From positions 1 through 32,490 of the forward strand of contig CACZIV010000037.1 in NCBI GenBank assembly GCA_902781305.1: a stretch of 32,490 bases of DNA, in the 5' to 3' direction. Source of the stretch: Pseudoselenomonas ruminantium (GTDB lineage: Bacteria; Bacillota; Negativicutes; Selenomonadales; Selenomonadaceae). The notes beneath the pieces are model-generated. The model saw only the letters and a list, made by a program, of their open reading frames with translations, ran no database searches and was not told the DNA's origin. The position numbers and the translations under genes are program-made. This document shows, piece by piece, positions 1-32,490 of the stretch; the first letter of the stretch is position 1, and the number at the start of each line of letters is the position of its first letter.

Positions 1-1164
1 CAGACTGGCGCCAAGGTACGCATTATGCCGGGCATCTATGAAATGGTGACGGATGAAACCAATATAGGGGAAATGCGCGAAATCCGTTTGGAAGACCTTT
101 TGCGCCGCGACCCCATTCATTTGGATTTTGCGAAAATCACCAACTATATCGCAGGCAAGACGGTACTCATTACTGGCGCAGGCGGTTCCATTGGTTCTGA
201 AATCAGCCGCCAAATCAGCCGCGTAGGGGCCAAGGAAATCATCCTGTTAGGCCGTGGTGAAAACAGCATCTACGAAATCCATCAGGAACTCAAGCGCAAA
301 TTCCCGGAGCAGACCTATCATACAGTTATTGCCAATATCACCGACAAGGAACGCATGGCACGAATCTTCCAGAAGTTCCAGCCACAGGTTGTATTCCATG
401 CTGCTGCCCATAAGCACGTTCCCTTAATGGAAATCCAGCCGGACGAAGCCATTCGCAACAACGTGTTTGGCACACAGAATGTCGCTGAACTAGCCGACGC
501 AAACCATGCGGAAATCTTTGTGTTGATTTCCACGGATAAAGCAGTTAATCCCACCAGCGTAATGGGCGCAACTAAGCGTACGGCAGAGCTGGTACTGCAG
601 GAAATCAACCAACACAGCAACACCAAGTTCGTAACGGTCAGATTCGGCAACGTCTTAGGCAGCCGTGGCAGTGTAGTACCGCTTTTCGAAAAACAGATTG
701 CTGCCGGCGGCCCGGTAACTGTCACCCACAAGGATATGACACGTTTCTTTATGACTATTCCCGAAGCGGTTCAGCTTGTTCTGCAGGCCGGCAGTCAGGC
801 CGAAGGCGGCGAAGTATTCCTCTTCGATATGGGCAAGCCTGTAAAAATTAAGGATATGGCCGAAGACCTTATAAGACTTCATGGCTTTACACCGGGCAAG
901 GACATCAAGATAACTTACACTGGCCTTCGCCCAGGTGAAAAGCTCTACGAAGAACTCTTAACCAGTGAAGAGGGTACAACCAGTACCAAACACAAGAAAA
1001 TCTTCAAGGCACATATCCAGCCCTTGGACGAGCAAGACCTAAAGGCAAGCCTGCAAACCTTAAAAGAAACCACGGACAAGCAGATTATCCTAGAAACGCT
1101 CAAACACATGATACCAACATATAAAAGCAAGCAGCTTGAGAGTATGAATGAAAGAAGGAAATAA
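1..1164 (+). CDS. NDP-sugar 4,6-dehydratase, WbpM/PglF/CapD type (5' end cut off by the window)
   Basis: The reading frame is open from base 1, so the real start lies upstream; the ATG at 25 is internal. The 387 visible residues are the C-terminal catalytic part of a polysaccharide-biosynthesis dehydratase, whose family normally carries an N-terminal membrane domain and a first Rossmann domain. Numbered from the ATG at 25, the NAD-binding GAGGSIG lies at 51-57. The catalytic region reads STDKAVNPTSVMGATK, with Met where most short-chain dehydrogenases have Tyr (the SMK version typical of WbpM/PglF). Family knowledge: it converts UDP-GlcNAc to the 4-keto-6-deoxy sugar. The aminotransferase and PglC-type transferase that follow fit a route to a bacillosamine-like sugar. 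The stop lies 4 nt before the next start, so the genes are co-transcribed. The substrate is inferred from context. Confidence 0.9.
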   Translation, partial: QTGAKVRIMPGIYEMVTDETNIGEMREIRLEDLLRRDPIHLDFAKITNYIAGKTVLITGAGGSIGSEISRQISRVGAKEIILLGRGENSIYEIHQELKRKFPEQTYHTVIANITDKERMARIFQKFQPQVVFHAAAHKHVPLMEIQPDEAIRNNVFGTQNVAELADANHAEIFVLISTDKAVNPTSVMGATKRTAELVLQEINQHSNTKFVTVRFGNVLGSRGSVVPLFEKQIAAGGPVTVTHKDMTRFFMTIPEAVQLVLQAGSQAEGGEVFLFDMGKPVKIKDMAEDLIRLHGFTPGKDIKITYTGLRPGEKLYEELLTSEEGTTSTKHKKIFKAHIQPLDEQDLKASLQTLKETTDKQIILETLKHMIPTYKSKQLESMNERRK

Positions 1165-1168
1165 AATT

Positions 1169-2383
1169 ATGAAATCCCGTCAAATTAGTTTCTCTCCTCC
1201 CGACATAACGGAAGCAGAAATCGAAGAAGTAGCCAATGCTCTGCGTTCCGGCTGGATTACGACCGGCCCAAGAACGAAAAAACTCGAAAACGAAATTGCC
1301 GAATACTGCCATACCAGCAAAGCCGTCTGCTTGAATTCTGCTACCGCAGCGCTGGAACTGACCTTAAGAGTATTAGGCATTGGCGCAGGTGATGAAGTAA
1401 TCACCAGTGCCTACACTTACACGGCATCCGCCAGTGTAATCGACCATGTAGGCGCAAAAATTACCCTTGTCGATACCGCAAAAGATTCCTTTGAAATGGA
1501 TTATGATGCTTTAGCTAATGCTATTACGGAGAAAACCAAGGCCATTATCCCCGTAGACTTGGGCGGTGTACCTTGTGACTATGCCAAATTGAAGAGCATT
1601 GTAGAGGCAAAGAAAAACTTATTCCAGCCAAGCAACGAAATTCAGAAAGTAATGGGCAGAATAGCCATCACCGCAGATGCCGCCCATGCATTCGGTGCAA
1701 GCTGGAAAGGTCAGCCCATTGGTTCTGTGGCCGACTTCACCAGTTTCTCCTTTCATGCGGTGAAGAACTTCACCACAGCTGAAGGTGGTGCTGTGGTCTG
1801 GAAGAACATTGACGGCATCGACAATGAGGAAATCTATCATCAGTACCAGCTGTTGAGCCTGCACGGTCAGTCCAAGGATGCATTGGCTAAGACAAAACTC
1901 GGTGCCTGGGAATACGATATCAAAGGCCCGTGGTACAAATGCAACATGACCGATATCATGGCAGCACTGGGCCTTGTGCAGATGAAACGCTATCCGGCAA
2001 TGCTTGAACGCCGCAAAGAGATTATTGGCAAATATAACGAAGCGTTCAAAGAACTCAATGTGCAGGTGCTTGACCACTATACGGCAGAACATCAGAGCAG
2101 TGGCCATCTTTATATCCTGCGTCTGTTGGGGAAAGATGAAATCACAAGAAATGATTTCATCACCAAAATGGCAGAACGCGGCATTGCTACCAATGTTCAT
2201 TATAAGCCGCTGCCCATGCATACGGCTTATAAGAATTTAGGTTTTGACATCAAAGATTATCCGCATGCCTATGAGCAGTATAAGAATGAAGTGACCCTGC
2301 CGCTGCATACCAAGCTTACGGATGAGGATGTAGAATTTATTATCGAGAATTTCAAGGAAGTTTATCAGGAAGTGAATGCATGA
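1169..2383 (+). CDS. DegT/DnrJ/EryC1/StrS-family PLP aminotransferase (sugar aminotransferase)
   Basis: A 404-residue fold-type I aminotransferase that would transfer an amino group, usually from glutamate, to a keto-sugar nucleotide. Visible motifs, numbered from the ATG at 1169, are NSATAAL near 56-62, the pyridine-nitrogen Asp in ITADAAHA (about D170), and the Schiff-base lysine in SFHAVKNFTTAEGG (about K199). An ATG at 1148 is also in frame, but AAGGAA at 1155-1160 is well placed for the ATG at 1169, so that start is preferred. Preceded by a 4,6-dehydratase and followed by a phosphoglycosyl transferase through an ATGA overlap, it most likely aminates the 4-keto-6-deoxy sugar (PglE-like role). 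No PglD-like acetyltransferase is present here. The exact sugar is not determined. Confidence 0.88.
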   Translation: MKSRQISFSPPDITEAEIEEVANALRSGWITTGPRTKKLENEIAEYCHTSKAVCLNSATAALELTLRVLGIGAGDEVITSAYTYTASASVIDHVGAKITLVDTAKDSFEMDYDALANAITEKTKAIIPVDLGGVPCDYAKLKSIVEAKKNLFQPSNEIQKVMGRIAITADAAHAFGASWKGQPIGSVADFTSFSFHAVKNFTTAEGGAVVWKNIDGIDNEEIYHQYQLLSLHGQSKDALAKTKLGAWEYDIKGPWYKCNMTDIMAALGLVQMKRYPAMLERRKEIIGKYNEAFKELNVQVLDHYTAEHQSSGHLYILRLLGKDEITRNDFITKMAERGIATNVHYKPLPMHTAYKNLGFDIKDYPHAYEQYKNEVTLPLHTKLTDEDVEFIIENFKEVYQEVNA

Positions 2384-3063
2384 TTCTGCGCAAATGGGAA
2401 GAACTGCCCAAAGAAATGCAAAATGAGCAGGTTCGTCCCTACTACGATTATTTGGCAAAACACAAAATGAGTCTGGCGGCAAAATTTCTGCTGGATAAAG
2501 TCTTAGCAGTAGTCCTGCTGTTGATTTTATCTCCAATATTTCTCGTCATAGCAATTTGGATAAAATGCGATTCTGCAGGAGAAGTTTTCTTCCGTCAGGA
2601 GCGTGTAACACGCTATGGGAAGAAGTTCCGTATCTATAAATTCCGTACTATGGTAAAAAATGCGGAGTCCTTGGGCAGTCAGGTAACCACTAATGCGGAT
2701 ATGCGGGTAACTGAAGTTGGTAAAAAAATAAGAGCCTGTCGTTTGGATGAAATTCCACAGTTGATTAATATCTTAAAAGGTGAAATGAGCTTTGTTGGAA
2801 CGCGTCCGGAAGTGCCAAGATACGTTGAGCACTATACCGAGAAAATGTATGCAACACTTCTCCTGCCGGCGGGGGTAACCAGTGAAGCCAGTATCGAGTA
2901 TAAAGATGAAGAACGACTTTTATCTGAGGCAGATAATGCAGATGAAGTTTATATAACCAAGGTGCTGCCAGAGAAGATGCAATGGAATTATAAGGGGCTT
3001 GCAAATCAAGGCGTATTTGAAGATATAAAAATAATGCTTCAAACTTTAGGAGCTGTGGCTTAA
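2380..3063 (+). CDS. Phosphoglycosyl transferase (bacterial sugar transferase, PglC/WcaJ catalytic domain)
   Basis: A 227-residue monotopic phosphoglycosyl transferase that would move a sugar phosphate from its UDP donor to undecaprenyl phosphate, beginning the lipid-linked repeat unit on the cytoplasmic face. Residues about 36-62 form the hydrophobic re-entrant segment with the characteristic Ser-Pro (LILSPIF). YKFRTMV follows at about 86-92, then the catalytic Asp-Glu pair in RLDEIPQ (D123, E124) and GEMSFVGTRPEVP. It lacks the large N-terminal membrane region of WcaJ/WbaP, so it is the small PglC-like form. Its start overlaps the aminotransferase stop by 4 nt. With the two upstream genes it forms a dehydratase-aminotransferase-transferase module, suggesting that the first sugar of the repeat is amino-modified. 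Confidence 0.9.
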   Translation: MILRKWEELPKEMQNEQVRPYYDYLAKHKMSLAAKFLLDKVLAVVLLLILSPIFLVIAIWIKCDSAGEVFFRQERVTRYGKKFRIYKFRTMVKNAESLGSQVTTNADMRVTEVGKKIRACRLDEIPQLINILKGEMSFVGTRPEVPRYVEHYTEKMYATLLLPAGVTSEASIEYKDEERLLSEADNADEVYITKVLPEKMQWNYKGLANQGVFEDIKIMLQTLGAVA

Positions 3064-3100
3064 AGAAAGGAATATTTAGTAAAGGATAGATGAATTTTAG

Positions 3101-3856
3101 ATGTGCGTAAAAGGATTAGTATCAATTATTACACCCACATATAACTGCGGTAGGTTTATTGGAGAAACCATTGAATCAGTACAGCAACAAACATACACGA
3201 ATTGGGAAATGATAATTGTAGATGATTGCTCGACTGATGATACCAAAAGTGTAGTAGAAAAGTATCTGCAGAAAGATAAAAGAATAAAATATCATTGCCT
3301 TGCAGAAAATAGTGGAGCTGCTGTTGCTAGAACTAAGGCAATGGAATTGGCTACAGGACAATATATGGCATTCCTTGATAGTGATGACTTATGGATGCCA
3401 GACAAGTTAGAAAAACAATTGGAGTTTATGCAAAAAAATAATTATGCGTTTACTAGTACCTCCTATCAGCATATGAGTGAAGAAGGAGAAATGATTCCCA
3501 AAGTCCTTCAAGCGATTCCTAAGACGGATTATAATCGCTTGCTTCTTGATTGTCCTGTGGGAAACTCCACCGTTATGTACGATGTAAGTAAAATGGGGAA
3601 ATTTCAAGTGCCTAATATTCGCAAACGTAATGACGATGCTCTCTGGTTGGCTATGTTAAAAAAAGAAAAGTATATATATGGATGGAATGAAGTTTTAATG
3701 AAGTATAGACTTCGTAATAATTCTATATCAAGAAACAAGTGGTCTTTAGTGAAATATACTTGGAAGTTGTATCGTGATATAGAGAATTTGTCTGTATTCA
3801 CATCTGTGTGGCATATATGTTGGTGGGGTTGTATTAAGGTGTTTCGATTGAAATAA
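3101..3856 (+). CDS. Family 2 glycosyltransferase (GT-A fold)
   Basis: 251 residues. The N-terminal GT2 domain is clear: VSIITPTYN at 7-15, the nucleotide-binding VDDCSTDDT at 40-48, and the metal/donor-binding LDSDD at 92-96. The C-terminal part holds RKRNDDALWL, typical of the acceptor side of GT2 enzymes. It would add one sugar to the lipid-linked oligosaccharide at the inner membrane; donor and acceptor cannot be read from sequence. The ATG at 3101 fits the fold start exactly, although the best upstream purine run (AAAGGA, 3081-3086) is rather far away. This gene marks the switch from moderate GC upstream to the very AT-rich cluster centre, as expected for the strain-variable part of a polysaccharide locus. 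The 130-bp gap after it (3857-3986) is AT-rich, with nothing recognisable. Confidence 0.9.
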   Translation: MCVKGLVSIITPTYNCGRFIGETIESVQQQTYTNWEMIIVDDCSTDDTKSVVEKYLQKDKRIKYHCLAENSGAAVARTKAMELATGQYMAFLDSDDLWMPDKLEKQLEFMQKNNYAFTSTSYQHMSEEGEMIPKVLQAIPKTDYNRLLLDCPVGNSTVMYDVSKMGKFQVPNIRKRNDDALWLAMLKKEKYIYGWNEVLMKYRLRNNSISRNKWSLVKYTWKLYRDIENLSVFTSVWHICWWGCIKVFRLK

Positions 3857-3986
3857 GATGTGAAAATTAGTAAGGGCTAAGTGGTTGATGTTTATTGGTG
3901 AAAAATATAAAGGTAAAAAGTAACCAATGAATATATTATTTAAAATGTTTTTAGTATCTTTTAGTAAATAAATTGAGGATTCTTAT

Positions 3987-4604
3987 ATGATCGTTGAATT
4001 ATATGGTTGCCCAGGATGCGGGAAAACGTACGCGATAAAGGCCGTTACTGGAGAAGACAAAACGATAGCAATGTCAAATAATTGGGCTAAGAAGAAAATA
4101 ATAAGTTGGGTAAAGAAGATGAGTTTATATACATTTAGCTCAATTAAACTGAAACGTAACCTTATAAAATGTGTAAAAAACGAAAGGAATTATGCAATCT
4201 ATATTGATCGAACTGTTGAAACTTATGTTGACAGTATCGTTGCCTTAGCTTTCATATATAGGTATGTGAAAAATATGCGGATGGCAGAAGGTTTGATTCA
4301 TAGGGTCGTTTCTATGGCTGTGAATTTTGGATATACAGAAGAAACTGTATATAAGCTATTAGTTTGTATTAAAGATGTGATGATAAACGTTAAACCTGTT
4401 TATCTAGATGTCCCTATAAGTATTTGCTTTGAAGGAATAAAAAAGAGAAACCGTCATGAGTGCGAGATGGATGAATTGAATGATAAGATGCTGATGTCAT
4501 ATTTGGAATCATATAGACACTTATTTGAATATATTACTAAGGAAAATGGTTATATGAAAATAACACGAAATAATATTTCAGTTCTAGAGGATCTGTTGAA
4601 ATGA
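3987..4604 (+). CDS. Small P-loop NTPase/kinase-like protein of unknown role in a polysaccharide cluster
   Basis: A 205-residue protein opening with a textbook Walker A, GCPGCGKT at 7-14, directly after a short beta strand (MIVELY), as in nucleoside or shikimate-type kinases. A second hydrophobic strand ending in VKPVYLDVP (about 131-139) is followed by a KKRNRHECEMDELND stretch, resembling the lid of thymidylate-kinase-like enzymes. No Walker B of ATPase-machine type is obvious, so a small-molecule or sugar kinase is more likely than a motor. GAGGATT just upstream serves as ribosome binding site, and the stop overlaps the next glycosyltransferase by 4 nt, so the gene belongs to the cluster. 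The specific function is not recognised; a kinase acting on a sugar or nucleotide is inference only. Confidence 0.75.
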   Translation: MIVELYGCPGCGKTYAIKAVTGEDKTIAMSNNWAKKKIISWVKKMSLYTFSSIKLKRNLIKCVKNERNYAIYIDRTVETYVDSIVALAFIYRYVKNMRMAEGLIHRVVSMAVNFGYTEETVYKLLVCIKDVMINVKPVYLDVPISICFEGIKKRNRHECEMDELNDKMLMSYLESYRHLFEYITKENGYMKITRNNISVLEDLLK

Positions 4605-5455
4605 TTTGTTATGTTATATTACATTATCAAGCAATTGATGAGACTAAAAAATGTATTAAATCCATAAAGAGATGCAATAAGGATTCTATGATAATAGTCG
4701 TGGATAATGCATCTCCGAATAATAGTGGATGTAAACTGAAGGAAGAGTTCGATGGTGATAATAATGTACGAATTATACTAAGTAAAAAAAATAGTGGGTT
4801 TGCAAAAGGAAATAATCTAGGATACAACGTAGCGAAAAAAATGAATCCAGATTATATTGTGGTCTTAAACAGTGATGTAGAGGTCCTTCAAGATGATTTT
4901 GAAGAGCTATTAGATGCGGCTTATAGCAAGTATCATTTTGACATCTTGGGCCCTGATATATATTCTACAAGATTGAATTATCATCAAAATCCTCAAAGAG
5001 AACGTAATTTTTCGATAGAAGAATTAAGAAAGTCGGAGAGAATACTATGTCTGAAAAATAAGTTTCATTTTCTACTGAAAATAAAATACCTTTTTGGTTC
5101 GTGTAAAAAAATAGAACAAATTGAAAATGCTAATTATAAAGATATACAAATAGGAAAAGTACTTCATGGATCTTTTTATGTTTTTTCATCAAAGTATATC
5201 AAGAAACATGATGAATGTTTCTTTTCTAAAACATTCATGTATTATGAATCATATATCCTTCATTATCTTGGAATGAGAGAGAATTTAATGTTTCTGTATT
5301 ACCCCAAGATAAAGGTTAATCATCATGAAGATGCATCTACTAATGCAACATATGACAATCAATATAAAAAAAGTGTATTTGTTAATCGATGCTTGTTGGA
5401 ATCTTGTCGTGAGTTTATAAAGATTATGAAAGATAATTCGTTGCGTTTGGGATGA
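4601..5455 (+). CDS. Family 2 glycosyltransferase, rhamnosyltransferase-like
   Basis: 284 residues with the GT2 layout seen in WbbL/RfbN-type rhamnosyltransferases: an N-terminal strand (ICYVILHYQ), VVDNASPNNSG at 33-43, NSGFAKGNNLGY at 64-75, and the metal-binding loop VVLNSDVE at 87-94. A later GSFYVFSSKYI segment matches the G-x-x-h-h-h region before the catalytic base in this group. Rhamnosyl transfer would be consistent with rmlA, rmlB and rmlC further along the locus, but donor specificity cannot be read directly. The start overlaps the preceding P-loop gene by 4 nt, and the polymerase starts 4 nt after the stop. Codons are strongly AT-biased, as in its immediate neighbours. Confidence 0.87.
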   Translation: MICYVILHYQAIDETKKCIKSIKRCNKDSMIIVVDNASPNNSGCKLKEEFDGDNNVRIILSKKNSGFAKGNNLGYNVAKKMNPDYIVVLNSDVEVLQDDFEELLDAAYSKYHFDILGPDIYSTRLNYHQNPQRERNFSIEELRKSERILCLKNKFHFLLKIKYLFGSCKKIEQIENANYKDIQIGKVLHGSFYVFSSKYIKKHDECFFSKTFMYYESYILHYLGMRENLMFLYYPKIKVNHHEDASTNATYDNQYKKSVFVNRCLLESCREFIKIMKDNSLRLG

Positions 5456-5459
5456 TACT

Positions 5460-6803
5460 ATGGAAAATCTAATATTATTGATTATTGCTGAATGGTTGAT
5501 CCTTTTATATTCGTTCTACTTTTCAGGATATGATATTATGTCACCTTCCTGTGTGCTTTGTATAATGTTTTTACTTAGTACGATTTTTGCACTTTTTAAT
5601 ATAGATAACTGGAGTATGAGCTTTAGTTTAAATACAGCTTTAGTAATTATAACTGGAATATTGAGTTTTTCTATTGCTGAAATAGTTTTTCGTTATGTGT
5701 TTTGTGAGCAACTAAAAAGTAGACATGTTAATTATAAACAGTGCTCTAATGAATTAGTGCTTGTATCAAATTGGATATTGAAAGGAATTATAATCTTTGA
5801 AGGTATTGCTATCTATGCGTATTTTCACGATATTATGGGCATAGTTGGTGGAAATATTACAGATATATCCAGTTATTTTCATGCATATCGAGTTATGGCA
5901 ATCAATAATCTGGAAAATGGTGAGGGGGCTATTGTCAACGAGTATATAAACGTTCTTTTACGATTTGTGTCAGGGTTCGGCTACTTATTTGCATTCTTGT
6001 TTATGAAAAACATTGTCGATCAAAAACTGACAATGGTATTAAAAATACAATATACAACAATAATTGTTCTATCTATTTTGCCATCAATGATGGGGGCGGG
6101 AAGAACTGGAATATTAAAGATGGGATCTGCGTTGTTGATTTTTTATTATATTTGTTGGCATATGAAGTATGGGTGGAATAAAAATCTCTCGTGGAAATAT
6201 ATTCGGATGGGATTAATTATTTTTTTTGTCAGCGCACCAAGTTTTTATTATTCACTTGAGATGTTAGGTCGAGAAACTGGCCTTTCACTACTTGATTATA
6301 TTTCAGATTATGTAGGTAGCTCTATTTTTTTACTGAATGATTATCTGCAGAATCCTACTGTTTGTGATTCTTGGGGGGAAGAGGCTCTGTTTAGTGTAAA
6401 AAAAATATTGTCAAGCTTGGGGCTGGCAGAAACTTCTACCAAATACAATCTTGAGTTTCGACGGATAGGAATGTTGTATAGTAATGTCTATACGTTCTTC
6501 AGAAGACCAATTCACGATTTTGGATATTTTGGAATGTATGTATTTGTTTCTTTGATTTCAACTTTGTTCTCGTGGATATACTATAAGAAAATAAAATATC
6601 AAGAATTACGGAAGAATTATAAATGGATTATTGCTTATGGCTATTTGTATTACTGGTTAGTATGCTCCTCAATTGTACAATATAGCGGTAATATGATTTC
6701 TTTTGGTGCGTTTGTTCAGATAGGTATAGCAGTGTTGGGGTATAAGGTTTTTGTTAAATATGAAAGGGTCGATAATGAAAATGGGAAAGAGAAATTTATT
6801 TAA
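5460..6803 (+). CDS. wzy: O-antigen/capsule repeat-unit polymerase (Wzy-like)
   Basis: A 447-residue protein made almost entirely of hydrophobic segments, roughly ten to twelve membrane spans, with larger polar loops around residues 135-165 and 270-320. This matches the oligosaccharide repeat-unit polymerase group, which joins lipid-linked repeat units on the outer face of the inner membrane. Wzy proteins share little sequence, so the call rests on topology, length and position: it is directly followed by the flippase and surrounded by glycosyltransferases. The segment GAGRTGILKMGSALL about halfway along is similar to the conserved stretch in this polymerase group. The start has only a weak ribosome binding site (GGGATGA), consistent with translational coupling to the gene ending 4 nt upstream. 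Confidence 0.82.
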   Translation: MENLILLIIAEWLILLYSFYFSGYDIMSPSCVLCIMFLLSTIFALFNIDNWSMSFSLNTALVIITGILSFSIAEIVFRYVFCEQLKSRHVNYKQCSNELVLVSNWILKGIIIFEGIAIYAYFHDIMGIVGGNITDISSYFHAYRVMAINNLENGEGAIVNEYINVLLRFVSGFGYLFAFLFMKNIVDQKLTMVLKIQYTTIIVLSILPSMMGAGRTGILKMGSALLIFYYICWHMKYGWNKNLSWKYIRMGLIIFFVSAPSFYYSLEMLGRETGLSLLDYISDYVGSSIFLLNDYLQNPTVCDSWGEEALFSVKKILSSLGLAETSTKYNLEFRRIGMLYSNVYTFFRRPIHDFGYFGMYVFVSLISTLFSWIYYKKIKYQELRKNYKWIIAYGYLYYWLVCSSIVQYSGNMISFGAFVQIGIAVLGYKVFVKYERVDNENGKEKFI

Positions 6804-8263
6804 TGGGTAGCTCAATAAAGATTAATGCGCTTTTAAATACTGCTAGACAGGGAATGAGTGTTATTTTTCCGCTTGTTACATTTCCATATGTGTCAAGAAT
6901 CTTAGGAAATATAGAGTTTGGAAGATATAGTTTTTCAGCATCAATCATTAGTTATTTTTTATTGATATCTACTTTTGGTATCAATATTTATGCGGTTCGA
7001 GAAGGATCGAGGATTCGTAACAATCGGCAGAAAATTGAAAAATTGGTATCTGATTTATTTACCATTAATATATTTACAACACTGATAGCGATGACCTTGC
7101 TCATTTTGTTAGTATTATTGAATGGTAAAGTATATGATTATAGGGAATTGATTTGCATTCAAAGCCTTAGCATTATATTGACTGCTGTTGGGGTAGATTG
7201 GATAAATACAATATATGAAGATTATCTGTATATAACCATTCGTTATGTTGTTATTCAAGTGATAGCTCTGATAGCAATAATCTTATTTGTTGATTCGCCC
7301 CAAGATGTTTCTATGTACTGTATGATATTGACTTTGGCATCTTATGGAGGGAATATAGTCAATCTTATATATGTTCGTAAATATATAAAGTTAAAAGTAA
7401 ATTTTCAATTGAATATAAAAAGATATTTCAGTCCATTATTTATTTTGTTTATCAATTCCTTGGCAACTGTGATTTATGTGAATAGTGATATAACAATGTT
7501 AGGTTTATACATGTCAGACAGTGAAGTGGGGGTATATAGTTTTTCATCAAAAATATATAACATGATTAAGTATTTGATAAATGCTGCATTAATGGTAACT
7601 GTTCCAAGATTAGCATACATTTTAGCAAAGGATAATGTGAATTATAAAAAAAGTTTAGCTCGAGTTACTAATGTAATGATTATGCTTATATTTCCTTGCA
7701 CTACAATGATTTTTCTGCTGAGTAAATCGATAATTATTGTGGTTGGGGGAAATGAGTATTTAGAAGGAGTGTATACTTTGCAAATACTAAGCGTTTCGCT
7801 TATTTTTGCTTTATTAGCATCGATTACATCTAATTGTATTTTAATTCTTAATCGCAAAGAGAAGAGATGTCTTGTCGGGACGACTACATCAGCTATTTGT
7901 AATGTCGCATTAAATGTTTTATTGATTCCCATTATAGGGATTGAAGCTGCTGCTATAACAACTGTTTTAGCAGAGTTTATTAATATGAATATACAGATTT
8001 TTTTTGTGAGGAAAGATTTAAAAATGAAATTGTATATGGATAAAATTATCCTGCTGTTTACACTGATGATTGTTTTTGTGGTTGTCGCCGCGTTTATGTT
8101 TTTTAAAACGGTTATTTATGGAGATACATTTGTGAATTCTTTAGAAATGATTATTGGTGTTTTCTTGACTTCAGTATGTACATTTTTTTTATTATTCTAT
8201 CTTTTTAAGAATAAACTCATGTTAATAATTTCTGGGGAAATGATACAGGAGCGAAAAGTATGA
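6803..8263 (+). CDS. wzx: Oligosaccharide-lipid flippase (Wzx, MATE/MOP superfamily)
   Basis: 486 residues with about twelve to fourteen hydrophobic segments. The N-terminus has the pattern shared by RfbX/Wzx proteins: an amphipathic start, then VIFPLVTFPYVSRILG and FGRYSFSASIISYF at about 20-57. A later NSDITMLGLYMSDSEVGVYSFSSKIY is the hallmark of the seventh-eighth span region. The protein would move undecaprenyl-pyrophosphate-linked repeat units from the cytoplasmic to the outer face of the inner membrane, feeding the Wzy polymerase encoded just upstream. Its start codon overlaps the last base of the wzy stop (TAATG), and its own stop overlaps the next gene by 4 nt, so the three genes are tightly coupled. 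No sign of truncation. Confidence 0.92.
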   Translation: MGSSIKINALLNTARQGMSVIFPLVTFPYVSRILGNIEFGRYSFSASIISYFLLISTFGINIYAVREGSRIRNNRQKIEKLVSDLFTINIFTTLIAMTLLILLVLLNGKVYDYRELICIQSLSIILTAVGVDWINTIYEDYLYITIRYVVIQVIALIAIILFVDSPQDVSMYCMILTLASYGGNIVNLIYVRKYIKLKVNFQLNIKRYFSPLFILFINSLATVIYVNSDITMLGLYMSDSEVGVYSFSSKIYNMIKYLINAALMVTVPRLAYILAKDNVNYKKSLARVTNVMIMLIFPCTTMIFLLSKSIIIVVGGNEYLEGVYTLQILSVSLIFALLASITSNCILILNRKEKRCLVGTTTSAICNVALNVLLIPIIGIEAAAITTVLAEFINMNIQIFFVRKDLKMKLYMDKIILLFTLMIVFVVVAAFMFFKTVIYGDTFVNSLEMIIGVFLTSVCTFFLLFYLFKNKLMLIISGEMIQERKV

Positions 8264-9513
8264 AAGAGTTAATATATGTAACTGGGAAAATAAATTTTCC
8301 GTTTTTTATTAACGAAATTGTTGTGATGAGGAAATATTTTGATTCTGTTTATGTTTTATCATATGGAGATGAAGATAAACTGGAGTGTGATAAACTGGCA
8401 GATAAATATAAATTTAATTATGATTTTATTTTAGAAAAACAATTATCTTTTGATAATTTCAAGATGCTGTGTTGTAATCTGCTTAACAAAAATATTATTG
8501 AAGAAATGAGCTTCTTGAAAAAAACGGGAAGACTAAATTTGAAAAATATTGCATATATGTATTATTATGAATGGTTTTCGTTAATAATGGGGAAATATGT
8601 AACGAAAAGAATTTCTAAAAATAAAGAAATATACTTATACTCTTTTTGGTTGTCAAGACCTGCATTTGCTATAGCAAAATTTAATGAAAATAGACGGGGG
8701 AATATTAAGCAAATTATTTCCAGAACGCACAGATATGATTTGTATGAGGAGGAAAATTCTTTTAATTATCTACCTTTTAGAAGATATATTGATAGAAATT
8801 TAGATAGAATTTATTTTTCAAGTCGAGATAGTCTTAAATATTATCAAGAGAAAAATTATTCATGTGAGGGACATGCAGAATATTGTTTGTCATATTTAGG
8901 GACAAGGAATTTTAATATTAGAAAGCAGTACAACATCAATAAGGAAGAAATAGTATTTGCATCATGCTCTAATATGATACAAAGGAAAAGACTAGATTTA
9001 ATAGTTTCATTGTTGGCAAGTCCATCGTTAAGGGATATAAAGAAGAAATGGATATGTATTGGTGATGGTGAATTATTTGAAGAGATAAAAGATATGGCAC
9101 GTCTATATTTGGATGAAACAGAAGTTTTTTTTACAGGAAGAGTATCGGAAGAAGAAATATATAAAATCTATAAAGAACATGATGTTGATTTTTTTGTAAA
9201 TATGAGTGATTCTGAGGGAGTTCCTGTTTCGATAATGGAAGCCTTATCTATGGGAATTCCATGTGTGGCTAGAAATGTTGGAGGGAATGCAGACATAGTA
9301 AATGATAAAAATGGATTCTTAATTGAAAAAGAGAAGGTTTCTTCAAAAGAATTAGATGATTTAGCAAAAAAAATTGTTGATAAATTTATGCAAAAAGACC
9401 AGTATTTTAAAATGATGAATAACGCATTTGATCTATGGAATGAACGCTTCAATACAGAACATAATGTTAAGAATTTTTGTGAGAGTTTGATTGCAAACCA
9501 GGAAAATACATGA
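8260..9513 (+). CDS. Glycosyltransferase, GT4-type (GT-B fold)
   Basis: A 417-residue two-domain glycosyltransferase. The C-terminal half is a clear GT4 domain: FASCSNMIQRKRLDLIV near 229-245, CIGDGELFEEI near 267-277, and the E-x7-E nucleotide-sugar motif in EGVPVSIMEA (E319 to E327), followed by GIPCVARNVGGNADIV. The N-terminal acceptor domain (1-200) is divergent, with no recognised subfamily. It would transfer a sugar with retention of anomeric configuration to the growing lipid-linked oligosaccharide. The start overlaps the wzx stop in an ATGA. Base composition is very AT-rich, like that of the polymerase and flippase genes. Donor and linkage cannot be predicted from sequence. Confidence 0.88.
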   Translation: MKELIYVTGKINFPFFINEIVVMRKYFDSVYVLSYGDEDKLECDKLADKYKFNYDFILEKQLSFDNFKMLCCNLLNKNIIEEMSFLKKTGRLNLKNIAYMYYYEWFSLIMGKYVTKRISKNKEIYLYSFWLSRPAFAIAKFNENRRGNIKQIISRTHRYDLYEEENSFNYLPFRRYIDRNLDRIYFSSRDSLKYYQEKNYSCEGHAEYCLSYLGTRNFNIRKQYNINKEEIVFASCSNMIQRKRLDLIVSLLASPSLRDIKKKWICIGDGELFEEIKDMARLYLDETEVFFTGRVSEEEIYKIYKEHDVDFFVNMSDSEGVPVSIMEALSMGIPCVARNVGGNADIVNDKNGFLIEKEKVSSKELDDLAKKIVDKFMQKDQYFKMMNNAFDLWNERFNTEHNVKNFCESLIANQENT

Positions 9514-9550
9514 AAGATACTTTTTGGAAAAAGTTTGAGGTGAATAGATA

Positions 9551-10489
9551 GTGAACATTATTATTATGGGAGCTGCAGGCTTTATAGGAACTAATTTGTT
9601 GTTGAGGTTGAGTTTAGATGAGAAAAACTTTATAACATTAGTAGACAAAGATATGAATTATTTTGATAGTATAAAGAAGTTTGGCTTGAAAAATGTTAAG
9701 TTTGTAGAAAGACAATTTAATGATAAAGAAAGATATGATGATTTAATGAAAAATGTAGATATCGTTTATCATTTAGTTAGTTCATCGACGCCAACAACAT
9801 CAAATCAAAATATTGCAGAGGAAATTCGTAATAATTTGATATTCACCGCAAATTTATTAGAAGACTGTAAAAATACGAATATAAAAAGAGTGATTTTTAT
9901 TTCTTCGGGAGGAACAGTGTATGGGAAAGAAATAAATTGTCCTATAAAAGAGTCTGCTCAAACAAATCCAATAAATTCGTATGGCTTTCAAAAATTAGCA
10001 ATTGAAAAGCTATTTTACTTATATAATTGTATGTATGGAATAGATTATAAGATAATTAGATTAGCAAATCCTTATGGACCGTACCAACGTCCAAACGGCA
10101 AATTGGGCGCTGTGACAACATTTATATATAAGGCGATACAAGGGGAAAATATAAATCTTTATGGTGATGGTTCTGTAGTTAGAGATTATGTATATATATC
10201 GGATGTGATTGATGCAGTAATAAATATTTCTTGTTTGGAAAGTGATGAAAAAATATTTAATGTTGGCAGCGGAAAAGGTGTAAGCTTAAATCAATTGCTA
10301 AATATTATATCGGAAACTCTGAATACTAAAGTTTCGATAAATCATTTACCTGCTAGAAGTGTTGATGTTCCTGTAAATTATTTGGATATTAGTTTGTATA
10401 AATCGACTTTTGGTGTTGATATAAGTAAAGTATCTTTTAGTAAGGGAATTATTGAAACTGCAAATTATTTGAGAAATAAATATTTATAA
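9551..10489 (+). CDS. NAD-dependent sugar-nucleotide epimerase/dehydratase (extended SDR, GalE-like)
   Basis: 312 residues starting at GTG, with GAGGTG at 9537-9542 correctly spaced. The next in-frame ATG would remove the first Rossmann strand, so GTG is the real start. GAAGFIG at 7-13 is the NAD-binding glycine motif. The catalytic serine pair lies in ISSGGTVYG (117-125) and Y144-x3-K148 in SYGFQK. LANPYGPYQRP and YGDGSVVRDYVYISDV are the substrate-binding motifs of the GalE/UDP-sugar 4-epimerase group. The likely role is to epimerise a UDP-hexose for the repeat unit, but similar enzymes make other sugars. It is the last of the AT-rich genes; a 37-bp spacer separates it from the GT4 gene. 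Confidence 0.87.
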   Translation: MNIIIMGAAGFIGTNLLLRLSLDEKNFITLVDKDMNYFDSIKKFGLKNVKFVERQFNDKERYDDLMKNVDIVYHLVSSSTPTTSNQNIAEEIRNNLIFTANLLEDCKNTNIKRVIFISSGGTVYGKEINCPIKESAQTNPINSYGFQKLAIEKLFYLYNCMYGIDYKIIRLANPYGPYQRPNGKLGAVTTFIYKAIQGENINLYGDGSVVRDYVYISDVIDAVINISCLESDEKIFNVGSGKGVSLNQLLNIISETLNTKVSINHLPARSVDVPVNYLDISLYKSTFGVDISKVSFSKGIIETANYLRNKYL

Positions 10490-10567
10490 GATAAAGTATT
10501 AGTGTTTCATGACGCTTGAATTTTTTGTTTGCTATTAAGAATGGCTTTGTGAAAAGAGGTTATTTTT

Positions 10568-11734
10568 TTGAAAATTGCAATTGCAGGTACAGGATATGTA
10601 GGGTTGTCTAATGGTATTTTGTTGGCACAGCATAATGAAGTGGTAGCGTTAGATATCGTGCCGGAGAAGGTGAAGATGTTAAACCATGGTGTGTCACCAA
10701 TCGTGGATGAGGATATTTCAGCATTTTTGGCACAGTGTGAACTGAATTTTCGTGCTACATTGGAGGTGGGAGATGCTGTTCATAATGCAGATTTTGTGAT
10801 TATTTCCACACCAACTAATTACGATCCGGATAAGAATTTCTTTGATACATCTTCAGTGGAAACGGTGATTGAGGAAGTTTTGGAAATCAACCCGCAGGCT
10901 GTGATGGTGATAAAATCCACTGTTCCAGTTGGCTATACAGAGCAAATTAAGAAACGTTACAAGACCGATAATATTATTTTCTCACCAGAATTTTTGCGGG
11001 AAGGGAAAGCTCTTTACGACAATCTTTATCCTTCACGGATTATTGTAGGGGAACGGTCGGATAGGGCGAAGGTTTTTGCCGGACTCTTGGCAGAAGGTGC
11101 AGTAAAAAAGGACATTCCCATATTGTTCACAGGTTCTACGGAAGCTGAAGCTATTAAGCTTTTTGCTAACACTTGTTTAGCATTGCGAGTGGCTTACTTC
11201 AACGAATTAGATTCTTATGCGGAATTTCGTGGCCTCGACTCTGGTGAGATTATTCGTGGTGTTAGTCTTGATCCGCGCATTGGTGATTTTTATAATAATC
11301 CATCCTTTGGTTATGGAGGTTATTGCCTGCCGAAGGATACGAAGCAGCTGTTGGCCAACTACCGAGATGTGCCACAGAATCTTATTGGTGCAGTGGTGGA
11401 AGCAAATCGTACTCGTAAGGATTTCATTGCCGAAGCAATTATTGCAAAACAACCGAAGGTGGTAGGTATTTACCGCCTTACCATGAAGACGGCATCGGAC
11501 AACTTCCGTGCGAGTGCTATTCAAGGGATTATGAAGCGAATCAAGGCAAAGGGCATTCCCTGTATTGTTTATGAACCAACCTTAAAAGCAGATAATTTTT
11601 TCCGTTCTGAAGTAGTCAATAATTTGGATGATTTCAAGGAACGTAGTGATGTGATTGTCGCTAACCGCTGGAATGACGCACTGGATGATGTTCGTGAGAA
11701 GGTATTTACCAGAGATCTTTTCAGCCGAGATTAA
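10568..11734 (+). CDS. ugd: UDP-glucose 6-dehydrogenase
   Basis: 388 residues, the usual size of the short bacterial Ugd form. It would oxidise UDP-glucose to UDP-glucuronate with two NAD+. The N-terminal GTGYVGL (7-13) binds NAD; STPTNYD and KSTVPVGYT (near 77 and 117) and PEFLREGKA follow. The nucleophilic cysteine is C253 in [14 protein letters not shown]. The start is a TTG, chosen because it gives the complete first strand (MKIAIAGTG) and sits about 7 nt after AAAGAGG. Base composition returns to moderate GC, unlike the genes just upstream, so this gene probably belongs to the more conserved flank of the polysaccharide locus. It suggests that glucuronate or a derivative is part of the surface polymer. 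Confidence 0.95.
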
Positions 11735-12054
11735 CAGGTCAAAATCAGATTTTGCGATGAATCTATGGGACATATATTGCCACATTATTAGGATATATTT
11801 TGGTGGTGACATTGGATTCTATATTTTTGATAAGAATGAATCTTTTAATAGTGTTGTTGAGATTTATAGCATCTGTTTGCATTATGGTGCTTTATTTTGT
11901 TGTTTGGCGATTCAATTTTGTGAAAGAGTTATTATACAGATTTATGATAGTGGTTGTTGGCAGGATATAGAGTTGTTGTTGCAAAAAAAGAGAATGATTT
12001 GAATTTTTGTGCTGGTATTGGGAACTTTGACGTAATGCATGGAGGTGTTTTCTT
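11735..12054 (+). other. AT-rich intergenic stretch between ugd and rmlA
   Basis: About 320 bases without a convincing gene. It is AT-rich, like the cluster centre, and ends in the rmlA ribosome binding site (GGAGGTG, 12041-12047). A hydrophobic 56-codon frame at 11800-11970 is listed separately. TATGAT (11943-11948), preceded by TTGTGA at a loose 19-bp spacing, could be a weak promoter for the rml genes. No hairpin with a T-run is seen after ugd, so read-through from ugd is possible. The stretch could be the decayed edge of a replaced cassette. Confidence 0.5.
11800..11970 (+). CDS. Possible small membrane peptide (56 codons), doubtful
   Basis: A frame starting at TTG 11800, with AGGA at 11790-11793 six bases ahead, would encode 56 residues. 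Its middle is strongly hydrophobic (LLIVLLRFIASVCIMVLYFVV) and it is flanked by arginines and lysines, which would suit a single membrane span. Against it: a weak start, no recognisable family, and AT-rich DNA that readily yields hydrophobic codons by chance. It may be a decayed fragment of a larger membrane protein. A longer overlapping frame starting inside ugd (11655) shares much of the region and cannot be real together with this one. Confidence 0.15.
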   Translation: MVVTLDSIFLIRMNLLIVLLRFIASVCIMVLYFVVWRFNFVKELLYRFMIVVVGRI

Positions 12055-12957
12055 TTGATAAAAAAAGGGATTATTTTGGCAGGCGGTTCGGGTACTCGTT
12101 TGTATCCATTAACGAGAGTGGTTTCCAAGCAACTGATGCCTGTTTATGACAAGCCAATGATTTATTATCCGCTAAGTGCGTTAATGCTGGCTGGGATTAA
12201 GGATATTTTGATTATCACAACGCCGCAGGATAATGAATCCTTTAAGAATTTGCTAGGGGATGGCAGTCAGTTAGGGATAAGTATTTCTTATGCAATTCAG
12301 CCTAGTCCGGATGGATTGGCACAGGCTTTTCTGATTGGTGAGGATTTCATCAATGGTGAAGGTTGCGCATTGGTGCTGGGAGATAATATTTACTATGGCT
12401 CAGACTTGGCTCAATCGGTACAGCGTGCTGCATCTATGGAAGACGGCGCGACAGTTTTTGCTTATTATGTGTCCGACCCGGAACGCTATGGTGTAGTGGA
12501 ATTTGATGAACATGGCCATGCCCTGAGTTTAGAAGAAAAGCCGGCTCAGCCAAAATCAAATTATGCGGTAACGGGGTTGTATTTCTACGACAAGGATATT
12601 GTCGATGTTGCAAAATCCATTAAGCCTTCGGCGCGTGGTGAATTGGAAATCACAGATGTCAACAAGGTATATCTGGAACGCGGCAAGTTGCAGGTGGAGA
12701 AGATGCGTCGTGGTTATGCATGGTTGGATACGGGAACCCATGAATCTCTGCTCGATGCGGCATCTTTTGTGCGGACGATTCAGGCGCGGCAGGGGCTGAA
12801 GATTGCCTGCCTTGAGGAAATTGCCTATCGTATGGGCTATATTGATGCGGCACAGGTGGAGCGATTGGCACAGCCACTGCTGAAGAATGAGTATGGCAAA
12901 TATCTTATCCGCAAGAATGAGTATGGCAAATATCTTATCCGCATGATTCGGGAATAA
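12055..12957 (+). CDS. rmlA: Glucose-1-phosphate thymidylyltransferase
   Basis: 300 residues. It would catalyse the first step of dTDP-rhamnose synthesis: glucose-1-phosphate plus dTTP to dTDP-glucose. The nucleotide-binding signature [11 protein letters not shown] sits at 10-20; [24 protein letters not shown], the EEKP region and [13 protein letters not shown] are all present in order. Start is TTG, with a strong GGAGGTG 7 nt upstream. The oddity is at the C-terminus: the last conserved block, [10 protein letters not shown], occurs twice in a row from a perfect 30-bp tandem duplication, making the protein about ten residues longer than expected. The active site is unaffected, so the enzyme is probably functional. 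It heads the rmlA-rmlC-rmlB run. Confidence 0.97.
12883..12942 (+). repeat. Perfect 30-bp tandem duplication inside the rmlA 3' end
   Basis: Bases 12883-12912 and 12913-12942 are identical, adjacent and in frame, each encoding [10 protein letters not shown]. The identity at every third position points to a recent slippage or unequal-exchange event. Confidence 0.97.
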
Positions 12958-12974
12958 AGGAGTTTTTGGTTGGC

Positions 12975-13550
12975 ATGAAGGTTATTAAGACCGATATCGA
13001 AGGTGTGCTGATTATCGAAACGGATGTGTTCGGTGACCATCGTGGTTATTTTACGGAAACGTATAACAAGCCGAAGTATGAAGCACTGGGCATTACAAAT
13101 GATTTTGTGCAGGACAATATGAGTTTTTCGGCACAGAAAGGCACTTTGCGCGGTCTGCATTGGCAGAATCCGCCTTATGCACAGGCGAAGCTGGTTTCCT
13201 GTTCCAAGGGCAAGGTTATTGATGTGGCGGTGGATATCCGTAAAGGCAGTCCCACTTTTGGCAAGTGGGTTTCGGTGGAACTTAGTGCGGAAAATCATCG
13301 ACAGTTCCTGATTCCGCGTGGCTTTGCCCATGGATTCCTGACGTTGACGGACGATGTGGAATTCCGCTACAAATGTGATAATGTCTACAATAAAGCAGCG
13401 GAAGGCGGCATGCGTTATGATGCGCCGGAAGTAAATGTTGACTGGGGGGCTTTGTTGGCTGGTATTGAACCAGTGCTCAGTGAGAAAGATACAACCGGGC
13501 CGACTTTGACCGACAGTGATAATCAGTTTGTATATGGGGAGAATTGTTGA
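12975..13550 (+). CDS. rmlC: dTDP-4-dehydrorhamnose 3,5-epimerase
   Basis: 191 residues from the ATG at 12975. An in-frame TTG at 12966 is only 3 nt from the AAGGAG at 12957-12962, so the ATG, which gives the family-typical MKVIKT start, is preferred. It is a cupin-fold epimerase that would convert dTDP-4-keto-6-deoxyglucose to dTDP-4-keto-rhamnose. Key features are FGDHRGYFTETYN near 19-31, the catalytic histidine in RGLHWQ (H62), PRGFAHGF with H119, and FRYKCDNVY with Y132. Length is normal for RmlC. The ribosome binding site overlaps the rmlA stop, and the rmlC stop lies one base before the rmlB start. Confidence 0.96.
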   Translation: MKVIKTDIEGVLIIETDVFGDHRGYFTETYNKPKYEALGITNDFVQDNMSFSAQKGTLRGLHWQNPPYAQAKLVSCSKGKVIDVAVDIRKGSPTFGKWVSVELSAENHRQFLIPRGFAHGFLTLTDDVEFRYKCDNVYNKAAEGGMRYDAPEVNVDWGALLAGIEPVLSEKDTTGPTLTDSDNQFVYGENC

Positions 13551-13551
13551 T

Positions 13552-14535
13552 ATGAAAATTGTTGTAACAGGCGGTGCCGGATTTATTGGTGGCAACTTTG
13601 TTTATTATATGTTGAAAAAGCGGCCGGAAGATACGATTATCTGCCTGGATAAGCTGACCTATGCGGGTAATATGGAAACCATGGCTGAGGCTATGAAAAA
13701 TGATCATTTTAAGTTTGTACGTGCAGATATCGCTGACCGCAAGGCTGTGTATGAGCTGTTTGAAACGGAAAAGCCGGATGTTATCGTCAACTTTGCAGCA
13801 GAATCCCATGTAGACCGTTCGATTGAAAATCCGGAGATTTTCCTGCAGACCAATGTTATTGGTACGAGCGTGCTGCTCGATGCCTGCCGCAAGTACGGGA
13901 TTAAGCGTTATCATCAGGTTTCTACGGATGAGGTCTATGGAGATTTGCCACTGGACAGACCGGATTTGTTCTTTACGGAAACGACCAATCTGCATACATC
14001 CAGCCCGTATTCGGCATCCAAGGCTTCGGCAGATTTGTTGGTGATGGCTTACCATCGCACGTACAAAGTGCCAGTGACGATTTCCCGCTGCTCGAATAAC
14101 TACGGCCCCTTCCATTTCCCGGAGAAGCTGATTCCGTTGATGATTATCAATGCTTTGGCTGACAAGAAACTGCCGGTCTATGGTGATGGCCTCAATGTCC
14201 GTGACTGGCTTTATGTAGAAGACCATTGTGCGGCCATCAACCTTATTCTGGAGAAGGGCAAAGTCGGTGAGGTCTACAATATTGGCGGCCATAATGAGCG
14301 GGCTAATATCGATGTGGTCAAGACAATCCTCAAACAGCTTGGCAAGGGGGAAGACTTGATTGAATATGTTGGCGACCGCAAGGGCCATGACCGCCGTTAT
14401 GCCATTGACCCGACCAAAATCCACAACGAACTGGGCTGGCTGCCGGAAACGAAATTCGAAGACGGTATAAAAGCTACGGTGCAGTGGTATCTCGATAATC
14501 GTTCGTGGTGGGAGAATATCATCAACGGGCACTAA
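13552..14535 (+). CDS. rmlB: dTDP-glucose 4,6-dehydratase
   Basis: 327 residues from the ATG at 13552, chosen because GGGGAGA at 13537-13543 is correctly spaced and the protein then begins with the Rossmann strand MKIVVTGGAGFIGG. An ATG at 13516 is in frame but lies inside rmlC without a binding site. The enzyme converts dTDP-glucose to the 4-keto-6-deoxy sugar. Visible are GGAGFIG (7-13), the catalytic T125-D126-E127 in VSTDEVYGD, and Y153-x3-K157 in SPYSASK. SRCSNNYGPFHFPEKLIPL and YGDGLNVRDWLYVEDH are hallmarks of RmlB. The final reductase, rmlD, is not found downstream or elsewhere in the window; the following gene is unrelated and on the other strand. Confidence 0.97.
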   Translation: MKIVVTGGAGFIGGNFVYYMLKKRPEDTIICLDKLTYAGNMETMAEAMKNDHFKFVRADIADRKAVYELFETEKPDVIVNFAAESHVDRSIENPEIFLQTNVIGTSVLLDACRKYGIKRYHQVSTDEVYGDLPLDRPDLFFTETTNLHTSSPYSASKASADLLVMAYHRTYKVPVTISRCSNNYGPFHFPEKLIPLMIINALADKKLPVYGDGLNVRDWLYVEDHCAAINLILEKGKVGEVYNIGGHNERANIDVVKTILKQLGKGEDLIEYVGDRKGHDRRYAIDPTKIHNELGWLPETKFEDGIKATVQWYLDNRSWWENIINGH

Positions 14536-14540
14536 AGGTT

Positions 14541-14561
14541 ATTGTCAGCGGAATTGACAAT
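14541..14561 (+). terminator. Possible weak hairpin after rmlB
   Basis: ATTGTCA (14541-14547) pairs with TGACAAT (14555-14561) across a 7-nt loop, five bases after the rmlB stop. There is no T-run, so it would be at best a weak terminator or an mRNA 3'-end stabiliser. Confidence 0.35.
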
Positions 14562-14588
14562 CTAAAATGCCATACAAAACCTAAAAAT

Positions 14589-14612
14589 ACACCGCCGAAT
14601 AAACGGCGGTGT
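14589..14612 (-). terminator. Rho-independent terminator for the Rpn-family gene
   Basis: ACACCGCCG (14589-14597) pairs perfectly with CGGCGGTGT (14604-14612) across a 6-nt loop. Read on the minus strand the stem is followed by TATTTTTAG, so it terminates the minus-strand nuclease gene that ends at 14628. The stem may also block read-through from rmlB. Confidence 0.85.
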
Positions 14613-14627
14613 GTGATGAGACTTTAG

Positions 14628-15443
14628 TTAGTGTAATGTCGCAGCAAGTTCCTGAATGCGTTCCAGAGGTAGATGGGAATATTTGACGATTTTTTCTATA
14701 GGTTCGTTATCGCGGAGCATATCCATGGCAGTATCTAGTGCCATCTGGGAGCGGCCTTCCTCAATGCCCCTTTTATGACCTTTATCCTGAATCTCTTCCA
14801 TTATCTTACACATGGTTTTTACCCCCTCTTTTGTAGTCTTAAAGAAATCAGCTCTTTTGGCTAGTGGTTTGTAGTGCATTTTAGCTGGGTCTGAGCAGTG
14901 AAAATCATGCATCAGCTTGCCTAGTGCACTATTGTCCTGATATGAGGAATTTGCATAGAGAATGTGGGCGTTATCATTGAAATCCTGTTGGAGTTCTTTG
15001 ATGGTTCGTTCTACATGATACAGTGGCAGGTTTTTAGCAAAAATGTCGTTTTCGGTAATAAAAATAACCCATGTTTCTGGCAACTGGTCAAAGTCTGTGC
15101 CCTTGGCAACTTCTCTAGAGTCAAGAAGGCTGCTGTTGTATCGTGCTCGTTGTGGGAGTGCTCCTTCATCATTGCGTTGTATTTCAATTTCGTAAAGTTT
15201 GCCTGTACTATCAGCTGCTAACACATCAAAGCGTACGCCGCGTCCGTACAGATTATGAGCTGTGCGTTGTGTAACCACATTTTTTACGATGATGTCACCA
15301 CGTTGCAGGATTATCTGTAGTATCAGTTGCATGCATTCGTTGTTGTCATCCATACAGACGTTGAAGAAGGCATCATCAATAAGTCGCAGGCGTTTGATGG
15401 CATCTAAGTATTCCTGATTTTGACAATTGTCAACCATGCTCAT
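14628..15443 (-). CDS. Rpn-family recombination-promoting nuclease / PD-(D/E)XK transposase-like protein
   Basis: 271 residues of the PDDEXK_2 (Rpn/YhgA-like) family. The nuclease core shows RGVRFDVLAAD with D73 and YEIEIQR (E85/E87, Q89), which together match the D...(E/D)xQ version of the PD-(D/E)XK active site. The C-terminal part (about 225-271: EEGRSQMALDTAMDMLR then EKIVKYSHLPLERIQELA) is the short helical tail common in this family. Members are usually chromosomal, multicopy, and linked experimentally in E. coli to DNA cleavage and increased recombination. The start at 15443 follows AGGAGGG about 10 nt upstream. The gene has its own terminator and its own promoter inside an inverted repeat. 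It diverges from the resolvase-like gene. Confidence 0.85.
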   Translation of the reverse strand: MSMVDNCQNQEYLDAIKRLRLIDDAFFNVCMDDNNECMQLILQIILQRGDIIVKNVVTQRTAHNLYGRGVRFDVLAADSTGKLYEIEIQRNDEGALPQRARYNSSLLDSREVAKGTDFDQLPETWVIFITENDIFAKNLPLYHVERTIKELQQDFNDNAHILYANSSYQDNSALGKLMHDFHCSDPAKMHYKPLAKRADFFKTTKEGVKTMCKIMEEIQDKGHKRGIEEGRSQMALDTAMDMLRDNEPIEKIVKYSHLPLERIQELAATLH

Positions 15444-15499
15444 AGAACCGCTTCCCTCCTATATTATATCAAAGAAACAATTTGTTAGTAAATATTTAT

Positions 15500-15548
15500 C
15501 TTCACAGAATATTATATCATCTTTTGTGATTTATGTACATCTGTGAAG
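15500..15548. promoter_or_regulatory. Inverted repeat bracketing the predicted Rpn-gene promoter (candidate operator)
   Basis: CTTCACAGA (15500-15508) and TCTGTGAAG (15540-15548) are perfect 9-bp inverted half-sites 31 bp apart. Between them lies a minus-strand promoter: TGTACA (15534-15539) as -35 and TATAAT (read from ATTATA, 15511-15516) as -10, with 17-bp spacing. A third partial half-site, TTGTGAT, lies at 15524-15530. The arrangement suits a dimeric DNA-binding protein, and the divergent gene pair next door encodes two candidate DNA binders. Promoter assignment is by consensus only. Confidence 0.55.
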
Positions 15549-15614
15549 GACAAAGTTAGAAAAGGTTTAAATAAATGAGATGTTAGAAGTAACCAGGTGC
15601 GGGAGGTGATATTT

Positions 15615-16181
15615 ATGGCAGCAAAGCTATATGGATATGCGGAGTCTGATGCAGATGTGGAGGCATTACGCGCTTATGCTGTCATGGATATCATTTTAGA
15701 GGATATGGCAGAGCGTGGACAGTATCAAATCCTGCGGCGGTTTTTGCGTGAGGGCGATACGCTTATGGTGGCGCATTGGTCAGCATTGGGCGATAATGCT
15801 GCGGCGATTGGTGCAGAGTTGGATTCTTTGCGGGCAGAGCATATCCGGCTGCGAATTTTGGACCTGCCGATAACTTTGCAGGATTTGGATGAAGTATCGG
15901 CAGTGGTGGTTTTTCAGACGTTGAAGGAAATCTTGCTTGTTTTGCAGCAGCGACAGGATAATCTGCAGGTGCTGCATCGCATACGCCAGCAGGAAGGAAT
16001 TCAGGCAGCAAAAAATGCCGGGCGTCAGTTTGGACGTCCGGCGATTGGTTATCCCAAGGGCTGGAAAAGAATTTTTGGCCGCTATCAGGCCAAGGAAATC
16101 CGTGCTTTGGAGGCCAGTAACGAACTTAAAATATCGCGGGCAACATTTTACCGGCTGGCAAAACGGTATAGGCAGAGTTAG
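15615..16181 (+). CDS. Resolvase/invertase-like protein with degenerate catalytic site
   Basis: 188 residues from the ATG at 15615, with GGGAGGTGAT a few bases upstream; an in-frame GTG at 15597 lacks such a site. The layout is that of a small serine recombinase: KLYGYAES at the start, LREGDTLMVA near 44-53 (family: pGDtLvV), a long helix at about 98-125, then QEGIQAAKNAGRQFGRPA (126-143) leading into a C-terminal helix-turn-helix (about 157-186, ISRATFYRLAKRY). The usual LDRLGR block is HWSALGD here, so the active-site arginines are missing, and the start lacks the YARVST pattern. It is probably a non-catalytic, DNA-binding relative. It is followed 14 nt later by a ribbon-helix-helix gene and diverges from the Rpn gene. 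Function is inferred. Confidence 0.72.
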   Translation: MAAKLYGYAESDADVEALRAYAVMDIILEDMAERGQYQILRRFLREGDTLMVAHWSALGDNAAAIGAELDSLRAEHIRLRILDLPITLQDLDEVSAVVVFQTLKEILLVLQQRQDNLQVLHRIRQQEGIQAAKNAGRQFGRPAIGYPKGWKRIFGRYQAKEIRALEASNELKISRATFYRLAKRYRQS

Positions 16182-16195
16182 GAAGGAGGGATAGC

Positions 16196-16366
16196 GTGTT
16201 TGTGGTAAAGCAAAGTCAGGATATGGTAAATAAGACCTTCCGTTTTCCGCAGGAACTTTTAGACCAGTTGGAACAGGTGGCAAGGGAAAAGAATGTTTCG
16301 GTCAATAATCTCGTGAAACAGTGTTGTGAATATGCGCTGGGGGATTTGCCTAAAGATAAAAAGTAA
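16196..16366 (+). CDS. Small ribbon-helix-helix (Arc/CopG-like) protein
   Basis: A 56-residue protein starting at GTG 16196, directly behind an excellent GGAAGGAGGG (16182-16191). Residues about 12-18 (NKTFRFP) form the expected beta strand. Two helices follow: PQELLDQLEQVAREKN and SVNNLVKQCCEYALG, with the S-V-N-N-L-V turn seen in Arc and CopG-type repressors. Such proteins bind DNA as dimers through paired strands, often repressing their own operon or acting as an antitoxin. No toxin gene is adjacent. It is co-transcribed with the resolvase-like gene and ends right before a bidirectional terminator. The inverted repeat upstream of the operon is a possible target (inference). Confidence 0.8.
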   Translation: MFVVKQSQDMVNKTFRFPQELLDQLEQVAREKNVSVNNLVKQCCEYALGDLPKDKK

Positions 16367-16368
16367 GG

Positions 16369-16404
16369 AAAAGCCTGTTGCAGTTTTAGGTGCAACAGGC
16401 TTTT
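16369..16404. terminator. Bidirectional rho-independent terminator
   Basis: A perfect 14-bp inverted repeat (16369-16382 with 16391-16404, 8-nt loop) begins with AAAA and ends with TTTT, so it has a T-run in both directions. It lies 2 bases after the ribbon-helix-helix stop and 3 bases from the end of the minus-strand mgsA gene, serving both convergent units. Confidence 0.93.
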
Positions 16405-16407
16405 GTA

Positions 16408-16785
16408 TTATGCTAATTTTTTCGCTGCATATTCGAGCAGGATATGGCCGCTTTTGCGGTTGGTGGCCAGCGGGACGTTATGAACATCGCAAAGGCGCAG
16501 CAAGGCGTTGATATCCGGTTCGTGGGGCTGGGCGGTCAGTGGGTCACGCAGGAAGATGACGTACTGAACCTTTTCGGTGGCCACTAAGGCGCCAATCTGC
16601 TGGTCGCCGCCGAGTGGGCCGGACATCATGGTTTCGACATTGAGCCCCAGTTTTTCGTTGAGCAGGGTTCCTGTGGTATGGGTCGCTACCAGATGGAACT
16701 GGGATAACAGTTCTTTGTGATGGGCAGCAAAGTCGAGCATGTCTTCTTTCTTTTTGTCATGGGCAATCAAAGCAATCGTCTGCAT
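16408..16785 (-). CDS. mgsA: Methylglyoxal synthase
   Basis: 125 residues from the ATG whose first base is 16785. The frame extends to 16881, but AGAGGAG sits just upstream of this start (about 12 nt) and the protein then begins [10 protein letters not shown] as the family does. It converts dihydroxyacetone phosphate to methylglyoxal and phosphate, a bypass used when phosphate is limiting and sugar phosphates build up. The motifs are all present: H9 in [12 protein letters not shown] (35-42), the catalytic aspartate D61 in [12 protein letters not shown], and [14 protein letters not shown] with H88. Length is slightly shorter than E. coli MgsA, as is common in Firmicutes. It is transcribed alone and shares the terminator at 16369-16404. 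Confidence 0.95.
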
Positions 16786-16860
16786 AACAGGCAACATCTC
16801 CTCTCTATTTATTTTATTTATTCCGCATTTATGTTTATTTTCCTGCTGCTGTGCAAATAA

Positions 16861-16890
16861 AAATAGCTGTTGCTTTAGCAACAGCTATTT
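16861..16890 (-). terminator. Rho-independent terminator after the PRC-barrel gene
   Basis: A perfect 13-bp stem (16861-16873 with 16878-16890, 4-nt loop) lies 11 bases past the minus-strand PRC gene. On that strand it is followed by TTATTTG. It separates that operon from mgsA. Confidence 0.88.
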
Positions 16891-16901
16891 GCTTTATAAA
16901 C

Positions 16902-17861
16902 TTACTGTACGTTCATGGAAAGTTCGATGAACTTATTCGCCAGTTTTGCCTTCTGCAGAACTTCTTCGGTGATGTCCTGGCCAGCTTCTACGATAACGAT
17001 GCCGTTATCCATCTTAATGTCGCGAGCGGCTTTCTTGCCCAGGAGAAATCGACGATGGCGTTCCTCAGACGCTTTGTCGGCAGCAGCCTGTTTGGCTGCA
17101 TCTGCCTTCGGAGCCTCTTTCTTAGGCTCGGCTTTCGGAGCCGGAGCAGCCTTCGGCGCTTCTTTCTTGGGTTCCGGTTTTACTTCTTCTTTCGGAGCCT
17201 CAGCCTTGGGTGCTTCTTCTGCTTTTACAGCAGGTTCAGCAGCCTGGGGGGCTTCGGGAGCCTTCGGAGCTGCTTCGGCTTTCGGGGCTTCCGGTTCTGC
17301 CGGAGTGGCGGGAACTTCAGGAGCAGCAGGAGTTACAGGCGCAGCCGGAGCTGCTTTTGGGGCTTCTGCTGCCTTGTGCATTACATTATTTTTTTTTTCC
17401 CCGGTGGGGTCAATAACCGTTACCTGCTTACCGAAGATGGAAATCTGGTCGGTAGCGATATCGGAAGTGGTGCCATCGGGTGCAGTGATTTCACATTTTT
17501 CAATTTTGCCATCGTCGCCGATGTAGAGTTCGGTGACTTTACCCTGAATGGTACCGGATTTGGTGATGGCCTTGGTATCGATGATGCGGATGTTATCATC
17601 CAGCAGGGCTTCGTAGTCGCCGGCTGCATCGAGTGTCAGGATGTTTTCGCTGTTGGTGATGGTTACTGCATCATCACCGATGGCGATAACGGATTCGTAC
17701 GGAATGAGTTTTACTCCGCGGTACCAATCGGCATCTTCGATGGTGATTGCTGCTACCGTGCCGTTTTTGGCATCGATGAGCAGGGTCTTGCTGACACCCA
17801 GCTCACGGCCTTCCGTGATGCTGATGATTGGCAGACCAAGAATTTCTACACTTTTCTTCAT
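16902..17861 (-). CDS. Double PRC-barrel protein with long Pro/Ala/Lys-rich linker
   Basis: 319 residues in three parts. Residues 1-80 and about 85-160 look like two PRC-barrel domains: the first has SVEILGLPIISITEGRELG, GTVAAITIED and KLIPYESVIAIGDDAVTI; the second has TIQGKVTELYIGDDGKIEKCEI. Residues about 163-260 are a low-complexity Ala-Pro-Glu-Lys linker. A compact C-terminal segment (about 268-319, RFLLGKKAARDIKMDNGIVIVEAGQDIT) resembles a small folded module. PRC barrels are adaptor domains known from RimM and the photosynthetic reaction centre H subunit; no enzyme motif is seen. No signal peptide or membrane span is visible. It starts 14 nt after the TolA-like gene with GGAGGA before the ATG, so the two are one operon. 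Role unknown. Confidence 0.78.
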   Translation of the reverse strand: MKKSVEILGLPIISITEGRELGVSKTLLIDAKNGTVAAITIEDADWYRGVKLIPYESVIAIGDDAVTITNSENILTLDAAGDYEALLDDNIRIIDTKAITKSGTIQGKVTELYIGDDGKIEKCEITAPDGTTSDIATDQISIFGKQVTVIDPTGEKKNNVMHKAAEAPKAAPAAPVTPAAPEVPATPAEPEAPKAEAAPKAPEAPQAAEPAVKAEEAPKAEAPKEEVKPEPKKEAPKAAPAPKAEPKKEAPKADAAKQAAADKASEERHRRFLLGKKAARDIKMDNGIVIVEAGQDITEEVLQKAKLANKFIELSMNVQ

Positions 17862-17875
17862 TAAAATTCCTCCAA

Positions 17876-19156
17876 TTATTTTGCGCCGCCGTTATGAGCC
17901 TGGAATTCGTCTTCGATTTCCTGCATAATGTCTCCCGGAATCTGCGGGAAAGGCGTAGAAAGCGCAGCATGTTTGGCAAGTATATCCTGAACGGTGCCAA
18001 GGTAATGGATATTTTTGGTAAATTCCTGACACATGGCATCGTTTTGGGCAATTATCGGCATTGAGAGTGCCTTTTTGTAAGTGGCGATAGCGCCGCTGTA
18101 GTTGGCTTGTTCCTTGTATAGGTTACCCAGTTCGATGACGAGGAACGGGGTATAGTCATCATCGGCATAGCGGGCAATCGCTTCGTGATAGGCAAAGATG
18201 GCATCTTTGGGCTGTGTTGTCTTGGTTTCATAGGCAAAGTCCAAAATGGCATCCAGACTGTCCATGGCGGAGATTTCCTGCTTGAGCTGCTTTTCATGGG
18301 CTTTGCGCTTAGCAGCAAGTTCCTGCTGGCGGGCCTGTTCTTTTGCCTTGGCTTCAGCCTTGGCTTTTGCTTCAGCTTCAGCTTTCGCCTTAGCTTCTGC
18401 TTCGGCAGCGGCTTTTGCCTGGCGTTCTGCCTCAGCTTTTGCCCTGGCTGCCGCTTCGGCCTTTGCTTTCGCAGCAGCCTCTGCTTTGGCGCGTGCTTCG
18501 GCTTCTGCCTTTTTACGGGCAGCCTCTTCACGTTTCTTTTGGGCGGCTCTTTCTTTGGCCGCTTTTTCAGCTTTGGCTTCTTCCGCAGCCTTTTTCGCAG
18601 CTATCGCCGCTTCCTTCTCAGCCAGAACCTTAGCTGCAGCTTCAGCTGCTTCTACAGCTAACTGTGCTTCCTTGATTTCTGCCGCAGATTTTTCGACAGG
18701 TTCATCTTTAGGCGGTTCTGCCTGCGTGCTGGATGTTTCTTCGGTAACGGGGATTTCCGCCACAGGAGTATCGTCTGTACTGTCTGTTTCGACTGTCTTG
18801 TTACGTCGAGCCAGCAGCATATCCTTATCGTCCTCCGCAGGAGGTGTTTCCTCTACAGGCAGCTGCTCTGTAGGCAAAACCGTACAGCCGGCAAGGGCTT
18901 CATCCTTGCGCAGCATGCGTTCGTTGAAGAATGTCACCAATGCTGCTGCAGTAATGACTAATATCCCCAGGCGCAGATAATGCGCGCGGTCGAGAAAAGG
19001 ACTCATGGTGATTGCCATGCCATTGACGATAAAGGCCATCACAGCACAGAGCACTAAGGATGTCCACTTCATCTCGATATTAAAAAAGCGACACAGCCTG
19101 TAGATGAGGAAGATGCTGATGCTCATGATGGAGCCCGTTATCAGGATGAATGTCAT
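17876..19156 (-). CDS. Membrane protein with TolA-like Ala/Lys/Glu-rich helix and C-terminal TPR-like domain
   Basis: 426 residues from the ATG whose first base is 19156; GAGGTG lies 6 nt ahead, and a GTG three codons earlier is part of that binding site. Three hydrophobic segments lie at about 1-20, 32-52 and 64-80. A charged, Pro/Glu-rich stretch (about 90-160) precedes a very long Ala/Lys/Glu-rich coiled-coil region (about 160-290) like the TolA stalk, encoded by near-repetitive DNA. The C-terminal 120 residues contain YHEAIARYADDDYTPFLVIELGNLYKEQANYSGAIATYKKAL, a tetratricopeptide-like pair of helices. The layout suggests an inner-membrane anchor, a spacer and a protein-binding head. The compositional match to TolA need not mean homology. 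It is first in an operon with the PRC-barrel gene. Confidence 0.78.
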   Translation of the reverse strand: MTFILITGSIMSISIFLIYRLCRFFNIEMKWTSLVLCAVMAFIVNGMAITMSPFLDRAHYLRLGILVITAAALVTFFNERMLRKDEALAGCTVLPTEQLPVEETPPAEDDKDMLLARRNKTVETDSTDDTPVAEIPVTEETSSTQAEPPKDEPVEKSAAEIKEAQLAVEAAEAAAKVLAEKEAAIAAKKAAEEAKAEKAAKERAAQKKREEAARKKAEAEARAKAEAAAKAKAEAAARAKAEAERQAKAAAEAEAKAKAEAEAKAKAEAKAKEQARQQELAAKRKAHEKQLKQEISAMDSLDAILDFAYETKTTQPKDAIFAYHEAIARYADDDYTPFLVIELGNLYKEQANYSGAIATYKKALSMPIIAQNDAMCQEFTKNIHYLGTVQDILAKHAALSTPFPQIPGDIMQEIEDEFQAHNGGAK

Positions 19157-19595
19157 GTTTCTCACCTCTTCCTGAAAGTGAGCATTAAGCCAATATACTC
19201 ACCATCTTATAAACTTTTCGACAATAATAAGAAGTTTCCTGCATAATCTACGTTTGTAGGCATAAAAATCGTAAACCTACCACCACAGTATACCATATAA
19301 TCGCCTTTTTTTGCAGAGAAATTTTGTATTTAGTATTTATATCAGGAAAGTTTTTGTATAGTAATAGAAAATGGGTTAAAAATTGTTTTCGCGATGGGGG
19401 AATTTTTGTTTTTGTGGCGAACATTTACATTAGATGATATGAATAAGACATACTGTTTATGTATACATTACGTAAATTTACAAAAATAGTAGATTTTTAT
19501 ACAACATTCTGCTATGATGTAAAAGTATATAAGGAATAAGCATATTTGCTATGCAAATTAAGTTATATTTGTCTGTGTTATTGGAGGCGGAGTTT
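19157..19595. promoter_or_regulatory. Divergent intergenic region between the TolA-like operon and korDABC
   Basis: About 440 AT-rich bases with no gene-like frame. For the minus-strand operon, TATACT (read from AGTATA, 19287-19292) is a good -10, but its -35 is poor. For the kor operon, TATGAT (19513-19518) is a plausible -10 about 80 bases before the first start, again with a weak -35. No riboswitch or attenuator hairpin was recognised. Confidence 0.4.
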
Positions 19596-19808
19596 ATGAA
19601 AGCGGAGATTAGCGTCAAGCTGGCGCGGTGCAAAGGGTGCGGCATTTGCGCAGCCTTTTGTCCTAAGTCGGTGCTGGCCATAGATGAGCTGGGCAAGGTG
19701 CAGGTGGTCAATCCGGAGGCGTGTATTGGCTGTGGCCAGTGTGAACTGCGTTGCCCGGATTATGCAATATTTGTGGATAAAGTTGCAGCAAAGGGGGGCG
19801 TGGCATGA
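19596..19808 (+). CDS. korD: 2-oxoacid:ferredoxin oxidoreductase, delta (2x[4Fe-4S] ferredoxin) subunit
   Basis: 70 residues from the ATG at 19596, preceded by GGAGGCGG; the frame extends upstream without a binding site. Two complete [4Fe-4S] motifs are visible: C12, C15, C18, C22 and C43, C46, C49, C53, each ending in Cys-Pro. This is the dicluster ferredoxin subunit that carries electrons out of the oxidoreductase to soluble ferredoxin. It is the first gene of a tight four-gene operon (delta, alpha, beta, gamma), overlapping the alpha subunit by 4 nt. This gene order is common for 2-oxoglutarate and branched-chain 2-oxoacid ferredoxin oxidoreductases in anaerobes. Confidence 0.92.
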   Translation: MKAEISVKLARCKGCGICAAFCPKSVLAIDELGKVQVVNPEACIGCGQCELRCPDYAIFVDKVAAKGGVA

Positions 19809-20947
19809 GCAAGGCAAGATTGATGCAGGGCAATGAAGCCTGTGCTGAGGCAGCAATTGCAGCAGGGGTGAACTTCTTCGCCGGCTATCCGATTACGCCC
19901 TCAACGGAAATTGCGGAAACCATGGCGAAACTTTTGCCGCAGGCCGGTGGCAAGTTTATTCAGATGGAAGATGAAATTGCCTCTATGGGGGCTATTTTAG
20001 GTGCGTCGCTGGCCGGCTGCAAGGTAATGGATGCGACGTCTGGCCCGGGCTTTTCGCTGAAGCAGGAGTTGATTGGCTATGCGGCCTGTGCAGAGATTCC
20101 CTGCGTGTTGGTGGATGTGCAGCGTGTCGGCCCGTCAACTGGTCAGCCGACAGCACCTTCCCAGGGCGATGTGATGCAGGTACGTTGGGGCACGCATGGC
20201 GACCATCCGGTGATTGCCTTGTCGCCGTGGAGCGTGCGCGAGACATTTGATGCAACGGTGATGGCAGTAAACTATGCAGAGCGCTTCCGTACGCCGGTTA
20301 TGCTCCTGATGGATGAAATGGTCGGGCATTTGCGGGAAAAGGTGGAGCTTCCTGAAAAAGTGGAAATTTATCCGCGCCGCAAGCCGACGAAAACGCGGGC
20401 AGAAGGCTATCAGCCGTTTGCGCCGGAGGCGGACTTGGTGCCCAATGTGGCGGATTTTGGTGAAGGCTATCACATTCATGTGACGGGGCTTATCCATGAT
20501 GAAACTGGGTTCCCGGTGGGCAGTCCGAAGGTGACGGAGGAATCCATCCGCCGTCTGCATGAAAAAATCGAACGTGCTGGTGAGGAAATCATCCATACGG
20601 AAAGCTATTTTATGGATGATGCCGAGTATGCAGTGGTGTCCTTTGGCGGTACGGCAAGGACGGCTTATGAAGCCGTGCGGGAAGCACGCGCAGCTGGTGT
20701 AAAGGTTGGTCTGGTAAGGCTGATGACCATTTGGCCGTTTGCGGATAAGGTTATCGGTGAGTTGGCTGCCAAGGTAAAGGGCATTGTGACAGCTGAACTC
20801 AATTACGGCCAGATTGTCCATGAAGTACGGCGGGCGGCAAATGGTGCCTGCCCGGTAAGTCTTTGCGGCAAGTATAATATGCGGGCCTTTGAACCCAGTG
20901 AAATTTTGGCAAGTGTCAACGAGATGGTAAAGGAGGTTGAAGGATGA
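19805..20947 (+). CDS. korA: 2-oxoacid:ferredoxin oxidoreductase, alpha subunit
   Basis: 380 residues. The opening MQGNEACAEAAIAAGVNFFAGYPITPSTEIAETMA, then QMEDEIASMGAILGASLAG and TSGPGFSLKQELIGYA, are the signature of the KorA/VorB alpha subunit, which forms one side of the thiamine-diphosphate site and the transketolase C-like domain. The complex oxidatively decarboxylates a 2-oxoacid with CoA and reduces ferredoxin, or runs in reverse for carbon fixation. 2-oxoglutarate is the usual substrate for this subunit arrangement, but an isovalerate-type enzyme cannot be excluded. The start overlaps korD and the stop overlaps korB, each by 4 nt. Confidence 0.93.
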   Translation: MSKARLMQGNEACAEAAIAAGVNFFAGYPITPSTEIAETMAKLLPQAGGKFIQMEDEIASMGAILGASLAGCKVMDATSGPGFSLKQELIGYAACAEIPCVLVDVQRVGPSTGQPTAPSQGDVMQVRWGTHGDHPVIALSPWSVRETFDATVMAVNYAERFRTPVMLLMDEMVGHLREKVELPEKVEIYPRRKPTKTRAEGYQPFAPEADLVPNVADFGEGYHIHVTGLIHDETGFPVGSPKVTEESIRRLHEKIERAGEEIIHTESYFMDDAEYAVVSFGGTARTAYEAVREARAAGVKVGLVRLMTIWPFADKVIGELAAKVKGIVTAELNYGQIVHEVRRAANGACPVSLCGKYNMRAFEPSEILASVNEMVKEVEG

Positions 20948-21774
20948 TGGCAGAAAGAGAATATGAACAGTATTTCCGTCAGAACCGCCTCCCACATCTG
21001 TGGTGCCCCGGCTGTGGCAATGGTATTGCCATGAAGGCGATTGTCCAGGCGATTGCCAAACGTCCGGAGCTGAATCAGGATAATACGGTGATTGTGTCCG
21101 GTATCGGCTGTTCTTCCCGCGCCTCGGGGTATATGGATTTTGATACCCTGCATACCGCGCATGGCCGCGCGATTCCCTTTGCTACGGGGATAAAACTGGC
21201 GCGTCCGGAGCTCAATGTGGTGGTCATTACCGGTGATGGGGACTGCACGGCTATTGGCGGCAATCACTTCATCCACGGCTGCCGCCGCAATGTGGATTTG
21301 ACAGTGGTACTCTTTAACAATAATATCTATGGTATGACCGGTGGACAGGCTTCGCCGATGACGCCGCTGGGGAGAAAGGCGACTACAGCACCGTATGGCT
21401 CGGTGGATAGACCATTTGATGCCTGCGCTTTGGCTGAGGCCGCAGGTGCTACATATGTGGCGCGTTCCACGGCTTTCCATGTGCAGCATTTGACGGATAT
21501 GATTGCGAATGCTTTTGACAATCACGGCTTCTCCTTTGTCGAAGCCCTGGTGCAGTGCCCCACGGCTTATGGCCGCAAGAACAAGCTGGGCAGCCCGGCG
21601 GATATGATGAAGTGGATGCGGGATAATGCGGTGATGAAGGCTGCCTGGGATAAGCTTGACCCGGCAGGTATTGCACCAGAAAAATTCCCGATAGGACTTC
21701 TCTATGAAGCTTCGGCAATGGATTATGATACCGCTTATGATCAGGTGATTGAACGGGCAGGAGGTGCGCACTAA
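20944..21774 (+). CDS. korB: 2-oxoacid:ferredoxin oxidoreductase, beta (thiamine-diphosphate) subunit
   Basis: 276 residues. WCPGCGNGI near 20-28 and SGIGCSSRASGYMDFDTLHTAHGRAIPFATG form the usual N-terminal half. The thiamine-diphosphate/Mg motif is GDGDCTAIGGNHFIHGCRRN (GDG-x-N class), followed by NNNIYGMTGGQASP. These identify the beta subunit that binds the cofactor and carries out decarboxylation. It lacks its own iron-sulphur cluster, consistent with a separate KorD. The two initial ATG codons overlap the korA stop, so the exact first residue is uncertain by one. The last base of its stop is the first base of the korC start. Confidence 0.94.
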   Translation: MMAEREYEQYFRQNRLPHLWCPGCGNGIAMKAIVQAIAKRPELNQDNTVIVSGIGCSSRASGYMDFDTLHTAHGRAIPFATGIKLARPELNVVVITGDGDCTAIGGNHFIHGCRRNVDLTVVLFNNNIYGMTGGQASPMTPLGRKATTAPYGSVDRPFDACALAEAAGATYVARSTAFHVQHLTDMIANAFDNHGFSFVEALVQCPTAYGRKNKLGSPADMMKWMRDNAVMKAAWDKLDPAGIAPEKFPIGLLYEASAMDYDTAYDQVIERAGGAH

Positions 21775-22307
21775 TGAAAAAACAGTTAAGACTCTCCGGC
21801 TCCGGCGGCCAAGGCGTGATTACAGCAGCCATTCTGTTGGCGGAAGCAGCCGTGGCAGAAGGCAAGGAGGCAGCGCAAAGCCAGTCCTATGGCCCAGAAG
21901 CCCGCGGCGGCGCCTCGAAGGCAGAGGTCATCATCAGCGATGAAACCATCTATCATCCGCATGTGGAGACGCCGGATTTGGTGCTTGCGATGACGCAGAA
22001 AGCGGCGGATAAGTATTATAGCGACCTGCATAAGGACGGATTACTTATTCTGGATGACAGCCTTGTGCCGGAAACGCCAGACTTCCCGCGTGTAGTCCGC
22101 TTGCCGATTACAAAGCTGGCTGTTGAAGAATTGGGTAAATCCCTCTTTGCCAATATCGTAGCATTGGGGGCACTGGTGCGGATTACTGGCTTGGTGCAGC
22201 TGGATACCGTTAAAGAATTTGTGAAAAAACGCGTGCCGCCCCATACTGTCGATGCAAACATGAAAGCCCTGCAGCTTGGGTGGGATGTTGCGGCTAATGT
22301 ACAATAA
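21774..22307 (+). CDS. korC: 2-oxoacid:ferredoxin oxidoreductase, gamma subunit
   Basis: 177 residues with the gamma-subunit signature SGSGGQGVITAAILLAEAA near the start, then QSYGPEARGGASKAEVIIS and PDLVLAMTQKAADKY. This subunit binds CoA and completes the complex. The length is normal. It is the last gene of the kor operon: the start overlaps korB by one base, and the next element downstream is a large hairpin (22322-22392) that also carries a T-run. No further metabolic gene follows on this strand before the convergent FliD-like gene. Confidence 0.93.
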   Translation: MKKQLRLSGSGGQGVITAAILLAEAAVAEGKEAAQSQSYGPEARGGASKAEVIISDETIYHPHVETPDLVLAMTQKAADKYYSDLHKDGLLILDDSLVPETPDFPRVVRLPITKLAVEELGKSLFANIVALGALVRITGLVQLDTVKEFVKKRVPPHTVDANMKALQLGWDVAANVQ

Positions 22308-22321
22308 AAGCAAATAGTAAA

Positions 22322-22392
22322 GCCGGCAGGGATATGTTTCGGCGCGATTTACGCGGCTTGCGCGTACTAGCGCCGAAACATATCCCTGCCGG
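22322..22392. repeat. Long hairpin element, type A, copy 1
   Basis: Arms 22322-22345 and 22370-22392 pair over 23 bp without mismatch, with one more G-T pair possible at the base. The 24-nt loop contains a second hairpin: TACGCG (22350-22355) with CGCGTA (22361-22366), 5-nt loop. It begins 15 bases after korC and is followed by GGTGGCTTTTTGG, so it probably terminates the kor operon. Copy 2 at 25333-25406 has a matching structure, with five substituted stem pairs all compensated on the other arm. Confidence 0.92.
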
Positions 22393-22418
22393 TGGCTTTT
22401 TGGCTCGATGTAAAAGAC

Positions 22419-22497
22419 GCCCGGTGGCTGACATTACTTTTCCTCTGCTTAGACAGGCTTGTCAAACGCGACGGAAAAGCAATGTCAGCCACCGGGC
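22419..22497. repeat. Long hairpin element, type B, copy 1
   Basis: Arms 22419-22443 and 22473-22497 pair at 24 of 25 positions (one A-C mismatch) around a 29-nt loop. The loop holds the 17-base core TAGACAGGCTTGTCAAA (22450-22466), found identically in the loop of the copy at 32181-32260. The element is preceded by TAAAAGAC and followed by TTTGTTCTT; on the minus strand it is followed by GTCTTTTAC, so it can serve as terminator for the FliD-like gene. Confidence 0.92.
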
Positions 22498-22548
22498 TTT
22501 GTTCTTGGTTTCTCTCGGTGACTTTTGCTCATGGAGTTTTTACAGTTC

Positions 22549-23499
22549 TTAGAACATGGTGCTAAAGAGATTCCCAATCATGCCGTACTGAACGGTTGCG
22601 TTCAGCACTTGTGGGTTGGTGTAGGCCGAGGCGGTCTTGAGGGAGTTGCCGAACATGCTCTGCAGGGAGGGGAACAGTTTGTCGCTTTGGCTGTTGGCCT
22701 GAGCGAGATGCTGTTCAGCTTTGCCGGCAAGTCCGTTAGCACCCAGTGCATTTTTCACCCGGTCACCGTTTTCGGTGAGCGCGGTTGCCAGCTTGTCTTC
22801 ATCAACAGACATTTTGCCCGTCTTGCTGTCCACCGTGATGCCGAGTTGATTATAAGTGTCAGCCCGGTAGGTGGTGTCGGCAAACGACTTATGGAGTGAT
22901 TCCAGTCGTTTCCCCACGCTGCTGTAATCGCTGGTGAGGTCTAAGGCATCGTTGTAGTCGGAAACGAGCTGCTTGACGTTTTTGATGGCGTCCTTCAGGC
23001 CGTCGCTGTACGTCTTGCTGCCGTCTTCGGCTTCCGTGATGTCGTCCGCACTGAATTCGTAGCTCATGCTCTTGACGGTCTGGGCAGATTTTTGTAAATC
23101 GCCCATATAGGCCTTGAACTGGGTTTCAAAGGCAGACTTGGCTTCATTGTAGGAGTTTACAAGTCCTGCCGCACTGGAAGAAACGCCGGAAAGAGCACTT
23201 AAATTGGCGATTCCGCTGGAGTACGAATTGGTGTAACCGGACCAAAGGCTGCTGATGGAGTCCTGAGCGGCAGTCGTTTTCTTGTTGGCATGAGCCGAAT
23301 CAAAGGAACCGACTAAGTTGCTGAGTTGGCTGACATTGGCTGCAGCTGTGGAATAGCTTTTGCTTTGTGCAGAAGATTTGCTGGCGCTTTCCTCTGCTTC
23401 ACTGGCCGCTTTTTGTGCCGCAGTCGTGCCTTGGGTACCGCCCTGGGCCATCTTGTACATCGTGTACGTATCCCTGGTCATTGACGAAATGGTAGACAT
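22549..23499 (-). CDS. FliD-like (flagellar hook-associated protein 2, C-terminal region) protein
   Basis: 316 residues from the ATG whose first base is 23499, chosen for the strong GGAAAGGAGG about 7 nt upstream; the frame extends further without support. The C-terminal third matches the FliD_C pattern: VKQLVSDYNDALD, then YNQLGITVDSKTGKMSVDEDKLATAL and VKNALGANGLAGKAEQHL. The N-terminal 100 residues are Ser/Ala/Gln-rich and low in hydrophobics, resembling the coiled ends of flagellar axial proteins. No signal peptide is seen, as expected for a flagellar-exported protein. It is shorter than a complete filament cap, lacks recognisable D2/D3 domains, and has no flagellar gene beside it, so it may be a cap paralogue or a related secreted protein. 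Confidence 0.65.
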   Translation of the reverse strand: MSTISSMTRDTYTMYKMAQGGTQGTTAAQKAASEAEESASKSSAQSKSYSTAAANVSQLSNLVGSFDSAHANKKTTAAQDSISSLWSGYTNSYSSGIANLSALSGVSSSAAGLVNSYNEAKSAFETQFKAYMGDLQKSAQTVKSMSYEFSADDITEAEDGSKTYSDGLKDAIKNVKQLVSDYNDALDLTSDYSSVGKRLESLHKSFADTTYRADTYNQLGITVDSKTGKMSVDEDKLATALTENGDRVKNALGANGLAGKAEQHLAQANSQSDKLFPSLQSMFGNSLKTASAYTNPQVLNATVQYGMIGNLFSTMF

Positions 23500-23871
23500 G
23501 ATAAATCCTCCTTTCCTAAAATCTGGAAAGTGCGATACTCTCCTTATAGGTTTATCGTCATTTTTGCGGAAAAGCATAAGCATTTTTTGACACTGGGAAC
23601 AATTTCAACTAATAGGAATAGTCGCAGGTTATTAGGGGGAATAAAAGCAATAAATTTCAAGCAATGAGCCGCTTTTCAGAAAATATTTTTTTCCGTAGAT
23701 TTTCGTCAAAAATGTTTTACTTATGGGGACAAAGAGTGTAGAATAGTAGCTGATGGGAGTTAGCTCCCAGTTAATTTAGGCCGTAGACAGGACGCCATAC
23801 AGCGACTCCGGAAAACGGAGGTGTCCGTCTAAAATATAATATGTAGTAAAAGAATAGGTGGGGTTTACAAC
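23500..23871. promoter_or_regulatory. Divergent region between the FliD-like gene and pyk, with pyk promoter
   Basis: About 370 bases without a gene. TTTTAC (23715-23720) and TAGAAT (23739-23744), 18 bp apart, make a good promoter for pyk with transcription starting near 23751. On the minus strand, GACGATAA (read from TTATCGTC, 23552-23559) resembles a sigma-28 -10 box for the FliD-like gene, but no matching -35 is seen. A TTGACA at 23587-23592 has no convincing -10 partner. The structured leader is listed separately. Confidence 0.5.
23750..23830 (+). ncRNA. Structured 5' leader of pyk mRNA (unidentified, possible cis-regulatory RNA)
   Basis: Directly after the predicted transcription start, GGGAG (23755-23759) pairs with CTCCC (23764-23768) over a TTAG loop. 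Then AGACAGGAC (23785-23793) pairs with GTCCGTCT (23823-23830) with one bulged A, enclosing a hairpin CTCCG/CGGAG (23806-23810 with 23816-23820, GAAAA loop). It does not end in a T-run, so it is not a simple terminator. GGAGT in the first loop region could alternatively pair with ACTCC at 23805-23809. No known riboswitch class was recognised with confidence. Confidence 0.5.
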
Positions 23872-25284
23872 ATGTTAAAAAAGACGAAAATCATTTGCAC
23901 TCAGGGTCCGTCCACAGAGAAACCGGGCGTAATTGATGCGCTGCTCGCAAATGGCATGAACTGCGCACGTTTCAATTTCTCCCATGGTGACCACGAAGAA
24001 CATCTTGGCCGTATCAACATGGTTCGTGAAGCTGCCAAGAAGGCTGGCAAGGTTGTTTCTTTGATTCTCGATACCAAAGGTCCGGAAATGCGTCTGGGCG
24101 AGTTCAAAGATGGCAAAGTTATGCTGGAAAAGGGCAACCAGTTCACGCTGACTTATGACGATGTACCGGGTGATGAAACTCATGTTTCCGTAAACCACAA
24201 GGGCCTCTACACGGAAGTTAAGCCGGGCGATACCCTGCTCCTCTCCGATGGCCTCGTAGCCCTCAAAGTCGATGAAATCAAGGGCAAGGATATCGTTACG
24301 ACGATTCAGAACAGCGGCAAGATGAGCACGCGTAAGCGCGTAGCTGCTCCGGGCGTATCCCTGGGCCTGCCTCCTATCTCTGAACAGGATGCTAAGGACA
24401 TCATCTTTGGCTGCGAACAGGATATGGATTTCGTAGCTGCTTCCTTCATCCAGCGTCCGGATGACGTACTGGCTATCCGCAAGCTCATCGAAGAGCACAA
24501 TGGCCGTATGGAAATCATTCCGAAGATTGAAAATCTCGAAGGTGTTAAGAACTTCGATGCCATCCTCGAAGTTTCCGATGGTATCATGGTTGCCCGTGGT
24601 GACCTGGGCGTAGAAGTTCCGGCAGAAGATGTGCCCCTTATTCAGAAGGAAATCATCCGCAAGTGTAATGCTGCCGGCAAGCCGGTTATCGTTGCTACGC
24701 AGATGCTCGACTCCATGGAACGCAACCCGCGTCCGACTCGTGCAGAAGTATCCGACGTTGGTAACGCTATCCTCGATGGTACGGATGCAATCATGCTGTC
24801 CGGTGAAACGGCTTCCGGTGACTATCCGGTAGAAGCTGTTTCCACGATGAACCGCATCGCACAGCGCATCGAAAGCTCCCTCGAATACAAAGAACTCTTT
24901 GTAGAACGTGGTCTGCAGCATCTGAAGTCCCGTACGCGTGCTATTGCTCATGCTACGGTACAGATGGCCTATGAGCTCGATGTTCCGGCTATCATCACGC
25001 CGACTGAATCCGGTTACACGACGAAAGTTGTATCCAAGTATCGTCCGAAGGCTGCTATCGTAGCTTATACGCCGAGTGAAAAGGCTCTGCGTCAGCTGAA
25101 CCTCCGTTGGGGCGTATATCCGGTACTCGGTTCCATGTGGAAAGATGCCGATGAAATGCTCAGCAACGCTACGGCGGCTGCAGTTAAGGAAGGTCTTGTA
25201 CAGCGTGGCGATATGACCATCATCACGTCCGGTGTGAAGGCTGGCAAGGGCAACTCCAGCTCCGTACGCGTGTACAACATCTAA
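23872..25284 (+). CDS. pyk: Pyruvate kinase
   Basis: 470 residues. It converts phosphoenolpyruvate and ADP to pyruvate and ATP, the last step of glycolysis. Hallmarks in order: KIICTQGPST (6-15), CARFNFSHGDHEEH with the phosphate-binding R33 and N35-S37, LDTKGPEMR, SFIQRPDDV, IIPKIENLEGVKNFD (catalytic lysine region), MVARGDLGVE (metal site), TQMLDSMERNPRPTRAEVSDV and LSGETASGDYPVEAV. The C-domain ends in a standard effector-binding fold, without the extra phosphohistidine domain seen in Bacillus Pyk. AGGTGGGG about 9 nt before the ATG is the ribosome binding site. Codon use is strongly biased, as in highly expressed genes; this leaves long open frames on the opposite strand. The leader upstream may regulate it. 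Confidence 0.98.
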   Translation: MLKKTKIICTQGPSTEKPGVIDALLANGMNCARFNFSHGDHEEHLGRINMVREAAKKAGKVVSLILDTKGPEMRLGEFKDGKVMLEKGNQFTLTYDDVPGDETHVSVNHKGLYTEVKPGDTLLLSDGLVALKVDEIKGKDIVTTIQNSGKMSTRKRVAAPGVSLGLPPISEQDAKDIIFGCEQDMDFVAASFIQRPDDVLAIRKLIEEHNGRMEIIPKIENLEGVKNFDAILEVSDGIMVARGDLGVEVPAEDVPLIQKEIIRKCNAAGKPVIVATQMLDSMERNPRPTRAEVSDVGNAILDGTDAIMLSGETASGDYPVEAVSTMNRIAQRIESSLEYKELFVERGLQHLKSRTRAIAHATVQMAYELDVPAIITPTESGYTTKVVSKYRPKAAIVAYTPSEKALRQLNLRWGVYPVLGSMWKDADEMLSNATAAAVKEGLVQRGDMTIITSGVKAGKGNSSSVRVYNI

Positions 25285-25585
25285 GTAAATACCACGATGG
25301 GGTTCGGGTTCGTATAACATCGTGACATAAAGGGCCGGCGGCGGCATGTTTCTGCGCAAGTACGCGCTATGCGTGTAAAAAGCGCAGAAACATGCCGCCG
25401 CCGGCCTTCGTGCGTGTTTATTGCGTGTACTAGCGCAGGAATAAGTTGCCATGGACTTTCGGCTGGTATGGCAAAATCTGAATCCCTAAAGGGACTAGCG
25501 TTGCGCTGCATATAGCGTTATAATGAAAAAGTGTTATCTTTACAGATAATTTACATAGTCAAGTGTTATGATAGGAGCCGTGGAG
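25285..25585 (+). promoter_or_regulatory. Intergenic region after pyk, with promoter for the downstream genes
   Basis: About 300 bases without a gene. It contains the type A hairpin (25333-25406), which probably ends the pyk transcript. A further loop-like sequence lies at 25421-25438. A clear TATAAT (25519-25524), about 60 bases before the metallo-hydrolase start, is the likely -10, with no good -35. Confidence 0.5.
25333..25406. repeat. Long hairpin element, type A, copy 2
   Basis: Arms 25333-25357 and 25382-25406 are perfectly complementary over 25 bp, around a 24-nt loop. The loop holds TACGCG (25361-25366), which can pair with CGTGTA (25372-25377) using one G-T pair and a 5-nt terminal loop, matching copy 1 at 22322-22392. 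It lies 48 bases past the pyk stop. Confidence 0.93.
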
Positions 25586-26347
25586 ATGCAGGTTAGGATT
25601 TTGGCCAGTGGCAGCAAGGGCAATGCTGTTTTTGTGGAAATGGACGGCACGAAGCTGTTGATTGATGCTGGCATCAGCGCCACGAAAATTAAAAAGGGTC
25701 TGGCGGAGCTGGGCGTCGATGCCGCCTCCCTGGATGGTGTGCTGATTACCCATGAGCACCGCGACCATGTGGCGGGGCTGGTGACGCTTTCGAAGTGGTA
25801 TCACCTTCCAATCTTTACCCGTCAGGGCACAATTGAGCACATGAAAGAGCGGGCGGCGATTCCGGCAGAATGTTTCTGCCCTGTGGGGGAACGCTTTTCC
25901 GTTAATGGGCTGGCGGTGGAGAGTTTTAATATCTCGCATGATGCCGCCGAGCCTGTGGGCTATCGGCTCAAAGGCTGCAAGAATGTAACCTTGGCTACAG
26001 ACCTTGGTTTTGTGACGTCTAATGTGCAGGCTGCCATTGAAGGCGCAGATGTGCTGATTTTGGAGTCCAATCATGACCCCGAGGTGTTGAAGCAGGGCAG
26101 CTATCCATGGCATCTGAAACGGCGCATTTTATCCAATCGCGGGCATTTGGCCAACAGTGATGCTGCCTGGGCACTTATCCGTATGCAGAAACGTCCGGAG
26201 AAGGTTTTTCTCGCGCATCTGTCAGAGGAAAATAATCGCCCGGAACTGGCAGAGAATACTGTACAGGGAATTTTGGAACGTCAGGGTGTAAACATGGATT
26301 TAACCGTGGCTAGTCAAACCGAAATGGTCGGCTGGTATATGAATTGA
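25586..26347 (+). CDS. Metallo-beta-lactamase-fold hydrolase, YycJ/WalJ type
   Basis: 253 residues from the ATG at 25586, with AGGAG 8 nt upstream; an ATG at 25568 has no binding site. The metal-binding motif THEHRDH (55-61) and later metal ligands (SHD near 118, ATDLG near 138) place it in the metallo-beta-lactamase superfamily. The start [15 protein letters not shown] and [30 protein letters not shown]-like block are typical of YycJ, a predicted 5' to 3' DNA exonuclease. In many Firmicutes yycJ lies in the walRK operon beside an HtrA-type protease and the rlmH gene, and the same two genes follow here, although walRK itself is absent. The biochemical role is less certain than the family. Confidence 0.92.
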   Translation: [253 protein letters not shown]

Positions 26348-26363
26348 ATTTGGAGGGATTTTC

Positions 26364-27467
26364 ATGAATAAGAAGAAAACTTCACTGATGGTTGCGGCGA
26401 TGCTGGCTTTGTCGGCAGTCTCTTTTTCGGGGTGTTCGGCAGGGACGGCATCCGATAATTCGGCCAGCGTCAGCAGCAATACGCAAAGCGCACCGGCAGC
26501 ACATACGGAAGTAAAGTTGTCGGATGCCCGTAATACACCGGCTGTGCGTGCAGCAAAAACTGTTGGCCCTGCTGTGGTGGGGATAACCAACAAGGCTGTG
26601 GTTAGGGACTGGTTCAATAATCCCGTGGAAACGCAGGGCGTAGGTTCCGGCGTTATCTTCCGGGAAGATGGCTATATTGTCACCAATAACCATGTGGTAA
26701 GCGGAGCGAAGGAAATCATTGTTTCCCTGCCAGATGGCCGCAGCCTGAAGGGGAAACTCATCGGTGCTGATGAGCTTACCGACTTGGCTGTAGTCAAGGT
26801 GGAGGCGAAAGACCTGCCTACGGCAAAATTCGGCAACTCGGACCAGATTGTGGTCGGAGAACCGGCTATTGCGATCGGTAACCCCATGGGACTGGAATTT
26901 CAGGGCAGTGTGACCAGCGGTGTGGTCAGTGCTGTCAATCGTACGTTGGATATCAGTGACAAGCTGGTGAAACTGATTCAGACGGATGCGGCCATCAATC
27001 CTGGTAATTCCGGTGGTGCGCTCGTGAATGCGGATGGTGAGGTCATCGGTATCAACAGTGCAAAACTGGCTGCCAGCGGCGTAGAGGGCATGGGCTTTGC
27101 TATTCCGACGAATACCGTGCAGAACATCATTGACGAGATTATGAATAAGGGCTATGTGGCCCGTCCGTATTTGGGTGTGTCGGTCTTTGACCCGCAGACT
27201 GCCGGTCGTTATGGCTATCAGCTGAATATTGACAAGGGCGTCTATGTCTTCCAGTTGAGTTTGAACGGCCCCTGTGGCAAAGCAGGTCTGCAGCGTGGGG
27301 ATATCATCCTCAAGGTCAATGATGAGGAAGTAAACTCCGTTTCCGATTTGCGGGCTAAGGTTGCCAGCTATAAAGTCGGCGATACGGTGAAGGTCACCTA
27401 TGACCGCAATGGTGCCAGCCGTACGGCGGATGTTGTCCTCGAAGAAATGCCGCAGGATAACCGCTGA
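26364..27467 (+). CDS. htrA: HtrA/DegP-type serine protease with PDZ domain, predicted lipoprotein
   Basis: 367 residues. The N-terminus (MNKKKTSLMVAAMLALSAVS then FSGC) is a signal peptide with a lipobox-like end, so C24 is probably lipidated and the protein anchored on the outside of the inner membrane. A short Ser/Ala linker leads to the trypsin-like domain with catalytic H110 (TNNHVVSG), D140 (DELTDLAVV) and S216 (NPGNSGGAL). One PDZ domain occupies about 260-360 (YLGVSVFDP, GDIILKVNDEEVNSVSDL). It would degrade or refold damaged envelope proteins. GGAGGG precedes the ATG. It follows yycJ by 16 bp and overlaps rlmH by one base, the conserved Firmicute arrangement. Confidence 0.96.
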   Translation: MNKKKTSLMVAAMLALSAVSFSGCSAGTASDNSASVSSNTQSAPAAHTEVKLSDARNTPAVRAAKTVGPAVVGITNKAVVRDWFNNPVETQGVGSGVIFREDGYIVTNNHVVSGAKEIIVSLPDGRSLKGKLIGADELTDLAVVKVEAKDLPTAKFGNSDQIVVGEPAIAIGNPMGLEFQGSVTSGVVSAVNRTLDISDKLVKLIQTDAAINPGNSGGALVNADGEVIGINSAKLAASGVEGMGFAIPTNTVQNIIDEIMNKGYVARPYLGVSVFDPQTAGRYGYQLNIDKGVYVFQLSLNGPCGKAGLQRGDIILKVNDEEVNSVSDLRAKVASYKVGDTVKVTYDRNGASRTADVVLEEMPQDNR

Positions 27468-27946
27468 TGAAGATAACGATTGTCTGTGCGGGCAAAATCA
27501 AGGAAAAATATCTTACGGCAGGCATTGCGGAATTTATGAAACGATTGAAACCTTTTGCACAGGTTGAGATTCGTGAGATACATGAAGAAAAAATGCCGGA
27601 TTCGCCATCTGAGGCGGAGAAAGAACAGGTGCTGGCCAAAGAAGGCGAAAAACTGCTGAAGCTGGTGCCGGAGGGCAGTTATCTTTTTGTGCTCGATGTG
27701 TTCGGCAAAGAGAAGTCCTCTGAAGAGCTGGCGGCAGCGATTGACCGGCTGGGCCTCTCCGGCCGCAGCAATATCACCTTTCTGATTGGTGGTGCCTTTG
27801 GTCTTTCCAAAGAGGTACGCAAGGCTGCAGATGAGCTTTTAAGCTTTTCGCAGATGACCTTTACCCATCAGATGGTGAGGCTCCTGCTCGTCGAACAGAT
27901 TTACCGCGCCTTTAAGATTAACCGCGGGGAAAAATATCATTGGTAA
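27467..27946 (+). CDS. rlmH: 23S rRNA (pseudouridine-1915 N3) methyltransferase
   Basis: 159 residues, the expected length of RlmH (YbeA/SPOUT family). It methylates pseudouridine 1915 in helix 69 of 23S rRNA on the assembled ribosome. Markers are the start MKITIVCAGKIKEKY, the SAM-binding knot with FVLDVFGKEKSSEELA and FLIGGAFGLSKEV, and the conserved tail MTFTHQMVRLLLVEQIYRAFKINRGEKYHW (quoted as overlapping parts of the C-terminus). The start codon shares a base with the htrA stop, so translation is coupled. A rho-independent hairpin follows directly, ending the yycJ-htrA-rlmH operon. Confidence 0.97.
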   Translation: MKITIVCAGKIKEKYLTAGIAEFMKRLKPFAQVEIREIHEEKMPDSPSEAEKEQVLAKEGEKLLKLVPEGSYLFVLDVFGKEKSSEELAAAIDRLGLSGRSNITFLIGGAFGLSKEVRKAADELLSFSQMTFTHQMVRLLLVEQIYRAFKINRGEKYHW

Positions 27947-27948
27947 GT

Positions 27949-27975
27949 GAAAGCCGTCCCAAACCGGGGCGGCTT
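27949..27975 (+). terminator. Rho-independent terminator after rlmH
   Basis: AAAGCCGTCCC (27949-27959) pairs with GGGGCGGCTTT (27965-27975), including one T-G pair, over a 5-nt loop, three bases after the rlmH stop. A TATAAT at 27981-27986 right after it is a likely -10 for the next operon. Confidence 0.8.
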
Positions 27976-28019
27976 TGTGGTATAATGAAGGTAAATTCTA
28001 AGCGCGAGGGGCGATGGCG

Positions 28020-28997
28020 ATGCGTAACCTATATGGCCTGATGGCATTAATCATGGGATGGGGCGGAATGTATGGCATAACGCATGAGCAGGGAGCGATT
28101 GGTCTTCTGCTGATGGCAGCCATGGGCATTAGCATTTATAAAGGGCAGCTGCCGCAAAGTGTTGTGCGGAAGCTCGATGTCAGTCAGTTGGCTGCGGCAC
28201 AGGCGGACACTGTTTTGGCGGATTGGGAAAAAGCTCGGGAAGATTATAACCGGGTGGAAGACGCCCGCACCAAAATTCGGGACAGTCAGTTAAGCCGGCA
28301 GCTGGGGCTTATGCAGCAGGAGGCGGCAAGGCTTTTAAATTATGTGGAAAAGCACCCGGAACGCATTGCGGCGGCAGGGCGCTTTATTCATTACTATCAG
28401 GATAGGGCAGCCAGCCTTTGTGAGCAATATCGGGAACTGGAAGAAACCAAGCTGGAGACCGAACAGGTGCAACAGGTAAAGGCACGGCTGAAAGAAACGT
28501 TGGTCAGCTTTGATGAGGCTTACAATGCAGAGTTCACGAAGATTATCAACAGCCAGCTCCTCGATATGGATGCCGAACTTACGGTAATGCAGCAGTCGTT
28601 GGAGGCTGAGGGAATCAGCAACGGCAGTAAGGAAACTGTCAATGTGGAACTGAATGCAAACAGCGAGCCGGTTTCTACGGGGATTGGGCGCAAAAAACGC
28701 CCCCGCAGTGGAGCACTCACCAAGGTTGGCGGGCAGGAAATTGCAGTGGGTAGGGAGAAGATTACTACACCGGATAATGTGCGCAATTCTGTGCTGCTGC
28801 AAAAAATGATTATGAGCGGCCTGGCAATCACGTTAGGCTCATTTGGTGCACATAAATTCTTTCAAGGGAAAACCAAGTGGGGGATTGCGTATGTGGTCTT
28901 TTTCTGGACGTTGATTCCTGCTTTGGTATCTGTGGTAGAAGGGATAAGATACTTATTTATGCCGGTAGATGATTTTTACGAGCAATATTATCGTTAA
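28020..28997 (+). CDS. XpaC-like (5-bromo-4-chloroindolyl phosphate hydrolysis family) protein with C-terminal TM2 domain
   Basis: 325 residues from the ATG at 28020; GAGGGG is about 8 nt ahead of it but only 2 nt from the ATG at 28014. Two hydrophobic segments lie at about 5-40, followed by a long charged helical region (55-200) with the XpaC-type pattern (VRKLDVSQLA, LLNYVEKHPERIAAAGRFIHYYQDRAASLCEQYRELE). A polar linker (205-255) leads to a TM2 domain (LAITLGSFGAHKFFQGKTKWGIAYVVFFW), two membrane spans with the charged turn. XpaC was named for an indirect phosphatase phenotype in Bacillus; it is not an obvious enzyme. It pairs with telA, 15 nt downstream, as in many Firmicutes. Confidence 0.83.
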   Translation: MRNLYGLMALIMGWGGMYGITHEQGAIGLLLMAAMGISIYKGQLPQSVVRKLDVSQLAAAQADTVLADWEKAREDYNRVEDARTKIRDSQLSRQLGLMQQEAARLLNYVEKHPERIAAAGRFIHYYQDRAASLCEQYRELEETKLETEQVQQVKARLKETLVSFDEAYNAEFTKIINSQLLDMDAELTVMQQSLEAEGISNGSKETVNVELNANSEPVSTGIGRKKRPRSGALTKVGGQEIAVGREKITTPDNVRNSVLLQKMIMSGLAITLGSFGAHKFFQGKTKWGIAYVVFFWTLIPALVSVVEGIRYLFMPVDDFYEQYYR

Positions 28998-29012
28998 ACG
29001 GAGGGGCTGACC

Positions 29013-30173
29013 ATGGAAGTTAAATTAGAAGATTTGATGAAAGCCAAAACAGGTATTGCAAGTGCCGATGTGACGCCGGACAACCTGCCGTCTGCAGAGG
29101 TGATGACGGCACAGGTGGAAAAGGTGGTAAACGACCTGAATCCGGAGGAGCGGGCGCAGGTTGATAAGATAAAGGACGAATTGGATTTGACCGATTCTAC
29201 GGCCATTTTGCGTTTTGGCGCGCCTGCCCAGCAGAAAATAGCTGAGTTTTCGGACAGCGTGCTTTCACAGGTGCGCACGAAGGACAGCGGCCCGGTCGGG
29301 GAGCTGTTGGGCAATCTTGTAACCCAGGTGCGGGACTTTGAGCCGGAGGGCGGCTCGAGCTTCTTGAAGAAGATTCCGTTGGTGGGCAGTCTGGTGAAAA
29401 AAGGCGAGGATATCAAGCAGGGGTATGAGAAGCTGTCCACACAGGTAGAGCGCATTCAGACCAATTTGGAGCAGGCCAAGCTGAAAATGATGAAGGATGT
29501 GGCGCTGTTCGATAAGCTCTACGCAGAAAATCTGAGTTATTTCAAGCAGCTGCAGCTCTATATTCAGGCTGGTGAAGAAAAACTTACGGAAATGCGGGAA
29601 GTTACCCTGCCCAAACTGCGCCAGCAGGCAGCGGATTCCGGCGACCCGATGGCGGTACAGGTGGTGGCCGATTTTGAGGCCAGCGTGAACCGTTTTGAGA
29701 AAAAGGTACATGACCTTAAAATCAGCAAGACGATTGCCATTCAGTCTGCACCGCAAATCCGCCTGATTCAGAATAATGATAAGGCGCTTATTGACCGGGT
29801 GCAGACGGCTATCTACAGCACGATTCCCCTGTGGAAGAATCAGCTGGTGATTGCTTTGGGACTGCAGGCACAGCAGGATGTACTGCGCATGCAGCAGGCT
29901 GTCAACAATACCACAAATGAACTCTTGCGCCGCAATGCAGAACTTTTGCAGCAGAACAGCATTGAGACCGCGCAGGAAAATGAGCGCAGTATTGTGGATA
30001 TTGAGACGGTTCGGGAGGTTAATGACCGCCTGATCAATACCATTGAGGAAACGATTAAGATTCAGCAAAATGGCCGTGCCAAACGGCAGGCGGCAGAAGC
30101 GGAACTGGTGCAGATTGAAGGCAGATTACGGGAAACGCTGCTGAAGAACAGTGGCAGGCAGGGGGCTCAGTAA
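29013..30173 (+). CDS. telA: TelA-family (toxic anion resistance) protein
   Basis: 386 residues, mostly charged helix, matching the TelA/KlaA family along its length. Recognisable stretches are the N-terminal FGAPAQQKIAEFSDSVLSQVR near 68-88, LKKIPLVGSLVKKGEDIKQGYEKLSTQVERI in the middle, LYAENLSYFKQLQLYIQAGEEKL, and the C-terminal PLWKNQLVIALGLQAQQDVLRMQQAVNNTTNELLRRNAELLQ (fragments of the conserved blocks). No membrane span is seen. Members are linked to tellurite resistance and, in Firmicutes, to tolerance of cell-wall antibiotics and stress; mechanism unknown. It follows the XpaC-TM2 gene with GGAGGGG at the start and is immediately followed by the penicillin-binding protein, so an envelope function is plausible. 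Confidence 0.92.
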   Translation: MEVKLEDLMKAKTGIASADVTPDNLPSAEVMTAQVEKVVNDLNPEERAQVDKIKDELDLTDSTAILRFGAPAQQKIAEFSDSVLSQVRTKDSGPVGELLGNLVTQVRDFEPEGGSSFLKKIPLVGSLVKKGEDIKQGYEKLSTQVERIQTNLEQAKLKMMKDVALFDKLYAENLSYFKQLQLYIQAGEEKLTEMREVTLPKLRQQAADSGDPMAVQVVADFEASVNRFEKKVHDLKISKTIAIQSAPQIRLIQNNDKALIDRVQTAIYSTIPLWKNQLVIALGLQAQQDVLRMQQAVNNTTNELLRRNAELLQQNSIETAQENERSIVDIETVREVNDRLINTIEETIKIQQNGRAKRQAAEAELVQIEGRLRETLLKNSGRQGAQ

Positions 30174-32153
30174 ATGAAGAAGAAACGCCGGGAAATACAA
30201 CGGCGGATCAGTGTTTTAGCGTTATTTATGCTGGGGGCAGTGGTGCTTATCGTCTGCCGCTATGCATGGTTGCAACTGGTGCAGGGAAGTGCACTCGGTG
30301 AGCGGATGAAGGCGCAGGTAGGGCAGGATTATGCCATCCAGTCGCCACGCGGGACAATTCTCGACCGGAATGGACGGGAATTAGCGGTCAGCACCATGAC
30401 GAAATCTTTGTATATTGACCCGTCCCATGTGGAAAATCCGCAGGAGTTAGCGGAAAACTTAGCGCCGCTTATAGGCAAGACTGAACAGGATATTTTGGAT
30501 GATGTTGCTGTGGGCGGTGGCTTTGTCTGGGTAAAACGGCGCATGGAGCAGGCTGAATACGAGGCTGTGCGTCAGCTTATCCGGGAAAAGGAATATATGT
30601 CCTGCCTGGGCTTTAGGGATGAGGCCAAGCGTTATTATCCGAATGATGTGTTGGCGGCTAATGTGCTGGGATTCGTAGGCACGGATGACAAAGGTCTTGA
30701 TGGAATAGAGCAGGCCTTAGATGCCATGTTAAAGGGTGAAGTCAAGGAAACCTATCTTACCACAGACCGGCAGGCACGACCGATTTTGGATTCGATTTTT
30801 TCCAGCCGCCGCCGTTATATGGGCGATTCCTGCAAGACGGTGGAATTGACAATCGACAGCGGTATTCAGTTCATTGTGGAGCAGGAACTGGACCGGGCTA
30901 TCGCGGAGAATAATCCCAAGGCGATAACCTGCGTGGTGATGAATCCAAAGAATGGGGAAGTGCTGGCCATGGCCTCCCGTCCTTCATATAATCCGAATAA
31001 ATTCTGGGATTATAATGCAGAAGTTTGGAAAAACCGCGCGGTGTCCTTTATCTATGAGCCGGGATCTACCTTTAAGTCAGTGGTGGCTGGCGCTGCTTTG
31101 CAGGAAAAGGTTGTAAGCCCTAATCAGGTGTTTGTTGACCCAGGCTATGTTATGGTTTCGGGGCGGCGTATTCAGAACTGGAATGGTGAAAGTTTTGGTA
31201 CGGTTACCTTTACTGATGTAGTTAAACAGTCTTTGAATACTGGCTTTGCACAGGTAGGCCTGCGCTTAGGCGCCGAGCGCCTGATGAAGTATGCCCGTGA
31301 TTTTGGCTTTGGTGAGCCGACAGGCATAGACTTGCCGGGCGAGGAAAGCGGCATCCTCTTTAAGCCGGAGGATATGCGTGATTCGGATATGGCGACCTCT
31401 GCTATAGGGCAGAGTATTGCGGTGACTCCCTTGCAGCTGGTTACGGCTGTGTCGGCTATTGCCAATGATGGCGTGTTGTTAAAGCCACATATTGTGAAAA
31501 CTATCCGTAATGCGGATGGCAGCGTTTATGAAGAACGGGGCAAGACCGAAGTGCGCCGGGTTATTGATTCGGCCACGGACAAGACTTTGATGGGCTTGTT
31601 GGAGCAGGTTGTAGCCAGCGGCGGTGGTGCCAAGGCACAGGTCAAAGGCTATCGTATCGGCGGTAAGACTGGTACTGCACAGAAAATCCGTGAAGATGGC
31701 AGTGGCTATATGGATGGCCGTTATATTGCATCTTTCTGCGGTTTTGCGCCTGTAGAAGACCCGCAGCTTACGGTGTTAGTCATGATTGATGACCCGGGTA
31801 CAGGCAACTTCTATGGCGGCCAGATTGCAGCACCGGTGGCTGGGCGTATTTTTGCCCAGTTGTTCCGTCAAATGCATATTGAACCTTCAAGTGACCCTTT
31901 TGCGGGCATGGAACCGGCGGAAAAGAAAACGCAGCATAGGCCTGCGCGTCCCTTTACGGGGGCTGTTCCCGATGGCAAGGTTGTCGTGCCGGATTTTGCC
32001 GGGAAGAGTCTGCGTGAAGCTGCCGGACTGGCAGCGGATAAAGGATTGACTTTCCAAAGTGAAGGGTCAGGGTATGCCGTAGGGCAGAGTATCGAAATGA
32101 ATACGCTGGTGGATAAGGGGACGGCGATTACCGTGTACTTTGAGCCAGGATAA
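30174..32153 (+). CDS. Class B penicillin-binding protein (SpoVD/FtsI type) with one PASTA domain
   Basis: 659 residues. A short cytoplasmic tail and one membrane span (about 10-35) lead to the PBP dimerisation domain (SPRGTILDRNGRELA near 57-71) and then the transpeptidase domain. The active-site serine is S298 in EPGSTFK, the second motif is S353-L354-N355, and the third is K498-T-G-T. A single PASTA domain occupies the last 55 residues (VVVPDFAGKSLREAAGLAADKG). This layout is that of SpoVD or PBP2x/FtsI, a peptidoglycan transpeptidase acting with a SEDS glycosyltransferase in division or spore cortex synthesis. Which of these it serves cannot be told from sequence; no ftsW, spoVE, mraY or mur gene is adjacent. 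It begins right after the telA stop. Confidence 0.93.
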   Translation: MKKKRREIQRRISVLALFMLGAVVLIVCRYAWLQLVQGSALGERMKAQVGQDYAIQSPRGTILDRNGRELAVSTMTKSLYIDPSHVENPQELAENLAPLIGKTEQDILDDVAVGGGFVWVKRRMEQAEYEAVRQLIREKEYMSCLGFRDEAKRYYPNDVLAANVLGFVGTDDKGLDGIEQALDAMLKGEVKETYLTTDRQARPILDSIFSSRRRYMGDSCKTVELTIDSGIQFIVEQELDRAIAENNPKAITCVVMNPKNGEVLAMASRPSYNPNKFWDYNAEVWKNRAVSFIYEPGSTFKSVVAGAALQEKVVSPNQVFVDPGYVMVSGRRIQNWNGESFGTVTFTDVVKQSLNTGFAQVGLRLGAERLMKYARDFGFGEPTGIDLPGEESGILFKPEDMRDSDMATSAIGQSIAVTPLQLVTAVSAIANDGVLLKPHIVKTIRNADGSVYEERGKTEVRRVIDSATDKTLMGLLEQVVASGGGAKAQVKGYRIGGKTGTAQKIREDGSGYMDGRYIASFCGFAPVEDPQLTVLVMIDDPGTGNFYGGQIAAPVAGRIFAQLFRQMHIEPSSDPFAGMEPAEKKTQHRPARPFTGAVPDGKVVVPDFAGKSLREAAGLAADKGLTFQSEGSGYAVGQSIEMNTLVDKGTAITVYFEPG

Positions 32154-32180
32154 TGTATTATTACATCTATGTATAAAGAC

Positions 32181-32260
32181 GCCGGCGGGGCCGGTAATAT
32201 TTTCCTTCGCCATAGACAGGCTTGTCAAAAGCTGCGGAAAATATCACCGGCCCCGCCGGC
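32181..32260. repeat. Long hairpin element, type B, copy 2
   Basis: Arms 32181-32205 and 32236-32260 pair at 24 of 25 positions (one A-C mismatch) around a 30-nt loop. The loop contains TAGACAGGCTTGTCAAA (32213-32229), identical to the core of copy 1 at 22450-22466, and the base is preceded by ATAAAGAC as in that copy. The arms differ from copy 1 at 13 positions, yet still pair with each other. It starts 27 bases after the penicillin-binding protein stop. Confidence 0.93.
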
Positions 32261-32404
32261 TTATTGCGTAGATTAAATTGCAGTTTGTCGGGGAGTTCGT
32301 GATAAAGGTATCTGGTTCATACGTGGTTAGGGGGCGAACGGGGGAGTACTTTTTCTGATTCCGCTAAACGACCCTCCATGAAAGAAATCGTTGTTTAGCT
32401 ATAT

Positions 32405-32490
32405 GCGCCGGGCAGGCCGGCGGCGCGTCTTTCAACGTGCTTTCCGGTAACTGCCTACGTCGGGCCGGCCTTCACTGCGTTCAGGCAGTC
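32405..32490. repeat. GC-rich palindromic sequence cut by the window edge
   Basis: GCGCCG (32405-32410) pairs with CGGCGC (32421-32426); GGCCGGC (32416-32422) also matches GCCGGCC (32464-32470), and ACTGCCT (32450-32456) matches AGGCAGT (32483-32489). On the minus strand the first hairpin is preceded by GAAAGAC, recalling the flank of the type B elements. It may be another member of the hairpin family or an unrelated structure. Confidence 0.4.

What the first reader, a model, noticed from the sequence alone, without database searches (positions are those of the whole stretch)
22419..32260. Type B hairpins: identical loop core, very different but self-complementary arms
The copies at 22419-22497 and 32181-32260 share a 17-base loop core, the inner stem (TTTTCC/GGAAAA), the outer GCC/GGC and the GAC flank, but 13 of 25 arm positions differ. 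Each copy still pairs at 24 of 25. Ordinary divergence of a dispersed repeat would break the stem; here the pairing is kept while the sequence is replaced. That points either to selection on the RNA/DNA hairpin or to a copying process that rewrites one arm from the other. I know no named element with this pattern.
Basis: partly seen in the sequence, partly recalled or inferred. Interest (0 to 1): 0.8.

Follow-up and report, generated by a model that had tools for sequence, protein, structure and literature searches.

The report
Giant hairpin repeats at gene ends
The two hairpins belong to a large family of long DNA hairpins scattered behind genes in a rumen bacterium, at places where related bacteria carry ordinary stop signals for transcription, and evolution keeps the two sides of each hairpin matching while the letters change.

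Summary
The core (up to 3 mismatches) occurs 163 times in this Selenomonas ruminantium-type genome, control 9. Of 257 full-length copies from three genomes, 250 pass a pairing threshold. Two-sided Watson-Crick changes number 650 cells against 213 mismatched. Orthologous copies show 59 compensated pairs where about 5 are expected.

It is a genus-restricted, REP/BIME-like palindromic family lying behind genes: 120 of 121 clusters with two called flanking genes are in non-divergent regions. Type X is sense in 128 of 139 codirectional cases, type Y antisense in 16 of 16. Intergenic regions holding it carry canonical terminators less often, and at the two window loci most genomes without it have ordinary terminators.

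Best reading: long hairpins that took over mRNA 3'-end formation, kept by selection on pairing plus exchange between copies. Against: G.T is no commoner than A.C, most tails lack a U tract, and no RNA data exist. No GTAG tag, no RAYT over cut-off in 22 genomes, no Rfam match in the window.

The parts
22416..22497 (+). copy 1, type X: unpaired GAC (22416-22418) and hairpin 22419-22497
   Evidence: covariance model R1 hit 103.5 bits
22419..22443 (+). copy 1, 5' arm (24 of 25 paired with 22473-22497)
22450..22466 (+). copy 1, 17-base core with the apical GACA/TGTC hairpin
22473..22497 (+). copy 1, 3' arm
32178..32260 (+). copy 2, type X: unpaired GAC (32178-32180) and hairpin 32181-32260; hairpin begins 27 bases after the stop codon ending at 32153
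   Evidence: R1 hit 105.5 bits
32181..32205 (+). copy 2, 5' arm (24 of 25 paired with 32236-32260)
32213..32229 (+). copy 2, 17-base core
32236..32260 (+). copy 2, 3' arm
30174..32153 (+). context, not part of the element: gene upstream of copy 2, penicillin-binding protein with PASTA domain
   Evidence: Pfam PF00905, PF03717, PF03793
21774..22307 (+). context: gene upstream of copy 1, 2-oxoacid ferredoxin oxidoreductase subunit (Pfam POR)
   Evidence: Pfam PF01558
22549..23583 (-). context: gene convergent on copy 1, FliD C-terminal-like
   Evidence: Pfam PF07195

Best explanation
The two hairpins are members of a REP/BIME-like family of long palindromic repeats in Selenomonas ruminantium and near relatives. 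A unit is an unpaired 5' AAGRC, a stem of about 25 base pairs or more with a variable outer part and a conserved inner part (TTTTCC/GGAAAA) that holds A.C mismatches at fixed places, and an apical hairpin. Same-orientation neighbours mostly recur every 110-129 bp. Units lie just behind stop codons at the ends of transcription units: type X in the sense direction, alone or in tandem (up to five in one intergenic region in the set read), sometimes closed by an antisense type Y unit. Most likely mechanism: the transcribed sense hairpin forms and protects the mRNA 3' end, by termination (perhaps Rho-assisted, because most copies have no U tract) or by stopping 3' exonucleases, and the family has displaced ordinary intrinsic terminators. 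The arms stay complementary because broken stems are selected against and because copies exchange sequence with each other. Shown here: family, pairing, compensation, position, orientation, scarcity of canonical terminators. Inferred: action on RNA, selection as the cause, and the way the family spreads.
For: 163 core matches against 9 in the control. 250 of 257 copies pass the pairing threshold, arm lengths correlate at 0.99 in those 250; own arms score median 46, swapped arms 18. Two-sided Watson-Crick 650 cells, mismatches 213, all 257 copies; 59 compensated pairs between orthologues, about 5 expected. Flanking genes of clusters ++ 58, +- 45, -- 17, -+ 1, five without both. Stop codon to estimated foot of the nearest sense copy: median 25 nt, quartiles 18-33, n = 133. 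X sense 128 of 139, Y antisense 16 of 16 in codirectional regions. All 37 mixed clusters put every + copy before every - copy. Canonical terminators in 11 of 45 convergent regions with elements, 9 of 11 without (p 0.0008); codirectional 14 of 71 against 80 of 204 (p 0.003). At the two window loci element and canonical terminator are nearly exclusive across the genus.
Against: If selection acted on the sense RNA, G.U should be commoner than A.C as an intermediate; it is not (67 against 83; 96 against 126), and the - strand folds better than the + strand in both window copies. Most tails lack a U tract: the share with 6 or more T in 9 is 9 to 34% among sense copies by position, so a minority do have T-rich tails. 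One cluster lies in a divergent region. At locus 1 three genomes without the element have no terminator either (G004, G013, G017). Copy 1 itself begins 112 bases behind its upstream gene, with another hairpin between. Only 11 convergent regions without elements passed the length filter. No RNA data.
Confidence: 0.55

Rival explanations
1. A non-autonomous mobile repeat whose single-stranded hairpin is the substrate of a transposase not yet found. Position behind genes reflects only the removal of harmful insertions, and terminators are lost where it lands.
For: Fixed stem mismatches and an unpaired 5' AAGRC resemble the irregular stem and unpaired tag that TnpA-REP recognises (passages of PMC8266576). 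One X X Y cluster is present in G000 (L245) and absent in G003 (L213) with clean ends, in a divergent region. Copy number within orthologous clusters varies.
Against: No RAYT over cut-off in 22 genomes; no element within the 24 Y1-gene loci searched; bearers G006, G010, G011 and G017 have no Y1 match at all. No related gene family beside clusters. Does not by itself predict X sense / Y antisense.
Confidence: 0.25
2. The arms are kept complementary by mutation, not selection: template switching within the palindrome copies one arm onto the other (quasipalindrome correction), so compensated changes need no function.
For: The process is documented and has been proposed to maintain RNA hairpins (abstract and opening of PMC8794818). 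Compensated changes show no preference for G.T intermediates. Half elements and chimeras show that the palindromes are unstable.
Against: A.C mismatches persist at fixed positions; one-sided changes outnumber two-sided ones between orthologues; it says nothing about position and orientation.
Confidence: 0.12
3. A binding site on duplex or cruciform DNA for a nucleoid protein or gyrase between transcription units, as reported for E. coli BIMEs (recalled).
For: Regular tandem spacing and placement between transcription units.
Against: A duplex site should conserve sequence; the outer arms conserve complementarity instead. It does not predict fewer canonical terminators.
Confidence: 0.05

Closest known systems
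REP sequences with a GTAG tag, mobilised by RAYT/TnpA-REP
   Same: High-copy intergenic palindromes mostly behind genes, unpaired bases at one foot, conserved stem irregularity in the long E. coli type (PMC3733652 section and passages, PMC8266576 passages).
   Different: Foot reads AAGRC, not GTAG, in the aligned copies; stems about 25 bp or more against 5-13 bp; head-to-tail neighbours dominate (96 same-orientation against 37 opposite) where REPs are mostly head-to-head or tail-to-tail dimers; no RAYT over cut-off.
CGTC-tagged REPs
   Same: Palindromes behind genes without a dedicated transposase; many X units read GACG, the complement of CGTC, at the 5' foot.
   Different: Stems of 8-9 bp and a CCA-like tail in that family; much longer stems here; that paper names no Selenomonas, Veillonella, Negativicutes or Firmicutes.
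BIME composites of E. coli
   Same: Mosaics of two palindrome types in one intergenic region, one type inverted against the other.
   Different: Order is fixed relative to the gene: X sense first, Y antisense last.
Intrinsic (Rho-independent) terminators
   Same: G+C-rich hairpin shortly behind the stop codon, at the ends of transcription units; a few copies (type Z, four rows) have A and T tracts.
   Different: Dispersed repeat with a shared core, much longer stem, most tails without a U tract.
MITE-like repeats such as ERIC, BOX, RUP, bcr1 (recalled, not compared)
   Same: Short, structured, dispersed intergenic repeats.
   Different: Here the outer arms differ between copies yet stay complementary; no target duplication was established.

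Membership tests
GTAG REP | unpaired GTAG at one foot | tested here: not met
   The 80 aligned copies read AAGRC or variants at the 5' foot
GTAG REP | associated RAYT gene in the genome | tested here: not met
   0 of 22 genus genomes over the NF047646 cut-off; weak matches in 6, the E. coli control over cut-off class rings; two of the Y1 proteins are IS200/IS605
GTAG REP | more than 100 intergenic copies, mostly behind genes | tested here: met
   163 core matches; 120 of 121 clusters not divergent
GTAG REP | conserved irregularity in the stem (long E. coli type) | tested here: met
   A.C at two stem positions in 36 and 58 of 80; at one column in 129 of 257
CGTC REP | stem of 8-9 bp | tested here: not met
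   25-bp arms in both window copies; stem columns median 34.5 with flank pairs in 250 copies
CGTC REP | CGTC tag at one end | tested here: inconclusive
   GACG, its complement, is common at the 5' foot; the paper's figures, which would settle orientation, are not held
BIME | palindromes in alternating orientation | tested here: inconclusive
   37 of 126 clusters are mixed, all + then -, the rest one orientation
Intrinsic terminator | hairpin shortly behind the stop codon | tested here: met
   median about 25 nt, n = 133
Intrinsic terminator | U tract directly after the hairpin | tested here: not met
   6 or more T in 9 in 34% of single, 25% of first, 24% of last and 9% of middle sense copies; 20 copies without a recognised foot left out
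Intrinsic terminator | ends transcription in the cell | not testable with these tools
   needs 3'-end mapping
MITE | target-site duplication | tested here: inconclusive
   one clean presence/absence case with a short suggestive direct repeat only
any Rfam family | score over gathering cut-off | tested here: not met
   0 in the window; in L197, L216, L264 only a tRNA in L216 is over its cut-off

The most novel reading that the evidence does not exclude
A dispersed repeat has taken over transcript 3'-end formation across one bacterial lineage: oriented giant hairpins, mostly without a U tract (sense X units, some closed by an antisense Y unit), displaced intrinsic terminators at many transcription-unit ends, and keep their stem pairing and fixed mismatches while the outer stem and the apical loop turn over.
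Probability: 0.35. Interest if true: 0.75.

Novelty: new variant of a known kind. Interest (0 to 1): 0.55.

Why it matters
If the elements form 3' ends, a repeat family has substituted for a basic gene-expression signal in one lineage, with relatives that preserve the state before and after at the same loci. The family is also a natural data set of many paralogous and orthologous hairpins in which compensatory mutation, conversion between copies and template switching can be told apart., in a partial open-access library, listed no paper on such repeats in Selenomonas or Negativicutes.

Tried and rejected
RAYT-mobilised REP as a family assignment: rejected. Type A hairpins as a second dispersed family: rejected, their loop pattern occurs 0 to 4 times per genome. 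A known Rfam RNA: none apart from a tRNA. A mobiliser gene beside the clusters: the 10 within-genome groups among 247 flanking genes are duplicated G010 loci or single genes lying between two clusters. The core as a universal recognition site: rejected. Insertion of the core into a native terminator with its T tract kept: not supported for most copies, but four type Z rows look like it.

Limits of the counts. Stretches were taken around listed places only (the listed part of 163 in G000 and of 132 in G003, all 13 in G010): 259 core hits with up to 2 mismatches, 258 unique, 257 full-length. A first, naive ORF call put 56 hits inside ORFs, mostly short ones; the coding-score caller put none inside but misses genes, for instance in the AT-rich part of the window. 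Distances to stop codons use a foot placed at a fixed distance from the core, so they are good to several bases. X and Y were told apart by a motif rule; type Z counts as X there. A1 (80 rows) was taken from the best-paired copies, so the 97.8% pairing is inflated; one search used all 257. R1 was built from A1, and only 150 candidates per genome were scored, so counts of 147-150 are lower bounds. The single G002 hit (L347) reads as a different hairpin. Terminators were called by my own script. Orthologue pairs rest on one or two matching flanks, need 80% element identity, share genomes and are not independent. The output was cut, so its examples are those shown. One search showed wrong regions for several genomes; redid them, still without usable ends for G016 and G006 at locus 1.
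Full report
OBSERVATION. Both fold far better than dinucleotide shuffles on either strand.

FAMILY. In the window's genome (G000, 2.79 Mb draft) the 17-base core with up to 3 mismatches occurs 95 + 68 times, control 5 + 4. Of 31 genomes searched for the exact 16-base core, 8 have it, all of the window's genus. A covariance model finds matches in 13 of 22 genus genomes: 147-150 in five (150 is the scoring cap), 104-106 in three, 19-38 in four, 1 in one, 0 in nine. In the outlying genomes G017 and G005, and in one of two G013 copies, the scaffold is kept but the apical sequence is another one.

ANATOMY. From alignment A1: AAGRC, outer stem of variable sequence and length, inner stem with TTTTCC/GGAAAA, internal loop, apical GACA/TGTC hairpin, then usually GGGCTTA. 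Type X has AAGRCGCCCG at the foot; type Y has AAGRCGGAGGGG. Four rows, type Z (L197:12829-12932, L239:3914-4017, L256:4001-4104, L271:3974-4077), have the core between terminator-like arms with A and T tracts. At two stem positions A faces C in 36 and 58 of 80 sequences; in all 257 copies one such column has A.C in 129.

PAIRING. 250 of 257 full-length copies pass the threshold and in these the two arm lengths correlate at 0.99. Median pairing score is 46 for own arms and 18 for arms swapped between copies. On an alignment of all 257, 17 predicted pairs give 3471 cells with the commonest pair, 650 with another Watson-Crick pair changed on both sides, 67 G.T, 83 A.C and 63 other. On the selected 80, 348 cells change on both sides against a shuffled mean of 71.5 and at most 71 in slid versions. 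Copies are related, so cells are not events. Orthologues come nearer to events: 138 non-identical pairs (4 identical ones set aside) show 59 two-sided Watson-Crick changes, one-sided changes to or from G.T 96, A.C 126 and other mismatches 86, 32 other one-sided and 26 other two-sided. Coincidence predicts about 5 two-sided. The two window copies have G010 orthologues with compensated changes (L298, L319).

EXCHANGE. L226 and L259 are orthologous with the 5' arm replaced and the 3' arm kept; L197 and L275 keep the outer arms and differ in the inner hairpin. Chimeric copies (L207, L212, L273, L287) and half elements (L195, L248) are among the 14 lowest scorers. Exchange between copies thus happens and sometimes breaks pairing.

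PLACE. 126 clusters have flanking genes ++ 58, +- 45, -- 17, -+ 1 and five lack a called gene on one side; no copy lies inside a gene called by the coding score, though a naive ORF call put 56 inside mostly short ORFs. In all 37 mixed clusters every + copy precedes every - copy; in a wider set it is 47 of 48, the exception (L135) being a chimera. Same-orientation neighbours lie 110-129 bp apart in 76 of 96 cases. From the stop codon to the estimated foot of the nearest sense copy the median is 25 nt, quartiles 18 and 33, n = 133. In codirectional regions X is sense in 128 of 139 and Y antisense in 16 of 16. Codirectional regions keep a median 227 nt besides the elements, at most 60 nt in 6 of 71, so they look like unit boundaries more than operon gaps. 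Copy 2 is typical (27 bases behind a penicillin-binding protein gene); copy 1 lies in a convergent region, 112 bases behind its upstream gene with the type A hairpin between.

TERMINATORS. With the elements masked, a canonical intrinsic terminator is found in 11 of 45 convergent regions with elements and 9 of 11 without (p = 0.0008, either strand, regions of 60 nt or more); codirectional 14 of 71 against 80 of 204 on the upstream gene's strand (p = 0.003). Shuffled regions gave 2%. Two loci were read across the genus. Locus 1, behind the penicillin-binding protein gene, 22 genomes: six bear the element (G000, G003, G007, G010, G011, G031); of these four have no terminator call and G031 and G007 have calls that overlap the element's own arms. 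Fourteen are without it: 11 have a terminator call (G001's is weak, but a canonical hairpin is visible), and G004, G013 and G017 have none. G016 and G006 could not be read to the gene end. Locus 2, beside the FliD-like gene, 21 genomes: seven bear the element and none of them has a terminator call; of 14 without it 12 have a call (G002's weak), G005 has none, and G033 gave only 95 bases. In the most distant genomes of locus 2 the neighbouring gene may differ, so the comparison there is of the same gene end, not always of the same intergenic region. Element and canonical terminator are thus nearly exclusive at both loci.

MOBILITY. One clean presence/absence case: an X X Y cluster in G000 (L245) missing in G003 (L213), in the one divergent region. 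Gain and loss cannot be told apart and the short direct repeat is only suggestive. L071 lacks the hairpin of L223 but keeps its foot, as palindrome deletion would leave. No RAYT over cut-off in 22 genomes; two Y1 proteins tested are IS200/IS605; no element in the 24 Y1 loci searched.

RESULTS AGAINST THE MAIN READING. G.T intermediates are not commoner than A.C, and the - strand folds better than the sense strand, which speaks against simple selection on the sense RNA. Most tails lack a U tract, but 9 to 34% of sense copies, by position in the array, have 6 or more T in 9.

LITERATURE SEEN. PMC8794818: abstract and opening. PMC3733652: abstract and outline, passages, one section. PMC8266576: passages. 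All others as search listings. E. coli REPs have a conserved stem mismatch needed by their enzyme; REPs in general lie behind genes and many are thought to act as RNA. BIME binding of gyrase and the like is recalled.

VERDICT. A REP/BIME-like family of unusual stem length and fixed order that stands where terminators stand. The constraint on structure is shown; its action on RNA is inferred. The overall odds were set at 0.55 after the G.T/A.C result and the small control set of convergent regions were weighed in.

Noticed in passing
window 22323-22392 and 25333-25406: Two type A hairpins with perfect arms of 23 and 25 bp and 24-base loops; the loop pattern TACGCGNNNTGCGYGTA occurs in 7 of 22 genus genomes, 0-4 times each, in several as a pair about 3 kb apart. 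The one at 25333 scores 35 bits with model R1.
   Followed up: partly
window 32348-32370: A second dispersed repeat, ACTTTTTCT...CGCTAAAYG, in 13 of 22 genus genomes, up to 44 times (G001), no control match; many copies lie within a few hundred bases of contig starts, as part of a longer repeat would.
   Followed up: partly
L195 near 4177, L248 near 3952, L064 near 1047: Half elements (loop and 3' arm only) directly behind a full element, joined by a short stretch resembling CGATACRATTGCT.
   Followed up: no
L032/L033 (G000 C8:89306-89603) and L031 (G000 C42:5-295): IS200-type transposase remnants in the window's genome, one split between frames, one cut by the contig end.
   Followed up: partly
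window 12883-12942: An exact 30-base tandem duplication inside ORF 12055-12957.
   Followed up: no
L135 2923-3039: The only cluster of 48 mixed ones with a - copy before a + copy; the - copy is a chimera.
   Followed up: partly
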